Assembly (NCBI RefSeq): GCF_007741495.1
Contig: NZ_CP036262.1
Span: 5,456,001 to 5,520,000, forward strand
DNA: 64,000 nucleotides
Direction of reading: 5' to 3'
Source: Roseimaritima multifibrata
GTDB lineage: Bacteria > Planctomycetota > Planctomycetia > Pirellulales > Pirellulaceae
The notes under the pieces were generated by a model. The model saw only the letters and a program-made list of their open reading frames with translations, made no database searches and was not told the origin of the DNA. This document shows positions 1 through 64,000 of this stretch, piece after piece (position 1 is the first letter of the stretch; each line of letters opens with the position of its first letter). Both the position numbers and the translations under genes were made by a program.

Positions 1-282
1 AATCTGGGCCGCTACGATGGCCACCAAACCGGCGGCCGGTCCGCTAACACTGGTACTCGATCCGCTCAACACGCCAACCACAATACCGCCGACAATCCCT
101 GCGATCAGCCCCGACATCGGATCGGCACCCGATGCCAATGCGATTCCTAAGCAAAGCGGCAGGGCGACCAGTGCCACAACCACCCCGGCAATGAGGTCTT
201 TTCCTAGATTGGCTGGTTTGAGCATTGACTGGAGCGAATCCTCTGCAACCGCGGAGGTCTCACCTGGAGTTTCATTCGTCAT
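1..282 (-). CDS. SulP-family anion transporter, N-terminal part
   Basis: Reading the minus strand from the ATG at 282 gives 94 residues before the window ends, so the 3' part is missing. After about 25 polar residues comes a segment reading [20 protein letters not shown], followed by a Gly-rich stretch ending [20 protein letters not shown]. This is the first transmembrane region and conserved Ser/Gly/Pro segment of SulP (SLC26-type) inner-membrane carriers, which move sulfate, bicarbonate or similar anions. The substrate cannot be told from this fragment, nor whether a C-terminal STAS domain is present. The family call is fairly firm because this N-terminal signature is distinctive. Confidence 0.85.
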
Positions 283-1154
283 CGATTTATCGCTTTCTAA
301 GTTGCAGAGTCGTTAAGCTGCATTCGCACGTGCTGGTAGTAAAAAATCCTCTTCATTACGCTGCAAGCACTCCGCATCCTGGGCGTCGTTTCAAAGTTCT
401 TCCGCGGTCGATGGACCGGATAACGGTCTATCCGAGGGAAAACGTCTATCAATAGATTAGCGATTCGTGAAACGGCAGACCGTTCCCGTTGGCAACCAGC
501 AAAGACAACATGCGGGTTACCCTAAATCCTACCACTCTATGTGCAGACGATTCCTGCCATGAACCTAAAACTTCAAATGAACGCTACGGTTTTGAACCGC
601 AGGTCTTCGACAGCCGAATTCAAGAGGCGAATTGCCTTCCCTACCAATCCGCTAGCAGCGCAGCGGGGCTCGGATTCCATTAGCAAGACGATGCCCAGTA
701 AAAGGGCGTTGAAGCGGTAGAAAGAAAGACCCATGCCGCTTTGCAGCCTGGGTCCAAACCACTTCCCAAGGACGAATTTCCGCAACATGACAACGTCGAA
801 CTTGCTCTTCTTCGATCAACGAAGGCCGCTCGTGAATGTCTTCCGCAAGCGTCGTCTGAGTTCCTGAGGCCATCGTCAGCACGGGCGCAGGTACGAAGAA
901 CACGCCGCAAGGAACTGCGAACGCGAACATCATCAGGAGAAAGGATCGACGAATCCCAGCGAACATTAGCGGCTAAATTAGGGTCACGAAATCGTTACAG
1001 ATAACCTGTACGATAGAAAACTAATCGTATTCGTCAACTAGAAAACTTGAGCAAATTCAAAGACTGCGGATTCTGTCTCAGCCGCTTCCTACCCTCTGTC
1101 CCAGGCGATGAACGCAGAAAATCGCGGCCAAGCGATCCGAATCCATCGTTTCCC
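283..1154. other. Intergenic region upstream of the SulP gene
   Basis: About 870 bases between the SulP start and the end of the secreted protein at 1155. I see no convincing conserved gene, RNA or repeat. The only candidate is a short minus-strand reading frame at 652-966 with a signal-like N-terminus, listed separately at low confidence. Confidence 0.5.
652..966 (-). CDS. Possible small secreted hypothetical protein
   Basis: A 104-residue minus-strand reading frame. Its N-terminus looks like a signal peptide: two arginines, then a hydrophobic run (SFLLMMFAFAVPCGVFFV) and a small-residue stretch where cleavage could occur. The remainder is charged and shows no family I recognise. Nothing else occupies this interval. 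The evidence is only the signal-like start and an open frame, so this may be chance. I do not assign a function. Confidence 0.3.
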   Translation of the reverse strand: MFAGIRRSFLLMMFAFAVPCGVFFVPAPVLTMASGTQTTLAEDIHERPSLIEEEQVRRCHVAEIRPWEVVWTQAAKRHGSFFLPLQRPFTGHRLANGIRAPLRC

Positions 1155-2348
1155 TTAGGGACGCTGGCGAGATTGCAGTCGCTGCTGTTCCTGCAGAACT
1201 TTTTCCATCGGGCTTAACGCCGGAGTCCTTTGAGAAGGGAGCGATATGGGGCCCCGAACCCCGCCTGGATTCGCTTGCAGAACCGCTTCTTGCCACACAT
1301 CGATCTGCATCCCGTCACGCAGGGCGTTGCCCGCAGGCAGGGGAAAAATGCCTACGCTTTTGGCTTGATAGTTGACGTCTTCTATAACGTTGGGGCTTTT
1401 TCCCGTTCGGTCGATCGCGATCGATTGCAAAAACTTTTCGTAGACGCTGATGTCGTACAAAATCGCCGGAGGAACGACCGTGATGAACTCATCCACATGG
1501 ATACGCCCGGTCGAATCGGAGACCTCATAGCGTTCGATGATCTCGCCCCCCAGGTCACGCTCCAGCGATACGGGAATACTTTGGCCGGGTTGAATCGACT
1601 GCTGCGGATACGATCGCTGATTCATCAGGTCGGTTAACACGATTCTGATTTCGCTGCGATGGGAATTGAACAACTGAATGCGTGCGGGTCGGCCTGCTGG
1701 TAGGGGGCGGTATTCATGCTGCACCAAACGGACGACGGGCAAATGCAAATGGGCAGGTGGTCTTTGATAACTTGCCAACCAGAATTGAGAATTTACCTGA
1801 CTGGTCGGTTCCAAACGCACCACCCCGCGAGTATTCCCCGCGAGGCTTTGCCCGGGAAAGCCGACACTGTCCAAGCGAATCGCGGCCCCCTGTCCACTCA
1901 CCCGCCACAGCTGATTTGCGTCGCGTCGGCTGATCTGCAGCACCACAGGGCCGGCCAGCGCGGTAGCAGTCAACGACCACAACTTTCCATGATCTGACAA
2001 TTGAATCCGAACAAGATTCTGGTTGACCGGAGTGATCACCCAAAACTGCGCCGGATCGGCGATCGGCAGGGACATTCGCACAGGGATTCCCGCAATGCCT
2101 TCCAATACCAATCCCCGCTGGTCGGCATCGGCAGTCGTCAAACGGCCTCGCTGCTGAGGCTGAACGACCGCAGCATTTGCGACAGGAAGATTCAACACCA
2201 ACGGTTGAAAGCCGCCTGCTGGATTCGCTGGCGGATTGGGCGGACCTTGCGCCCCGGCGACGGATGTTAACACGATGGCCCACCCCACAAACAAACACCG
2301 GATAACCACTGTGCTAAACCGTTTCGTGATCGACTTGGGATTTGGCAT
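1155..2348 (-). CDS. Secreted protein with ricin-type QxW repeats
   Basis: 397 residues from the ATG at 2348. The open frame continues upstream but would overlap the preceding gene, and this ATG directly precedes a signal peptide (hydrophobic residues about 11-33, AGAQ cleavage-like site). A Pro/Ala-rich linker follows. Residues about 60-195 contain three QxW motifs (QFW 101-103, QLW 146-148, QFW 188-190) spaced 45 and 42 residues apart, the signature of a ricin B-type beta-trefoil. The C-terminal half is beta-rich with no recognised family. It lies 28 bases after the exonuclease gene on the same strand, so the two may be co-transcribed. The lectin-like fold is inferred from motif spacing only; sugar binding is not shown. 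Confidence 0.75.
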   Translation of the reverse strand: MPNPKSITKRFSTVVIRCLFVGWAIVLTSVAGAQGPPNPPANPAGGFQPLVLNLPVANAAVVQPQQRGRLTTADADQRGLVLEGIAGIPVRMSLPIADPAQFWVITPVNQNLVRIQLSDHGKLWSLTATALAGPVVLQISRRDANQLWRVSGQGAAIRLDSVGFPGQSLAGNTRGVVRLEPTSQVNSQFWLASYQRPPAHLHLPVVRLVQHEYRPLPAGRPARIQLFNSHRSEIRIVLTDLMNQRSYPQQSIQPGQSIPVSLERDLGGEIIERYEVSDSTGRIHVDEFITVVPPAILYDISVYEKFLQSIAIDRTGKSPNVIEDVNYQAKSVGIFPLPAGNALRDGMQIDVWQEAVLQANPGGVRGPISLPSQRTPALSPMEKVLQEQQRLQSRQRP

Positions 2349-2376
2349 GATTGGTCTCGCGATGCAAAGATTAGGG

Positions 2377-3354
2377 TTAGGAGCTACTTTCACCATCACT
2401 ATCAAGCGAATCGACTGGACTGCCAACGCTGACGTCACTTTCATCGCTGACGCCACTTTCACTGACCTCACTCTCGCCACGCTGCGTGGGGTCCGGTAAT
2501 TCCTGAACCGGTTTCGTGGCCGCTTCTTCAACCACTTCCCAAGGATTCTTCCAATCACCCCAGCACGATAAATAATCGACGTATGCCTGGCACTCCCCCG
2601 AGCGTTCCACAAGCCAACGATGGGTTTGTTCGACCAACTCGGCTTCGCGCGCCAGGTCGATCCGGCCGTTAAGAACCGAAGTCCTCAAGAAGACAAAGTA
2701 GGTATCCAGAACATCGCAGCGACAATAGTCACTGATTTCTTGCAGTTTGCCCTGATTCCACATCTCTTGGACTTGGTCTCCCTTCGTCGCCATCTTTCCA
2801 GGCTTGCCAATCAGCGTTGCTGCGAGGTCCAAGCCACCTCGGAACCAACAGGAACCGTAATTGGTGAGGATCTCGTGCAGATCCAAATGGGCGTTTGCGT
2901 TGTATCGATTTCGAGGATGCGTGTAGGACGCCCCTTTGTTGTGAAACCAATCTTTTAAATTCAATCCGTATCGAAAAGCGGCAAGCTCCATAACCGGGAT
3001 ATCGAAGCCTCGGCCGTTAAACGTCACCCACGTCGGATGGTGATAGTGCTCCCACCCTCGCCAAAAGTGTTGGGTCATGACATGCGAACGGAACTGCGGT
3101 TCGTCCAACGAAACCAGATCGACCATATTCAGATCGCTATCGACCTTGGCAACCACCACAGCGATTGGAATCTGAAAGGTATGCGGGATAAAATCACGTC
3201 CTTTCTGAGTTTCCCGCAGTTCTTCCTGAAAACGTTCAATCGCTTCAGCAGGTTCCAGTTCCTCCGTCGGATACTTCACCGCCGCGACAAGTTGCCCATC
3301 GGCGATGGTTTCTACATCAAACAGCAGAAATTCGATCTTCTTTGCTGTGGCCAA
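2377..3354 (-). CDS. Predicted 3'-5' exonuclease, PolB exonuclease-like
   Basis: 325 residues starting at a TTG with a GGGAGA-type ribosome site about 8 bases upstream. It has the DEDDy layout of the PolB-exonuclease-like family (DNA_pol_B_exo2): FDVET with Asp13/Glu15, a second motif FNGRGFD with Asp118, DLHEIL near 158, and the final YxxxD as Tyr210/Asp214. These acidic residues would bind two metal ions for 3'-5' hydrolysis of nucleic acid. There is no polymerase domain. The last 60 residues are an acidic Ser/Glu/Asp-rich tail, probably disordered. It is divergent from pepT and followed by the QxW protein. The DNA or RNA substrate is unknown. Confidence 0.85.
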   Translation of the reverse strand: MATAKKIEFLLFDVETIADGQLVAAVKYPTEELEPAEAIERFQEELRETQKGRDFIPHTFQIPIAVVVAKVDSDLNMVDLVSLDEPQFRSHVMTQHFWRGWEHYHHPTWVTFNGRGFDIPVMELAAFRYGLNLKDWFHNKGASYTHPRNRYNANAHLDLHEILTNYGSCWFRGGLDLAATLIGKPGKMATKGDQVQEMWNQGKLQEISDYCRCDVLDTYFVFLRTSVLNGRIDLAREAELVEQTHRWLVERSGECQAYVDYLSCWGDWKNPWEVVEEAATKPVQELPDPTQRGESEVSESGVSDESDVSVGSPVDSLDSDGESSS

Positions 3355-3442
3355 CCGCCTATCTCCCTATCGCGTGTCGATCTGTCACAATGCTGATTCA
3401 TTCAAAGTTTATTGTAGCGAGTTCCCTTCATCAGGCGTCCCC

Positions 3443-4693
3443 ATGTCTAATCAAATCAACCGAGACCGTTTACTAGAGCGTTTCCTTGCCTACGTTGGCG
3501 TCGACACGGCCGCCAATCCCGACACGACACGTTACCCCAGCAGTGCAGGGCAGTGGGAACTTGGGAACCTTTTGACTCAGCAACTAGAAGATCTAGGAGC
3601 CGACTATCCTCACCAGGACGAACATGGCTTGGTCTGGGCCAGCGTGCCTGCAACCGATGGTGGAAACAGCCCAACGATCGCGTTGATCGCCCACTTGGAT
3701 ACATCGCCGGAAGCCCCCAGCGCCAACATCAGCCCTCAGGTGATCAAGAACTACGAAGGAGGCGATATCCTGCTGCCGAGCGGGCAGGTTATCCGTGTCG
3801 ACCAGACTCCGGAACTGAACGACCTGATCGGTTCAACGTTGATCACAACAGACGGGACCACGCTGCTAGGGGGCGATGACAAAGCAGGCGTTGCGATCAT
3901 CATGGAATTGGCTCAGCACCTGATCGAAAATCCTCATCTAGAACACGGGACGGTCCGCATCCTCTTTACCTGCGACGAAGAAATCGGCCGCGGTACCGAC
4001 AAGATCAACCTTTCCAAACTCGATGCAGCGGCAGCTTATACGCTCGACGGAGGGGGTGCTGGCGACCTGGATGTGGAAACGTTCTCGGCCGATGCCGCGA
4101 CGGTCACGTTCCGCGGTCACAACATTCACCCCGCAATCGCCAAAGGTCGAATGGTCAACGCGGTCCGCGCGGCCGCTTATTTCGTCGATTTACTTCCACG
4201 CGATCAACAAACCCCGGAAACCACTTCCGGTCGCGAGGGCTTTATCCATGCCCACAACATTCATGGAGGCGTTGGAAATGCCACGGTGGAATTAATCCTG
4301 CGAAGCTTCGATACCGCCGAACTTGACCTGTTTGCCGATCAAATCAGAACACTTGCCGAAACGGTTCAGGAACATTTCCCCGGGCTGCAAGTGGATGTTC
4401 AAGTCCGTTCACAGTACCGAAACCTTGCCGAGGGTTTACAACAATCCCCCGAAGTGGTGCAATTTGCCGAACAGGCTTACCAAAACCTGCAGCGAACCTA
4501 TCGAAAGACCATCATTCGAGGCGGCACCGACGGTTCGCAACTGACCGAAAAGGGGCTGCCAACGCCCAACCTTTCCAGCGGCCAACACAACATCCACGCG
4601 GTTCACGAATTTGCCTGCCTTGATCAAATGGAAGATGCAATCGAACATCTTGTGGAACTACTGCGGCTGTGGAGCCAACAAGCTAAATCCTAG
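3443..4693 (+). CDS. pepT: Tripeptide aminopeptidase (peptidase T)
   Basis: 416 residues from the ATG at 3443; the frame extends upstream but family alignment begins at MSNQINRDRLLERF. This is an M20-family dinuclear zinc aminopeptidase that removes N-terminal residues from tripeptides in the cytoplasm. Metal and catalytic motifs are present: HLD with His84/Asp86, GGDDKAG with Asp145, and the Glu-Glu pair at 179-180 (CDEEIGRGTD). The C-terminal RGGTDGSQL and HNIHAVHEF segments also match PepT. The length is normal for the family. It is divergent from the exonuclease gene and precedes the Mrp ATPase gene by 91 bases. Confidence 0.93.
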   Translation: MSNQINRDRLLERFLAYVGVDTAANPDTTRYPSSAGQWELGNLLTQQLEDLGADYPHQDEHGLVWASVPATDGGNSPTIALIAHLDTSPEAPSANISPQVIKNYEGGDILLPSGQVIRVDQTPELNDLIGSTLITTDGTTLLGGDDKAGVAIIMELAQHLIENPHLEHGTVRILFTCDEEIGRGTDKINLSKLDAAAAYTLDGGGAGDLDVETFSADAATVTFRGHNIHPAIAKGRMVNAVRAAAYFVDLLPRDQQTPETTSGREGFIHAHNIHGGVGNATVELILRSFDTAELDLFADQIRTLAETVQEHFPGLQVDVQVRSQYRNLAEGLQQSPEVVQFAEQAYQNLQRTYRKTIIRGGTDGSQLTEKGLPTPNLSSGQHNIHAVHEFACLDQMEDAIEHLVELLRLWSQQAKS

Positions 4694-4784
4694 TCCCATG
4701 TTCAATCGCGATCATCGTTTGCAGGAACGGGACGATCCGAAACCATTTCACTCTGCCTTTCACATTTACTTTTAAATACGAATT

Positions 4785-5870
4785 ATGCCTGACCAAGAAT
4801 TAACTGCCGATTTGGTCCGCAGTCTACTGGAAACGTTCCCCGATCCCGAAACAGGTCGACCAATTGGAACGATGGGACAACTGGGCGACATTCAGGTTGA
4901 AAACAAACACGCCAAGATTGCATTAGGACTCTCCACACACTCCTACCCAATCGCTAACGAAGTCAAAGAACAGATCGCGTCGTTGGTCGCCGCCAAGATC
5001 CCCGGAACCACGGTCGACATTACCGTCCATCCACATGCCCGTCCGCCAGCTCGCTCAGGGCAGGCAGGGCTGCGCATCAAGACAGTGATCGCGGTCGGTT
5101 CTGGCAAAGGAGGCGTCGGCAAGAGCACGGTTGCAGCCTCGTTAGCGGTCACGCTGGAACTGCTGGGAGCCAAAGTGGGTCTGATGGACGCCGATGTTTA
5201 TGGTCCTAGTATCCCCCACCTATTTGGGCTGACAGGGAAACCCGAACTAACTCCCAACAAGAAGATCGTCCCGATCAAATCGGGTGACCTTCCGGTGATC
5301 TCGATGGGCTTTTTTGTGGAACCAGACCAAGCGGTTATTTGGCGTGGTCCGATGCTTCATCAATCGATCAACCAGTTCCTCGGTGAAACCGACTGGGGTG
5401 AACTGGATTACTTGGTCATCGACATGCCCCCTGGGACGGGCGACGTCGCGTTGACGCTCTCACAGGGCGCAGTTCCCATCGCAGGCGCCGTCGTCGTCTG
5501 CACGCCTCAGGAGGTGGCTCTGCTGGACGCCGTGAAAGCGATCAGCATGTTCCGTACGGTTAAAATCCCGGTTGCCGGGATTGTTGAAAACATGAGCGGA
5601 TTCGTTTGCCCCGACTGCCACAAGCGTTACGACATCTTTGGCTCCGGCGGCGCACGCGACAAAGCCGAAGAACTTTCGCTACCGTTCTTGGGCGAACTGC
5701 CCATCGATCCGATTCTCCGCAAAGCCGGCGACGCCGGTGAACTGGCTGCGGTGATCCGCAGCGACGCACGTGCCAGAGCTCCACTGGAAAAGGTAGCCCG
5801 CGCTTTGGTACGAAACTTTGCCCAGCAAGCGGCTCTCACGCCACCGAAGCCGTCGTTGCCAACGCTCTAG
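4785..5870 (+). CDS. mrp: Mrp/ApbC-type Fe-S cluster carrier ATPase
   Basis: 361 residues. The N-terminal 90 residues are a MIP18 (DUF59)-like domain. A deviant Walker A P-loop follows at GKGGVGKST (107-115), and later come DADVYGPS and DMPPGTGD. A CxxC pair (Cys275, Cys278) in the C-terminal part is where this family binds a transferable 4Fe-4S cluster at the dimer interface. The role is cytoplasmic iron-sulfur cluster loading of apoproteins. Length and domain order are typical. It follows pepT on the same strand, but I infer no functional link. Confidence 0.94.
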   Translation: MPDQELTADLVRSLLETFPDPETGRPIGTMGQLGDIQVENKHAKIALGLSTHSYPIANEVKEQIASLVAAKIPGTTVDITVHPHARPPARSGQAGLRIKTVIAVGSGKGGVGKSTVAASLAVTLELLGAKVGLMDADVYGPSIPHLFGLTGKPELTPNKKIVPIKSGDLPVISMGFFVEPDQAVIWRGPMLHQSINQFLGETDWGELDYLVIDMPPGTGDVALTLSQGAVPIAGAVVVCTPQEVALLDAVKAISMFRTVKIPVAGIVENMSGFVCPDCHKRYDIFGSGGARDKAEELSLPFLGELPIDPILRKAGDAGELAAVIRSDARARAPLEKVARALVRNFAQQAALTPPKPSLPTL

Positions 5871-6084
5871 CGTCTAGCAACACACCGGCGGTCGGTTCCT
5901 TCCCGGCGCGTCACTTTTAAACGCCTGTAAGCGTATGGATTGCTTACGGCTTGGCCCGACTGGTGCACGAGCGCCTGCCTAAACGGGCACGCCCCTCTTG
6001 CTCTCGCAACGGGGCGACCGAGCCGTCAGCATGTAGTCGCGAACCGGGGGGGCAAACCTGGCAACGGAACTCACAAAGCCAACG

Positions 6085-6118
6085 AAAAAACCGCACCGAG
6101 TTTACCTCGATACGGTTT
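6085..6118 (-). terminator. Rho-independent terminator after the H1-like gene
   Basis: On the minus strand, AAACCG and TCGAG pair with CTCGG and CGGTTT around a 5-base loop (two-base internal mismatch), and the stem runs straight into six T residues. It lies 44-77 bases past the stop of the H1-like gene, the expected position. Confidence 0.75.
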
Positions 6119-6161
6119 CAAATAATTCGACTTGATGAAGCTAAAGAGAGTGATCTCCAGC

Positions 6162-6476
6162 TTATTTTCGGCGAGTTGCCGTTTTCTTGCGAGGAGCAGC
6201 CTTGGAGACGCGTTTTTTAGCGGCGCGTTTCTTGGCGGTCTTCTTAGCAACTTTCTTAGTCGCTGTCCGTTTGACAGCCTTCTTCTTAGCAACTTTCTTC
6301 GTTGCGGTGCGCTTTGCAGCTTTCTTCACAACCTTTTTAACGGCACGCTTTTTAGCGACACGCTTTTTGGCTGCAGTTTTCTTTGCTGCGGTCTTCTTGG
6401 CTGCGGTTCGTTTAACAGCAGTCTTCTTAGCAACTTTTTTGGCTGCAGTTTTTGCAGCACGTTTCTTCTTGGCCAT
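6162..6476 (-). CDS. Histone H1-like lysine/alanine-rich DNA-binding protein
   Basis: 104 residues made almost wholly of Lys, Ala, Arg, Val and Thr in degenerate pentapeptide-like repeats (AAKKT, VAKKR, VKRTA). This resembles the C-terminal tail of eukaryotic H1 and the chlamydial Hc1/Hc2 and bordetellal BpH1 proteins. Such proteins bind DNA through charge and help compact the nucleoid, which is condensed in planctomycetes. There is no folded domain. It is monocistronic, with its own terminator and about 270 bases of upstream space. Low complexity makes orthology uncertain, but the composition is unmistakable. Confidence 0.85.
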   Translation of the reverse strand: MAKKKRAAKTAAKKVAKKTAVKRTAAKKTAAKKTAAKKRVAKKRAVKKVVKKAAKRTATKKVAKKKAVKRTATKKVAKKTAKKRAAKKRVSKAAPRKKTATRRK

Positions 6477-6743
6477 GGGTTCCTCCGCGAAAAGGAAACA
6501 TGACGGGACTTTTGCGTCTTGCGAATTAGATCCAGAAGACGACGGCCACGCCCGTCAATGGAAAGGTTTAATCAATGCGTCGTGCATTCGATTACTCGTT
6601 AATCGGATACTTGACACACAGATCCCAAACAAACTTCGCGTAACTTTACGCGTTTCCGCATACTTGGCAACATCTTTTCCACAAAATCCTGGCGCGAACA
6701 GACCGACATGAAGCAACTTCAATCCGATCACAAGGCTTAAAAG

Positions 6744-7547
6744 TTACCACGAACGCCACTGACCAAGACGTTGAAACTCCTGCCAATTCCCCATCAGCAA
6801 AGAAGCAAAGAGGATCGCCATAAACCACTGTCCAATCATGAACCCCACGACCACCATTGCCGCGCCAACCACGATCGAAAGCCCGAGTGAGTGACGTATA
6901 TTTCCACCCAACATGGCGATCACTTCACGCGCGATTCGACCACCATCCAAGGGCCATACAGGGATCAAATTAAAGAGCGCCCAGACCACGCTCGGCCAGA
7001 CCAAACTATTGACCAATGTATAAAGCCCAACGTCCATAATCGGGTTCCCACCAGCGACGCCCGGGATGCTTTGCAGGAAGTCCGGAGCTTGATGAACTTC
7101 GTATCCTGCCGTTCGTGTTAAGAGGATGACGGCGGCTGCTAACAACAGCTGTGCGCCCGGTCCCGCGGCAGCAATTACTAGGTTTTCCTTAGCAGAAAGA
7201 CGACTTACGGAATGGGTTGGCGAGTTCGCTGCCAACGGGATCGCTAATCCACCAAAGTGATAAAGCACGATTTGAGAGTGAATCCCGTACCGCCGAAATG
7301 CCAATGCATGGCCTAGTTCGTGGACCGTTATCGAGACCAAAACACAGGCCGACCAAATCAATAACAAGGGAAGCGTCGAAGGGGACCAGAGCCCATAAAC
7401 GGACAAGAACAAGTAGTCGATGTAGTCGACAAAATTGTATCCAAAGACCGCTGTCATCAACCAAAACGTCCAGGCGATGCGTACCGGAAACTCCCCTATT
7501 CGAAAGACCAAATCGTAGGGGGAGCGATCGGGTTCACGAAGGATCAT
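6744..7547 (-). CDS. Site-2 protease family zinc metalloprotease (M50)
   Basis: 267 residues with about six hydrophobic segments. HELGH at 76-80 is the HExxH zinc-binding and catalytic motif inside a membrane helix, and NLIPVWPLDGGR near 193-204 supplies the third ligand (Asp201). Together they define the M50 intramembrane protease family, related to SpoIVFB and rhomboid-like S2P. No PDZ or CBS domain is present, so it is a minimal core enzyme. The substrate is unknown. It stands alone between the H1-like gene and the giant repeat protein, all on the minus strand. Confidence 0.9.
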   Translation of the reverse strand: MILREPDRSPYDLVFRIGEFPVRIAWTFWLMTAVFGYNFVDYIDYLFLSVYGLWSPSTLPLLLIWSACVLVSITVHELGHALAFRRYGIHSQIVLYHFGGLAIPLAANSPTHSVSRLSAKENLVIAAAGPGAQLLLAAAVILLTRTAGYEVHQAPDFLQSIPGVAGGNPIMDVGLYTLVNSLVWPSVVWALFNLIPVWPLDGGRIAREVIAMLGGNIRHSLGLSIVVGAAMVVVGFMIGQWFMAILFASLLMGNWQEFQRLGQWRSW

Positions 7548-7680
7548 AAAGTCAACTCAAGAGGGTTTAAAAGGGTCGCTGCAACAACGGTTTTAAGTGC
7601 GTCACCGCATTGTAACGCGGCTTCTAAAATGGATCGGCAACACGATTGCTTAACCGACAAAAGATGCGACGCAAAGGCAC

Positions 7681-7703
7681 AAAAAAAAATCGCACTTTTT
7701 TTT
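7681..7703 (-). terminator. Possible terminator after the giant repeat protein gene
   Basis: Nine A residues, a six-base spacer and eight T residues form a weak A:T hairpin. It is preceded on the minus strand by a small ACGTC/GACGT stem. It lies 35-57 bases past the stop at 7738. The stem is A/T only, so the call is tentative. Confidence 0.35.
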
Positions 7704-7737
7704 GCTTCACGTCTTAAAAACGACGTTTCGAACAGCC

Positions 7738-10700
7738 TTACCGCGTTTGGTTAGTAGCGCGCCGAAACGATTCGAACAAGTCGCGATAGATTGGAGGCGG
7801 TTGCAATCGATTGCCACTATCTTCAATACCGCGCAAACCATCACTCCGATCACGTCGTTTTAACACGCCACGATTCTCCTTCTGCAACCCGAGACTGCGC
7901 AACGCTTCTTCAAGTTCTTGTTGACTGGATGCATCGGGTTCTGCGGGTAACCGACGCGTCTGTTGCCAACGCTCTTGAAAGGCACGTAAGTCTTCTGCAT
8001 CCCACTGCAATTTCTCTAACAACTCTTGATCGGGCTGGTCTCGGTTCTGTTCCAAATAATCCAAGACCATGTCGGTTGCCTGTTTCGTGTACTCCATGTC
8101 GATGGGATCGGCTTTGGGTGGCGGTGCCACCCCTTCAGGCTCCGTAGGGGACTGAGACGAAGGCGATCGGCCATCCCCGTTCGCAGCATCACTGCCGCTA
8201 GACGAAGAGGACGACTTCGTGTCACCACGCTCCGGTTCGGACGCCTTTGAAGGACTCTCAGAGCCGGTTTCAGCACCAGCTTGCCCTGCTTTTGCAGATG
8301 AATTGGCATTGGAGTCCGCAGGTTCACCCTTGCGGTCCGAATGGTTATTCGAATCGCCTGATTCGCCTTCTTGTTTACCTTCATCACTCCCTTGCTTACC
8401 AGTTTCGCTGCCTTGTTCGCCCGTTTCACTTCCTTGCTTACCCGATTCGCCACCTTGTTCACCCGCTTCACTTCCTTGCTTGCCTGATTCGCCACCTTGT
8501 TCACCCGCTTCACTTCCTTGCTTGCCTGATTCGCCACCTTGTTCGCCTGCTTCACTTCCTTGCTTGCCCGATTCGCCACCTTGTTCGCCTGCTTCACTTC
8601 CTTGCTTGCCCGATTCGCCACCTTGTTCGCCCATTTCACTTCCTTGCTTACCTGATTCGCCACCTTGTTCACCTGCTTCACTTCCTTGCTTGCCCGATTC
8701 GCCACCTTGTTCGCCCATTTCACTTCCTTGCTTGCCTGATTCGCCACCTTGTTCGCCTGCTTCACTTCCTTGCTTACCTGATTCGCCACCTTGTTCACCC
8801 GCTTCACTTCCTTGCTTACCTGATTCGCCACCTTGTTCGCCTGCTTCACTTCCTTGCTTACCTGATTCGCCACCTTGTTCACCCGCTTCACTTCCTTGCT
8901 TACCTGATTCGCCACCTTGTTCGCCTGCTTCACTTCCTTGCTTACCTGATTCGCCACCTTGTTCGCCTGCTTCACTTCCTTGCTTACCTGATTCGCCACC
9001 TTGTTCACCCGCTTCACTTCCTTGCTTGCCCGATTCACCACCTTGGTTGCCTTGGTTATTCATGCCGGAGTCTTGATCGCCAACTCCGTTGGCAGAATCA
9101 CTCTTTCCATTTTCAGCCGCCTCTTTGCGCTGCTTCTCGATGTGCTCTTTGATTCGTTCAAACGCCTGTCCATCGTCCTGTGGTGGTTTCGCTCCGCTAT
9201 CGCTGCTTCCGCCTGAGGATTCACCACTTCCACCTTGTTGTTTTCCCCCGTTGCTTGACGAATCGGCACTTTCGCCTTGCTGACCAGCCCCTCCTTTGGA
9301 GTCACCTGCCTCACCCTGTTCCATAGCGGATTCGCCACCGGGTTCACCGCCTGATTCCATGCCGGGCTCACCACCTGACTCGCTACCAGGCTCACCACCC
9401 GATTCCATACCAGACTCGCCGCCCGACTCGCCGCCTGACTCGCCGCCTGACTCGCCGCCTGACTCGCCGCCTGACTCGCCGCCTGACTCGCCGCCTGACT
9501 CGCCGCCTGACTCGCCGCCTGACTCGCCGCCTGACTCGCCGCCTGACTCGCCGCCTGACTCGCCGCCTGACTCGCCGCCTGACTCGCCGCCTGACTCGCC
9601 GCCTGACTCGCCGCCTGACTCGCCGCCTGACTCGCCGCCTGACTCGCCGCCTGACTCGCCGCCTGACTCGCCGCCTGACTCGCCGCCTGACTCGCCGCCT
9701 GACTCGCCACCTGACTCGCCGCCTGACTCGCCGCCTGACTCGCCGCCTGACTCGCCGCCTGACTCGCCACCTGACTCGCTGCCTGACTCGCCACCAGACT
9801 CGCCACCTTCTTCTTGAGGTTCAACAGCCGGTTTGTCATCGGGCGCGGAGAGACCATCGCCAGACTCTGCATTTGCTTGTTCGTTGGCTGGTGAGATAAT
9901 TCGCAGCACAATTTCATCGCTGCGAGTCTGGTTCGGATTCGGCTTTCCCTCTTGGTTCTGTCGATTGTCTGATGCGATCGCGACGATACGGACTTCATGG
10001 CCCGGACGCAGCTTCCAATCGGAAGGTCGAAAACGCATCAACCCAACTCGCTGAGTCGGATCGCCCTGAGAACTTTGCCACAGGATGGGTTCTGCTAAAC
10101 GATGGATTCCGCGGTCAATCTGCAATCGCAATTGAAGTAAACCAAAATCAGGATCGAGGGCTCGGACTTCAATCAACTGCTGAGCGTTAACGGGCAATTC
10201 CTTCGGCGACTGTTGAGGCAGCACGATAGAAACTTCCGGAGCCAAGTCGGGGTAAACTCGCACAGGGTAGACAACCGGCTGGGGGTTCTCGGTGCCCGTT
10301 TCATCCTGCACGAGCAAGCGATAACCGTCCAAGTCGACCATCCCACGTTTAGGATCCCCCATCCGCAGCCGAAAGGTGACTTGAATTTTTCGCCCATCAT
10401 CTTCGATGACCAACGGCACCGTTCCCGCGGTAGCAGCAACCTTGCCATGAACATCCCGAGGATTGAATTCCAACTGACCTGAAACGACAGGGCGATTCGT
10501 CCGCGCGGTGATGGTAACTTCAGTCCCCTCCAGACCATCGATGGCCGCACTACCTCGGCTGCGCGCTGCCTGTTTCGTATAGGCAGGCGGTTGATAATGA
10601 ACCGATTCGATGTTGACGACAGGAACATCATGCACGGTCACTAAATAGCCCCTGCTGGAGGCGTCGCCCGCGACCACTTTGTATTCGGTTTCACTCACCA

Positions 10701-11526
10701 AGCCGTAGGGTTTCCCCAGCACGGCAGAAAACCGGCTGGAATCGTCAGGATCGCGTTGCATCGGCTCGTGACGCGGCGCAAGATCGTCACTGCCCTTCCA
10801 CACAACCGTTGGCTCGGTTGTGCTACCAAGCTTCGATATGGTTGCCGTAACGCTTAGGGTCTGCCCGGCCAAGACTTCCGTGTCACCTGGAGCTACCGAT
10901 TCGATACGAACACGCGTCGGGGCATCGATTGATGCCATTGGCATTAGCAGTCGACCGGCCGACTGAAAAGTATTCTTCGGCGAAAGAACCGAATAGGCAG
11001 CCAGAACGGCAAGCGTCCCCGCCACCGCAATCCAAAGCCGAAAATCGGTATTCGCTTCGGCGGGCAAAACGTCTCCGTGTCCCTGCAAGCGACCTGCCGC
11101 CCGAGCTCCGATCGAACGAACCACGATACCGCGCAACCCTGGCTGAACACGATCATCACGAAGGGTCACATAACTGGTCAACGCATGTTTTAGTTCAGGC
11201 AGATCGCGTTCGATCGCATAAGCCGCATAGGTGTGATCCACTTGGCTTGAAAACAACGGGCGAACCCGAGTCCAAATCCACCAAGCTGCCGCGGCAAGCG
11301 CCACGCCGGCGAACACCAGACGGCCAACGATCCCTGGAGACCAAATCCATTGATCCATAATCGACCAAGCCAACAGCAGCCCCAAAGCCGACAAGACAAG
11401 GACCAACAGCCCTCGAATCAATTCGCTCCACCAAAGCCCACGCCGCACCTCTTCGATTCGTGCCTGAATCAAATCATCGCTGAGGCGTTTCTTCGTATTT
11501 GGGGAGGAAGCCGAAAGAGTGGCCAT
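7738..11526 (-). CDS. Giant membrane-anchored protein with two Gly/Ser/Glu repeat blocks
   Basis: 1262 residues. The first 90 contain two hydrophobic helices (about 39-57 and 66-86) and a third lies near 167-183. Residues about 200-540 are beta-rich, resembling repeated extracytoplasmic modules. Residues about 572-704 are a pure GGES tetrapeptide array; about 827-1037 are 15 copies of a 14-residue unit (GESGKQGSEAGEQG type). The C-terminal 120 residues are a conserved-looking helical region (YTKQATDMVLDYLEQ, LEEALRSLG). The layout suggests a membrane anchor, a stalk domain, a flexible hydrophilic low-complexity spacer and a terminal domain. I do not recognise a function. Codon order is strongly repetitive, so the gene should be prone to length change. 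Confidence 0.85.
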   Translation of the reverse strand: MATLSASSPNTKKRLSDDLIQARIEEVRRGLWWSELIRGLLVLVLSALGLLLAWSIMDQWIWSPGIVGRLVFAGVALAAAAWWIWTRVRPLFSSQVDHTYAAYAIERDLPELKHALTSYVTLRDDRVQPGLRGIVVRSIGARAAGRLQGHGDVLPAEANTDFRLWIAVAGTLAVLAAYSVLSPKNTFQSAGRLLMPMASIDAPTRVRIESVAPGDTEVLAGQTLSVTATISKLGSTTEPTVVWKGSDDLAPRHEPMQRDPDDSSRFSAVLGKPYGLVSETEYKVVAGDASSRGYLVTVHDVPVVNIESVHYQPPAYTKQAARSRGSAAIDGLEGTEVTITARTNRPVVSGQLEFNPRDVHGKVAATAGTVPLVIEDDGRKIQVTFRLRMGDPKRGMVDLDGYRLLVQDETGTENPQPVVYPVRVYPDLAPEVSIVLPQQSPKELPVNAQQLIEVRALDPDFGLLQLRLQIDRGIHRLAEPILWQSSQGDPTQRVGLMRFRPSDWKLRPGHEVRIVAIASDNRQNQEGKPNPNQTRSDEIVLRIISPANEQANAESGDGLSAPDDKPAVEPQEEGGESGGESGSESGGESGGESGGESGGESGGESGGESGGESGGESGGESGGESGGESGGESGGESGGESGGESGGESGGESGGESGGESGGESGGESGGESGGESGGESGGESGGESGGESGGESGGESGGESGMESGGEPGSESGGEPGMESGGEPGGESAMEQGEAGDSKGGAGQQGESADSSSNGGKQQGGSGESSGGSSDSGAKPPQDDGQAFERIKEHIEKQRKEAAENGKSDSANGVGDQDSGMNNQGNQGGESGKQGSEAGEQGGESGKQGSEAGEQGGESGKQGSEAGEQGGESGKQGSEAGEQGGESGKQGSEAGEQGGESGKQGSEAGEQGGESGKQGSEAGEQGGESGKQGSEMGEQGGESGKQGSEAGEQGGESGKQGSEMGEQGGESGKQGSEAGEQGGESGKQGSEAGEQGGESGKQGSEAGEQGGESGKQGSEAGEQGGESGKQGSETGEQGSETGKQGSDEGKQEGESGDSNNHSDRKGEPADSNANSSAKAGQAGAETGSESPSKASEPERGDTKSSSSSSGSDAANGDGRSPSSQSPTEPEGVAPPPKADPIDMEYTKQATDMVLDYLEQNRDQPDQELLEKLQWDAEDLRAFQERWQQTRRLPAEPDASSQQELEEALRSLGLQKENRGVLKRRDRSDGLRGIEDSGNRLQPPPIYRDLFESFRRATNQTR
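8412..9047 (-). repeat. 42-bp coding tandem repeat, about 15 copies
   Basis: Inside the giant membrane protein. Each 42-base unit encodes a 14-residue unit of the EQGGESGKQGSEAG type. Two copies have Met and one has Thr at the variable Ala position. Third-base differences are scattered among copies. The length is a multiple of three, so gain or loss of units keeps the frame. Confidence 0.92.
9412..9807 (-). repeat. 12-bp coding tandem repeat (GGES), about 33 copies
   Basis: Inside the same gene. A 12-base unit encodes Gly-Gly-Glu-Ser; long runs are identical at the DNA level. The few variants sit at the two ends, the usual picture of recent expansion in the centre. Confidence 0.93.
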
Positions 11527-11815
11527 AATCGTAAAAAACCTTTGGATATCTACCGTGTAATCGGCCGTCAGGGACCTTTATCAGTATAGGCCCAGCATCC
11601 GCAAGCTCCTAAACGGAACCGAAAAATATCACTCAGAGGAGGGATGTAACGGTAATAGGCCCGAAAACCAGCCCAACCGTATTCGAAGTGATTGCCAACG
11701 GCTGGGCAGGCGTCCTTGGGAATGTTGCCGGCCCTCGGGGCCTTTGGGCAGCAAGAGCCTTAACAGAGGGGGGGCACCCAATTCCATCTACATTTGCATC
11801 TGCGGGCGGGTTTTC

Positions 11816-11843
11816 TTGCCGGTCAGCGCAAGCCGACCGGCAA
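11816..11843. repeat. Inverted repeat, 9-bp stem
   Basis: TTGCCGGTC and GACCGGCAA flank a 10-base loop and pair perfectly. There is no T tract on the minus strand, so it is a poor intrinsic terminator for the gene ending at 11990. Confidence 0.6.
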
Positions 11844-11867
11844 ATTCATTATATTCTCTACGCGATT

Positions 11868-11902
11868 GCCGGACGGCTCGCGCCGTTCCGCTAAGAAAGT
11901 AG
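11868..11902. repeat. Solo half-copy of the ~100-bp palindromic repeat
   Basis: GCCGGACGGCTCGCGCCGTT followed by CCGCTAAGAAAGTAG matches the right arm of the repeat units in the arrays at 33717-34091 and 44623-45290. The left arm is absent here. Confidence 0.85.
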
Positions 11903-11989
11903 CTGGCATTGGGCTTACCCCGGCGGAAACATGCAGCGGCCATTTTGCTCGTCCGCATGCTCATAAAAAACGGGCGTCTCTGGCTGCGG

Positions 11990-12568
11990 CTACTTTGATT
12001 CCGTCTTCTCTGCAGGAGGCGTTTCTTCGAACGGCATACTGATTAGCAATCCTGCCAAGCGGTCTTCATTGGAGGTGCGGCGTTGGACGTGACACTTCAA
12101 ACACTGTGATGCCAAGCGAATCGGTCCGGCAAAACGATAACGCCCCGCTTCAGCCTCTGCGAAGTGCGGCTTCCCACTGGCGAGAACCTTCGCGGCTTGA
12201 CGCTCAAACGCATCACTTGGCAGATGATCGGTATTCAACGCATCGGTATTGACAGACATCCAGCGAATCTCGATCTGGAAACTCTCTTCCATTTCCGAAA
12301 AGACATCCTCCAGAGAGTGCGAAGGAATCGCGAGCGATTCGTCTTCGTCAAATAGGTCGCGATGCATTACCTGCAACGATCCACTGATCAATTCGTGCAG
12401 AATACGCGATCGCTGTTCCACCTCAGAAAGATTCGGTGCTGGCAGGACCGCTGCGACGGTCGCTGCTGACGGCGTTTCCGTTTTGGTCGGTGGCTCTGCG
12501 ACGGCCTGATTGACGAGCGCTGATGCGACTATCAGAAACAGGCCGATCGAACGAAAAGAGGTATTCAT
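11990..12568 (-). CDS. Secreted DUF3365-type haem-binding protein
   Basis: 192 residues with an N-terminal signal peptide (about 1-24, cleavage after AVA). The C-terminal part carries a single CLKCH motif (Cys156, Cys159, His160), which would attach one c-type haem. The surrounding sequence (VLASGKPHF, RYRFAGPIRL, then LLISMP) fits the Tll0287-like DUF3365 family of periplasmic redox or sensor proteins. It stands apart from other genes on the minus strand. A redox role is inferred from the haem motif; the partner is unknown. Confidence 0.78.
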   Translation of the reverse strand: MNTSFRSIGLFLIVASALVNQAVAEPPTKTETPSAATVAAVLPAPNLSEVEQRSRILHELISGSLQVMHRDLFDEDESLAIPSHSLEDVFSEMEESFQIEIRWMSVNTDALNTDHLPSDAFERQAAKVLASGKPHFAEAEAGRYRFAGPIRLASQCLKCHVQRRTSNEDRLAGLLISMPFEETPPAEKTESK

Positions 12569-12665
12569 GTAAGGCGGGAGAGTTGCATGGAGGTAGGGTA
12601 GAGTGGGGGACTTATTAGTATACCCCCCGCAGTAATCCCTTTCATGCGAAAAAAGTCGCCTGAAG

Positions 12666-12691
12666 AAACCGTGTGCTTGGCTACACGGTTT
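12666..12691 (-). terminator. Stem-loop downstream of the CsrA-like gene
   Basis: AAACCGTGT and ACACGGTTT pair perfectly around an 8-base loop, 45-70 bases past the CsrA-like stop. The following minus-strand sequence has only a short T run, so termination would be modest. Confidence 0.5.
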
Positions 12692-12735
12692 TCGACGCCA
12701 TAGGAATCGACATCCGCTGATTTGCCCACGATCGA

Positions 12736-13239
12736 TTACGCGCTGACTGCGTATACCGAATTCGATTGTCGGACTCGATCACTTGCCACATTCTCGGGAA
12801 CCGACGTTGCCACCGATCCGGTCACAGCCTTCACTTGACCTTGTGAACGCGTTTCCAGGGACGGAATGTCGCGGCACTGGCTCACGACAAGTTGCCGGCG
12901 CAACTGCCGCAATGTCTCGTGCGCTTCCTCCAATACCAAACTGGTCAGATGGGCTCCGTCGACGGCGGACAATTCCACACCGCCAGCCAACCCATCCAGT
13001 GCAGCGAGTTGGGATTCTAGTCGTCGAATCAGACGACTGGCCTGCTGTTGCGATTGCCCGGACTCTCCTGGGAGCGTCCTCAGGTCGTTGTGATGCAGCT
13101 CTGATCGCAAAATACGAATCGCCAACGGAGCCTGAATCCCAATCTGAACATTTGAGGGCGAACAGCGGAGCACTCTCACCAGCACATCGACATCTGGCAA
13201 TTCAAATGCTTCTTGGGTCTTTCGAGTCAGCACTAACAT
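12736..13239 (-). CDS. csrA: CsrA-like regulator with a long C-terminal extension
   Basis: 167 residues from the ATG at 13239. A GTG lies directly before it, but AGGAG is 7 bases from the ATG and the family begins MLVLTRK. Residues 1-58 match CsrA: MLVLTRK, then the strand VQIGIQAP and the end IRILRSEL, which keeps an Arg where CsrA contacts RNA. CsrA normally ends near residue 60-75; here about 100 residues follow, mostly a predicted helical stretch rich in Gln, Leu and Arg. CsrA represses translation at GGA sites in mRNA leaders, often of flagellin or carbon metabolism genes. The flagellar cluster ends 3 kb away. No fliW is in view. Confidence 0.82.
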   Translation of the reverse strand: MLVLTRKTQEAFELPDVDVLVRVLRCSPSNVQIGIQAPLAIRILRSELHHNDLRTLPGESGQSQQQASRLIRRLESQLAALDGLAGGVELSAVDGAHLTSLVLEEAHETLRQLRRQLVVSQCRDIPSLETRSQGQVKAVTGSVATSVPENVASDRVRQSNSVYAVSA

Positions 13240-13431
13240 CACGCAACTCCTAGAAAAGCAGAATCAGTAACGAACCAACCAGCTGTCACTATACCGCCCT
13301 GCAGAACCATATACAACCGTCCACAATATACATACGAACCCAAAACCAACGACCAGCCATTGCTCGCGGAAACGGCGTGAGAGAAGATAGGGAACCGCTC
13401 ACCGACGCCCCACCGAAAAAGGAACGTAACG

Positions 13432-15264
13432 ATCAATTTCGACTCTCCCGCGACTCCACTGAAAAACGCTTTTGGCCCACGATTCCTCGAGGATGGAACG
13501 GTTCAATTTCGCGTCTGGGCTCCCGCCTGCGATTCACTGCACCTGCGTCTTTCTCAAAATGGCACGCTGCTAAGGCTGCCGATGGAACGACAAGCGGACG
13601 GTTTCTTTGAATCGAAGGCTGCTGCCCAATCGGGAGAGCTGTACTCTTTCGAGCTTCCCAATGGTCAACACCGCCCCGACCCAGCCAGTCGTTTCCAACC
13701 CGAAGGTGTTCACGGTCCTTCGCAGCTTGTCGATGACCGGCAGTACCAGTGGGAGTGCCAGTCGTTTGCAGGAACCGCGACAGCCAACTTGGTCATTTAT
13801 GAACTGCATATCGGAACGTTCACGAAAGCGGGCACGTACGAGGGAGCGATCGGACGGCTTGATGAATTGGTTGCCTTAGGAATCAACGCAATCGAATTGA
13901 TGCCTTTGGCGCAGGCCGCCGGCCGGCGCAACTGGGGATATGACGGAGTCAACCTGTTCGCACCGAACCATCACTACGGAACGGCAGATCAACTACGTCA
14001 GCTGGTCGACGCTGCCCATCAGCGCGGCTTAAGCGTGATTCATGATGTGATCTACAACCATTTTGGTGCGGAAGGAAATTACCTGCACGAATTTGGCGGT
14101 TACATTTCAAAGCATCATAAAACCCCTTGGGGAGACGCCCCCAACTTCGATGAAGCGCCATGCAGACCGGCCCGCGACTGGATCCTTGCGAATGCGATCT
14201 ACTGGCTTGAATCTTTTCAGATGGACGGGCTGCGACTGGATGCATTGCACTGCATGGGGGACACTTCCTCGCCACATATCGTTACGGAAATCGGGCAAAC
14301 TTTTGCCGACCTTCGTTCTACGGCGACTCGTCCCTACCACTTAATTGCCGAAAGCAATATTTACGACGAAGAGTTAATCAAAGAGGTTTCGAAATCTGGC
14401 GATACGGGTCATGGCTTTGACGCGATCTGGTGCGACGATTTTCTTCACAGCGTTTCAGCCATTGTTCGCCCGGGCGAGCACATGTCCTGCCGACAATACG
14501 ACCCGAAGGACGATTTACACACCCTCTTGCAGCGCGGTTATCTGTTTGCAGGCAGCCTGCATGCGGAGCCTCAACGCGTACCACCTGAGGCAGACCCGCA
14601 AAGCGTTGCACTCGAAAAACTGGTGGTATCGATTCAGAACCATGACTTCATCGGCAATCACCCAGCGGGCCTGCGTTTCCATCAACACAGTTCTCTAGAA
14701 CTACACCGCGCCGCAGCCGCCCTGATGCTGACGTATCCCGCGATCCCAATGCTATTCATGGGAGAAGAATTTGCCACCGATAGCCCATTCTATTTCTTTT
14801 CCGACTTCAACGATGGCCATTTGCGCACCGCGGTCGAAGAAGGGCGTCGCCGCGAATACCCTCAGCATGATTGGAGCAACAGTCCCAGTCCGCTTTCGGT
14901 CGCGGCCGTCAATAAATCCCGGATTGGACCGGCCAGCGAGGGGGATCTGCAAACACGTCTTTGGTATCGCCAACTGATCCAGCTCCGACAGTCCTGGCAA
15001 ACGCAGAACCTGCTAACGTCCGCGAACCTGAAAGCGAACTGGTCCGCCGAAGACTCGTTGGCCAAAATGACCTACCAACTAGGCGAACAAGAAGCGGTCG
15101 TCATGGTTCGGCTTCATCCTGCCGACGCAAATATCAAAGACCTAACCGTTGCCTTCGATGGAGAAGTCCTACTGAAGCAGAATGGCTCGGCCGTCTCCGG
15201 TCATGCAGGGCAATGGAACCTTGAACCTGCGGGAGTCCTGATCGGCATCCAAGCGGCTCGATAG
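13432..15264 (+). CDS. treZ: Malto-oligosyltrehalose trehalohydrolase
   Basis: GH13 enzyme that releases trehalose from maltooligosyl-trehalose in the TreY/TreZ pathway. Family motifs are present: VIYNHFG, DGLRLDALH (nucleophile Asp), the Glu in IAESN, and NHDFIGN. The first in-frame ATG (13582) would cut off the N-terminal E-set domain, yet that domain is encoded upstream in the same frame (FGPRFLEDGTVQFRVWAPA). The frame is open from 13381 but has no ATG, GTG or TTG there. ATC at 13432 has AAGGAA 7 bases before it and gives 610 residues, the usual size. CTG at 13459 or a sequencing error are alternatives. No treY is in view. Confidence 0.88.
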   Translation: MNFDSPATPLKNAFGPRFLEDGTVQFRVWAPACDSLHLRLSQNGTLLRLPMERQADGFFESKAAAQSGELYSFELPNGQHRPDPASRFQPEGVHGPSQLVDDRQYQWECQSFAGTATANLVIYELHIGTFTKAGTYEGAIGRLDELVALGINAIELMPLAQAAGRRNWGYDGVNLFAPNHHYGTADQLRQLVDAAHQRGLSVIHDVIYNHFGAEGNYLHEFGGYISKHHKTPWGDAPNFDEAPCRPARDWILANAIYWLESFQMDGLRLDALHCMGDTSSPHIVTEIGQTFADLRSTATRPYHLIAESNIYDEELIKEVSKSGDTGHGFDAIWCDDFLHSVSAIVRPGEHMSCRQYDPKDDLHTLLQRGYLFAGSLHAEPQRVPPEADPQSVALEKLVVSIQNHDFIGNHPAGLRFHQHSSLELHRAAAALMLTYPAIPMLFMGEEFATDSPFYFFSDFNDGHLRTAVEEGRRREYPQHDWSNSPSPLSVAAVNKSRIGPASEGDLQTRLWYRQLIQLRQSWQTQNLLTSANLKANWSAEDSLAKMTYQLGEQEAVVMVRLHPADANIKDLTVAFDGEVLLKQNGSAVSGHAGQWNLEPAGVLIGIQAAR

Positions 15265-15325
15265 CTGTGTACCGCTGCAGCTCCGCATCTCTTCCTCAAA
15301 TTTGCTCTCCGTTTTTCATCTAGCT

Positions 15326-16237
15326 ATGGACAATCGCATGCTCCCGAAACGAATGCTTGGCAACACAGGCATGGAAGTCACTCAACTTGGTTACGGCACG
15401 ATGGGTCTACGCGGCCCGAAGACCTGGGGAGTCCGTGTTGTCGACGAAGCCGATGCGGAAGTCTTTCTGAACCTGGTCCTCGATTCAGGCATTAACTTCA
15501 TCGACACGGCTCCCGATTACGGGATTGCCGAAGAGAGGATCGGACGTTATCTGTCCGACCGGCGTAGCGAATTTTACCTCGCCACCAAGTGCGGATGCGT
15601 CTTCACTCAGCATGGCGACCACCTTGAAATCGATCATGAGTGGGACACCGATGTGATCCGCCGCAACATTGACACCAGTTTGGCCCGGCTGCAAACCGAC
15701 TACATCGACCTCCTCCAATTTCACGGCGGCGACGCTCAAACGCTGCAAAGCACCGGGCTGATTCGCTTGCTGGAAGAATACCGCGACCAAGGGGTGATCC
15801 GGCACTTAGGAATCTCTAGCAAACTTCCCAATCTGGAAGGCTTGATCGATCTGAAGGTCTTTGAAACGTTTCAGATACCTTATTCCTGCTTAACTCCTGA
15901 ACATGGTCCCGCGATCGCAAGAGCCGCAGCGACCGGAGCAGGGATCATCATCCGTGGAGGAATTGCCCACGGTGGCCCCGACGCCGAAATCAAACGAGAG
16001 CCGCTGAATGATTTATGGACCGCCGCCAATCTGGACGCTTTGAAACCCGACGAGATGACTCGAGCAGAACTAGTCTTGCGATACACCTTGTCAAATCCTC
16101 ACTGCGACACGACCATCGTCGGCACCTGCAACAAGGATCACTTGAAAGCGAACCTTGCCGCTGCCAAGGCTGGCCCATTGCCTGACACCTTGGTTCAGGC
16201 AATCAGCCAACAGGTTGCCAGCGTATTATCGACGTAG
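15326..16237 (+). CDS. Aldo/keto reductase
   Basis: 303 residues from the ATG at 15326; a TTG eight codons earlier is possible but aligns less well. This is a TIM-barrel NADPH-dependent oxidoreductase. The catalytic tetrad is visible as Asp60, Tyr65 (FIDTAPDYG), Lys88 (LATKCG) and His133 (LLQFHG). Substrate specificity cannot be told. It follows treZ by about 60 bases. Its last 12 bases overlap the 3' end of flgE on the opposite strand, so the two converge without an intergenic terminator. Confidence 0.9.
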   Translation: MDNRMLPKRMLGNTGMEVTQLGYGTMGLRGPKTWGVRVVDEADAEVFLNLVLDSGINFIDTAPDYGIAEERIGRYLSDRRSEFYLATKCGCVFTQHGDHLEIDHEWDTDVIRRNIDTSLARLQTDYIDLLQFHGGDAQTLQSTGLIRLLEEYRDQGVIRHLGISSKLPNLEGLIDLKVFETFQIPYSCLTPEHGPAIARAAATGAGIIIRGGIAHGGPDAEIKREPLNDLWTAANLDALKPDEMTRAELVLRYTLSNPHCDTTIVGTCNKDHLKANLAAAKAGPLPDTLVQAISQQVASVLST

Positions 16238-18667
16238 GTTCAACAGTTCGTCTAACAACTGCTGGCTAGTCGTAATGACTCGACTGTTTCCACGGTACTG
16301 CGTACTCGCCAGCACCAGCCCGACCAAGTCTTTCCCGATGTCGGTATTACTTAGTTCCAGGGCACCGCCAACAACCGTCCCGATACCGTTCTCACCGGGG
16401 GCTCCTTCGACGGGCAACCCGGTGTTGATTCCTTGGGCGTAAAGGTTTGCTCCACGCACTTCCAAACCAACGGGGTTTGCGAATCGAGCCAAGCGAATCT
16501 GTCCTAGGTCACGTGTGATCCCGTTGCTAAAGACGCCTCGCAGACCACCATCTTCACCGACCACAAAATTGTTCAAAACTCCGGGGGCACTACCATCCTG
16601 ACGTGTCGCCGCCAAGCTTGCATCTTGCGATGCCAATCCCGAAACGGCACTGAAATCGAGGTCGAACTGCAGCGGTGACACACTGGGAACGCCTTGCCGG
16701 TTAACGTTCACTCGACTGTTTGTCGAAGACACAAAGTTACCGTTCCCATCGAAAGTAACCAATCCCGTTCCGACGGTAATCGCGTTACTGTCATTCACCT
16801 GGTTGCTGGCACTATCGGCATACCATCGATAGGTCGTTTGTTCATCGCTTCGGCTTTCCAACGCTGCGGTAACGCGGACGTTGATCGGAACGCCTAGCGA
16901 ATCGTAGACGATAAAATCACTTGCCGCACTTTGCCCTTCCGCTTCTTGCACGGTCCCGAAAGCCATATTGGGAACCGTGACATTCCCCAATTCGTCGGTC
17001 AACCGAAATGCGGTCAGATCGATTTCCAACGCATTCAATTCACCAGTGTTACTGACAAACCGAATGGCTCCATCTTTAATCAAGCCTCCGGGGACCAGTT
17101 CACCCGATTCACCGGTAATGTTATTCTCCGATGTTGGGATTGGATTTTGAGCATCGATTTGCGAAGTCTGAACACCGGAGGCGGCCTCCACAAAGTCGAT
17201 TAATTCTTGGACCGTGGTATTCTCGGTGATCGTCAGTTCTTTCGCCCCAAGCGCCCGGCCTCCCTTACGTCCTTCGTAAGAAAGCGTTCCAGCTTTGAAG
17301 ATAGCCTCATACGTGGCTCCGTCGCGACGGAGCACATTGGTAAGCAACGTATTGCTGTCGATGGTCGGTCCATCACGATCCAACGTCTTGTTACCGGAAA
17401 CGGTCAGATCCGTAATTTCTGCATCGGTTTTACTGTCGGTGTAGGTCTCACCGGGCGAAACCGTATCGACGAGGAAGAAATTATTCTGGTCCCCCGCAAG
17501 GTTGCGGTAAATCCGAATCGAATCGTACTCTGGAAAGCCACCCGATTCTGGAGGAACGGGAGGATCCGGAAAATCGGTCAACGTGATCCGGCCATTCGCT
17601 ACGTTCCGAGGCCCAAGGATCGGACTTGGTCGGCTCTCGGGTTCACCTGCTTTGTAGTAGGTAACCATATAGGAATAGTTACCGGTCAGATTTTCGGTAT
17701 CGGCTGGACGTGCCAGGTCGATCGCAGCGCTCCCATCATCGATAAAGTCTCCTCCGGACGCGGCCGATCCCAGGAAGAACAAATCGCTACCATTCGTGTC
17801 CGTTCGATAAACGTTCACGGTGGGATAGTCGCGGCCGTCGGCATCAACGGGCAGGCCATTCAAGCGAATGCTATTTCCGGCGCCAACGGTTGCGGCAATC
17901 GATCCACTCAGTACCGATTCATTTCCCGTGCTGTCGACCAGCGCCACGCGGTACTCATACGTTCCTGCAGGGACGGTTCCCGCGGCCGTCGTATCGACCG
18001 ACACGCCCGAAGAAGAAGGCAAAGGAGCCGTACTGAGTGCCACGCTGGTCCCATCGGGACGAGGAACCATACCGTCCCCCAGAACCTGACTTTCAATCAC
18101 CTGGCTGACCGTGGCAACGTCTCCTTCCGGAGTCAACGTACCTTCCAACGTGACGTTCTCGGTCGCTTTGGCAACACTTTCCGTTCCCAGGGGGACCTCC
18201 AGCGGAACCAACCCAGACTGCTGAATTCGGAACAGATCATCGACGCCATAGCCCAACAATCGCTGGCCGGTTGAATTCACTAATTCACCGTCCGCGTTCA
18301 GTTTGAAGATACCGTTGCGCGTGTACAGTCGTTCGCCCGAAGCGGCTTCGACCATAAAGAACCCATCCCCTTGGATTGCCAAGTCGGACGGACTGCTGCT
18401 GATTTCGATCGTCCCTTGAGCAAAGTTCTGGGCGATCTCGGCGACCTGAACGCCAAGCCCAACTTGACGCGGATTCGTTCCCCCGTTGTCGACCGTCGGT
18501 GCGGCCCCCAGGGATAGCGTTTGCAAGAATTGCGTAGCGTAGTTAACGCGAGACTCTTTGAAGCCGACGGTCTGAGAGTTGGCAAGGTTATTGCCAATGA
18601 CGTCGATCTGAGTTTCCGCCGCACTTAATCCAGTAAGTGCAGTCGTTAATGCTGATGCGAGTCCCAT
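16226..18667 (-). CDS. flgE: Flagellar hook protein FlgE with inserted duplicated module
   Basis: 813 residues from the ATG at 18667, about twice the usual FlgE. The N-terminus (LTTALTGLSAAETQIDVIGN, then NLAN) is the rod/hook helix region. SSPSDLAIQGDGFFMV and RNG.F are the hook-protein D0/D1 signature, and the C-terminus returns to the family (NTDIGKDLVGL, YRGNSRVI). Between them, residues about 235-314 and 329-414 are two copies of one module: G-Y-Y-V strand, LNGLPV or LTDFPD, then VNVYR or IRIYR with FFL. These would form extra surface domains on the hook. It is the last gene of the flagellar run, after flgD. Confidence 0.93.
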   Translation of the reverse strand: MGLASALTTALTGLSAAETQIDVIGNNLANSQTVGFKESRVNYATQFLQTLSLGAAPTVDNGGTNPRQVGLGVQVAEIAQNFAQGTIEISSSPSDLAIQGDGFFMVEAASGERLYTRNGIFKLNADGELVNSTGQRLLGYGVDDLFRIQQSGLVPLEVPLGTESVAKATENVTLEGTLTPEGDVATVSQVIESQVLGDGMVPRPDGTSVALSTAPLPSSSGVSVDTTAAGTVPAGTYEYRVALVDSTGNESVLSGSIAATVGAGNSIRLNGLPVDADGRDYPTVNVYRTDTNGSDLFFLGSAASGGDFIDDGSAAIDLARPADTENLTGNYSYMVTYYKAGEPESRPSPILGPRNVANGRITLTDFPDPPVPPESGGFPEYDSIRIYRNLAGDQNNFFLVDTVSPGETYTDSKTDAEITDLTVSGNKTLDRDGPTIDSNTLLTNVLRRDGATYEAIFKAGTLSYEGRKGGRALGAKELTITENTTVQELIDFVEAASGVQTSQIDAQNPIPTSENNITGESGELVPGGLIKDGAIRFVSNTGELNALEIDLTAFRLTDELGNVTVPNMAFGTVQEAEGQSAASDFIVYDSLGVPINVRVTAALESRSDEQTTYRWYADSASNQVNDSNAITVGTGLVTFDGNGNFVSSTNSRVNVNRQGVPSVSPLQFDLDFSAVSGLASQDASLAATRQDGSAPGVLNNFVVGEDGGLRGVFSNGITRDLGQIRLARFANPVGLEVRGANLYAQGINTGLPVEGAPGENGIGTVVGGALELSNTDIGKDLVGLVLASTQYRGNSRVITTSQQLLDELLNLRR

Positions 18668-18720
18668 ATTTTCCTCAGTGACAGTTCCATCGAACGTCAC
18701 CGGGGGGGGAGACGTAACGA

Positions 18721-19158
18721 TTAGGCGGAGTTTATCTGGCGGATATTTTTAATATCTATCGTCTTTCCACCTACGTGAACTTTGACATTCCGGGAGTCAT
18801 CTTCACCAGTTTCGATAGTTACTTTGTCGACAACCCCGCTAACTTCCGTCGAATCGTCTGCCAAAGCGTCTACTTGTTGCCCAATCAGCCCACTTGCCGT
18901 AATCAACTCTTGGTTTTGGGCAAAGCCAGCAAGCGTGTTGGTCAATTGATCGGTCGCTCCGATTTCTCGAATCTGTCCGATCTGCTGAAGCATTTCACTA
19001 TTTTCCATCGGGTCCATCGGGTCCTGGTTCTGCATTTCTGTAATCAACAGCTGCAGAAACTGGTCCATATTGACATCGCTGAAGCCATCATTCTGATTGC
19101 TACTCGATAGATTCTCAGCACTCTGGACCGACGATCCGGAAGTATTGATTGCTGACAT
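18721..19158 (-). CDS. flgD: Flagellar hook assembly (capping) protein FlgD
   Basis: 145 residues. The N-terminal half carries the FlgD signature (MDQFLQLLITEMQNQDPMDP, then MLQQIGQI), which directs export and caps the growing hook. The C-terminal half is a short beta region (KVHVGGKTIDIK). It lacks the larger FlgD Ig-like domain, as in many compact FlgD proteins. It sits between fliK and flgE, the classic order for hook assembly. Confidence 0.93.
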   Translation of the reverse strand: MSAINTSGSSVQSAENLSSSNQNDGFSDVNMDQFLQLLITEMQNQDPMDPMENSEMLQQIGQIREIGATDQLTNTLAGFAQNQELITASGLIGQQVDALADDSTEVSGVVDKVTIETGEDDSRNVKVHVGGKTIDIKNIRQINSA

Positions 19159-19278
19159 GCTGGCTTCTCAGAGCAAACGAATGGAAATCATCGGTTCGAA
19201 ACAACCGATCGATGGAAGGTGGATAGTAACCAATGCTAAGAATCGGCGGCTATGGCAATTTCCCGGACGTCCGACCTC

Positions 19279-20940
19279 CTAGCCAACCAAATCGACGGAC
19301 TTGAATTTCGCCGCGTCGATGACGCTGCGAACGGCTTTGGGCGGCGGTGGCCCATCGACGGCCGGTTGACCGCTGGACAGGTTACGAGATTGTGATGCAG
19401 CCGATTTGCCCGACGCCTGCCGCTGTTCAGAAGAGGACTGTTGTTCGGCGAAATCGCGATTCTGCGCAGCCGTTTGCTCACCGTCTAAACGAACATCAAA
19501 CCGTTCGACTTGGATCCCCTGATCGGCAAGCCGCTGTTTCAGTTCAGGCAAATGCTCGTTGATCAGACTTCGGGCCAGCTCCGTTTCCGCAACAACCTGA
19601 GCGTTCATTCGCGACCCTTGCATACTCAATTGCAATTGCACGCCGCCCAATTCCTGCGGATGCAGTCGGATTCGAATCTGACCTCCGTCGACTCCAAGAC
19701 GCTGAAACGCTTTGGAAACTCGCTGCACTAGCAAGGCTCGATCAGCGACACGAGGACCGTCGGCCTGTTTTGCTCCCGCGGTCCCTTTTGTTGCCGTATT
19801 CAATCGGTCCGAGGTCGCATTCGTGTTCTGGATCGCTTCCGTTTCGGCCCCGCTGGATTTCACAAGCGATGTCTTGCCCGAGGCGTCCTTCCTCCCGTTT
19901 GTGGTCGCTTGCAAAGCGGCCCCTGCGGCAGCAACCTGGGCACTGGCAATCGGCGTCGCCGCGACGACTGGAGGAGGAGCTTGCACTTCTAGATCCCCAG
20001 CGGCATCGACTGGTATTGCTCCGTTTAGAAGCCCTGACGGGATTGGCTTGCCGCTCGATTGGGCTGCAGCTGAAACTTCGTCAGGAGAGCCACTCGGTTG
20101 CGGACTCCCTTCAATCGCGCGAGCATCCGCTGGCGTTTTCTCCAGCCCTCGCTTCCCTTTCTCTCTACCTCCTTGTCGACGTCGATCCGACCCGCCATCC
20201 GGATCCACTTCGACCTTTCCAGCAAATCCTGCGGGCGATTCGCCATCGGTGCTCTCTGCCGAGGGGGCGACTTTTCCGGATTCGTCTGTAACTTCGCTGT
20301 CGGCCGTCGCGGCTAGTTCGGCCGTTTGATCCCCAGTGATCGGACCTTCGATACTCGCTTTAGAATCCGTCTCTTTTCCAAGCGTCGCCGACACGAGAGT
20401 TTCCTCTCCTGGAACCTCGGCGGACGATTCCGACGCCCGTTCAGGCGAAGCTTCCCCTTCGGGCACAAGCAACATTTCGGCGTCCACGGCCGCTTCTTTA
20501 GTGGTGGGATCCTCCGAATCGTTCGATTCGTCAGTCAATTCCTCGGCAGCGCCAACGTCTGCGTCCTCTTCAGGCTCTTGTTCCGCTTCCTGGTCGTTTG
20601 CTGTATTTGCCGCAGCGGCAATCCCGACAACGGGAGTCTCGTTTTGCGACGCGGAATCGGCGGATGGACGGACCGCAACCGAATCTTGCTCTTCGTCGTC
20701 AACATCCGATGCCTCCTCAGACGCTTCAACGGAATCGGAAGAAGGCGCAAGCGAGGAACTGGCGGAGTTCGCTGTAACCGATGTCGCACTAGCGACCACC
20801 TGGAACAATTCCGCAAACCCATCTCCAACCGATGACTGCCCGCTTCCAGAAGAGATCGCCTGCAACGACCTTGTGGAGAATGCCGACGGACCGCGCAGGC
20901 TTAACGCTTGCTGGTGGTCTAGAGAATTGGAGGTGTTCAT
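19279..20940 (-). CDS. fliK: Flagellar hook-length control protein FliK
   Basis: 553 residues from the ATG at 20940. The first 350 residues are low-complexity, rich in Glu, Ser, Ala and Asp, as expected for the secreted ruler part. The C-terminal domain (IRIRLHPQELGGVQLQLSMQ, then HLPELKQRLADQGI) is the Flg_hook substrate-switching domain that contacts FlhB. Ruler length sets hook length in this family. Position between the MotE-like gene and flgD supports the call. The low-complexity part will align poorly between species. Confidence 0.92.
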   Translation of the reverse strand: MNTSNSLDHQQALSLRGPSAFSTRSLQAISSGSGQSSVGDGFAELFQVVASATSVTANSASSSLAPSSDSVEASEEASDVDDEEQDSVAVRPSADSASQNETPVVGIAAAANTANDQEAEQEPEEDADVGAAEELTDESNDSEDPTTKEAAVDAEMLLVPEGEASPERASESSAEVPGEETLVSATLGKETDSKASIEGPITGDQTAELAATADSEVTDESGKVAPSAESTDGESPAGFAGKVEVDPDGGSDRRRQGGREKGKRGLEKTPADARAIEGSPQPSGSPDEVSAAAQSSGKPIPSGLLNGAIPVDAAGDLEVQAPPPVVAATPIASAQVAAAGAALQATTNGRKDASGKTSLVKSSGAETEAIQNTNATSDRLNTATKGTAGAKQADGPRVADRALLVQRVSKAFQRLGVDGGQIRIRLHPQELGGVQLQLSMQGSRMNAQVVAETELARSLINEHLPELKQRLADQGIQVERFDVRLDGEQTAAQNRDFAEQQSSSEQRQASGKSAASQSRNLSSGQPAVDGPPPPKAVRSVIDAAKFKSVDLVG

Positions 20941-20977
20941 AGTTACTTCCGATGCGACAGATCGCACCGGAGCAAAA

Positions 20978-21625
20978 CTATTTACCCGACCGATCGATCA
21001 ACGACTTTGCTGGCTCACCGTCCCCAATCATCCGAAGAATATCTGCTAGCATTTCTTCTTCAGGCTGAGAAACAAACTCCGCTAAGATATCGGATCGTTT
21101 ATCGATGGGCGTAGCTTGAATAATACTTACAACATCTTCAATCCGATTATCTTCAATCATCCTCACCAATTGAATTTTCGCCTGCTCGGTATCAAGCGCT
21201 TGCAACGTTTCCGTTAGTTCTTGCATACCGTCATCCATGACGCCTTTGCGAACTTCGTCTAATTTCGCAAAAAATTCTTCGCGTCGTTCATCGAACAGTT
21301 TTTGATCTCTTTTCAATTCTGCGAACTTATCTTCAAGTTCCTTGCTGTAGCGTTTTTGAGAATCAAGGCGAAGATCCATATCCAGCCCCTCACGCGTCCG
21401 CGCCATCAGGATTTGATCGTAGGTCGGTCTTTCGGTCGATTCAGACTGTTCGACGATCATTCGCAATCGATCTCCCGTGATATCGATTCCGTTTAGGAGT
21501 GCCACAATTTGGGTGATACTGCCTGCATTGAGAGTTCCACGTCCGGCGCAAACTCCCAGCACGATTCCCTGGGTTACGATCGTCGCGATACAAATTCCAG
21601 CGAACAGGCGAATGACTAATCCCAT
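20978..21625 (-). CDS. MotE/YlxF-like flagellar coiled-coil protein
   Basis: 215 residues with one N-terminal membrane helix (about 4-28), a long coiled coil (about 75-140) and a C-terminal MgtE-N-like helical region (IQLVRMIEDNR, VSIIQATPIDKRSDILAEF). This is the architecture of MotE/YlxF proteins, which sit in the periplasm and stabilise MotC-type stator components. The locus between fliJ and fliK is the YlxF position in Bacillus. Its ATG overlaps the end of fliJ by 10 bases, indicating coupled translation. The family call rests on architecture and position. Confidence 0.7.
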   Translation of the reverse strand: MGLVIRLFAGICIATIVTQGIVLGVCAGRGTLNAGSITQIVALLNGIDITGDRLRMIVEQSESTERPTYDQILMARTREGLDMDLRLDSQKRYSKELEDKFAELKRDQKLFDERREEFFAKLDEVRKGVMDDGMQELTETLQALDTEQAKIQLVRMIEDNRIEDVVSIIQATPIDKRSDILAEFVSQPEEEMLADILRMIGDGEPAKSLIDRSGK

Positions 21626-22146
21626 GCTCGGGCCCCCTTATCTTCAGGTTCAGTATCGGCTCCGGAGCGTCCTCGAACCCTGCCCAATTTTTGCTGACTT
21701 GCGGCCGCTCGGGCGAATCGCAACTGAGCAATCTCATCCAATTCTGTTTGTTCGGCAGCCAATTGTGCCGCAGTCCACTGTTGATACTGTTGCTCGCGCA
21801 ATCGCTCTAATCGTTTGACTTCGACATCGGCAACTTGCAACGTCTCCTGGCGGCGGTCGATCTCGGTTTGGACGATCCGAATATTGGTATCCAGCCCTTG
21901 AATTTCGGCGGCTAATTGCAAATCAAATCGTCCTTCATGCAACAGCGTATCGACGGACAACTGCGTCGAAGCGAGCCTTCGCTGTGCCTGCAACCGGCTT
22001 TCTTCACGTTGTTGCTGCAGGGCGTCGCGTTGCTGTTCCAAAATCGACTGGGCCTGAATGGCGTCGGCCACATGACCGCGAACGGCATCCCGTTCGTTTT
22101 CACGCAAGCGAAGTAAAGCCTCAAAGCGAAACGCAAATCGAGCCAT
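21616..22146 (-). CDS. fliJ: Flagellar export protein FliJ
   Basis: 176 residues from the ATG at 22146, nearly all coiled coil. The start (FAFRFEALLRLRENERDAV) matches FliJ, whose antiparallel coiled coil inserts into the FliI hexamer and links it to the FlhA gate. It follows fliI after about 190 bases and overlaps the MotE-like gene by 10 bases. Coiled-coil composition makes detailed homology weak, but position and N-terminus agree. Confidence 0.85.
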   Translation of the reverse strand: MARFAFRFEALLRLRENERDAVRGHVADAIQAQSILEQQRDALQQQREESRLQAQRRLASTQLSVDTLLHEGRFDLQLAAEIQGLDTNIRIVQTEIDRRQETLQVADVEVKRLERLREQQYQQWTAAQLAAEQTELDEIAQLRFARAAASQQKLGRVRGRSGADTEPEDKGARAWD

Positions 22147-22333
22147 GCTTAGGATCCTCCATTGGAGGATAAAAGTTGCAGATCGCAACGATTCAGGCAT
22201 ACCAGGTCACGGACGAACGCTCGCTTCCCTTGCTTCCACATCCCAAGAATGTGGTTGCTTGAAATTTGAAAGAGGGGAGCAGGGGCGGCGAAGACGCGAG
22301 AGCCTTTCAGTGGCAAATCCGGCATCGATTCCA

Positions 22334-23743
22334 TTACGGCGTGCCCCCATTGGGCTGAGGCGTTTCAGCCCCTTGTTGCAACGCAGCGTTAACGCCTTTG
22401 AGTGCGTTGGCCAGCCGAACCATTTCCAGATGAGTCTGCGTCAGGCGATCCGTTTGCCCACTTTTTGCCTCTAAGGTTGCTTGGCAAATCAATTGTTTTA
22501 GCGGTTCGCGGATCGCGATCGCCTGATCCAAATGCGGATTCGATCCCGCTTTGTAGGCACCGATATTGATCAGGTCTTCGTTCCGTTTGTACTCGGCCAT
22601 ACTGCGCCGCAGAATCTCGGCCGCTTCACGGACCTCGGGCGAAACGACTCGGGTTTGCAAGCGGCTAAGGCTGGCCAGGATATCGATTGCCGGCCAATGG
22701 GACTGCGAAGCCAATTCACGTGACAGCACGACATGTCCGTCCAACAATCCTCGCAGCGTATCAGCGATCGGTTCGTTGGTGTCGTCCCCTTCGACCAGCA
22801 CGCTATAAAACGCGGTGATCGATCCTTGCTCGGTGGTCCCGGCTCGCTCCACCAGTCGTGGCAACATTGCAAACACACTGGGCGGATAGCCACGAGTGGT
22901 CGGCGGTTCTCCGGCAGCCAACCCAATCTCACGCTGGGCGAGTGCAAACCGAGTGACCGAATCGATCAGCAATAAAACGTTTTGCCCCGCATCCCGTAAC
23001 GACTCAGCGACGGCGGTTGCCGTCCAGGCCGCTTGGACGCGGAGGGCGGCTGGCTGATCGCTGGTCGCCGCGACCATGATCGTCCGTTTCATCCCGTCGG
23101 GGCCGAGACTATGTTCGATAAATTCACGGACTTCACGTCCTCGTTCGCCGACCATTCCCACCACAATCGTATCGGCGGCGGTTCCCTGAACCAACATGCT
23201 GAGGAGGGTACTTTTGCCGACTCCCGATCCTGCGAAAATCCCGATACGTTGCCCTAGACCACACGTCAAAAAAGCATCGATCGCACGAACTCCGGTTTCC
23301 AGCGGTTTACTAATCGCGGGGCGTTTCAAAGAATCGGGGCAGTCACGTTCTAGTTCGGCAGGCTGCAGTCCCGCTGGCAGTGGGCGACCATCGATCGGTT
23401 CTCCCAACGCGTTGATCACACGGCCTCGGAGTTCTGGGCCGACATGGATTCGAGCTCGCGTCGCCAACAATTCGACTTCGTCCCCGGCAGCCACTCCATC
23501 GGGAAAAGCAAGCGGTGCCAAGATCGGGCGGACTCCTTGGAATCCGATCAGCCGCGCCAGACAGGTTTGATTCCCAGCCATGCGAATTCGACAAACCGCA
23601 CCGACAGGGGCCGTCATCCCTTCAATTTCAATATTCCCCCCCGAAACCGCAGCAACGCGGCCTCGGATTTGAATCAACGTGCTTTCGCAAACGGCGTCGC
23701 ACAACGTCTGAGCTGACGGCAATGTGGGGAAGGTCAGATTCAA
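22334..23743 (-). CDS. fliI: Flagellum-specific ATPase FliI
   Basis: 469 residues, starting at a TTG that overlaps the fliH stop as TTGA, so translation is coupled. This is the export ATPase of the flagellar type III system, related to F1-beta. Walker A is AGSGVGKST (171-179). VGERGREVREF, LLLIDSVTRFA and the arginine-finger region near SVLVEGDD are present. Length is normal. It forms a complex with FliH upstream and FliJ downstream. Confidence 0.96.
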   Translation of the reverse strand: MNLTFPTLPSAQTLCDAVCESTLIQIRGRVAAVSGGNIEIEGMTAPVGAVCRIRMAGNQTCLARLIGFQGVRPILAPLAFPDGVAAGDEVELLATRARIHVGPELRGRVINALGEPIDGRPLPAGLQPAELERDCPDSLKRPAISKPLETGVRAIDAFLTCGLGQRIGIFAGSGVGKSTLLSMLVQGTAADTIVVGMVGERGREVREFIEHSLGPDGMKRTIMVAATSDQPAALRVQAAWTATAVAESLRDAGQNVLLLIDSVTRFALAQREIGLAAGEPPTTRGYPPSVFAMLPRLVERAGTTEQGSITAFYSVLVEGDDTNEPIADTLRGLLDGHVVLSRELASQSHWPAIDILASLSRLQTRVVSPEVREAAEILRRSMAEYKRNEDLINIGAYKAGSNPHLDQAIAIREPLKQLICQATLEAKSGQTDRLTQTHLEMVRLANALKGVNAALQQGAETPQPNGGTP

Positions 23744-24441
23744 GACTCTTCTCCCTTCTCGGTGGTCGGCAACAACTGACGCGCCAAGCTTTCCAATTGA
23801 CTGGATAACTGCGAATCGATACTGCCCCCCAGCTGACGCACCACCACTCCAAAAGGCTCTAGCGATTCATCCGGTTCCAATCGCGTGTCGTCGGGGACGC
23901 CGGCAGAACGCAACAGCGCTTCCAACGGCTCTCCTAATTTCACCAACGTTTCAGGATGGACAGCGACGACCAACGACCTGGCCGAACGCGCATGTCTGAG
24001 TGCCTGTTCGGTCCACCGGACAACCACCTCGGGCTCCGATTCCAAACGTGTCAGAATGACTTTCTCAGCGACCTGGATCGCGGTCTGCGTCATCGTCGAC
24101 GCGTATTGCTCAAGCCACTCCGACGTCTGCTGCGTCAACTGTTGTGAGGTTTTTTCAAGGACTTGTAACCGCCGCTGGACTTCCCCGGCGACTCGTTTGG
24201 CGATTTCATCCTCGATCGTTTTTTTTCCTTCAGCGATCCCTTTTGCACGTCCTTCGACGGCCGCCTTTTCGGCGATTTCAGTCGCTTTGGTTTCCGCCTG
24301 AGCGATGACCCGTGCGGCTTCTTGTTGAGCTTGAACAATCAACTGGCGACTATTACTGGCGAAATCATCCAGGTTAAAACCGGCCAAACCGCTCGGGCCA
24401 ACTTGTGATGTCTGCGATTTCGATTTCAGGACCGATGCCAC
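23740..24441 (-). CDS. fliH: Flagellar assembly protein FliH
   Basis: 233 residues, apparently from a GTG at 24441. The N-terminal half is a charged coiled coil rich in Ala, Glu and Gln; the C-terminal half has the FliH/YscL-like domain (QVAEKVILTRLESEP, then VHPETL and GGSIDSQL). FliH regulates FliI and tethers it to the C ring. Position between fliG and fliI with a 4-base overlap on fliI is canonical. Confidence 0.9.
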   Translation of the reverse strand: MASVLKSKSQTSQVGPSGLAGFNLDDFASNSRQLIVQAQQEAARVIAQAETKATEIAEKAAVEGRAKGIAEGKKTIEDEIAKRVAGEVQRRLQVLEKTSQQLTQQTSEWLEQYASTMTQTAIQVAEKVILTRLESEPEVVVRWTEQALRHARSARSLVVAVHPETLVKLGEPLEALLRSAGVPDDTRLEPDESLEPFGVVVRQLGGSIDSQLSSQLESLARQLLPTTEKGEES

Positions 24442-24548
24442 TTAACAATTCCCGCAGAGAGCAAATTCTAGAAGTTGAAGGGGTCGTATGATTCTTGTTC
24501 GTTTTGGAACGTCCCGTTTGAGGGACGAGCCGTTTGTTTGGAGCCACT

Positions 24549-25679
24549 TTAAGCAGCGGCGGCAAGTGGACGATCGACGGGCTGCCGCGGGTTCCGGACC
24601 TGCGGTGACTGCATGGCAATGCCCAACTGCTCGCCCAAATGAGTTTTCGCAGTATCGATTTCTTTCAGCGTGACCGAACCAAAACTCTTCAGTTGTTGCC
24701 GAATCAACCGAGCTTGTTTGCGAGGCAAAGTTCCCAGCACCTGATCTGCAACTCGTCCTGGTAGCCCACAAACGGCCAGCAGCGCTTCCTGCCCGTCCAA
24801 TCGAGAAAGCGCGTCCCGCAGTTCGACGGGGGCTTTTCTTTGCAGTTGCGAATCAAGCCAAGCCATATCGATCGGCAACGACTCTTCAGGTTCCGCCACG
24901 GTTTCCGCAGCCACTCGCAAAGGACGTGGTTCCGGGGATAGCGACGCGCCCGCGTGGAAGTCGTCGACGACGCCTAAATCGGGGCTGGCGACAGGGCGAT
25001 TTTCCCATCCCACCACAGCCGCCAAGCCTTGCCGAACGTCGCCGGGCACCTGGTCCAAGATTGCCGAGAGGCAACGGGAACCGGTCGCATCACCAGCGTA
25101 GGGGCTGGCATTTGCAACCAATTGTTTCAGATGCTCACCGATCGAATCCAACGCGTCAGGAGGAAATTGGTCCAATTTTGCCAATCGATGCATCGCCGCG
25201 TTTCGTGTCGTTTCGGACATCCGCGGCAACAGACGCGCGGCTTGTTTGGGTTGTAGCGAAGCAAGCACGATCGCGATGGTTTGGGGATGTTCCTCTTCAA
25301 TCGCACGAAGCAGGACCGGATCGGGAACCGTTTCCAGAAACGAAAGGGGAGTCTCCGCAGGAGATTCAGACGGTGTTCCCGATGGCCTTCCACCGGTAGG
25401 CGGATAAGTTCCCGCAGACGAGGGTCCCGTCGGTGCCGACGAAGCGGGGCTAGCCGCAGTTGATTGCAGCGACTGAACGCCCTGCAAAAATTCCCGCATC
25501 GCATGACTGCGTTCCATCGGATCGACATCGGTCAAATCGACCATAGCCCGTCTTAGTCGCGCACGATTTAGCGGCGGCATGCCCAAGAGCAAGCGACGGG
25601 TAATTGAATCATCCAAGGTCGTCAGCAAGATTGCAGCGCGGCGTAGCGCGGCCGGCGAATCAATCGTTGTCAGGGACAT
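24549..25679 (-). CDS. fliG: Flagellar motor switch protein FliG, divergent
   Basis: 376 residues from the ATG at 25679; the open frame runs further upstream but without family similarity. Residues about 10-70 fit the N-terminal FliF-binding domain. A Pro/Ser/Gly-rich linker (about 72-112) follows, which most FliG proteins lack. The middle domain has the EHPQT motif and FPPDALDSI. The C-terminal domain (about 305-370) keeps the torque-helix layout (RDALSRLD, RKQARLIRQQLKSFGSVTL). It forms the rotor face of the C ring. Order fliF-fliG-fliH is canonical, though about 650 bases separate it from fliF. Confidence 0.88.
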   Translation of the reverse strand: MSLTTIDSPAALRRAAILLTTLDDSITRRLLLGMPPLNRARLRRAMVDLTDVDPMERSHAMREFLQGVQSLQSTAASPASSAPTGPSSAGTYPPTGGRPSGTPSESPAETPLSFLETVPDPVLLRAIEEEHPQTIAIVLASLQPKQAARLLPRMSETTRNAAMHRLAKLDQFPPDALDSIGEHLKQLVANASPYAGDATGSRCLSAILDQVPGDVRQGLAAVVGWENRPVASPDLGVVDDFHAGASLSPEPRPLRVAAETVAEPEESLPIDMAWLDSQLQRKAPVELRDALSRLDGQEALLAVCGLPGRVADQVLGTLPRKQARLIRQQLKSFGSVTLKEIDTAKTHLGEQLGIAMQSPQVRNPRQPVDRPLAAAA

Positions 25680-26333
25680 CGTAGGACTCCATTCCGTCTG
25701 TCGCAAAGAGAAGTCATCCTGACTTTTCTTTTTTAAAAAATAACTGGAGAAATCGGTTTTAGCGTCCGAGAGCAAATGGAGCCAGAGTAATTTCAGAGCA
25801 AGAGAGCCGATTGCGATACGAAAGGATTGCTTTCGCGGGGGCCGCGACATTTATTAGTGACGTACTGCCGGCCTGTTCTCGCCCCGGCGAGCGTAGCGAC
25901 GTGACTGCCGTAGCTACCTTCGCCAGACGGTGGTTCCTGCGGCATGAGCATCACGGCCGCACTCGTTGCGCCGACGCTCCAAACCCACCGTCTGCAGACA
26001 GAGTTCCGTTTCCGGGCTTGCCACGGCGGACTTACAACTGGCAGCTACCGTATTGGGCGATCAAAAGGCTGGCGGAGAAGGATGAAATAGCAAAAAGGCA
26101 TGGGGGTAGCTGCCAGTTGTTGCCCCAGACCGGGACAAGCCCGGCGGAAGCAAACTAGCCAACTCCCAAAAGCGCAACTTCAAAGCTTACGCAGCGGGTT
26201 GGGATTTTCGGATGCCTTGCCGTCGACCAACCTGTTCGGAAACATTCAAGAATTGATTTTACGTCCCTAGCGAAAGGCGACAGACGGAGAGAGCTGGATG
26301 TCGCACAAAAAAGGATGGCGATGCCCACTTTCA
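25680..26333. other. Long gap inside the flagellar cluster with an inverted repeat
   Basis: 654 bases split fliF from fliG, unusual because the neighbouring genes are tightly packed. It holds the inverted repeat at 26034-26120 but no credible gene. It looks like an insertion of intergenic repeat material, and probably carries a separate promoter for the fliG operon. Confidence 0.55.
26034..26120. repeat. 16-bp perfect inverted repeat, 55-base spacer
   Basis: ACAACTGGCAGCTACC at 26034-26049 pairs with GGTAGCTGCCAGTTGT at 26105-26120. The flanks are also partly complementary in composition, as in a short palindromic mobile-type element. No transposase is near. Confidence 0.85.
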
Positions 26334-27980
26334 CTAAGCGGCGTCACCGATCCAGGCTCGCAGCACGTTGGCCGCGACGTCGGGATTGCTTTCGATCAAC
26401 TCGGTTAGTTCATCCTGCAGACTCTGCCCGGTGATTTTCATTCCGGGCGTGGAAGCCGGATCATCGGAACTTCCGCTTGGGGAATCTGCAGAGTCGGCTG
26501 AGATTTCCAAACCGAACCCTTCTTCAAACGATGCGGGTGCCGGTGGTGAGATACTGCGAGCCACCCCACGAGCGATCAGCAGCGCGACCAAAGCCAATCC
26601 CAATAAGGCAATCGTTTGCCATGATTCGGCCAACCAACCAAATGCCTTGTCGGCCGTTGTCGGACCGGCTATCGAAGCGACGGGCAAATCCGAGTAATCC
26701 CACACCTGAACCAGTTTCATGCGATCATCCCCTGGATCGACCGACTTCAACAGCACACTGACAGCCCCCTGAATCGTATTCTGAGTCTCTTCACGAATTT
26801 TCGCCAATCTGTCGGCAGGAGGTGGCGGGATCTCGGTAACATCCGCGTCCGGATTCTCTTTCAGATAATCGATCCGGTAAACCGATTCATAATAGGTTTT
26901 GGGCAATCCGATGCTGACTTGGACACGTCGCTCCTGCAGCGGCGCCACTTCCGACTGCTCGTACGTCTGCCCCGCGATCCCACGACTGGCTCTTGTTTCA
27001 TCACTGGTTTTGATCGTTGTCGGGGTATCATTAATCGTCATCCGCTGGTTTTCAGCCAACGCATTGGGTTCGACACCCGGCACCCCTCCTCGCGCCCCTT
27101 TGGTGGTTTCCGATTCTTGTTTCCGCGAATGTTCGTCAAGCGGTTGGCGGTTGTCGTACGTCACCTTGGTTGTTTGGCTTCGAATCGTCGGATCGACGTC
27201 GGCGGTCACCAACAAGCGAAAATCGCCATACGGAAGAAGCAGATTACGAATCCGATTTTCATAATCGGATTCGATGCGTCGTTTGGCTGCCAGCAACTCA
27301 CTCTCTTCGTCCCCCCAACCTCCAGACAACATCGCATTGGTATCGGTGACGGTGACATGCTCATCCTTTAATCCGGCAAAAGACGCGCGAACCAATTCAC
27401 GAATTTGATTGATGCGCATCTTGCCGAGCGGACTTGTTCCTGCGGGGGTAACCGTCACGCTAGCGGTTTGACTATGCTGACTTCGAAAACCGCCCTTGTC
27501 CGCATCGTACTGGACCTCTGCCCATTCGACATCGGGAAAGCGTTCGATTTGAGCTCCGATTTGTTTCAGCTTTGCGTATTCAGTGCGGTAGCGAAATTGG
27601 TCGTTCAGTTCCAACGGGCTTGATTGTTCCAACGCTTTTTGCACGGCCGATTCAAAGCGTGAGGGAACGTTTCCCGCTTCGACCAGGGCGGCCAGGAATT
27701 CATGCTCGTTGGCCGCTGGCACCAGCAACCGCTTGCCCTCGCGCACCGACCCGTTCAAACGGGCTGCGCTAAAGGCCAACTCCATCTCCGCCAGTTCCGT
27801 GTCATTAAACAACGCACCGCCAAACAGCGGAGTCATTTTATTCTCGGAAGTCCCTTGCACAAGAAACGCAAGCGCAATCGCGATCGCAACGATCAACATC
27901 AATCCAATCCCGCGAGACGCCATCGGCATCGCAAGAAAAGCATTTTTGAATTGTTCGGCGGCGTCTTTGAAAAAATTCAT
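26334..27980 (-). CDS. fliF: Flagellar MS-ring protein FliF
   Basis: 548 residues with membrane helices near residues 22-42 and 455-475. In between lie the ring-building modules (MTPLFGGALFNDTELAEME, then YRTEYAKLKQIG). The periplasmic RBM3/beta-collar segment follows (NTIQGAVSVLL). The cytoplasmic C-terminus (LQDELTELIESNPDVAANVL) is the FliG-binding tail. It assembles in the inner membrane as the base of rod and rotor. Position between fliE and fliG is canonical. Confidence 0.95.
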   Translation of the reverse strand: MNFFKDAAEQFKNAFLAMPMASRGIGLMLIVAIAIALAFLVQGTSENKMTPLFGGALFNDTELAEMELAFSAARLNGSVREGKRLLVPAANEHEFLAALVEAGNVPSRFESAVQKALEQSSPLELNDQFRYRTEYAKLKQIGAQIERFPDVEWAEVQYDADKGGFRSQHSQTASVTVTPAGTSPLGKMRINQIRELVRASFAGLKDEHVTVTDTNAMLSGGWGDEESELLAAKRRIESDYENRIRNLLLPYGDFRLLVTADVDPTIRSQTTKVTYDNRQPLDEHSRKQESETTKGARGGVPGVEPNALAENQRMTINDTPTTIKTSDETRASRGIAGQTYEQSEVAPLQERRVQVSIGLPKTYYESVYRIDYLKENPDADVTEIPPPPADRLAKIREETQNTIQGAVSVLLKSVDPGDDRMKLVQVWDYSDLPVASIAGPTTADKAFGWLAESWQTIALLGLALVALLIARGVARSISPPAPASFEEGFGLEISADSADSPSGSSDDPASTPGMKITGQSLQDELTELIESNPDVAANVLRAWIGDAA

Positions 27981-28005
27981 CGTCTGCTACGAAAACGAAT
28001 AAGGA

Positions 28006-28320
28006 CTAGATTTGAATCTGCTGGACTTCCCGGTAGGCATCCATCAACTTGTTCCGCATCTGCAACATCAAGCGAAATGCCATGTCTGCTTTCTGGACCG
28101 ATGTGAGGACTTCGGCTTGATTGACGTCTTCTCCTGTCAACATCCGATGCACTAACTGGTCCGCACTCTGCTGTGCCGTATTCACTTCCTGCACTTTTCC
28201 TGCAACCAGATCGAGGAACGGATTCCCCACCGGGTTGGTCGCTCCCGCTGCAAACCCTGGCGCTGCCGGAGGCGGCGGTGGTAGCGGCGGGGTATGAGAG
28301 GAAAAGCGAAGCGGTTGCAT
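28006..28320 (-). CDS. fliE: Flagellar hook-basal body protein FliE
   Basis: 104 residues. A Pro-rich N-terminus precedes the conserved helical region (VNTAQQSADQLVHRMLTGED, then ADMAFRLMLQMRNKLMDAY, then REVQ) diagnostic of FliE, the adaptor between the MS ring and the rod. It starts 3 bases after flgC and ends 25 bases before fliF. Confidence 0.93.
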   Translation of the reverse strand: MQPLRFSSHTPPLPPPPPAAPGFAAGATNPVGNPFLDLVAGKVQEVNTAQQSADQLVHRMLTGEDVNQAEVLTSVQKADMAFRLMLQMRNKLMDAYREVQQIQI

Positions 28321-28323
28321 TTA

Positions 28324-28746
28324 CTAAGCGATAATCGAAAGGGATTCGCGGCTAAGGTCTTTTGTAATTTCCATCACCCCAACGTTTGCTTCGTACGACC
28401 GAGTCGCCTCCAACGCGTCAACCATTTGCCCGGTCAGGTTGATATTTGGGTAGGCAACGTAGCCTTTCCACTTGCCCTCTTTGATCGCCAACGGATGTTT
28501 CGGGTCGTGCTTGTACAGCGGTTCGGACTCATCGGTTTGGATTTCCGATACTTTGACGCCGGATGCACCACTGCTGGTGGTCAATTCGTCATCGGTTTGA
28601 AAGACGACGCGACGAGCCCGATACGGGTTCGGCTTGCCCGTTTCATCCGTCAACGAAGACATATTTGCGATATTCCCCGAAACGGTATCGAGTCGTGTCC
28701 GCTGAGCAACCAGCGCCGAAGTGCTGATATCAAGAGATCGAATCAT
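28324..28746 (-). CDS. flgC: Flagellar basal-body rod protein FlgC
   Basis: 140 residues. The N-terminus (SLDISTSALVAQRTRLDTVS, then GNIAN) is the rod-protein signature and the C-terminus (YPNINLTGQMVDALEATRSY, then EANV) is the FlgC-type helix. It is a proximal rod subunit exported through the flagellar system. Order flgB-flgC-fliE is canonical. Confidence 0.95.
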   Translation of the reverse strand: MIRSLDISTSALVAQRTRLDTVSGNIANMSSLTDETGKPNPYRARRVVFQTDDELTTSSGASGVKVSEIQTDESEPLYKHDPKHPLAIKEGKWKGYVAYPNINLTGQMVDALEATRSYEANVGVMEITKDLSRESLSIIA

Positions 28747-28786
28747 GATCCTACCTGTAAGCGAGGAACGTCAAAATGATGGACTA

Positions 28787-29227
28787 CTATGCGCGTTCGG
28801 TGATCGCCGCTCGCAACACGTTGAACTGACTTCGCATCAAAGCGATTGCCAGATTGTGCGTGTGTTGGTTCTTAGCAATTTGAGTGACTTGAGTTTCCAG
28901 GCCAACGTCGCTGCCGTCATGAAAGACGACTTGCTCCATTGCTTTGCGGGGCCCATCGGCAAATTCAGGCTGGACTTCTCCGACCTGGGAGGGCGGTGCA
29001 AAGGCGAGGGCACTTGCGGACATCGGAGGCGAGGTTCTAGGCGTATTCGCTTCGTGGATCGATTCCGCCAACGCTTCTTGAAATGCGTCGACTTTTAGAT
29101 CGCGTGATCGATACCCCGGAGTATCCGCGTTGGCCATATTCCCAGCCAAGACTTGATGGCGTCGCTGGGCAAAAATCGCCGTTTGCTCAAGCGCAGGGAT
29201 CGAGGTCGATTGAAACAGATTCAGCAT
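28787..29227 (-). CDS. flgB: Flagellar basal-body rod protein FlgB
   Basis: 146 residues. VLAGNMANADTPGYRSRDLK is the classic FlgB segment, and the C-terminus has the rod helix (LAIALMRSQFNVLRAAI). A low-complexity loop rich in Ala, Ser and Pro lies in the middle, usual for FlgB. Its ATG overlaps the stop of the ATPase-fold gene by one base (TAATG), so the two are translated together. It is the most proximal rod protein. Confidence 0.95.
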   Translation of the reverse strand: MLNLFQSTSIPALEQTAIFAQRRHQVLAGNMANADTPGYRSRDLKVDAFQEALAESIHEANTPRTSPPMSASALAFAPPSQVGEVQPEFADGPRKAMEQVVFHDGSDVGLETQVTQIAKNQHTHNLAIALMRSQFNVLRAAITERA

Positions 29228-29637
29228 TAGGCTGCCTCCGTTTGGACCGCTCCAAGAGGAAATCGAACGGTAACGGCCGCACCACCTTGTGGGCAGTTTT
29301 GACGCACGATTTCACCGTGCAAACGAGCGACTGCCAGTGGGAACGAAGCGGAGCGTTCCTCGATCGAGCATCCCGAATCGGCGATTTCTAATTCCAGTAA
29401 GCCGCCACCTTGCCAGGCCACAATCGATAGTTCCCCATTGTCCATCTCGTTTAAAGACTGACCGATTAGGATCTCTAACAACTGCAACATGTCATCGGGA
29501 TTTCCAGGCGAAGCGATGGTCGCTGGAATATTCATTTCCAGGACCACTTGCCCAGAATGCTGACTCAACACATTTTCGGCAGCTTTGGCGGCCAAACGAC
29601 TCAGCGTGGTCGTTGTGGCTGTTGATTGCGAGGCCAT
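29227..29637 (-). CDS. Lone HATPase-fold protein at the head of the rod operon
   Basis: 136 residues from the ATG at 29637, which has AAGGA 7 bases before it; an ATG 11 codons upstream (29670) is also possible. The middle and C-terminus read like a GHKL/histidine-kinase ATPase fold: LLEILIGQSLNEM as a degenerate N box, LLELEIADSG as the G1-type motif, and a GGAAVTVRFPL C-terminal strand. There is no dimerisation/phosphoacceptor domain and no membrane segment, so it is not a complete kinase. The N-box Asn appears replaced. It is coupled to flgB, which suggests a role in rod-operon expression or assembly, unproven. Confidence 0.65.
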   Translation of the reverse strand: MASQSTATTTTLSRLAAKAAENVLSQHSGQVVLEMNIPATIASPGNPDDMLQLLEILIGQSLNEMDNGELSIVAWQGGGLLELEIADSGCSIEERSASFPLAVARLHGEIVRQNCPQGGAAVTVRFPLGAVQTEAA

Positions 29638-29772
29638 CCGCGATTCCTTCAACAAGGGTTGGTTTTTCATTCAACCCTGTGATTACTAAGAATCACCGCC
29701 TCAAGACAAGAGAAATTTCCAGAATTATTAAAGTCGATGGATTCAAGTTCGAATCGATGGTGGAAATTCGGC

Positions 29773-30228
29773 TCAATCGCTGGAAGAAAGATCCAGGCGG
29801 CTAGGCCCGCGATTTTCATCCGCTTGGCGATAAGCCGACGCGGCATGCTGGGAACCGGTACTTTGCCGCATCCGCTCGGCCAACGAATCACGACTAACCA
29901 TCAGCGTCGCCTCCGCTTCTTGCTCCATTTCCATCATGGCAGCCAGCAAGCGTTCGCCTTCATCAAAGTACTCCTGGCACTGCTGCCGGAGGTCTTCACT
30001 TGCCCAGCGGCGCGAGGCGGCCGGTTGGCTAGCAAAAGGTCTTAGTTCTTCTTGAAGTGCCGCAAACTTTTCCAAGTGTTTCTGTTTTTTGGCCAAATGA
30101 GGTAACAACTGAGAGACCTGTTCCTTGCGAACGAACCCCATCTGCTCCTCCGACAGCTCGTACAACTCTTGCAGCACAAGCATTCGCTGAGTTACCAGGT
30201 CGAGCAACTTTTCTGTTTCATGCGACAT
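29773..30228 (-). CDS. Coiled-coil protein, possible FlgN-like chaperone
   Basis: 151 residues, almost wholly helical, rich in Glu, Gln, Leu and Arg, with no hydrophobic segment. Length, composition and position beside rod genes fit FlgN-type export chaperones for hook-associated proteins. Sequence identity to FlgN is not obvious. No hook-associated genes are in the window. It sits between the TPR protein and the HATPase-fold gene on the same strand. Confidence 0.6.
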   Translation of the reverse strand: MSHETEKLLDLVTQRMLVLQELYELSEEQMGFVRKEQVSQLLPHLAKKQKHLEKFAALQEELRPFASQPAASRRWASEDLRQQCQEYFDEGERLLAAMMEMEQEAEATLMVSRDSLAERMRQSTGSQHAASAYRQADENRGPSRLDLSSSD

Positions 30229-30260
30229 TTCTAAGACTCCCTTGTCTTGTCAAAGCGAAG

Positions 30261-32843
30261 TTACGCGTCCGCGTCCTGGGGGGCGACTTCCGGCGGAACC
30301 ATCCAAGCGAATAACCTTTGCCATTGCTCACGATCATAGCGGGTCGTTTCCACAAACAGGCTATCCATTTCTTTGGGAATGCGTTGCAACACGCGTTCGG
30401 CTTGCCGGACAATCAGGTTGGCTTCCCGTTTTCGGCCCAAATCTTCCATGCACTGTGCCTGACCAAGCATCGCCTCCAGAGAGGCCGGTTCGTTCATGTA
30501 TCGCAGCGAAACGCCGCGGTAGGCTTCGGCCGCTTCTTCATACTTCCCCAACTGACGCAGCACATCGGCTTCGGCAAGAAAGCAATTCCTGAGCATCGAT
30601 TGGTCTTGGTTTGACAATTCCTGGTCTTCTTCACTGCGATCGAGTTGCTGTCGCAGCCCACTAAAGCCGTCGGCCGCCTGCTGCAGGTATTCATCACGGG
30701 ACTGGCTAAGCCTTCTCCGGGCGACGTCCAGCAGGTCGGGAGCCTCGGATTCGACCTCAGGCCAATGGGCCGCCATCTGACGCGAGCGAGCTGCCAAATA
30801 GCGGGCATTCCGAGCTCGCTCCTGCGCTTCACGCAGCAATTCGTCTCCTGCGATTCGGTTTTCCGAGATCAGAATTTCTTCACGGTCCGCCGTTTCGTCC
30901 AGCCGACCGATAGCGGCCAGCAAGAGTTCCTGGTTATCTCGAAATTGAATTTGGTCGTCCGTCGGCGGCTGGATTTCCGGAGGCAATTCGCCTGTCAGGA
31001 AAAGATGATTTCGGTACGCATCCCGATAGAGCAACTGCCCCAGCAAATAGAGCGAATCACGCCAAACTTTGCTTTCGGGGGCAAGCGTCCCGTCGTACAG
31101 GTTTTCGTCCAGCAGTTCTCTAGCTTCGACGAAACGGTTCAGTTCTGCGTTGGCCAGTGCGGCAATCAAACGGGCTTCATAACGCAACGAATCGCGGGGA
31201 TGTTCAACCACACAGGTGGTCAACGGCCGCAACGCATCTTCCGGTCGGTCGAGTGCTAGCAGCGTCCGCCCTTTAACTAGTAAGCCTCGCGGCTTGAGGG
31301 CTCGCTTTTCATAACGGAGGTATTCTTCCACCCAGGTCAGGGTTCGCCCGAAATCGCCCGCTTGTTCGTAAGCCTCGATCGTATCCCAAACCGCGGGAAT
31401 GTACTCCGTGGTCGTATAGCGTTCCTTGGCGGCCGATGCCCGGGCATCGCCTGCTGCACGGTAATATTGGCGAGCCTTGGCGGCGACCTCCGGCGGCATC
31501 GCTCCATCGCTCTGGCGACCGTTCTCCAAAGTCGATTCGGCCCAGTCGCTAAGGGCTAGGCCTTCAAGCATGTAGGCCTGATCCAGAGGAAGGACGGGTG
31601 GTAGGCTGCGAGCCAAATCGACCGAGTACCTGTATTCTCCGGCTTCTCGCAACTGGTCTGCGACGCCCGCCATTCGCTGGCGAAATTCTTCCAAACGGAT
31701 AATCCGGCCATCAAAAAGCCGGGGGTCACCAATTTCACGAACCAGATATCGAGCCGTCTGCAGCACATCTTCTCCCATTCCCTGAGACGCTAGCAATTCG
31801 GACTCGAGGACTCCGCCGGCAATGGATTCGGCATTGAAGGGGCGGTGCAGGCGAACGGTCGTGGCGACAGCAATCGCCGCCTCGTTCTCTTTCAAAGCCC
31901 GCAAGCCACGCGCGACCCACAACCGCGACCGAGTCGCCAAGAGCGGATCGGCTTCTCGATCAATCGCTTCAAGGTCTTCGATAGCCTTGCGGATTTTGGT
32001 CCGGATCGCAGGGGAGGGCAGGGCCGCTTTCGATCCCTCTTCTAAGCTGATCGCTTCGGTGATTTGAGAAATCGCATCCAGCAAGCGGGCTTCCTGAACG
32101 ATTTGCGGATCGCTTCCGTTGTCGATCACTTCGCGAATCGGTTCGCGTGCCGCCGCCCATTGCTCTTTCTGTATCAACGCACGTCCCAGCAACAATTTCG
32201 CATTATCCAGGCCGATCGTTCCCGGCGTTTCCCATTCCAACAGGTTGCGGGCCGACTGAAGTGCGACCTCCGGCTCCATTTCGGCAGCCTGCAACTGGCT
32301 TTCCACCAACAGCGGCATCAGTTGCAAACGGGTAGCCGGGTCGATATCGATCGCCGTTTCTAAATACTTCGCCGCTTTCGAGAATTTCCCTTTGCTCAAG
32401 AAAGCTTCTCCCAGCAACTGATTTCCTTCGGCTTCCCGGCCAGGGGGAAAGCCATGTTCGGCGGAAGCCTGCAAATGAGGGATGGCACCATCCATCGCGA
32501 TTCGCCACTCATTCAAATCGACTTGCTTGTTGGCCGCCGCTGCCAATCCTGCACCGATCAAAAATTCTTTCAGATGAATTTGGTCGGCATCTTCGTATTC
32601 TTCGGGGAATTCAACGGTCTGAGCCAACTTTGCCGCGACCGCCGGTCGGCCGGCAACATATTCCTCCGACGCCAATCGCAACGTTTCCTCGATCCCCGGA
32701 GCTCCACTTCGAGCCCATACGGTGAAAAGTGTTGCAAAGGCTCCGATGGAAGCGATTCCCACAACAGCTATCAGCGCAGCGGTCATCCCCATCGACCGAT
32801 CAGGACGTTTGGACGAACTCGCTTCCGGGGATTTCTCTGCCAT
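30261..32843 (-). CDS. Membrane-anchored TPR-repeat protein
   Basis: 860 residues. A short cytoplasmic N-terminus precedes one membrane helix (about 22-43). The rest is helical repeat: consecutive TPR-like units are visible (LLGEAFLSKGKFSKAAKYLE; LLGRALIQKEQWAAAREPI; EADVLRQLGKYEEAAEAYRG). Such proteins form a superhelical scaffold for protein binding, here outside the cytoplasm. It lies 32 bases upstream of the FlgN-like gene and may head the flagellar operon. Whether it takes part in motility is only inferred from position. Confidence 0.82.
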   Translation of the reverse strand: MAEKSPEASSSKRPDRSMGMTAALIAVVGIASIGAFATLFTVWARSGAPGIEETLRLASEEYVAGRPAVAAKLAQTVEFPEEYEDADQIHLKEFLIGAGLAAAANKQVDLNEWRIAMDGAIPHLQASAEHGFPPGREAEGNQLLGEAFLSKGKFSKAAKYLETAIDIDPATRLQLMPLLVESQLQAAEMEPEVALQSARNLLEWETPGTIGLDNAKLLLGRALIQKEQWAAAREPIREVIDNGSDPQIVQEARLLDAISQITEAISLEEGSKAALPSPAIRTKIRKAIEDLEAIDREADPLLATRSRLWVARGLRALKENEAAIAVATTVRLHRPFNAESIAGGVLESELLASQGMGEDVLQTARYLVREIGDPRLFDGRIIRLEEFRQRMAGVADQLREAGEYRYSVDLARSLPPVLPLDQAYMLEGLALSDWAESTLENGRQSDGAMPPEVAAKARQYYRAAGDARASAAKERYTTTEYIPAVWDTIEAYEQAGDFGRTLTWVEEYLRYEKRALKPRGLLVKGRTLLALDRPEDALRPLTTCVVEHPRDSLRYEARLIAALANAELNRFVEARELLDENLYDGTLAPESKVWRDSLYLLGQLLYRDAYRNHLFLTGELPPEIQPPTDDQIQFRDNQELLLAAIGRLDETADREEILISENRIAGDELLREAQERARNARYLAARSRQMAAHWPEVESEAPDLLDVARRRLSQSRDEYLQQAADGFSGLRQQLDRSEEDQELSNQDQSMLRNCFLAEADVLRQLGKYEEAAEAYRGVSLRYMNEPASLEAMLGQAQCMEDLGRKREANLIVRQAERVLQRIPKEMDSLFVETTRYDREQWQRLFAWMVPPEVAPQDADA

Positions 32844-33316
32844 CGACGGCCAACTAAAGGAAATTCAAACCTAGTAGAACAGCGCAAGCCGTCACGCTAT
32901 TACGCTGAATTCGCAGGTTCTATCGCCGAACGGCCTTTGCCGCCCCGCATTTAAAAAGGCATTTCACTCACTGTCTGGCCAGACTGCTTGCACTCTTTGG
33001 CCACAAAGTGGGCACTTCATTTACAAAGATGTGTCAGAAACGGTCAATACGAACGTGCTTAAGGAAACTTCCGAGCGGAAACCGCCGTCCAGGTCACCGG
33101 TAATCCGCAGAACCAGCACAACCGACCAAACTGCCCAGGCAGCACACTTTCACCAGTCCTTTCTACACCTAAAAACTCCGTCATCCTCCTACTTTGCGTG
33201 CTAGGTTTGTTTGGCATCATCGCCAGCCGTCACACGATCTACTTCATTCCTATCAGCCTCGCAGTCACCCACGGGGGGTCGAATACGAGGCCGCCGAGCC
33301 GAGAGGAACCTTGCAC
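32844..33316. other. Divergent intergenic region
   Basis: About 470 bases between the TPR gene and the small conserved protein on the opposite strand. It should hold both promoters. I see no repeat, RNA or gene I can support. Confidence 0.5.
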
Positions 33317-33706
33317 GTGCCCAAATCCAACACCGCTATCGAAACCGTTGCTTCCGAAACCGTCACCATCGACCGCCGTCGTCAAGAGCGTCGCGAAGAG
33401 GAAACCAACAGTGCAGCTCCTGAAGTCCGTCGCAAAACGCAACGTCGTCGTCAAATCGACCCGACCACCTGCGAACGGGACTACAACGAGCAAGAGATCG
33501 AATTCATGCACGCGATGGACGAGTACAAGCGAGCCGCGGGCCGCATGTTCCCAACCTGCAGCGAAGTCTTGGAAGTGATTCGTTCGCTTGGTTACGTCCA
33601 ACTGAACGAAGATCAGCGAGCTCAGCTGGCATGGGACGAAAGCGACACGGTCGAACCCTACACCAACAGTCAAGACGAAGAAGATTTCGACTGCGAAGAC
33701 GAATAA
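33317..33706 (+). CDS. Small conserved hypothetical protein, charged
   Basis: 129 residues from the GTG at 33317, which has GAGAGGA about 9 bases upstream; the frame is open earlier but that part is poor coding sequence. The middle is strongly charged ([29 protein letters not shown]), followed by an ordered-looking helical segment ([20 protein letters not shown], then [16 protein letters not shown]) and an acidic tail. The helix with the phrase around [12 protein letters not shown] suggests a small nucleic-acid or protein-binding domain. I do not recognise the family. It stands alone, directly before a repeat array. Confidence 0.7.
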
Positions 33707-33716
33707 GTCGCGATTA

Positions 33717-34091
33717 CCGGACAGCTCGCGTTGTACCGATAAGAGAGTGAGCGCGAATCAAAAATTCCAAATTCCTAGCGGAAGGGCGCGAGCCCTCCGG
33801 CCCGGGAACCACTCCGCAAGAAAGGCCGGACGGCTTGCGCCGTTCCGCTATGAGAGTGCTCGCACACCAAAATTTCTTAGCGGCAGGGCGCGAGCCCTCC
33901 GGCCAGAAAACCACTCCGCAAGAAAGGCCGGACGGCTCGCGCCGTTCCGCTAAGAGAGTGATTGCACACCAAAATTTCTTAGCGGAAGGGCGCGAGCCCT
34001 CCGGCCAGAAAACCACTCCGCAAGAAAGGCCGGACGGCTCGCGCCGTTCCGCTAAGAAAGTAGATGCCGGACGGCTTGCGCCGTTCCGCTT
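33717..34091. repeat. Array of the ~100-bp palindromic repeat, about 3.5 units
   Basis: Units 102 bases apart (right arms near 33824, 33926 and 34028), preceded by a degenerate half-copy and ended by a truncated one. Each unit is an inverted repeat: TTAGCGGAAGGGCGCGAGCC plus CTCCGGCC against its near-complement, with about 2 mismatches in 28. It begins 10 bases after the stop of the small gene. Confidence 0.92.
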
Positions 34092-34094
34092 AAA

Positions 34095-34120
34095 GTCTGG
34101 CCGGTTATCACCGGCCAGAC
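34095..34120 (-). terminator. Hairpin after the esterase gene
   Basis: GTCTGGCCGG and CCGGCCAGAC pair perfectly around TTATCA, 33-58 bases past the esterase stop. On the minus strand it is followed by ACTTTAAG, a weak T run. Confidence 0.55.
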
Positions 34121-34152
34121 CGATCTATCAACGACGCCATGCTCGCTTTGCC

Positions 34153-36249
34153 TCAATCCTGTAGTTTGATTTCTTCCAGCGTCCAAGGCTGTGCCTGCAG
34201 GACTTCATGCCACTGAGGATTTGTTTCGCCGGACAGTTGCAATTGGTTCTTATCTCCCAATTTTTCAGCGACCATCAAAGCGACATGTGGCAGTTGTACG
34301 AAACGGCTTACGTTCAGCAGATCCGGAGCGTCTGCATTATTCACGGGCAGGTCGCTCAAGCTTAAATCTCCCAGCAAGTCACTAAACAGACTGGCGTACA
34401 AAGTCCACACCGCGGCCTCTCCTTTAGCCTGAATTTCGATTTTCAAATCTTTTCCCTGTGACATCCTTTCTTGGATCACCTGGAGAGCTCGGCAAACATC
34501 AAAGACTTGCATTCCTGCAACGGTTTGTCCCAGCAGCATGAAACGTCGACGGATATGCGTCCGCTCTTTCGAATCACGATCCCATTCCGTTGGCCCGACT
34601 CCACGCGGAAGAACATAAAACACAGGCGTTTCTTGCTGCGCGATCTTTTCCCAGGCAGCTTGCTCCGGTTCGACATTTGGAACTTGATTGGGGAACACGA
34701 CGGCCAACCCGGCAGCAACCGCGGGCCATGATTCGCTGTCCAACACAACCACTTTAACTTTCGCCGGAGCTTCCGGCGACTTTGTGGCAGGCCCCACAAC
34801 GTACATTCGCAGGCGATACGGATCCTGACTGGTGAAATCAACAACCGCACAAGCTCGCTTGTCTTTGTTGGCAACGTTAACCACTTCGGTTTCTAACGCA
34901 CCATCCAAGGCAGGCCATCCACGAAAAACCTTGGATTGTAGGTTTTCAAGCCAGGTCGGTGCCTTCTCACGAAGCACTTCAACAGATTCAGGCAAACTAT
35001 CGACAGACACAGCGGGAACAAAATCGTTGTGAATGGTGGTCACGCGTTCTTCGGGCGGCAAGGTTTCGAAGACTTTTAACTCGGCTGGTTCGAATAGCTT
35101 TGTCGCCGCCATTGAAATCAGCTCGCTATCGTTTCGCAAGTATTTATTCATCCAACGAAACGCGTGAATGCGAAGTTCCTGGGTATCCGAATGCGGGCCT
35201 GAGGTAATCTGCAAACCCAAGTCCGTCTCCGCCCCGTAAAGCCGATAAATCTCCCGGGTTTTCCGATAGACATCGACAACCCCTTCTAAAGGGAAGATTC
35301 GATCGCGATCCGTATTCGAAATCAATAACGGGCGAGGGGCGATCATTGCAGCCAGCTGGGCGTAATCCCACCGATAGGTGTTGACCATGTACATGCAGTC
35401 GCAATGCCCTTCGACGCAGCCGTCCACGATATGGTTATGCAGGTTGGTGATTCCAGCGACGGGAACCACGACTCCGATCCTTGGATCGATGGCAGCGGTA
35501 AACCAAGAATAAGATCCGCCGCCACTGCGGCCGGTGATCCCAATTTTCTCCCCATCCACTTCGGGACGTGAAATCAAATAATCGACCGCACGCGATCCGT
35601 TCCAGGCTTCGACACCCACGGGCGTGTAACCACGATTGTTCCACCACCACATTTTCTCGCGATAGGTTCCGTGATGGGTCCCCTCAATCTCTCCCAGCTG
35701 GATGGTATCGATCGTCAAGCAAACGTAACCGTTTCTTGCGAACCAAGCACCATGGTGTTGGTAGTAGACTTTGTTGCCATAGCTGACCCCATCGATTTCG
35801 ACTTTCCCATGCCCACAGACATACAGGATGGCGGGCAGAGGGCCATCTTGTTTTGCCGGACGGTAAAGATTGCCAGTAACAAACAGTCCAGGCATCGATT
35901 CAAAGTAGACATTTTCGACGATCACTCCGTCGCGTTCGGTTTTTCCCGTCACGACCGCGTTTAATGGCGTCCGCTCTGGCATCGGGTCCAAGCCCAGCAT
36001 CTCGAACAACTGGCTTTGGTAGACCTTGCGTTTTTCTTCCCAGTCGGCCAAGGAATGGATATCGGCAAACGTGGTTTCCTCGATCCGTGCGGTTTCCGCC
36101 GCAAAGTAATCACCTAGGGCAACATCCCCTTCGTAGGTTTTGCTTTCCTTGTCAGGAACGTTGACAAACTGTCCGCTCGCCGGGGAAAGGGAAAGTGCAA
36201 AACACAACCCCAAAAAACTACGTGACAATAAATCGCGAAAGCGAATCAT
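34153..36249 (-). CDS. Secreted alpha/beta hydrolase, acetyl-xylan-esterase-like
   Basis: 698 residues from the ATG at 36249, chosen because it starts a clear signal peptide (LLSRSFLGLCFALSLSPASG). The first 400 residues are an alpha/beta-hydrolase fold: ILYVCGHG oxyanion region, nucleophile Ser242 in G-R-S-G-G, Asp in NTDRDRIFP and the His in SGPHSD. This suits a dienelactone hydrolase or acetyl-xylan esterase type. The C-terminal 290 residues are a second, divergent hydrolase-like region without an obvious nucleophile. A role in removing ester groups from polysaccharides is inferred. It is monocistronic. Confidence 0.82.
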   Translation of the reverse strand: MIRFRDLLSRSFLGLCFALSLSPASGQFVNVPDKESKTYEGDVALGDYFAAETARIEETTFADIHSLADWEEKRKVYQSQLFEMLGLDPMPERTPLNAVVTGKTERDGVIVENVYFESMPGLFVTGNLYRPAKQDGPLPAILYVCGHGKVEIDGVSYGNKVYYQHHGAWFARNGYVCLTIDTIQLGEIEGTHHGTYREKMWWWNNRGYTPVGVEAWNGSRAVDYLISRPEVDGEKIGITGRSGGGSYSWFTAAIDPRIGVVVPVAGITNLHNHIVDGCVEGHCDCMYMVNTYRWDYAQLAAMIAPRPLLISNTDRDRIFPLEGVVDVYRKTREIYRLYGAETDLGLQITSGPHSDTQELRIHAFRWMNKYLRNDSELISMAATKLFEPAELKVFETLPPEERVTTIHNDFVPAVSVDSLPESVEVLREKAPTWLENLQSKVFRGWPALDGALETEVVNVANKDKRACAVVDFTSQDPYRLRMYVVGPATKSPEAPAKVKVVVLDSESWPAVAAGLAVVFPNQVPNVEPEQAAWEKIAQQETPVFYVLPRGVGPTEWDRDSKERTHIRRRFMLLGQTVAGMQVFDVCRALQVIQERMSQGKDLKIEIQAKGEAAVWTLYASLFSDLLGDLSLSDLPVNNADAPDLLNVSRFVQLPHVALMVAEKLGDKNQLQLSGETNPQWHEVLQAQPWTLEEIKLQD

Positions 36250-36616
36250 GATCTTGCCTATCAATCTGAGATGAATTGGATTGCCGGCTTGTAGGGTACC
36301 CGATCCATTCACCGCGAACGGGAACGGGTTTTCACCAGCGGAAGGAAAACTGCGCAGCGGAAAGAATACTGTACAGCGATTTTGCAGAGCGTGCGAATGA
36401 TACGATGCGAGCGCGTGACGTCTTGAACAACGGCCCCGTCAAATGGACCAACAAGCAAGCGTCGAGCTTTGCAAGCCAAGAGTCGCATTTCGGGCGTGCC
36501 AAAGCGGATTCACACCTTGCAGCGACCAGGACAAACCCGGGCGAAACAAAGAATCCGCATGCAACCTTGCACGACCATCGCGATTCGATTTTCGTGTCAT
36601 TCTGCAGCTGCTGGAA
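36250..36616. other. Intergenic region without recognised features
   Basis: About 370 bases between the esterase start and the end of the DHDPS-family gene, both minus strand. It should hold the esterase promoter. I see no repeat or gene here. Confidence 0.5.
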
Positions 36617-37603
36617 TTACAGCTGTTCTAAGACTCGGCGCACAATCGCGTTGATCGTGCTGATATCGTCCGCGGTGACTCCCGCGATCGGCTGGTTAGA
36701 CAGCTGACTGACCAGACGTTCGATTTCGCTTCGGACTCCGTCAAGTGCAGCCTGCTGTTGTGGCGTTTTGGGCTGGCGCCCCGCTCCCATGTCCCAACCA
36801 CGGGCACGTGCCCCTTGGCGGAACCCTTCGGGAAATTCGCCGGCACCTAACATCGCGTCAAACAGAGGCAGCAGTTGATACTGCATCTGCATCGCTTCTT
36901 CGATACGCCCCTCTTGAACCGATTGATAGATGGCTCGCGTCAGTTCGGGGACAACGCCACTGGTCGCGTTGGTGCCACCATCACAACCGGCGATCAGCAT
37001 CGGAACCAACGCGGCGTCCCAGCCAGTCAAGAACGAGAAATCACTTCGTTGTGGGCGGATCGATTGAATCATCCGCATCATGTTCGGCAGGTCGCCTGAA
37101 CTATCTTTGATCCCGATCACGCGTGGACAATCCATTGCCAAGCGCCGCACGGTTTCCACATCGATTGGGGATGCGAAGAGCGGGATATTGTACAAAGTCA
37201 CATCGACGTCGACCGAATCGGCGATCTGCCGAAAGTAGGCGTACACCCCTTCGGAGCTTAAACGGTAATAGTAAGGAGCGACAATCGCGACGGCCCGAAC
37301 TCCCATCTCGCCATAGGCGTTGCAGGCTTCGATCGTTTCTTTCACATTCGCTTCAGCGGCTCCGGCCAAAACCGGCACGCGGCCACGATTTTGATCGACA
37401 ACCACCTGCACGATGTGGCGACGCTCGCTAGGAGTAAAGCGGATGAACTCCCCGGTACTGCCGTTGGGGTACAACCCATCGACGCCTCGTTCGATTAACC
37501 AGTCGACGTAGCCGCGAAGGCAATCATCGTCAACGCGTCCCTGAGAATCGACAGGGGTCAGGTTGGGGGTCAGAATTCCGGAGATACGATTCAGTGAAGA
37601 CAT
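36617..37603 (-). CDS. DHDPS/N-acetylneuraminate lyase family protein
   Basis: 328 residues with the family TIM barrel. GSTGE (48-52), Tyr138 in LYNIP and the Schiff-base Lys166 in GIKDSSGD are intact. These enzymes cleave or form carbon-carbon bonds with pyruvate or related keto acids. The substrate is not certain: the family covers dihydrodipicolinate synthase, sialic acid lyase and sugar-acid aldolases. Length is slightly above average. It is divergent from the glycosyltransferase-like gene. Confidence 0.9.
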   Translation of the reverse strand: MSSLNRISGILTPNLTPVDSQGRVDDDCLRGYVDWLIERGVDGLYPNGSTGEFIRFTPSERRHIVQVVVDQNRGRVPVLAGAAEANVKETIEACNAYGEMGVRAVAIVAPYYYRLSSEGVYAYFRQIADSVDVDVTLYNIPLFASPIDVETVRRLAMDCPRVIGIKDSSGDLPNMMRMIQSIRPQRSDFSFLTGWDAALVPMLIAGCDGGTNATSGVVPELTRAIYQSVQEGRIEEAMQMQYQLLPLFDAMLGAGEFPEGFRQGARARGWDMGAGRQPKTPQQQAALDGVRSEIERLVSQLSNQPIAGVTADDISTINAIVRRVLEQL

Positions 37604-37689
37604 GAGGTTGGGGTTCCTAGATGATTAACAGGGTGCACGTCTACAATGTACTTCGCCAAAACGGTTCTGTTCTCCCACCGTGCAATTGA

Positions 37690-40113
37690 ATGCCCACTAA
37701 GAAGACAAAAAAGTCGCGAAATCCCCCTAAAACGCATGATCCAACCCAAATTCCGGCTTTGGCCCCTCCGCAAATAAATCGATTTTCGTGGAAATTCCTT
37801 CTCGCCAGCGGGCTCGGCTTGATTTGGATCCTGCTCTATTTGCGGCAACCGATTTGGCCCGTCAGCATGGTCCCCCTGGATGCCGATTCCAACGGACCGC
37901 GTTGGCTGTTATTCCTGGCGCCCGATCAGATGCTGGATGGCTGGCTGAATGGACCGGTCAACCTTTCCAGTTTGACGATTCGACTGGCCGTCTTTCTGCC
38001 AGCCTGCATCGTTTGGGCGGTTAGCTGGGACGCCGGCCGCCGCCTGCTGCGGGCATTCCCGCCGTTGAACTTTTTCCCCCAAAGACCTATCCGCGATCAG
38101 GCTAACGACAAACAGCAAACTCCCGGTCGTCTCTCCTTGCGAACGTTTGCCATCGAAAAAGGGGCCTTGGCAATCGCCATCGGCCTCAGTCTGCATTCCT
38201 TGATCGTCTTATTCGTCGGAATCGCCGGAGGTATCGGACATGCGTCTAGCTCGCTTCTCATTGCACTGCTGACACTTTCAATTGGCTGGCTGGCCGACTT
38301 TTTCACCAGAGGACGACAAGAGGCGGTTTCAGCAGCCGCTTCGATCGATTCAATTAACGCCGTGGAGCCAACCGTTTCCAGCGAAATCGAATGCACCGAA
38401 CCAAACACGTCAGTCTCTCCCACGCTGCTCACACTCGGCTGGATGGCCACCGCCACGTTAGCCTGCTTGGTGATCGCTCGCAGCTTCATGCCTCCCGCAG
38501 AATACGATGTTCGTGAATACCATTTGCAGGGCCCAAAGGAATGGTCGCAGGATGGTCAGATCCATTTCCTCCCGCACAACATTTACACCAGCATGCCGAT
38601 GGGTGCGGAACTGCATACGATCGCAACAATCGATTGGTGGCGATGGACCGGCAAAGAGGACGCTTGGTGGTGGGGAGCCCTGTCAGGCAAAATCGTGATC
38701 GCCGGGTATGCGTTGTTAGCCGCAATTCTGGCCGGAGCCGCGGTTCGGCGACGTTGCGGGCCGCTGGTGGGTATCTGGATGACCGCTCTGACGTTGGCGA
38801 TGCCCGCGCTCTGCGAAGAGGCGGGCCTTGGATTGGTCGAACCGGCGGTCGCCTGCTATTTTGCCGGCGGAATCTTGCTAATTGTGTCTGCTGGGTCACC
38901 TCGCCGTGATTCCTCGGCCAATGTCCATCAAGCTTCCCTGGCATCGGCACTCTGGATCGGTTTTTTCGCTGGATCGGCGCTTGCCTGTAAATACCCGGCC
39001 CTCCTTTTTGTTGTCCTTCCGCTAGGGATCGCCGCAGCGTGGGGAAATCTTTCAGGCAGGAATGCCTCGATGCCTCGCGACACGGGGACAACCGATAACG
39101 TAACGGATTCAGAAGCCAAAACCTTTTCATGGAAACCAAACTGGCGACAGCTGGCGTGGTTCTCACTGGCCGTCGCGGTCACAGCCGGTCCCTGGTTTGC
39201 CAAGAATTTGGCGTTCACAGGAAACCCGGTTTACCCACTGGCCGGTAATATTTTTGGAGGAAGAACGCTGACAGACGCGAAAATCGAACAGTGGGATGAG
39301 GGACACAAAGGAGGACCGATAACCCTGTCTGCGGTCGCAACGGCAGCGGAGGCTCTGTCCTGGAAATGGAAACTGCAAAGCATGCTGCTTGTCCCGCTTG
39401 CGTTGCTGGGGATGGTTTGTTGCTGGTCCAACACCGAAGTCCGCCAAACTTTCCTCGTGACGGTTTGCTTAGTCGTTTTTTGGTTTTTATTCACCCACCG
39501 AATCGCTCGATTCCTAGTCCCCATCCTACCGCTGGTCGTCTACTTGGCGGGCTTTGGATGCCAACAACTGGTCGCCCGAGTAGGGCAGGGCAGAGCGGTT
39601 GCGTTGCTGCTATTTGGAATCGTGCTGAATGGACTGATGATCGGTAGCCCGCTGCTGGGGGATTCTCGGATTCTTGTGACGATGAACCACCTGCGGGCGG
39701 ACGTTGACGCAAGACAAGGAGCCCGCCGAATTCCTGAATACCTTCACTATGTCAACGAACGCATGAAACCGACCGACAAACTGTTGGTCGTCGGCGATGC
39801 CGCAGTCTTCGATTATGAACCAGCGATTGACTATGCAACGACATTCGACCAATCGCAGCTAACCGCCATCACGTCGCATCAACCTGCCGAACAATGGCAG
39901 GCAGAATTTCAAAGGCACGGCTGGACTCACCTGTTGATCCACTGGGGTGAGATCGAACGTCTTCGTTCAACATATGGATTCGACGAAGCGATCACGAAGC
40001 AACTCGTTGAGCAACTGATCGCCCAACAAGTAATCGCTCCGGACCCGAAAGTTTTTTCAAACGGTCTAGTCGAAATCTACAAAGTAAATCCCCCACAAAA
40101 ACCATCGGAGTAA
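37690..40113 (+). CDS. Multi-pass membrane glycosyltransferase-like protein
   Basis: 807 residues with about 12 hydrophobic segments. Between the early helices and the middle lies a soluble loop with PPAEYDVREYHLQGPKEW, an acidic motif typical of the first loop in GT-C (ArnT/PMT-like) enzymes using polyprenyl-phosphate sugars. The C-terminal 120 residues are soluble. N-terminal residues are Lys/Pro-rich. A role in surface glycan or lipid decoration is inferred from family alone; the donor and acceptor are unknown. The gene converges on the pyrophosphatase gene with 15 bases between. Confidence 0.75.
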   Translation: MPTKKTKKSRNPPKTHDPTQIPALAPPQINRFSWKFLLASGLGLIWILLYLRQPIWPVSMVPLDADSNGPRWLLFLAPDQMLDGWLNGPVNLSSLTIRLAVFLPACIVWAVSWDAGRRLLRAFPPLNFFPQRPIRDQANDKQQTPGRLSLRTFAIEKGALAIAIGLSLHSLIVLFVGIAGGIGHASSSLLIALLTLSIGWLADFFTRGRQEAVSAAASIDSINAVEPTVSSEIECTEPNTSVSPTLLTLGWMATATLACLVIARSFMPPAEYDVREYHLQGPKEWSQDGQIHFLPHNIYTSMPMGAELHTIATIDWWRWTGKEDAWWWGALSGKIVIAGYALLAAILAGAAVRRRCGPLVGIWMTALTLAMPALCEEAGLGLVEPAVACYFAGGILLIVSAGSPRRDSSANVHQASLASALWIGFFAGSALACKYPALLFVVLPLGIAAAWGNLSGRNASMPRDTGTTDNVTDSEAKTFSWKPNWRQLAWFSLAVAVTAGPWFAKNLAFTGNPVYPLAGNIFGGRTLTDAKIEQWDEGHKGGPITLSAVATAAEALSWKWKLQSMLLVPLALLGMVCCWSNTEVRQTFLVTVCLVVFWFLFTHRIARFLVPILPLVVYLAGFGCQQLVARVGQGRAVALLLFGIVLNGLMIGSPLLGDSRILVTMNHLRADVDARQGARRIPEYLHYVNERMKPTDKLLVVGDAAVFDYEPAIDYATTFDQSQLTAITSHQPAEQWQAEFQRHGWTHLLIHWGEIERLRSTYGFDEAITKQLVEQLIAQQVIAPDPKVFSNGLVEIYKVNPPQKPSE

Positions 40114-40128
40114 ACTCCCAGCTTCCAA

Positions 40129-42615
40129 TCAAAACAAACCAAGGCTGTGCAAGCTGTAGCGAACGACCAAGCCGGCAACTACCACGCTAACCATGCTCAT
40201 CAATTTGATCAGGATGTTTAGGCTTGGGCCGCTGGTATCTTTGAAGGGGTCGCCGACCGTATCGCCAACCACGGCCGCTTTATGCCCCGGGCTTCCTTTG
40301 CCGCCTAGGTGCCCACTTTCGTAATACTTCTTTGCGTTGTCCCAAGACCCACCAGCATTTGCCATGAAGATAGCGACGCAAAACCCTGACGTTAAACAAC
40401 CAGCCAACAATCCCAGAACGCCTCCAACGCCCAACAACAGTCCGACAAAAACCGGCAGTGCCAGCCCTAACAGGCTGGGCATCAGCATTTGCCGCTGAGC
40501 CTCCGACGTACTGATTTGGATGGGTCGCTTGTAATCCGGTTTGGCTTCCCCTGTTTTGATTTTGGGGTTTTCCGTCAACTGCCTACGGACCTCGACCACC
40601 ATTTTCTCCGCTGCATTGCCGACCGCTTTCATGGTCATCGCACAGAACACAAACGTTGCCATTGCCCCTAGAAACAAACCGATCAGGACTTTGGGGTTCA
40701 TCAACGTGGTGTCATAGAAATAGGTAAATTCCTGCAGCGTTGCCGATGCGACAGGAAGCAAGGCATCCCCGTTGACCGCAAAGTGAAATTGGCCGTTTTC
40801 CCCAGCGGCGATCACTCCTTCGCTCAACTTAGCGGGACCGTCGGAGAAAGAAACATCCCTCCAAGATTCCGTTAGCAATGGGTCTCTAGCGATCATCGGT
40901 TGGACCAGATACCCGGTCGCGTTATCCCCATCACGGTGCACCATAAATCCGGGGGACAATTTATAAAACCCATCGGTATCGATGGTCTGCACCGCGGCAA
41001 CGCCCCAGCGTTCAAAACCATCACGCACCCCTTCGACATAAGCGGCCAGCAGGGCGAGTGCCGTCAAAGCTGCGGAACCAATTGCGAAACCTTTTCCTGT
41101 CGCAGCCGTCGTATTGCCAAGGGAATCCAGGGCATCGGTTCGGGCCCGCACGGTCTCTTCCAGCCGAGCCATTTCAGCATTCCCGCCAGCGTTATCGGCA
41201 ATCGGCCCATAAGCATCGGTTGCCAACGTAATTCCCAACGTGCTTAACATTCCGACCGCCGCGATCCCAACGCCATACAATCCCAAGGAGAAAAGCGAGA
41301 TATCCCCGAACTGCCCCCCGGTGGCAAAACCAAAGGATGCGGTCATTGCGACGCACACAACAATCACCGGCACCCACACGCTCATCATCCCATCGGCGAT
41401 CCCACCGATGATAATTGTCGCAGGCCCGGTTTCCGCCTGTTTAGCCAACCGTTGCGTTGGTTTGTACTCGTCACTGGTGACATACTCCGTCCATTTCCCG
41501 ATCAACCAACCGGCCGCCAGCCCGACAATCACACTGAATGCGACGCCGGAAAGCCCGCCAAAATACTCGGTCCCAGGAACCAGAGGCATCAACCAGTAAA
41601 CCAACCCCATCGCCATCAGTATCATCAAAACGGCGGCGAGGTTGATTCCTCGCGAGAGAGCTTTGAGAAGCGATTTTTGCGACGCGTCCTCACCGGTACG
41701 TACCGCATAGATACCAATGATGGATGCGATGATTCCCGCGGCGGCAATCGCCAGCGGCAACATCATCGTTGCCAACTGCGCCTCCGTCCCCTCCATCCCT
41801 TCGGGGACCATTTGCGGCGCGGCAAAGGCCGCTACACCCAGGGCGGCTGCCGCCAAGATGGATCCGCAATAGGATTCGTATAAGTCGGCGCCCATCCCTG
41901 CCACGTCGCCCACATTGTCGCCCACGTTGTCAGCGATCGTTGCCGGATTGTTGGGTGAATCTTCATTCATACTTTCTTCGACCTTGCCAACCAAGTCGGC
42001 CCCCACGTCGGCCGCCTTGGTGAAGATCCCACCGCCGACGCGCGCAAACAGCGCCTGTGCACTGGCTCCCATCCCGAAGGAAAGCATCGCCACCGAAATC
42101 TGTTCCAGGCTGTAAGCTCGTTCAGCTCCCATCAATGCTGGCCATGCCCAATACAAAATGGCAAACCAGATCGTGACATACAGCAACCCCATTCCGACAA
42201 CCGTTAACCCCATCACGGCCCCACTTCGAAAGGCGACCTGCAATCCTTGGTTCAAAGAAACACGAGCTGCCGCAGCGGTGCGGCTACTTGCCTGAGTGGC
42301 GGTTTTCATTCCAAACCAACCACACAGTCCCGAGAAGAGACCTCCGGTTAAGAAGGCGATGGGGACAAATCCATTTAACAAATGCAGATAATAGGACGCG
42401 ATTCCCAGCAGTACCGCCAACACCAAGAACGTGATCGTCACCAACCGATTCTGTTGACTCAGATAGGCATCCGCTCCCTCGCGAACATGCGTCGCGATCT
42501 CCTTCATTAGCTCCGTACCCTCATCGGCCTCCATCATCTGCCGATAAAACCGAAATGCCCATGCAAGCGCCAAAAGCGACGCTGCCACTGCTGCCAGCCA
42601 AACCATCAAAATCAC
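40129..42615 (-). CDS. hppA: K+-dependent membrane pyrophosphatase
   Basis: 828 residues, starting at a GTG with AAGGA 8 bases upstream; an ATG three codons later is possible. Membrane PPases couple pyrophosphate hydrolysis to H+ or Na+ export. The substrate motifs are present ([20 protein letters not shown], then [32 protein letters not shown]). [11 protein letters not shown] has Ala and Gly at the determinant positions, marking the K+-dependent class; K+-independent forms have Lys and Thr. About 100 extra residues (around 545-650) lie in a loop between two helices. Whether it pumps H+ or Na+ is not clear. Confidence 0.94.
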
Positions 42616-42878
42616 GGTTGCATTCCTTGCCGAAGCGAGAGAACAGTAGTCAGGTATCCTTCACTAATTTAGAAGTTCATCGCGTCGTTACCAGTAGGGG
42701 GCCCGCCAGAAAGGTCAACTAAATGCCTCAATTAACCAACTAGGGACACCAAGGCACCACTACGACCTATAGAGCCTGGTTTTCGAAAACAGACGAACAG
42801 CCCTCGGCGATCCCCGACGACCAAATTTCCAGTTATCATGACGCTTTCCCACCTCCGCTCCTTTCCTGGATTTTCACC

Positions 42879-43616
42879 ATGACTTGTATCGTAAAACCGT
42901 CGTTACGGATGCTCGGCTTACTAGCCGTCATCATCCCATGCAGCCTGAGCGCCGAAGACGCCTCAAGCACAGGCGTCAAAGCATTCATCGATTCAACCGG
43001 CCCCGGCTGGGTATCGCTGGGGGAAAAGGACTTTGTCCGCGTCAATGGCGACCCCGACACCTTGGTGTGGGAAGGAAAGCTTGCCAAATCGACCGGAGTC
43101 CCTATCGGCGTGACGCGGTCCGCCAAACAATACAAGAACTTTGAATTTGTGATCGAATGGCGACACCTAAAAGCGGCGGGCAATTCGGGCGTTTTTGCCT
43201 GGGTTCCCGAATCGGTTCTGGTCGACCTTCCACCGGGGAAACTTCCACGCGGCGGGATCGAAATCCAGATGTTGGACCATGGTTACAAAACGCAGTATGA
43301 AAAGAGAAGTGGAAAACCAGGTGACTGGTTTTCCACCAATGGAGACATCTTTGCGGTCGGAACATCGACCATGAAACCATTCCCACCTCTTTCGCCCAGC
43401 GGTTCGCGCAGTTTCCCATCGAAGGAACTAAGCAAAGGGACACCTGAATGGAACCATTACTACGTACGGGCCATCAATGGTGAGGTCCGGCTGTGGGTGA
43501 ACGGCGAAGAGGTCTCCGGTGGCAACGAATGTAATCCTGCCGAGGGCTACCTTTGCTTGGAAGCAGAAGGCGCCCCGATAGAATTCCGCAATTTGCGAAT
43601 TCGCGAACTGCCGTAA
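42879..43616 (+). CDS. Secreted DUF1080 (3-keto-disaccharide hydrolase-like) protein
   Basis: 245 residues with a signal peptide (about 1-25). The rest is a jelly-roll concanavalin-like fold: YKNFEFVIEWRH, NSGVF, GGIEIQMLDHG, WNHYYVRAINGEVRLWVNGE and FRNLRIREL. These motifs define DUF1080, expanded in planctomycetes and now linked to hydrolysis or binding of modified glycans. Exact substrate is unknown. It stands alone between the pyrophosphatase and the FkbM gene. Confidence 0.88.
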   Translation: MTCIVKPSLRMLGLLAVIIPCSLSAEDASSTGVKAFIDSTGPGWVSLGEKDFVRVNGDPDTLVWEGKLAKSTGVPIGVTRSAKQYKNFEFVIEWRHLKAAGNSGVFAWVPESVLVDLPPGKLPRGGIEIQMLDHGYKTQYEKRSGKPGDWFSTNGDIFAVGTSTMKPFPPLSPSGSRSFPSKELSKGTPEWNHYYVRAINGEVRLWVNGEEVSGGNECNPAEGYLCLEAEGAPIEFRNLRIRELP

Positions 43617-43647
43617 GCGTCATCGGCGAATGTTGTAGGATTGTTTT

Positions 43648-44472
43648 CTAAGCCGCTAATGGCTGGCAGAAAACATCATAATTTGGCCAGGATTCGATGT
43701 TATCGTGCCCGATTTCCTGGCCGTCACCAAAACCTGCCACGGCAGGATCATGGAACGTGATGCGGTAGTCTAATGAATGCATCAGATCAACAACCCCATG
43801 ACGTTCCTCCGGAGCCATCAGTTTGTAAATTTCAGACTGAACGTAGGGACGACACTCTTTGATCGTTCCCTCCAACGACTTCAGCACGGACAGGTCATAT
43901 CCTTCCGCATCCGTTTTGATGTACGAAACCCGTCCCCGACATTCGCTGTGGTCCTGTTCCAGCAACCGATCCAGGTTCCGTCCCTGGACCTTCTGATTGA
44001 AGGCGTGCCCATGCCGCCAACGACTGATTCCTTTATGGCGACCGCCATTACAAAATCCTGGATCCGAATATTCGAATTCCAGTTCGCAGTCCTCTTCGGT
44101 CGCAGCAACATTCAGAGGGATGATATTGGTCTTATCTGTATTTAGTTTTGAATTGGCTTCCAGAACCGGGTAGACGAAAGTGTTTGGCTCAAACGCCAGC
44201 ACACACCCATCAGTGCCACATGCTAGGGCAAGCGGCAAAGTCGAATCGCCAGCATGGGCGCCGACATCGATCACAACGTCTCCAGGCTGCACCAGCTCCG
44301 ACAGCCGCGACAATTCCCGCTCATTGCACTCCATTTTGTAGGTTTTGGGATGCATCCACTGCGCGTATTTGATTTCCCCGAACACCGGTGAATAGAACGA
44401 ACGAAACTCATAGCCAAATTTCCTAGCTCGAGGTTTCATTCCCAATAAAAACAGAATCTCTTTTGCCTTCAT
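43648..44472 (-). CDS. FkbM family methyltransferase
   Basis: 274 residues from the ATG at 44472, preceded by GGAGA about 8 bases away; a TTG seven codons upstream is the alternative. SAM-binding motif I is VVIDVGAHAGDST, and LAFEPNTFVYPVLEAN, YIKTDAEGYDL and the C-terminal helix are FkbM hallmarks. These enzymes O-methylate sugars or natural products. No biosynthetic cluster surrounds it, so the target is unknown. It converges on the DUF1080 gene. Confidence 0.88.
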   Translation of the reverse strand: MKAKEILFLLGMKPRARKFGYEFRSFYSPVFGEIKYAQWMHPKTYKMECNERELSRLSELVQPGDVVIDVGAHAGDSTLPLALACGTDGCVLAFEPNTFVYPVLEANSKLNTDKTNIIPLNVAATEEDCELEFEYSDPGFCNGGRHKGISRWRHGHAFNQKVQGRNLDRLLEQDHSECRGRVSYIKTDAEGYDLSVLKSLEGTIKECRPYVQSEIYKLMAPEERHGVVDLMHSLDYRITFHDPAVAGFGDGQEIGHDNIESWPNYDVFCQPLAA

Positions 44473-45556
44473 CGCGGATTCTCCATCAATCAACTTGAAC
44501 CAGCCTTGCAGACGCCGCCAAGCAGCGGCCCCTCCTGCAGGGGATCATCAGATAGCAACAGAAGCGAATCGACGGCAAGCCCAAACAGGGGGTTTCCGCC
44601 CCCGCAGTGCGGACCAGAACATGGCCGGACGGCTTGCGGCGTTCCGCTAGGAGAGTGATCGTGAATCAAAAATTCCTAGCGGCAGGGCGCGAGCCCTCCG
44701 GCCCGGAAACCACTACGCAGAAAGGCCGGACGGCTCGCGCCGTTCCGCTAAGAGAGTGACTGCAAACCACAATTTCCTAGCGGCAGGGCGCGAGCCCTCC
44801 GGCCCGGAAACCACGCCGCAAAAGGCCGGACGGCTTGCGCCGTTCCGCTAAGAGAGTGATCGCGAACCAAAATTTCTTAGCGGAAGGGCGCGAGCTCTCC
44901 GGACCGGAAACCACTACGCAGAAAGGCCGGACGGCTTGCGCCGTTCCGCTAAGAAGGTGATCGCGAACCACAATTTCCTAGCGGCAGGGCGCGAGCCCTC
45001 CGGCCCGGAAACCACTCCGCAAAAGGCCGGACGGCTTGCGCCGTTCCGCTAAGAAGGTGATCGCGAACCAAAATTTCCTAGCGGCAGGGCGCGAGCCCTC
45101 CGGCCCGGAAACCACGCCGCAAAAGGCCGGACAGCTTGCGCCGTTCCGCTAAGAAGGTGATCGTGAATCACAAATTCCTAGCGGCAGGGCGCGAGCTCTC
45201 CGGCCAGAAAACCACGCCGCAAAAGTCCGGACGGCTTGCGCCGTTCCGCTAAGAAAGTAGATCCCCGACGGTTTGCGCCGTTCCGCTAGGAATGTGATCG
45301 CCACTCGATATGCGCCACACAAACGGTGGAAACGTATGAACCGCCATTCCTGCTGAGCAAAGCGATTACTCCGCTGCGACCTCTCGCTCTCGCTTGCGAA
45401 ATTTGGTTTTTTGAGGAAATATCCATTCCCACACATTGCCTTCACGTGATCCTAAACTCGACTCGTACAATTCCCACCTATCGGCAAGCGTAAAGCTTTC
45501 CACTCTTTTCAGTAACGCAGATTCGATTCAACTCTCTTGAATATCGGAGCGGGCAC
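44473..45556. other. Long intergenic region dominated by a palindromic repeat array
   Basis: About 1.08 kb between the FkbM gene and the pseudopilin gene. Most of it is the array at 44623-45290. The remainder before 45557 should contain the pseudopilin promoter. Short reading frames inside the array are repeat artefacts. Confidence 0.7.
44623..45290. repeat. Array of the ~100-bp palindromic repeat, about 7 units
   Basis: Right arms recur at 44623, 44724, 44824, 44925, 45025, 45125 and 45225, so the period is 100-101 bases, with a degenerate half-copy ending at 45290. Units differ by a few substitutions, chiefly in the central loop and in the spacer. Each unit can fold into a long GC-rich hairpin. 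Confidence 0.94.
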
Positions 45557-46582
45557 ATGCGTCGTCTTTATTACCAGAAGCCAGGTTTTACCCTTGTTGA
45601 ATTGCTGGTGGTCATTGCCATTATCGGGATCTTAGTAGGGTTGCTTCTTCCAGCGGTCCAGGCCACCCGCGAAGCGGCGCGAAGGATGCAATGTTCTAAC
45701 AATCTAAAACAAATTGGGTTGGCAATGCACAACTACGAAGGAGTCCACAAGATCATGCCGCCAGCCCTGTTTGCAGCCGACACCCAAAGATGGGAACCGG
45801 GGGGGGAAGATGATGACGGGTTCGGCTGGCTAGTCGCTTTGCTTCCGTTTATGGAACAGCAGAACCTCTATGAAACGCTGAACGTCAATGGACACTATGG
45901 GACGCTTGGAAACCAAGGCATCCGTGATCAGCTGTATCCCGGCGTGCCAGCTGGAACAGTGATCCCTGGAGGGGACACTGTGGTGTCCGGATATCGATGT
46001 CCCTCCTCGATTCTTCCTGATTTTGTCCCAAACAGTTGGACCATCCCAGGCAGTAATATCGTCGGTGGAAGCGCGGTCCCTAATTCCTTCCCAATGTCGA
46101 CCGGTTATGCGACCACGGATTACAAGGCGGGCGGTGGCAGCTGCTATGGCGACTACGGAGCAATGCACAAGATAAGCGAGGGGGGTGGAGCTCGCTTTGC
46201 AGATATGACGGATGGACTAAGCAACACGGTTCTCTCTGGCGAATCTTCGTACGTAACGTCGACAACCTCCAGCTCCAGCCGCCAATCGACTCCACCAACA
46301 GCCTTCCGTGACTGGCCGACGTGGATCGGTTCCTTTGGTAGCGGGCAGGACGAAACGGTTCGCATTAACGGGCGGACCAACAGTCCCATCAATGCCCAAA
46401 CCAGTCCTGGCAAGATGTATTTTGCAATCAACGATGACAATGCCTTCAGCTTTCACCCAAGTGGGGCTCAATTTGTTTTCGCAGATGGGTCGGTCCATTT
46501 CCTCAGCGAGAACATTTCCATGAGCACTTACTGCAACTTGCATGACCGTCGCGATGGCAATGTCCTAGGAGCTTGGGATTGA
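45557..46582 (+). CDS. DUF1559 pseudopilin-like protein
   Basis: 341 residues. The N-terminus is a type IV prepilin-like signal (FTLVELLVVIAIIGILVGLL), with Gly before Phe as prepilin peptidase site. The CSNNLKQIGLAMHNYE segment, then the C-terminal FSFHPSGAQFVFADGSVHFL, are the DUF1559 signature, a family expanded in planctomycetes. It would be processed and placed in or across the inner membrane. Function is unknown. It heads a plus-strand group with a lipoprotein 61 bases later. Confidence 0.93.
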   Translation: MRRLYYQKPGFTLVELLVVIAIIGILVGLLLPAVQATREAARRMQCSNNLKQIGLAMHNYEGVHKIMPPALFAADTQRWEPGGEDDDGFGWLVALLPFMEQQNLYETLNVNGHYGTLGNQGIRDQLYPGVPAGTVIPGGDTVVSGYRCPSSILPDFVPNSWTIPGSNIVGGSAVPNSFPMSTGYATTDYKAGGGSCYGDYGAMHKISEGGGARFADMTDGLSNTVLSGESSYVTSTTSSSSRQSTPPTAFRDWPTWIGSFGSGQDETVRINGRTNSPINAQTSPGKMYFAINDDNAFSFHPSGAQFVFADGSVHFLSENISMSTYCNLHDRRDGNVLGAWD

Positions 46583-46643
46583 TGGAATAGAACGTTCTAT
46601 CTCGGATTCGCCAATCTTCTCTCGGTCTCCAGGAGGCCTATTC

Positions 46644-47123
46644 ATGTCCAAGATACCCTTAGTCCGTCGCTTTGGTTTTTCTGTCAGCATACCTCTTATC
46701 GGCTTGGTCCTTGCCGGTGGCTGTGGGCAAGGTGATTCTTTCCCCACCGCTCATGTCTCGGGACAAGTCGTATGTCAAGGCAAACCGGTATCGGGCGCCA
46801 TGGTCTATTTCGAACCGGTGCGAACCGGCAGCCAGGCTTCCTCCATCGTAGGCAAACAGGGATTTGCATTTACCGACAGTGAGGGACACTATGTCCTTTC
46901 AACCTACGCCCCGGGTGAAGGGGACGGCGCCGTCGTTGGAATGCATCGGGTCCGTGTAGGTCGCGGCGATGCACAATGCGAATGCAGCATGAACGAAGAA
47001 GTCGATCTGATGCAGGCCGAAGTCCTCGCCGACACCGACAACTTCTTCGATTTAGTGCTTCCGAAAGCCTCGGGACGTCAATTGGCGTTGCAAAAACGCA
47101 ATCGCGACGAAGACGACGAATAA
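46644..47123 (+). CDS. Lipoprotein with carboxypeptidase-regulatory-like domain
   Basis: 159 residues with AGGAGG 7 bases before the ATG, a strong ribosome site. The signal peptide ends in LAGGCGQG, a lipobox with the Cys near residue 27. The body (VSGQVVCQGKPVSGAMVYFE, then FTDSEGHYVLSTYAPGEGDG) is a small beta domain of the transthyretin/carboxypeptidase-regulatory type. Such lipoproteins commonly follow DUF1559 genes in planctomycetes. Probably co-transcribed with it. Partner and role are unknown. Confidence 0.83.
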   Translation: MSKIPLVRRFGFSVSIPLIGLVLAGGCGQGDSFPTAHVSGQVVCQGKPVSGAMVYFEPVRTGSQASSIVGKQGFAFTDSEGHYVLSTYAPGEGDGAVVGMHRVRVGRGDAQCECSMNEEVDLMQAEVLADTDNFFDLVLPKASGRQLALQKRNRDEDDE

Positions 47124-47155
47124 CGATGGCAACCCAAGGCGATCGGTAAACAGCG

Positions 47156-48664
47156 ATGAAGCCCCAACCAGCCTCGAACTGTTCGACATGGCGGAATTTC
47201 CTTGTCGCTTGCTTTCGTCCGGTCGACGCAGCAAGTGCGATCCTATTTCGAATCCTGTTTGCGGCCTTGGCGGCCGGATGGGCGTGGAACTATCTCGCAT
47301 CGGGCCGTGTCACTCAACTGTACGTCGATCCTCAATTTCACTTCACCTACGCAGGTTTTCAGTGGGTCCACCCCTGGAGCGGCGATGGCATGTATCTCCA
47401 TTTCATCGCCTTGATGGGGCTTGCGATGATGATACTGACCGGCTGTTTTTATCGAGTGGCTTGCCTGCTTTTTGCGTTGGGATTTACCTATGTCTTTCTG
47501 CTAGAAAGAACGAACTATCAAAACCACTATTATCTGATTCTATTGCTCAGCTGGACGCTCCCCTGGTTGCCGCTGAATCGCATGCTTTCGGTCGATGCGT
47601 ACCGACGCCCCCAAATTGCATCGCAATCGATCCCTGCCTGGGCCCTGCTCGCACTCCGCTTTCACATTGCCTTGCCCTACCTATTCGGCGGGATTGCAAA
47701 ATGGACTTCGGACTGGATGCTTGGCCAGCCAATGGAAATGTTCCTCAGCACCAAAGCAGACCTTCCCGTTATCGGAACCTGGCTTGCCATCCCCGGCGTC
47801 GGAATATGGATGTCGTGGTGCGGAATGTTTTTTGATCTTGCCATCGTACCGGGCCTCCTGTTTTCCCGAACCCGTAAATACGCATTCCTGCTGTGCATCG
47901 GTTTCCATTTAACAAACGCAGTCTTATTCTCGATCCACATCTTTCCTTGGCTAATGATTGCAGGGAGCACAATCTTTTTTCGACCTGATTGGCCACGTCG
48001 TTTTCTTTCAGCCGAACCGGTTACTCTTTCACAAAAGTCAACGTGGCGCGGATCGACGGGCCAATGGGTGGCACTGGGGCTGGTTATTATCTATGCGGGC
48101 TTTCAAGTCATCTGGCCTCTGCGCAGCCGAATACATTCGGAACCAACCAGTTGGACCGAACGAGGGCATCTCTTTTCCTGGCGGATGATGCTCCGCGCAA
48201 AAGAGGTTGGTATTGGGTTCGCTCTCCGCGATCCCGCCACGGAAGCAGTAGTCAATGTCGACCACATGCAATTCCTGAGCACCGAGCAGTCCGAAAAATT
48301 TGCCCGCGACCCTAACCTGATCCTGCAAATGGCTCACTTTATCGCTGACAAATTCGAACAAGAGATGCGCAGACGCCCCCAGATCTACGCATTCGCACTG
48401 GTTTCCTTGAATGGCCGCAAACCGCAGTTAATGATTGATCCCAACACCGATCTTGCCTCCCTGCAACGAAACACAAGCATCGGCCCGGAAGGATTCGTGA
48501 CGTTGCACGAACCACTACGCTCTCCGGCTTGGGATATCCCAATCGACCAGTGGCGAAACCATGTGGATCTTCCCGAGATCAAATTTCTTCAACGCATGTC
48601 CAACATATCCCCAACGGTAAACTTGGCCGGCACTCACTCTCTTCAGACTATCGAAAAGGACTAA
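47156..48664 (+). CDS. HTTM (vitamin K-dependent carboxylase-like) membrane protein
   Basis: 502 residues with at least seven hydrophobic helices. FHIALPYLFGGIAKWTSDW (Lys182), then FHLTNAVLFSIHIFPWLMIA near 250-269, match the conserved core of gamma-glutamyl carboxylase, including the catalytic Lys position. Bacterial HTTM proteins are probably not carboxylases, as vitamin K dependence is unproven. A soluble C-terminal region of about 180 residues follows. The metallophosphoesterase gene starts 2 bases after its stop, so the two are coupled. Confidence 0.85.
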   Translation: MKPQPASNCSTWRNFLVACFRPVDAASAILFRILFAALAAGWAWNYLASGRVTQLYVDPQFHFTYAGFQWVHPWSGDGMYLHFIALMGLAMMILTGCFYRVACLLFALGFTYVFLLERTNYQNHYYLILLLSWTLPWLPLNRMLSVDAYRRPQIASQSIPAWALLALRFHIALPYLFGGIAKWTSDWMLGQPMEMFLSTKADLPVIGTWLAIPGVGIWMSWCGMFFDLAIVPGLLFSRTRKYAFLLCIGFHLTNAVLFSIHIFPWLMIAGSTIFFRPDWPRRFLSAEPVTLSQKSTWRGSTGQWVALGLVIIYAGFQVIWPLRSRIHSEPTSWTERGHLFSWRMMLRAKEVGIGFALRDPATEAVVNVDHMQFLSTEQSEKFARDPNLILQMAHFIADKFEQEMRRRPQIYAFALVSLNGRKPQLMIDPNTDLASLQRNTSIGPEGFVTLHEPLRSPAWDIPIDQWRNHVDLPEIKFLQRMSNISPTVNLAGTHSLQTIEKD

Positions 48665-48666
48665 CC

Positions 48667-50019
48667 ATGCATTCTCTATTCGTATCGATACGGCAACTTG
48701 TCGTCATTTCGTTTTTACTCCTTACCACAACCGTCACGGCACACGAGGGAGACCACTCACATGTTTCGGTGGTCCAACCTGCTGAAATCTATCGCCCTAC
48801 GGCCATGCCCGATCGCATTGTGCTGTGCTGGAACAATGATCCACGAACAACCCAAGCGGTGAATTGGCGAACCTCTCAGGTTGTCAAAAAGGGGTTCGCA
48901 GAAATCGCCCCTGCCGAAGCGGGGCCAAACTTTCCCGAGCACGCGAAGCAGGTCGTTGCAACGACGGAATCATTGACAACCGACATCAATCAAGCTCATT
49001 TCCACAGCGTCTCGTTTACGGACCTCACCCCCGGCAGACGATACGCCTACCGCGTGGGCGACGGAGCCAATTGGAGTGAATGGTTTCATTTCAGCACGGC
49101 ATCTGCCACGCCCGAACCGTTCTCCTTCATCTATTTCGGCGATGCCCAAAACAACATTCGCTCGATGTGGTCGCGTGTTCTCCGAGAGGCCCAACGCGAC
49201 GCCCCCAAGGCAGCGTTTTTCCTGCATGCTGGCGACCTGGTAAACCGAGCGGAAATGGATGGCGAATGGGGCGAGTGGTTTGGAGCCGGAGACTGGCTAA
49301 ACGCGATGATCCCCAGCATTGCTGTCCCAGGAAATCATGAACAAGCCAAAAAAGATGACGGGACACGGAGGCTATCCAATCACTGGAAACCAAGTTTCAC
49401 CTTCCCCGAAAACGGCCCCACAGGTCTTGAAGAAACCTGCTACACACTGGTCTATCAAAACATGCGCATCATTGCTCTAAACAGCAACGAACGACAAGCA
49501 GAACAAACAGAATGGCTGAGAAAGGTCCTGAAGGAAAACCAGGCCGAATGGGTTGTCTGTACCTTTCACCATCCGATCTACTCCACTGGAAAAGACCGCG
49601 ACAACCCAGAACTACGTGCCCTCTGGAAACCACTCTTCGATGAATACAAGGTCGATCTAGTCCTGCAAGGGCATGACCACACGTACGGACGAACGGGGCT
49701 GGATGTTCCGGAAACCATTGCAAATGTCCCCACCGGAATCCAAGCAGTCGAGCAAAAACATGGCACCGTTTACGTCGTTTCGGTCAGCGGCCCCAAAATG
49801 TACAACAACAATCGCTTGCCCTTCATGAAGCGACTAGGTGAGGACACTCAGCTGTACCAAATCATTCATATCGACGGCCCCAGCCTCCGTTTCGAAGCCC
49901 GCACGGCGATCGGCGAACTGTACGATGCTTTCGAATTAAGAAAGCAAGAGAACGGCCCCAACCAACTGATTGAACGGACTCCTGAAGTCTCCGAAAACCT
50001 TCGCCCGATTACCCAATAG
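48667..50019 (+). CDS. Secreted purple-acid-phosphatase-like metallophosphoesterase
   Basis: 450 residues from the ATG at 48667, chosen because it opens a signal peptide (LVVISFLLLTTTVTA) and lies 2 bases past the HTTM stop. A His-rich HEGDHSH stretch follows, then a fibronectin-like N-terminal domain (VSFTDLTPGRRYAYRVGDG). The catalytic domain has the full metal set: GDAQ, GDLVN, GNHE, FHHP and GHDHTY. The family includes purple acid phosphatases and related phosphoesterases. The substrate is unknown. A strong hairpin terminator lies about 170 bases downstream. Confidence 0.9.
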   Translation: MHSLFVSIRQLVVISFLLLTTTVTAHEGDHSHVSVVQPAEIYRPTAMPDRIVLCWNNDPRTTQAVNWRTSQVVKKGFAEIAPAEAGPNFPEHAKQVVATTESLTTDINQAHFHSVSFTDLTPGRRYAYRVGDGANWSEWFHFSTASATPEPFSFIYFGDAQNNIRSMWSRVLREAQRDAPKAAFFLHAGDLVNRAEMDGEWGEWFGAGDWLNAMIPSIAVPGNHEQAKKDDGTRRLSNHWKPSFTFPENGPTGLEETCYTLVYQNMRIIALNSNERQAEQTEWLRKVLKENQAEWVVCTFHHPIYSTGKDRDNPELRALWKPLFDEYKVDLVLQGHDHTYGRTGLDVPETIANVPTGIQAVEQKHGTVYVVSVSGPKMYNNNRLPFMKRLGEDTQLYQIIHIDGPSLRFEARTAIGELYDAFELRKQENGPNQLIERTPEVSENLRPITQ

Positions 50020-50151
50020 GGACTACCGGATCTTTTTCAGGCTGCGGATTTCTAGGGACGTGCGATATATAAGTTGACGGTTTGACAGCAGCTGGCACCT
50101 GCCCAGACATCCAAGCGCCACGTCCCCTCGTCGGTTTACCCGACAGGAACG

Positions 50152-50274
50152 CAAGATTTGAAATTAGAGGTGGTTGCCCCCACGGTTTTCGCATCCCGTT
50201 CGGATTGCCGCTTTCAGCGGCAATCCGAACGGGATGCGTTTTCCTAGAGCCATGCGAACTAATTTCAAATCTTG
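50152..50274. repeat. Nested inverted repeat (outer arms)
   Basis: CAAGATTTGAAATTAG at 50152-50167 and CTAATTTCAAATCTTG at 50259-50274 are perfect complements flanking the terminator hairpin at 50190-50242, so the whole 123 bases can fold into one cruciform-like element. Confidence 0.85.
50190..50242 (+). terminator. Rho-independent terminator of the HTTM/phosphoesterase operon
   Basis: A perfect 23-base stem (50190-50212 with 50216-50238) around the loop TTC, followed by TTTT on the plus strand. It lies 170 bases past the phosphoesterase stop. The stem is unusually long for a simple terminator. Confidence 0.8.
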
Positions 50275-50439
50275 GCTTCATGCCAGGCAAGCTGGCATGG
50301 GGCCTTTTCTCCCTGCCACACTCACTACTTATTTATCGCACAACCCATGAAATCACAAAAACCGTTTAACGTATCGTTCCGCGAAAGTGTGCTTTTAAAA
50401 CAGACTTTCGCAAGGAACAGTGCGGTCACGTGATATGAC

Positions 50440-50781
50440 TCAACCGGGTGGCCAGCTGAGCGGACGACCGCCCATTAGGTGGAAGTGCAGATGGTCGACC
50501 GATTGGCCTCCCTCTTCTCCGCAGTTAGTGATCAATCGGTAGCCTCGATCCAATCCCAGTTCTTCCGCCAACCGGGCAGCTGTTAGCAACAGATGGCCGG
50601 CCAATTGCTGGTGTTCTTCCTGCAATTCGGCTAGCGATGCGATCGGTTCCTTGGGAATGATCAGGACGTGCGTCGGAGCCTTGGGATCAATATCGCGAAA
50701 GGCCAGGCATTGATCATCTTCGTAAAGAATGTCTGCAGGGATTTCACGGCGAATGATTTTACTGAAAATGGTTTCAGACAT
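50440..50781 (-). CDS. HIT family protein (Hint/PKCI type)
   Basis: 113 residues from the ATG at 50781. The histidine triad HxHxHxx is at His97, His99 and His101, with the Hint N-terminal segment (IFSKIIRREIPADILYEDD). HIT proteins hydrolyse nucleotide phosphoramidates or related nucleotide conjugates in the cytoplasm. The size matches Hint-type members. It follows uppS by 23 bases on the minus strand, so it probably shares the purA-uppS transcript. Confidence 0.93.
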   Translation of the reverse strand: MSETIFSKIIRREIPADILYEDDQCLAFRDIDPKAPTHVLIIPKEPIASLAELQEEHQQLAGHLLLTAARLAEELGLDRGYRLITNCGEEGGQSVDHLHFHLMGGRPLSWPPG

Positions 50782-50804
50782 GACTTGATCCCGGATCAAA
50801 TGAA

Positions 50805-51560
50805 TTACAGCAAACCGCCAAACCGGCGTTGTCGTGTGGCAAATTCGCGAATGGACTGCAAGAAATTATCCTGCGTGAATTCAGGCCAACAGCGTTCGGT
50901 GACCCAAATTTCGGCGTAACTGATCTGCCAAAGCAAATAGTTACTGATTCGCATATCACCACCGGTGCGAATCAGCAAATCGGGATCGGGCAAACCGGCC
51001 GTATCGAGGGCTTGCTGGATGGTTTCTTCGGTGATCGCGTCGGGTTCTAATTCCCCGGCGGCGATCTGGCGTCCCAATTTTTGAACGGACCGAGTCAATT
51101 CGTCTCGGCCGCCATAATCGATCGCCAAAACCAGCTGAGTCCCTTGGTTCTCGGCACACATTTGCAGCGTCTTGTCCATTTCCTTTAGGACCGACGCGGG
51201 CAAACGATCTCTGCGCCCGATGACCTTCAAACGCAGGCCCTGCTCCATCAGCAGGCGGCGTTCTTCAATCAGATACTGCTCCAGCAGGTGCATCAGAAAT
51301 TCTAATTCTGCCGGGGGTCGCTTCCAGTTTTCACTGGACAAGCAGTACAAAGTGACCGCTTCGATATTCAAGCTTGTGCAAGTTTCGCTGACCATCCGCA
51401 CGGTTTTAACGCCGTGTCGATGTCCCTCAATCCTTGGTTTTCCTTGGCGTTCCGCCCAGCGACCATTGCCATCCATAATGATGGCAATGTGTTTTGGAAT
51501 CGCTTCAGACGGCAAACCAAGTTGCTCAGCCGTACAACGGGAATGTTCTACGTGTGTCAT
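50805..51560 (-). CDS. uppS: Undecaprenyl diphosphate synthase (cis-prenyltransferase)
   Basis: 251 residues from the ATG at 51560; the open frame continues upstream without family similarity. IIMDGNGRWAERQGKPRIEG has the Mg2+-binding Asp30, followed by the conserved SSENW, and the C-terminus has LLIRTGGDMRISNYLLWQ. The enzyme makes the C55 lipid carrier of peptidoglycan and surface glycans by adding isopentenyl units to FPP. Length is normal. It lies 43 bases after purA. Confidence 0.95.
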   Translation of the reverse strand: MTHVEHSRCTAEQLGLPSEAIPKHIAIIMDGNGRWAERQGKPRIEGHRHGVKTVRMVSETCTSLNIEAVTLYCLSSENWKRPPAELEFLMHLLEQYLIEERRLLMEQGLRLKVIGRRDRLPASVLKEMDKTLQMCAENQGTQLVLAIDYGGRDELTRSVQKLGRQIAAGELEPDAITEETIQQALDTAGLPDPDLLIRTGGDMRISNYLLWQISYAEIWVTERCWPEFTQDNFLQSIREFATRQRRFGGLL

Positions 51561-51603
51561 TCCAATTTCGTTTAATACGCGCGGCGGCGAATGAGAAAAA
51601 ATC

Positions 51604-52932
51604 TTATCGGCCTGCACCCGCAGCGATTCCTGCAGGATCACGGTCGACAAAAATGGTCTGAGCCCGATCAGGACCGACCGACAGGACGCCGACAGGTACA
51701 CCGACCAGTTCTTCGATTCGCCGCACAAACGCCATCGCGCCTGCGGGGAAGTCGGCGACGGTTTTTGCATCGTCGACAGGCTGTTTCCAAGGGGTCACCG
51801 ATTCATAAATCGGCTTGCAGCGACGCAGCGAGTCCGCATGGCATGGGAATCGATCGATTCGCTCGCCATCCAGTTCATAGGCCACGCAAATTTTAATTTC
51901 ATCCAGATGGCTCAGAACGTCCATCATCATCAACGCCAAAGTGGTGACGCCACTTAGTCGAGCGGTATAACGCAGGGCAACCGCATCGATCCAGCCACAA
52001 CGGCGAGGCCGTCCGGTGGTGGTCCCGAACTCATTGCCCAGTTTGCGAATCTGTTCACCCACCGCATCATCTAATTCGGTCGGGAAGGGGCCACCGCCAA
52101 CACGCGTGCTGTACGCTTTGCAAACGCCGATCACTTCACCGATCCAGCGAGGTGGAACTCCGGCACCCGCACAGATTCCCACTCCGCTGCTATTACTGCT
52201 GGTAACAAACGGGTAGGTGCCGTGATCGATATCGAGAAGGGCTCCCTGAGCCCCTTCGAACAGGATTCGGCGGCCCGCTTCTGCGGCATCGAGCAGCGGG
52301 TAAGTCGTGTCACCCACCATCGGACGCAAACGTTCTGCCCAACCGGCAGCCGCAGCGACGACGCGTCCCGGAGAAATTTGCTCCAGTTCTTCCGCACTGC
52401 CACCCAGCGATTGCAGAACTTTCAGTTTCTGATTCGCGACTTCCGCGATCCGTTCATCACGCCCCGAATCCATCAAATCGATCGCTCGGATCGCATGGGT
52501 ACGGCCCACTTTGTCTCGGTAGCAGGGGCCAATGCCTCGGTTGGTTGTCCCAATCGATTCTTTGCCAATGTGCTGCTGGTTGATGATACGGTCTTCAGCG
52601 ATGTGCCATGGCATCACCAGGTGCGCACGTTCGCTAATCCGCAGATTTTTGGTGACATCAACGCCCCGTTTGGCCAATCCGTCGATTTCGACCAAAAGGG
52701 TTTCGGGATTGATCACCACACCGGGCGTAATCAGGTTTTGCACCTGCGGGCGAAGGATTCCGCTAGGGATATGGTGCAATTTGTACACCTCATCACCCGC
52801 GACAACCGTATGTCCGGCATTCGCACCCCCTTGGTAACGAACAACCAGTTCAAATTCGTTTGCCAACAGGTCGACTAGTTTACCTTTGGCTTCGTCGCCC
52901 CACTGGAGGCCAATCACACATGTTCCGGGCAC
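51604..52932 (-). CDS. purA: Adenylosuccinate synthetase
   Basis: 442 residues from a GTG preceded by GGAGG 7 bases away. It joins IMP and aspartate with GTP in AMP synthesis. The GTP-binding loop reads QWGDEAKGK, with the general base Asp13, and His41 in NAGHTVV. The usual motif is GDEGKGK; here an Ala replaces the second Gly. [10 protein letters not shown], the [11 protein letters not shown] loop and the C-terminus are normal. It is the first gene of the purA-uppS-HIT group. Confidence 0.95.
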
Positions 52933-53154
52933 CAGAAATCCTCCGGTTTGCCAACCATCAAATATTTAAACAAGCAAAGAGAGTAGAAGACGGGTTCAAA
53001 GTCGACAAGCCGGGCTCTTGCTAGGACCGCTACAACCCACCGCTTTCGCGGCAAACTTCCCACCCACCGGGTGGTGAGACACTACCAATTGGAACAAGTA
53101 ATGTAGCGTTGTGCGATTCATTTTCCCAATCGTTCAGTGCAGCGAATAGTCTCC

Positions 53155-54003
53155 ATGTTTAAAAATTTATTTCGCGATCGAGCTTCACGGCGATCCGTGA
53201 AACGTTCACCGGCAAACGTGGCGAGGGCTCATTCCCATCCCAACAGCGGGGCGGAAGAGTCTCTCCCCGCGGAACATCCCCTGGGACCATTACCGACTGC
53301 AATCATGGCCTTTTTCAACGATCCAGCGGCCGCGATTGTGACGATGCCAGCTCTGATGCTGTTTCCAGAGGGACAACGTGCTCTGGTCACTCACGTCCAC
53401 AACGGGCGGCTTCAGGAGCCCATTGAAGGGATCTGGCACGCTGTGGGGGACGTGACGAACGAACAACGGCTCGCTTTACTCGATTTGGTCCTCGAAACAA
53501 CACAACGCTTGGACCGTTCCAGCCAGATCGAACTGATGAGCGTGGTCGATGACGTTGCCGACTCCGCCGGCGACCTCGCTTGGCAAGAGCAGGCTTGGCG
53601 TGGCCTCTTGCGAGCGAAACTTAGCAAACCCTCCCGGCGGGCCCACAGCCGTATCCGAAACATTAAAGACGCGATTCGAGAACTTGTCGAATTGATCTCG
53701 ATTTCCGCGATTGTCGGCGAAAGGAATAGCCTGGCTGAAGTTCGTTTTCAGCGAGGCTGGAACCGCTTGGGAAGCCTCTGCCCGGCAGGGGCCCTCCCGG
53801 CAGAAGTTTTGGCCTGGGGAGACCTGGAAGAGGTTCTTCACAAGTTGACCTCGCTGGCCAAGGAACAACGGCAGCAGATATTTGTTGCTTGTTTAACCGC
53901 CCTACATATGGAAAAACAGCTTGACGCTACCCAGGCTTCGGTCGCGCGTTATATCGCCAACCAGCTAGGACAGCCCCCGTTTCAGGGACTGCCAAACTGC
54001 TGA
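53155..54003 (+). CDS. Orphan protein resembling the C-terminal region of M48 peptidases
   Basis: 282 residues from the ATG at 53155; a GTG six codons earlier is possible. The N-terminal 50 residues are basic, then hydrophilic. Residues about 50-160 (LPTAIMAFFNDPAAAIVTMP, then ALMLFPEGQ; QRLALLDLVLETTQRLDRSS) and the final 70 (LTSLAKEQRQQIFVACLTAL) resemble, in layout and spacing, the helical tail of large M48 metallopeptidases, in which it follows the protease domain. There is no HExxH and no membrane segment here. So the protease part is missing. The assignment is by recalled similarity; the function is unknown. Confidence 0.6.
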   Translation: MFKNLFRDRASRRSVKRSPANVARAHSHPNSGAEESLPAEHPLGPLPTAIMAFFNDPAAAIVTMPALMLFPEGQRALVTHVHNGRLQEPIEGIWHAVGDVTNEQRLALLDLVLETTQRLDRSSQIELMSVVDDVADSAGDLAWQEQAWRGLLRAKLSKPSRRAHSRIRNIKDAIRELVELISISAIVGERNSLAEVRFQRGWNRLGSLCPAGALPAEVLAWGDLEEVLHKLTSLAKEQRQQIFVACLTALHMEKQLDATQASVARYIANQLGQPPFQGLPNC

Positions 54004-54088
54004 GCAATAATTGACCAGAAACCAGAACGATTAACAAGAAACCAGAAGACCGCCGGGACCTGATCCTCGAATCCCCGCATCGATGGCT

Positions 54089-56557
54089 CTAAAGAGCCGA
54101 CAGCGAAACGGGGCCGGCGGCAGGAATGTTTCCTGCCTTCGGAGCTTGAACTTGTTTTCCTCCGCCGCTTTGCACTTCTACGGAAATCTCATCTCCGGAG
54201 GCTGCCGCCGCTTCCCCCTGCGATGGACCGGCTAACTGCAAAGCTCCCAAAACGTCGGCTTGGTTCACCAAATCACGCAAAATGATCGGCTGATCCGGGC
54301 TGTTGCCGGGATAGATAGCCAACAACGGGATCGATTGACTTTCCAGTTCAATCAGCTTCTTTTTGATTTCCTCGTTGTAGTCACTCCAGTCTGCCAACAT
54401 CGGAACCACATCCAGTTCGGCCAACAGATCCGCGGTGGAATCGGTGTTGATCGCACTGTGATAATTCCATTTACAGGTAGCACACCAGCTGGCCGTGAAA
54501 TCGATCATCACGGTTTTTCCTTCGCTGCGAAGCTGAGTCAATTTTGCTTCATCGTAAGGCTGCCATGGAACGATCACATCGCCGGGCATCAAGAACCGGA
54601 AAGCCAAGAAACCGATCAACGCGGCACTTGCTACCCCAGCTCCCCAACTGGCCAAACGTTTCGAAAGTGTCTCCCAGTTCGGTACTTTTCCGATCATCCA
54701 ACAACCAAACCAAACTCCGATCAAAGCGACAAACACAGGCAACTTTTGATCGTCCGAGAACATATTGAAGAAGAACGCGACCGTTCCCAACAGGACAAAC
54801 GCCATCAACTGCTTAAGCGTTTCCATCCAGGCACCTGGCTTAGGCAACCAGCTGACCAGTCGTGGGCTAACGCCAATCAACAGGAAGGGAAGCGACATCC
54901 CAATCCCCATCGCGGTGAAAACGGCAAAGATCAGCAGCGGTGATTGCCCTAGCAGCAACCCCAACACCAAACCGAGTAACGGGCCTCCGCAAGGAGTCGC
55001 AATGACGGTGGTGAACAGGCCCTTCGAATAAGCTCCGACAGCTCCTTCATGATGCTGCATCTCTTGCGAGAATTTCCCCGAGGCGAAACCGGGGACGGGA
55101 ATTTCCCAGACACCTAAGAAGCTAAGCGCCATCGCAAAAATCAGCACCGTAAGGGCCAATTTGAATTCGATATGCGTGAACTGCTCGCCCCAGCCAAACG
55201 AGAAGAAGGAAGCCAGCCCCGCCAGCACCCAAAAGACCGAAAGGACTCCTAAGGAGTACCACATATTGCTGGAAAAAATCGCTTTACGATCCTGACCAGC
55301 TTGGTCGGTCAGCGACATCAACTTCAGGCCTAAAACAGGCAGCACGCAGGGCATCAGATTCAAGATCAATCCGGCTCCAAGCCCCATCAGCAACATCATT
55401 ACGACCGAATAGGACTTCTTGGTTTCCTGACCGTAAACGGTCGGTGCCGCAGCCGCTTCGGGAGCGTTATCCCATTTGGTTTCGGCAATAAAATCCATTA
55501 CCTCGGCACGTTTGGCAGAAGCAAACTGGACAGCCGCCGGAGCCCCTTTGCCGTTTTCGCCAACCTGCAATTCCGTTTGAAATCGCAGGCCTTTAGGAAG
55601 CAGGCAACTGGTGTCCTGACATGCTTGATAGGCGATATACCCTTCGACCGGATGGGTCCCGGGGACCGCATCCTCAGGAATTTTCAGTTCGATCGTCCAG
55701 GTCGTTTTACCTTTTTGATACGTCGCTTCACCGATCGGTGTGTCTAGCGTGACCGGATCCTCCGACGGGGTCGGCATCCCAGGCTGCAGGACACCACGCT
55801 TGGTCAACACAAAATTGGTAGCGAAATTTTCGTCTTTGATCGAACCCGGATAGACATGAAACGAAGCGTCAGGATTCGCCGTTAGTTTCAATTCCACCGC
55901 GTCACCTGGCTTGGCGGTCGCAGGCAAAAGTTCACCGGTCCACTCAACGGCATAGTCGCCATCGCGGAAAGTGGCTTCGGTCGTTACCGGTTGATAGGTC
56001 CCTTTGTAGGCAGCGGTTAAATCCATTTCAAAGGGACGACACGAACCGCCCGTTTGACACGTCAGCCCGTTGGCCTTGATCTTGATGACAGCCGCGTCGG
56101 GCTGAACGCCAGCGGCGAATTCAATCTCCGCGGTCCAACGCACGGCCGTTTCGAATTCTTCGATCGTGACATCGGGCCATTCGGGGGCCTGACTTCGTTT
56201 GGGGTCTTTATCCGAAACAAAGGGGCTTAGCAGTTTTGCTTGACTGCCGTCCGCCATGGTAAATTTGGTTGGCAGTGGGCCACCGGGAGGCTGAGTCGTC
56301 GAATAGACGTGCCAAGCCGGCGACAGTTTTGCATCGATGTGCAAGCGTCCAACCGCCCCCTCGTCGGCCGCTTCGAAGCTGGCCTGCAGCTCGATCACGT
56401 CTCCATTCGCGTCTTCGTTCGGAAAGGAGAGAGAAGGAAAGCCATTTCCCAGTTGAGCCGACGCGTTCGACAACGGTCCGGCCAGTGCCAATACGACGAC
56501 CGCCAATATCGGTTGCCAGAGTCTTCGAAATTGCATGGGACGGATGCGAGGAATCAT
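54089..56557 (-). CDS. DsbD-like thiol:disulfide interchange protein
   Basis: 822 residues from the ATG at 56557 (AAGG about 8 bases upstream; ATG at 56572 also possible), with a signal peptide. Two tandem N-terminal DsbD-alpha-like domains precede a CcdA-like membrane domain of about eight helices with the Cys-Pro motifs PCVLPVLGLK and TPCGGP. The C-terminal thioredoxin domain has WCATCKW. It carries electrons from cytoplasmic thioredoxin across the membrane to periplasmic thiols. The duplicated alpha domain is unusual against E. coli DsbD. It stands alone on the minus strand. Confidence 0.9.
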   Translation of the reverse strand: MIPRIRPMQFRRLWQPILAVVVLALAGPLSNASAQLGNGFPSLSFPNEDANGDVIELQASFEAADEGAVGRLHIDAKLSPAWHVYSTTQPPGGPLPTKFTMADGSQAKLLSPFVSDKDPKRSQAPEWPDVTIEEFETAVRWTAEIEFAAGVQPDAAVIKIKANGLTCQTGGSCRPFEMDLTAAYKGTYQPVTTEATFRDGDYAVEWTGELLPATAKPGDAVELKLTANPDASFHVYPGSIKDENFATNFVLTKRGVLQPGMPTPSEDPVTLDTPIGEATYQKGKTTWTIELKIPEDAVPGTHPVEGYIAYQACQDTSCLLPKGLRFQTELQVGENGKGAPAAVQFASAKRAEVMDFIAETKWDNAPEAAAAPTVYGQETKKSYSVVMMLLMGLGAGLILNLMPCVLPVLGLKLMSLTDQAGQDRKAIFSSNMWYSLGVLSVFWVLAGLASFFSFGWGEQFTHIEFKLALTVLIFAMALSFLGVWEIPVPGFASGKFSQEMQHHEGAVGAYSKGLFTTVIATPCGGPLLGLVLGLLLGQSPLLIFAVFTAMGIGMSLPFLLIGVSPRLVSWLPKPGAWMETLKQLMAFVLLGTVAFFFNMFSDDQKLPVFVALIGVWFGCWMIGKVPNWETLSKRLASWGAGVASAALIGFLAFRFLMPGDVIVPWQPYDEAKLTQLRSEGKTVMIDFTASWCATCKWNYHSAINTDSTADLLAELDVVPMLADWSDYNEEIKKKLIELESQSIPLLAIYPGNSPDQPIILRDLVNQADVLGALQLAGPSQGEAAAASGDEISVEVQSGGGKQVQAPKAGNIPAAGPVSLSAL

Positions 56558-56624
56558 CGATTCGGCCTTCATCTTACTAACCGCGTATGTGAGTACGGAC
56601 CGCAACGCCAGACAGGCGGAAAAA

Positions 56625-57752
56625 TTAGCGAGCCAAGAAGTAGTTTATCGCAAATTGCTGAAGTTGTTCGACCCTATTCCGGGCAACATCTTCCGTGATT
56701 TTTTCGCTCAGTCGTCCGGCTTTCTCTTCCCAAGAAATCCAGACAACCCAGTTTACCAGTGAAAAGAGACTGCTAACGTCACCTAAGTGTCTCGCCAGCT
56801 CAGCCTCCTGTTCAGAAAATGAACAGTGCTGACGATATCCCGCCAGCGCGGCAGGCCAAACAACTTTTTCTAAACAGTCACCCCACTCCGCGTTCATCTG
56901 GAACAACGGGCTTAAATTCGATGTCAATTTTTGAATCCCCCATCGCAACAAAAAGCCATGGGCGAATCGGGAAAGGTCGACCGCCGGGGTATCGATTCGC
57001 ATCGCATCAAAATCAATCAATCCGCTGACCTGGGCATTCTGAAACAACACATGTTGCTCATGAACGTCGCGCAAAACCGTCTGAACCGGATAAGCGATCG
57101 TTTGGGCAATCGCCAGCCATTCGGTGATCGCTTGACCATGGGTTTGCCAACAGGCCCGAGCCACTCGATCCGCCGCCCCTAACCATTCGCGTCCGTCCAG
57201 ACGATCTGCATCTAGTGGCCCCGCTTCCCACCAATCTTGAACGACCTGCAACCGCTGACAGCGTTCCAGTACGGCTGGCGGAACCACCGTTTGCCGGCCG
57301 GTCTCAGAAAACGTTTGTTGATTTGCCGCGGCATGGACTTGGGCGATGGCAGCGGCGCCTTTCTGCACCGCTTCGGACAGCTCTTGATGTGTCAACGTTT
57401 GTGGCCGCCAAGGTTCCCCCTCGATCCATTCGGTCACTTCCCAAATCCGCTGCTGATGCGTCAGGCAGCTCGATCCGTCAACGCTGCGGATCCACTGCGG
57501 AACCAAAGCACAGCCCGCCTGCCGAACGGCCGAAACAAACCGCTGCACGTCTCGGACTCGATCACCGGAAATCCCTTCAGGCCAACCGCGAACGACCACG
57601 TTTTGCGGCACCCCCATCTCCCTGCGAACCAGGACCCGAAAGACCAAGGCCCCACTAAGGCCACCGGACAATGGCTGGCATTCGACAACATGGGGCTCTA
57701 GTCCCCAGGCATCGAGAACGGCGATCGGAAGCGAGAGCCCTACGGTTCCCAT
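56625..57752 (-). CDS. Aminoglycoside phosphotransferase (APH)-family protein
   Basis: 375 residues with the APH/choline kinase fold. The catalytic loop reads LRDVHEQHVLF with Asp229, and LIDFDAM with Asp247 is the metal-binding motif. The canonical HGD is replaced by LRD, so the enzyme family is clear but activity less so. Family members phosphorylate small molecules such as choline, homoserine or antibiotics. The substrate cannot be assigned. It lies upstream of the DsbD-like gene and downstream of tsaE on the minus strand. Confidence 0.8.
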   Translation of the reverse strand: MGTVGLSLPIAVLDAWGLEPHVVECQPLSGGLSGALVFRVLVRREMGVPQNVVVRGWPEGISGDRVRDVQRFVSAVRQAGCALVPQWIRSVDGSSCLTHQQRIWEVTEWIEGEPWRPQTLTHQELSEAVQKGAAAIAQVHAAANQQTFSETGRQTVVPPAVLERCQRLQVVQDWWEAGPLDADRLDGREWLGAADRVARACWQTHGQAITEWLAIAQTIAYPVQTVLRDVHEQHVLFQNAQVSGLIDFDAMRIDTPAVDLSRFAHGFLLRWGIQKLTSNLSPLFQMNAEWGDCLEKVVWPAALAGYRQHCSFSEQEAELARHLGDVSSLFSLVNWVVWISWEEKAGRLSEKITEDVARNRVEQLQQFAINYFLAR

Positions 57753-57825
57753 TGGTCAATATCCCTGTTCTCTATATCCATCCCTGATCTCAAACGGTTG
57801 ATCCGAAGGCCCAAACCCGAAGCCC

Positions 57826-58335
57826 CTAAGATAACGCCGCCTGTATCTTGCCAACTCTTTCACTCCAGATTCCCGGGTCGCCGCTGATGCGTACGGTGCG
57901 GCTTCCGTCCTCTTGTAGCAGGATCTGAATCCAGAGCATTTCCTGCGGCATCTCGGCGGCGAACCGGTCCGCCCATTCAATCAAAGTGACCGCCGGTTCC
58001 TCAAACAGTTCATCGATTCCCAGTTCCCACAATTCGTCTTCGTCAACGATTCGATAGGCATCCAGGTGAGTCAAGCGCCGCTTGGCTTGGTACTCCTGCA
58101 CGACGGTAAAAGTTGGGCTGGTAACCGTTCCTTTTTCGACGCCAATGGTTTCTGCAAAACGCTGCGCCAAAAACGTTTTCCCGGCACCCAGGGTCCCGAC
58201 CAATCCCAAACCACAACGTTCGGGAAGATGCAGATCAAGCAACTGAGCAAAGGCAAGCGTTTCTTCGGGCGTACGCCACTGCAGCGTCGCCAGCAGCGAG
58301 TGCTGTGAATGGAACATGACAGGCTCCTCACTCAT
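57826..58335 (-). CDS. tsaE: tRNA t6A biosynthesis ATPase TsaE
   Basis: 169 residues from the ATG at 58335, which overlaps the thiL stop by one base (TGATG). The P-loop GTLGAGKT (48-55) and the family segments TSPTFTVVQEY, HLDAYRI and LIEWADRF are present. TsaE works with TsaB and TsaD to add threonylcarbamoyl to A37 of tRNAs decoding ANN codons. Length is normal. It is translated together with thiL. Confidence 0.94.
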   Translation of the reverse strand: MSEEPVMFHSQHSLLATLQWRTPEETLAFAQLLDLHLPERCGLGLVGTLGAGKTFLAQRFAETIGVEKGTVTSPTFTVVQEYQAKRRLTHLDAYRIVDEDELWELGIDELFEEPAVTLIEWADRFAAEMPQEMLWIQILLQEDGSRTVRISGDPGIWSERVGKIQAALS

Positions 58336-59267
58336 CACTGTTCTCCGTGTATGTAGCCGCTTGGAGACAACCGTTCCAGCTTTCCGGTTTTCTGCATCCA
58401 CAATCCGGTCCGGCCGGTCAACGTTCCGATCTTGGTCAAAGGGACTCGCACATCCTCGGGCAGGGCAGCCTCCGCAGCCATCGCACGCTGGGCGGCTTTC
58501 GGTTCCATCGCGACGATCAATTCAAAATCTTCACCATCGCCCAGTGCATGTTCCAGCAGCGTCCCGCCTTGTTGCTCCGCCCAAGGCCCCGCATCTGGAT
58601 GGATCGGAATCGCCTCCATATCCAGTTCCACGCCCAATGCGCTCGACGCACACAGCCGATCAAGATCCAGCGACAACCCGTCACTCACATCCATCGCCGC
58701 ATGCACGCCACCGATCGCACGCAACCGTCGCGCGAATTCGATCCGCGGAGTGAACCGCAGGTGTCGTCCTAACAAGCTTCCGCCGAAGGCTCCCGACACC
58801 AAAACCGAATCTCCCTCTTTGGCTCCACTGCGGAGCCACGCCTGCCCACTTTCGACATGTCCGATCGCGGTGACCGAAATCGCCAAAGGCCCGTCGTAGA
58901 CGGTAATGTCTCCGCCGGCAATGGCGACCTGGTATTGATCGCAAATCTCCAAAATCCCTTCGTAACAGGCTGCGGCAATTTCAGTCGCCGAGCGCGTTGG
59001 CAGGGAAAGATTCACCAGAATTGCCGCCGGTTCGGCGCCCATTGCGGCTAAATCACTCAGATTGATCGCGACCGCTTTCCTGCCGACCTCGGCAAGCGAA
59101 TGTTGATCGGCTAGGAAATCGACTCCGTCGACAATCCCATCACTTGCCAAAACCAGCTCTTTACCAGCCTGCGGCACGAAGACGGCTCCGTCATCGCCGA
59201 TCCCGACCTTCACTTGAGGCAAATTGGCTTGTCGGCCCCGAAGCCATGCTAAAAAACTTTGTTCCAC
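58335..59267 (-). CDS. thiL: Thiamine-monophosphate kinase
   Basis: 310 residues, apparently from a GTG. VGIGDDGAVF, then VDGVDFLADQHSLAEVGRKA, AINLSDLAAMGAEP, VAIAGGDIT and AMDVSDGLSLDL are the ThiL (PurM-like) motifs that bind Mg-ATP and thiamine phosphate. It makes thiamine diphosphate from the monophosphate. No TPP riboswitch is seen nearby. It is coupled to tsaE. Confidence 0.95.
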   Translation of the reverse strand: MEQSFLAWLRGRQANLPQVKVGIGDDGAVFVPQAGKELVLASDGIVDGVDFLADQHSLAEVGRKAVAINLSDLAAMGAEPAAILVNLSLPTRSATEIAAACYEGILEICDQYQVAIAGGDITVYDGPLAISVTAIGHVESGQAWLRSGAKEGDSVLVSGAFGGSLLGRHLRFTPRIEFARRLRAIGGVHAAMDVSDGLSLDLDRLCASSALGVELDMEAIPIHPDAGPWAEQQGGTLLEHALGDGEDFELIVAMEPKAAQRAMAAEAALPEDVRVPLTKIGTLTGRTGLWMQKTGKLERLSPSGYIHGEQ

Positions 59268-59385
59268 GTCGGTTCATTCCCGGTTGAAGATAATCAAACC
59301 CTTTACAATCGAGGCCTTACAATACCTCCTTTGATCGGTTTTGATCACCACCGATTAATCTCTAGTCTCCTGAGGGTCCCCCACG

Positions 59386-60861
59386 ATGGCCACCACGCAG
59401 TCGCTTTCTGCCGCAGATATCAAGGTCGACCAGACGCAGTGCTTTATTGATGGAAAATGGGTCGATGCGGCGAGCGGCAAAACCTTTGCCACGATCAACC
59501 CCGCCACCGAGCAAGAAATCGCCCAGGTCGCCGAAGGGGATGCAGAGGATGTCGACCGGGCCGCCAAGGCGGCTCGCAAAGCGTTTGACAGTGGTCCGTG
59601 GCGGACAATGGACGCCCGCGACCGAGGCCGGCTGATGTACAAACTGGCCGATCGGATCGAAGCGGACATGGAGGAATTGGCGGCTCTGGAAACTCTGGAC
59701 AACGGCAAACCGATCACCGAAAGCCGAACAGCCGACCTTCCGCTGGTGATCGATGCGATCCGGTATTACGCGGGCTATGCCGACAAAATCCACGGCAGCA
59801 CCATTCCGATCCGCGGCAACCACCTCTGCTACACACGGCGCGAAGCGGTCGGAGTCGCTGGACAGATCATCCCTTGGAATTTCCCCATGTTGATGACCGC
59901 CTGGAAATGGGGGCCCGCCCTCGCCGCCGGCTGCACGATCGTGATGAAACCAGCCGAGCAAACCCCGCTGACTTGCCTGCGAATGGCTCACCTGGCTCAA
60001 GAGGTAGGCATCCCTGACGGCGTGATCAACGTTGTCCCCGGTTTCGGCCCGACCGCCGGAGCCGCTGTGGTCAAACATCCTCAAATCGATAAAGTCGCGT
60101 TCACGGGTGAACATCGCACGGCTCAGATTATCACACGCGATTCCGCGGAAACGCTAAAACGCCTGACTTTTGAATTAGGTGGCAAAAGCCCTAACGTCAT
60201 TTTCGCCGATGCCGACCTGGACGCAGCCGCCCACGGGGCTTATGTCGGGCTGTACCTGAATCAGGGACAATGCTGCTGCGCAGGCAGTCGCTTGTTTGTC
60301 GAAAAATCGGTCCATGAACCATTCATGGAAAAACTGACCGCCCTCACATCCTCACGGCGATTAGGAAACCCGTTTTCCCCCGACACCGATCAAGGCCCAC
60401 AAATCGACCAAGCTCAATTCGACAAGATCCTTTCTTACATCGACAAGGGGCAAGCAGAAGGAGCCGAGTGTGTGCAAGGTGGCAAACGTCACGGCGACGT
60501 CGGGTACTTTATTGAACCGACGATTTTTGATGGAGTCACCGACCAAATGGCGATCGCTCAGGATGAAATTTTCGGGCCGGTGCTAAGCGTGCTTACGTTT
60601 GACGATCACGAGGAAATCATCCGTCGTGCCAACGACACGTTCTACGGACTGGCGGCCGCAGTTTGGACACGTGACATCTCGAAGGCTCATGATTATGCTG
60701 CCCGCGTCCGTGCCGGTACGGTATGGGTCAATTGCTACGATGTCTTTGATGCCGCGGCCCCATTCGGCGGATTCAAGATGAGCGGCTACGGCCGTGAACT
60801 TGGCGAAGAGGGTTTGAAGGCTTACACCGAATCGAAAACCGTCACGATCGCCTTGGGCTAA
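59386..60861 (+). CDS. Aldehyde dehydrogenase, NAD(P)-dependent
   Basis: 491 residues. PWNFP with Asn165, catalytic Glu263 in ELGGKSP and Cys297 in GQCCCAG are intact. The layout matches class 1/2 aldehyde dehydrogenases such as ALDH2 and betaine-aldehyde enzymes. One oddity: after VAFTG the usual STEVG-type loop, which helps bind the cofactor phosphates, reads EHRTAQII. The specific aldehyde is unknown. It is divergent from thiL and lies 44 bases before the DUF58 gene. Confidence 0.93.
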
Positions 60862-60905
60862 CTGCCCCCAACTCGAAACCGAACTCCAACGGCAACTTTA
60901 AGCGA

Positions 60906-62333
60906 ATGGATCTAACCACCGACACGCAGTCCGCATTCCAGTGGATATCGGCACTCCCCTGGATGCTGCTGGCGATGGTAGCGTTGCCGCTGCTGATCCT
61001 CGCACGTTTCTTTCGGGTCTATCCCTCCTGGCTTTGGCTGGGGGTGCTGACGACATCGTTAATTGCTTCTTTGCTGACCATCACCAACAACCAGTTGCTG
61101 ATAATGGTCGCCCTCTTGGATGGGCTGCTGGTTGCGGTTGTCGGTTTGGATTTGATGTTTTTGTGGCTTTCCACTTCCAATGGTTTGAGGGCTTGGCGAG
61201 ACATCCCCAGCACCGCTTCGATCGGCAAAGCGATGGCCTATGACCTGACGATCGAGAACACCACCTTCACGACGATCCGCGGAGCGGTACGCGACGATTT
61301 ACCTGAACCATTCCGAGGCGATCCAGACCAACATCCCCTGAAACTACCTCGTTCATCGCGGATCACCGTCCAACGCCGAATCACTCCGCTGCAGCGAGGA
61401 GCGTTCAACCTAAAGCGCGTCTACGTCCGCGCCCGCAGCCAACTTGGGTTCTGGCAACGGTTCCTACAGATCGATGTCGAAGACCGGCTAAAGGTCTATC
61501 CCGACATGCAGCAGTTGTCCGATTACGCATTGCTGGCTCGAACCAATCGCCTCAGTTTGATTGGCGTACGGCGAACAAGAAGGATCGGACAGGACAGCGA
61601 CTTCGAACGATTGCGTGATTACTCACGTGACGACAATTACCGCCACATCGACTGGCGCAGCACGGCCCGACGGCGGAAGCTGACAGTCCGCCAGTTCCAG
61701 AGCGATCAAAGTCAGCGTCTGATTTTCATGCTCGACTGCGGGCGGATGATGACCAACGAGAGGGCAGGGTACTCGCTCCTCGATCACGCCCTCAACGCCT
61801 CTTTGATGCTGGCTTACGTCGCCCTTGAACAAGGGGATGCGGTCGGCATGCTTTGCTTCTCCGACACGATCCATGCCTACATCCCACCTCGAGGCGGGAA
61901 GAACCAGATGAACCGGTTGATCCAAGCCGGCTACGACCAGTTTCCACGTCTGGTTGAATCGAGGTACGACGAAGCTTTCCTGTATCTATCGAATCACTGC
62001 AAACGGCGTTCGATGGTCGTACTGGAAACGAACATCATCGACGAAGTCAACGCCGCGCAAGTGGTCGACTACCTGGGCAACATCAGCGGACGGCACCTAC
62101 CTGTCGGAGTCCTCCTCCGCGACCGTCAAATGTTCGACACCGCCGACCATCCCGGCGGAGGCAGAGAGAACATGCTCCGAGCCGCCGTAGCCAGCGAGAT
62201 CCTCTGCTGGCGAGACCAAGTGATCCGCGACCTAACCCACCGAGGAGTCCTAATGGTCGACACCTTCCCAGACGAACTAACCGCCCCCCTAGTCAACCAA
62301 TACCTAGAAATCAAAGCCAAGCACCTGCTGTAG
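60906..62333 (+). CDS. DUF58 domain-containing protein
   Basis: 475 residues. The N-terminal 100 have two or three hydrophobic helices. The soluble part carries the DUF58 core (LRDYSRDDNYRHIDWRSTAR) and a VWA-like region (LIFMLDCGRMM). DUF58 proteins usually partner MoxR ATPases and BatA/BatB-like membrane proteins in stress or envelope functions; no moxR is in this window. The long N-terminus with membrane segments is usual for planctomycete DUF58 proteins. Function is inferred from family only. Confidence 0.9.
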   Translation: MDLTTDTQSAFQWISALPWMLLAMVALPLLILARFFRVYPSWLWLGVLTTSLIASLLTITNNQLLIMVALLDGLLVAVVGLDLMFLWLSTSNGLRAWRDIPSTASIGKAMAYDLTIENTTFTTIRGAVRDDLPEPFRGDPDQHPLKLPRSSRITVQRRITPLQRGAFNLKRVYVRARSQLGFWQRFLQIDVEDRLKVYPDMQQLSDYALLARTNRLSLIGVRRTRRIGQDSDFERLRDYSRDDNYRHIDWRSTARRRKLTVRQFQSDQSQRLIFMLDCGRMMTNERAGYSLLDHALNASLMLAYVALEQGDAVGMLCFSDTIHAYIPPRGGKNQMNRLIQAGYDQFPRLVESRYDEAFLYLSNHCKRRSMVVLETNIIDEVNAAQVVDYLGNISGRHLPVGVLLRDRQMFDTADHPGGGRENMLRAAVASEILCWRDQVIRDLTHRGVLMVDTFPDELTAPLVNQYLEIKAKHLL

Positions 62334-62559
62334 TTGGGAGACAAGGAGACAAGGAGACAAGGAGACAAGGAGACAAGGAGTTGGGAGTTGGGAGTTGGGA
62401 GTTGGGAGTTGGGAGCTGGGACAAAAAAGCGCACACTCCTTCACTCCTTCACTCCTTCACTCCTTCACTCCTTCACTCCTTCACTCCTTCACTCCTTCAC
62501 TCCGTGTCTCCGTGTCTCCGTGTCTCCGTGTCTCCGTGTCTCCGTGTCTCCGTGTCTCC
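62334..62559. repeat. Cluster of 7-8-bp microsatellites
   Basis: Starting at the base after the DUF58 stop: ACAAGGAG x5 (62341-62380), TTGGGAG x5 (62381-62415, plus one copy before), ACTCCTTC x8 (62435-62498), GTGTCTCC x7 (62504-62559). The plus strand is purine-rich first and pyrimidine-rich second. The first array and the last are complementary at 7 of 8 bases. Confidence 0.95.
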
Positions 62560-62616
62560 CCCACTCCTCATGATTGAACTGGTCGACCGATGGTCTAAAA
62601 TGGGATTTAGGCGAGC

Positions 62617-64000
62617 TTGTTGCTCGGCCACGATTTTGGGGTTCGGATTTTTCGCTACTGGAGTCAGAAAGTTAATATCTACGATTGGCACAACTTCAGT
62701 CCGCTTCGCTTCTGTGCGAAAGTCTTTGTAGCTCTCGCTCTGTTGATGCTGGCGACGACGTCTTCTGCATCAGCGAATGAACCTCCTGCCGATGAACGGA
62801 TCATCGAATGGCGATTCGATGGGGACGCGCAACCCTCGACGTGGACTGGCACCCCCGGCAAGCTTGGCGAGGGACCACGGCCGCCCAAACATCCTGAATT
62901 TAAAAGCGACAACAAGGCGATGTCCTTTGCGGGGCATGAAAGTGCGATCCTGATTAAAGACCAGGAGCAAGGCGGCGATGTCGATATTCGTTTTGGTAGT
63001 GGTGAGACCTTTGCCTTCGAAACATGGGTGAAGTTCAAAACCATTCGTCCAGGACAAACGGCCTACGTATTGGGTAAAGGACGACACCCAAAACATGGCG
63101 ACGATTTCGAAGATAACAATCAAAATTACTCCGTTCGGTTTCAAGGAACCGGCGGCGGTGCCCGATTCGGAATTCTCTTCACTAGCGAACATCCCGAAAC
63201 GAAGAAACGTGCTTGGCATCGCTGGTGGAGCGAAGCCAGCGTGCCAGCTACCGGATGGCACCATGTGGCGTTGCAATTCACGTTCGGAAAAAGCGACAGC
63301 TTGCTTGCCTGGATCGACGGGCAAGCGGTCACAGGCACATGGGACGAAAGTGGCGCGACCGACCTACCACCGGTGCAAGACGCCGACGATCTAGTCATCG
63401 GCACCGGCTTTAACCGCAGCGCAGGTTCATCGTTTCAAGGATGGCTGGACAACTTTGCGATCTATCGCTCTGGATTTGATCCGACGAAAATTGCTCAGCA
63501 GTACAACTTTGTCCCGCCGCCTCCTGCGGTAACTCCCGAGATGATTCCAGCGGGCAAGGTGCTGGTGCAGATCAGCGAGAAAGACGTTCCGAAATCCAAT
63601 AGCTGGCCGGAAGCCCCGCAAGTTACCGAAACCTTTGAAGAAGAAGTCTTCGGACTTTTCGAACTTCCACACAAGTACGTCTCGACAGGCGTTCGGGGCG
63701 AGCGGGCCAATCCGTCTCACCTACGAGCCTCGGCGATCGTAAACCTACCCGCTGGCAAGCACCGCCTGCTGCTCCGTGGCCGTGGTGCGTGCCGGCTTTC
63801 GATCGACGGAAAACAGATACTTAAGACCTCGACACGGCCACCTGATCCCGGCGGCTACGCTCCCCTTTCGATGCAGGATGAATACCTGGATCTGGGACCG
63901 GACTTCCGCTTTGCACCGCCAGGCAATCGCGATACTTGGTCCGAATTCGAATCCCAAGGAGGCGAACATTTTGTTGTTTTGGAAACGATGGTCGGTGGCG
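62617..64000 (+). CDS. Secreted LamG-type protein, N-terminal part
   Basis: The frame is open from about 62611 to the right edge, so the C-terminus is missing. The start is probably a TTG at 62617 or 62620, because the first in-frame ATG (62746) would split the signal peptide VFVALALLMLATTSSASA. Residues after the signal form a LamG/concanavalin-like domain (ETWVKFKTI, TGWHHVALQF, GWLDNFAIYR). Then comes a region with VLVQISEKDVPKSNSW and VRGERANP. This architecture in planctomycetes precedes DUF1549/DUF1553 cytochrome-like proteins, but those domains would lie beyond the edge. Confidence 0.8.
   Translation, partial: MLLGHDFGVRIFRYWSQKVNIYDWHNFSPLRFCAKVFVALALLMLATTSSASANEPPADERIIEWRFDGDAQPSTWTGTPGKLGEGPRPPKHPEFKSDNKAMSFAGHESAILIKDQEQGGDVDIRFGSGETFAFETWVKFKTIRPGQTAYVLGKGRHPKHGDDFEDNNQNYSVRFQGTGGGARFGILFTSEHPETKKRAWHRWWSEASVPATGWHHVALQFTFGKSDSLLAWIDGQAVTGTWDESGATDLPPVQDADDLVIGTGFNRSAGSSFQGWLDNFAIYRSGFDPTKIAQQYNFVPPPPAVTPEMIPAGKVLVQISEKDVPKSNSWPEAPQVTETFEEEVFGLFELPHKYVSTGVRGERANPSHLRASAIVNLPAGKHRLLLRGRGACRLSIDGKQILKTSTRPPDPGGYAPLSMQDEYLDLGPDFRFAPPGNRDTWSEFESQGGEHFVVLETMVGG

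Follow-up and report, generated by a model that had tools for sequence, protein, structure and literature searches.

The window (the whole 64,000-nucleotide stretch of the Roseimaritima multifibrata genome analyzed here) carries on its minus strand, from position 7738 to 11526, an open reading frame that begins with ATG and, by open-frame analysis, encodes a membrane protein of 1262 residues. Its features, listed from the N-terminus to the C-terminus with the basis for each, include regions that were modeled with AlphaFold in a relative, L117.

7738..11526, minus strand: the whole gene, 1262 residues (open frame with ATG; N-terminal homologue in 60/60 relatives searched)
10981..11502, minus strand: predicted membrane part, residues 9–182 (AlphaFold helices 9–61, 66–93 and 162–181; hydropathy and charge count)
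9892..10917, minus strand: three Ig-like beta-sandwich domains, residues 204–545 (model strands; VIA-align and Foldseek matches)
9178..9849, minus strand: left disordered arm, residues 560–783, containing array 1 (composition; the corresponding L117 arm has a pLDDT of about 30)
9413..9808, minus strand: array 1, 12-bp unit GGCGGCGAGTCA encoding GGES, 33 copies (Tandem Repeats Finder, unit-by-unit reading, genome pattern search)
9127..9177, minus strand: amphipathic helix motif DDGQAFERIKEHIEKQR, residues 784–800, between the arms (shuffled controls, L117 model, helical moment)
8110..9126, minus strand: right disordered arm, residues 801–1139, containing array 2 (composition; L117 model)
8357..9045, minus strand: array 2, 42-bp unit GGESGKQGSEAGEQ, about 16 copies (Tandem Repeats Finder, unit-by-unit reading)
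7741..8109, minus strand: helical conserved C-terminal domain, residues 1140–1262 (alignment A1, L117 model, phylum scan)

Hydropathy places hydrophobic stretches at about residues 36–57, 64–85 and 163–182. The loop spanning residues 87–161 contains 10 K/R residues and, based on this charge count, is read as cytoplasmic; the charge pattern fits an orientation with the N-terminus inside and the Ig-like domains outside. The AlphaFold model of the N-terminal part has a mean pLDDT of 91.7, and the limits of the three Ig-like domains, read from aligned ranges, are about 204–300, 303–425 and 428–545. Generic Ig/FN3-type domains fill the VIA-align and Foldseek lists obtained with this model, and they name no function. 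Because the pTM is 0.62 for the N-terminal model and 0.40 for the full-length model of L117, the models do not fix the placement of the domains relative to one another.

To place the gene in its family, 133 loci were examined, in which 115 open reading frames contain the N-terminal part, 128 the C-terminal part and 102 both. Removal of duplicates, judged by the last 150 residues, reduced these 102 to 93 genes (45 and 48 from two genome samples, the window gene included), while the 40 loci without a row in this set are cut, frame-broken or duplicates. The genome scan kept the best 80 of 87 relatives. Stops at both ends close 89 of the 93 genes, and the same layout recurs in all 18 genes retrieved from a second family within the class Planctomycetia. 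A literature search listed no paper recognizable as describing the protein family of this gene.

The C-terminal domain is well conserved, with a mean column identity of 46% over the 40 members of alignment A1, and is modeled in L117 as helices within residues 973–1089. It was detectable in 48 of 53 first-pass loci; four of the other five ran off their contig, and the fifth, L061, was matched by a later profile. Among 392 genomes of the phylum, the domain was found in 38, all within Planctomycetia. Profile matches to it are weak and mixed: 10 of the 40 members match SAM_SMF, with 7.1e-5 as the best value, and RuvA_C also appears. Sequence matches in the PDB, of calmodulin and immunoglobulin type, reached at best an E of 0.1 with A1 and 0.14 with A2 and were discarded as weak.

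The original prediction described one long hydrophilic spacer between the membrane domain and the C-terminal domain. Its length and hydrophilic character hold throughout the family: all 93 genes have a spacer, of 284–928 residues (median 519). Conserved ends joined without a spacer, the case named as contradicting the prediction, were looked for and are absent among these 93 genes, the window gene included. The spacer is, however, not a single one, but consists of two arms around the helix motif. Across the family, the arms measure 68–390 and 151–771 residues. They are net acidic in 91/92 genes on the left and 90/92 on the right, the exceptions being L055, with net basic arms, and one arm of L062 that is about neutral. 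Bulky hydrophobic residues amount to about 2%, a single cysteine occurs in 48,642 arm residues, and the arms of the full-length L117 model remain at a pLDDT of about 30.

Amid these disordered arms, the L117 model contains a helix at residues 726–745, in a block with a pLDDT of 80–86. We scored the 17-residue motif DDGQAFERIKEHIEKQR with a scoring matrix, using leave-one-out and shuffles. In 92 of the 93 genes that carry the two conserved ends, its leave-one-out score lies above the 99% shuffle level, and 91 of the 93 exceed the maximum of 372 shuffles; the single gene without a scoring motif is L063. The helical moment is above the shuffle median in 90/92 genes. In the other family of the class, the motif scores above the member's own shuffles in 17/18 cases, with L227 falling under its own shuffle maximum. 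What had been taken for a single spacer is thus newly recognized as two disordered arms flanking a conserved helix, which is likely a docking site. It follows that the two arrays do not share one inter-domain spacer, as had been proposed, since the motif at 9127–9177 separates them. Another conserved stretch, Gly-rich and of the GDRSGGG type, occurs in 27/93 genes, after the helix in 27/27; the window gene is without it.

Both arrays were recovered largely as first described. For array 1, expected as about 33 near-identical GGES units, Tandem Repeats Finder gives a period of 12, 33.0 copies, a 97% match and a score of 743; read unit by unit, GGCGGCGAGTCA accounts for 26 of the 36 consecutive 12-mers printed. 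Array 2, earlier counted as 15 units, has a period of 42, 16.4 copies, a 91% match and a score of 1077. GGESGKQGSE[A/M/T]GEQ is encoded by 15 of the 17 consecutive 42-mers printed, varying mostly at synonymous sites, and the final two 42-mers are degenerate. Between the arrays lies a gap of 367 bp (9046–9412) rather than the 365 given before. A search of the own genome with a 30-base array-1 pattern, allowing up to two mismatches, returned 29 matches, with all listed places inside array 1, and the reversed control returned none. To call the arrays unrelated was an overstatement, because the array-2 unit opens with 12 nt that match the array-1 unit at 10/12 positions, GGES being encoded in both cases; the codon differences between them are nonetheless consistent, and the species-specific arrays of relatives fit the independent origin that had been suggested. 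An assembly artefact is unsupported. The genome is a single contig of 7,216,590 bp, which makes collapse or invention of arrays less likely, and arrays also occur in the genomes of relatives; copy numbers are given as assembled. Short-read assemblies typically break at repeats. Among draft contigs, 19 of 26 open reading frames with only the C-terminus extend past the 5' edge of the contig, several ending inside the spacer.

Across the family, strong arrays (Tandem Repeats Finder score of 150 or more) are found in just 23/92 genes, so most members have long arms without them. Only the window gene and L034, both in the window's genus, contain strong arrays in both arms. Periods divisible by 3 make up 48/48 strong array rows and 215/217 of all spacer rows. 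Arrays cover 14.4% of left-arm residues and 6.5% of right-arm residues; coverage drops to 1.7% for the motif and to 0.2% and 0.1% for the N and C parts, respectively. The closest relatives, in the first relative set, have different repeat units at corresponding places or, in L036, two short arrays only. Computation establishes the domain layout, the conserved motif, the disorder of the arms and a turnover of repeats between species against a constant arm composition.

This distribution bears on an explanation to which we give even chances, namely that the arrays are a mutational by-product of a lineage prone to tandem duplication. Disordered linkers would tolerate such events, array length and repeats would be near-neutral, and only harmlessness would be selected. 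The scarcity of strong arrays and the changing units of close relatives favor it, as does a 400-kb sample of the own genome, in which tandem arrays abound both inside and outside coding sequence. One of them, with about 27 GGEQ units of 12 bp, lies in L199:6504-8447, a DUF4129 membrane protein. Like the window protein, it has a 12-bp Gly/Glu-rich array between hydrophobic stretches, but it belongs to another family (PF13559, 3.9e-14) and has a single array with another codon unit. Its array fits slippage tolerated within disordered linkers. In view of the count of strong arrays and of this similar array in an unrelated protein, selection on array length stays a proposal, and the arrays as such resemble slippage that is recent and tolerated. 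Conversely, neutrality predicts some short spacers, whereas all 93 genes have a long, composition-biased one.

We favor, with moderate confidence, the interpretation that the protein is a periplasmic tether or scaffold, anchored in the inner membrane, with arms of an entropic kind and a pair of docking modules, its orientation, location and role being deduced from the predicted features. The three N-terminal TM helices would anchor it in the inner membrane, with the three Ig-like domains extending into the periplasm. From these, an acidic, hydrophobic-poor disordered chain would emerge, divided by the short amphipathic helix and ending in the small helical domain. The arms may act as entropic linkers that need length and solubility, their exact sequence and length being nearly irrelevant, so that in-frame repeats could be gained or lost by replication slippage. 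Partners would be recognized by the helix in mid-chain and by the C-terminal domain, and with two such modules one anchored molecule could reach and hold two targets at an adjustable distance. The spacer had been suggested to set a reach across the periplasm or outward; the predicted topology would fit the periplasmic side. The long-spacer objection to the by-product explanation concerns the arms, not the arrays, and the two views are partly compatible.

TolA and TonB both run from an inner-membrane anchor through a long periplasmic linker to a small C-terminal domain. The window protein resembles them by prediction in its anchor and long linker before a C-terminal domain, but differs in having three TM helices as well as three Ig-like domains. 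DUF4175 (PF13779) proteins have N-terminal TM helices and a large extracytoplasmic part, and TIGR02302 proteins also contain Gln/Gly-rich low-complexity stretches. Here too the likeness is a predicted one, in a membrane region at the N-terminus and an extracytoplasmic part after it. With an E limit of 1, PF13779 matches 18/36 aligned relatives, the best at 7.7e-9, suggesting that the N-terminus is distantly DUF4175-like. The window protein itself differs in matching no Pfam family, at E up to 0.1 or up to 1, and the PF13779 profile matched three other places in its genome. The class-restricted C-terminal domain and the mid-arm helix motif are absent from the Pfam descriptions examined. A paralogue in the own genome, L086:6512-12166, shares the N-terminal domain (E 1.3e-13, query 19–531). 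It differs in its 1884 residues, in the absence of GSE/Q-rich arms and in lying within a gene run, presumably of the MoxR-DUF58-VWA type, whereas the window gene is outside any; its remainder is charged and, by eye, probably coiled-coil.

By analogy with these proteins, the window protein might be a cell-division or envelope-biogenesis factor, which we consider unlikely. The paralogous domain in the presumed MoxR-DUF58-VWA run would agree with such a role. PMC7481262 reports the DUF4175-annotated AdvA as a critical division protein of Acinetobacter, and a CenR binding-site table in PMC9275681, part of a study on division and envelope biosynthesis, includes the TIGR02302 protein RSP_0730. However, the AdvA DUF4175 region is described there with two predicted TM helices rather than Ig domains and long arms (PMC7481262), and transfer of function from DUF4175 is weak because the window protein has no Pfam match. 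Slightly less probable still is that the protein faces outward as an adhesin or matrix component, its Gly/Ser/Glu arms forming a cell-surface stalk. Ig-like folds resembling adhesin modules, among many others, would speak for this, as would NCBIfam matches of low score to ClfB (6.6e-7) and SdrC (9e-4), but the Ig domains adjoin membrane helices and the matches reach 27.7 bits against a cut-off of 999 and 17.4 against 1700. Lying in the low-complexity part (557–822 and 573–764) and far below the cut-offs, these matches reflect composition; with an LPXTG-type sorting end absent from the translation, which terminates in ...FRRATNQTR, a MSCRAMM serine-aspartate-repeat adhesin was rejected.

Extending the favored tether to all Planctomycetia is more tentative. 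Such a trans-envelope protein could combine three conserved islands amid freely evolving disorder, namely an anchored stalk of Ig domains and two docking elements, one a helix in mid-chain and the other the domain at the C-terminus, with slippage on either side of the helix tuning two reaches independently in each species. Planctomycete envelopes are unusual, and most envelope proteins there are without assignment. In this mostly unalignable protein, the 17-residue helix and the C-terminal domain kept across the class offer two handles for a partner search, and the range of arm lengths provides a natural series for testing linker length in a cell envelope.

No clear pathway emerges from the neighborhood of 53 loci. 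In 19 of them the next co-directional gene encodes an FAD-oxidoreductase (PF00890 and PF02910), which we take to be nadB, and an ABC-2-type permease gene is present in 19, mostly at +3. The window gene instead has an M50-peptidase gene downstream, an arrangement common to 4 of the 53 loci.

Both tandem arrays that the original prediction placed in the window gene are real, and a conserved helix motif lies exactly between them.

7738-11526, minus strand: window gene, encoding 1262 aa
9413-9808: array 1 (GGES), 12 bp x 33, 97% match
9127-9177: helix motif, residues 784-800
8357-9045: array 2, 42 bp x 16.4, 91% match

The copies of array 1 hardly differ from one another, 26 of the 36 printed units being identical, whereas those of array 2 differ mainly by synonymous changes. 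This suggests that array 1 is the younger of the two, or the one homogenised more often. In a search of the organism's own genome, a single contig of 7,216,590 bp, the listed matches to the array-1 pattern all fell within array 1.

The spacer carrying the arrays connects two folded ends. An AlphaFold model of residues 1–559, built with 41 aligned sequences, has a mean pLDDT of 91.7, with helices at residues 9–61, 66–93, and 162–181 and beta strands within residues 207–544; residues 204–546 match Ig/FN3-type domains. Hydropathy and charge prediction are consistent with three membrane helices, with the N-terminus and loop 87–161 on the inner side and the Ig domains on the outer. The last 123 residues are a conserved domain (mean column identity 46% over 40 members), modelled as helical by AlphaFold; its closest named match is from Roseimaritima sediminicola, at 59% identity.

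Within the spacer, relatives share a short conserved segment, H-D-G-E-A-F-E-R-I-x-E-Y-L-E-x-Q. When spacers were scored with a leave-one-out matrix against 372 shuffled spacers, the motif was present in 92 of the 93 genes holding both ends (window included), 91 of which exceed the shuffled maximum, and in 88 of the 89 genes with stops closing both sides. Two of its columns, D726 and E731, are nearly invariant in a multiple alignment of 36 full-length sequences. The full-length AlphaFold model of one relative (L117) places a helix at residues 726–745 (10-residue block pLDDT 80 and 86), flanked by arms at about 30 that are predicted to be disordered. The motif helix is amphipathic, with a mean moment of 0.49 versus 0.29 for shuffles, and lies above the shuffle median in 90 of 92 genes. 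The single spacer of the original prediction is thus not borne out: its observation of the arrays stood, and its main reading was half right, the spacer being divided by the conserved helix into two arms. Given the position of the motif, array 1 extends a left arm of 224 aa and array 2 a right arm of 339 aa; family members have left arms of 68–390 aa and right arms of 151–771 aa.

The N-terminal domain was matched in each of 60 relatives searched from the same genus, family, and order, and the C-terminal domain in 38 of 392 phylum genomes. Those 38 are the 12 genomes listed in the same order or closer, counting the organism's own, plus 26 of the 28 listed in the same class, with none outside the class among the matches listed. 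Eighteen genes from one other family of the class, out of these 26 matches, share the layout of N part, spacer (467–882 aa), and C part. Their spacers contain a DDxEALKKILExLKKE-like segment 115–215 residues in, which scores above the gene's own 20 shuffles in 17 of 18; in the exception, L227, a similar segment is still the best match. The conserved spacer-dividing helix and its class-wide spread are what this analysis adds. The case is partly ordinary, in that repeats slip in a disordered linker, but its anatomy is new.

In the arms, sequence is free and composition is held. They are net acidic in 91 (left) and 90 (right) of 92 genes; the exceptions are L055, with both arms net basic, and L062, whose right arm is roughly neutral. 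About 2% of arm residues in the 92 genes are bulky hydrophobics, and the 48,642 arm residues include one Cys (in L074). TRF assigns 14.4% of the residues in left arms and 6.5% of those in right arms to tandem arrays; the share is 1.7% in the motif, and 0.2% and 0.1% in the N and C parts. At least one spacer array is present in 63 of the 92 genes, and 23 have a strong one (score at least 150), but only the window gene and its same-genus relative L034 carry strong arrays in both arms. Units vary among congeners, with 21/42-bp and 18-bp-based arrays in L034, 21-bp-based arrays in the left arm of L035, and just two short arrays in L036. Periods are divisible by three in 48/48 strong rows and 215/217 of all spacer rows, as expected if the reading frame is kept. 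Draft contigs of relatives (L098–L101, L105–L107, L111, L119, and others) often break off inside the spacer, and of 26 ORFs with the C-terminus only, 19 are cut by the 5' edge of their contig; databases therefore probably under-count or split this gene.

Selection for spacer length, also proposed originally, is favored by the family-wide pair of long arms of constant composition; the arrays are only partly evidence for it, since similar ones arise elsewhere in the genome. Twenty 20-kb samples of the same genome (400 kb in all) contain many tandem arrays. Most lie outside long frames, but two long frames carry strong ones:

L199:6504-8447 (C1 about 5146504-5148447): 647-aa DUF4129 membrane protein (PF13559, 3.9e-14), 12-bp GGEQ array of ~27 units
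L199:4285-5967: 560-aa Ala/Pro/Glu-rich ORF, long repeats containing DDIFGAP units

The GGEQ array closely parallels array 1 although the protein family is unrelated, so in this genome 12-bp arrays of GGE type also arise in the hydrophilic linkers of other membrane proteins. The 560-aa ORF seems to encode a further envelope or secreted protein with repeats.

A paralogous N-terminal domain (E 1.3e-13) in the same genome lies in a gene run that we take to be MoxR, DUF58, and VWA-type; the neighborhood of the window gene is uninformative. With a threshold of E up to 1, 18 of 36 aligned N-terminal domains touch PF13779 (DUF4175), the best at 7.7e-9. The window member does not at that threshold, so by sequence the window protein would be DUF4175-like rather than a DUF4175 member. 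For DUF4175/TIGR02302 proteins, two papers give leads toward division or envelope work (PMC7481262, PMC9275681).

We lean towards reading the window protein as a tether, presumably periplasmic, in which an inner-membrane anchor and Ig stalk would bear two entropic linkers and two recognition modules that may serve in docking. By our own estimate, for orientation only, a 563-residue disordered chain has an RMS span of ~14 nm and a contour of ~200 nm, to which the Ig stalk adds some 12 nm; such a protein could therefore reach across the periplasm.

Other repeats were also seen. A REP-like element around TTAGCGGAACGGCGCGAGCCGTCCGGC forms tandem arrays and has a copy upstream of the window gene (33772–34061, 44623–45263, and about 11825–11890); its arrays recur in samples L185, L192, L197, L199, and L204, and sample L198 has a similar element. 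Back-to-back 7- and 8-bp arrays (GGAGACAA, GGAGTTG, CACTCCTT, CTCCGTGT) occupy 62337–62568, with similar 7/8-bp arrays in samples L190, L197, and L201 of the same genome. On the minus strand, an ORF of 104 aa at 6162–6476 is rich in Lys and Ala, carries AAKK-type repeats and by eye resembles histone H1.
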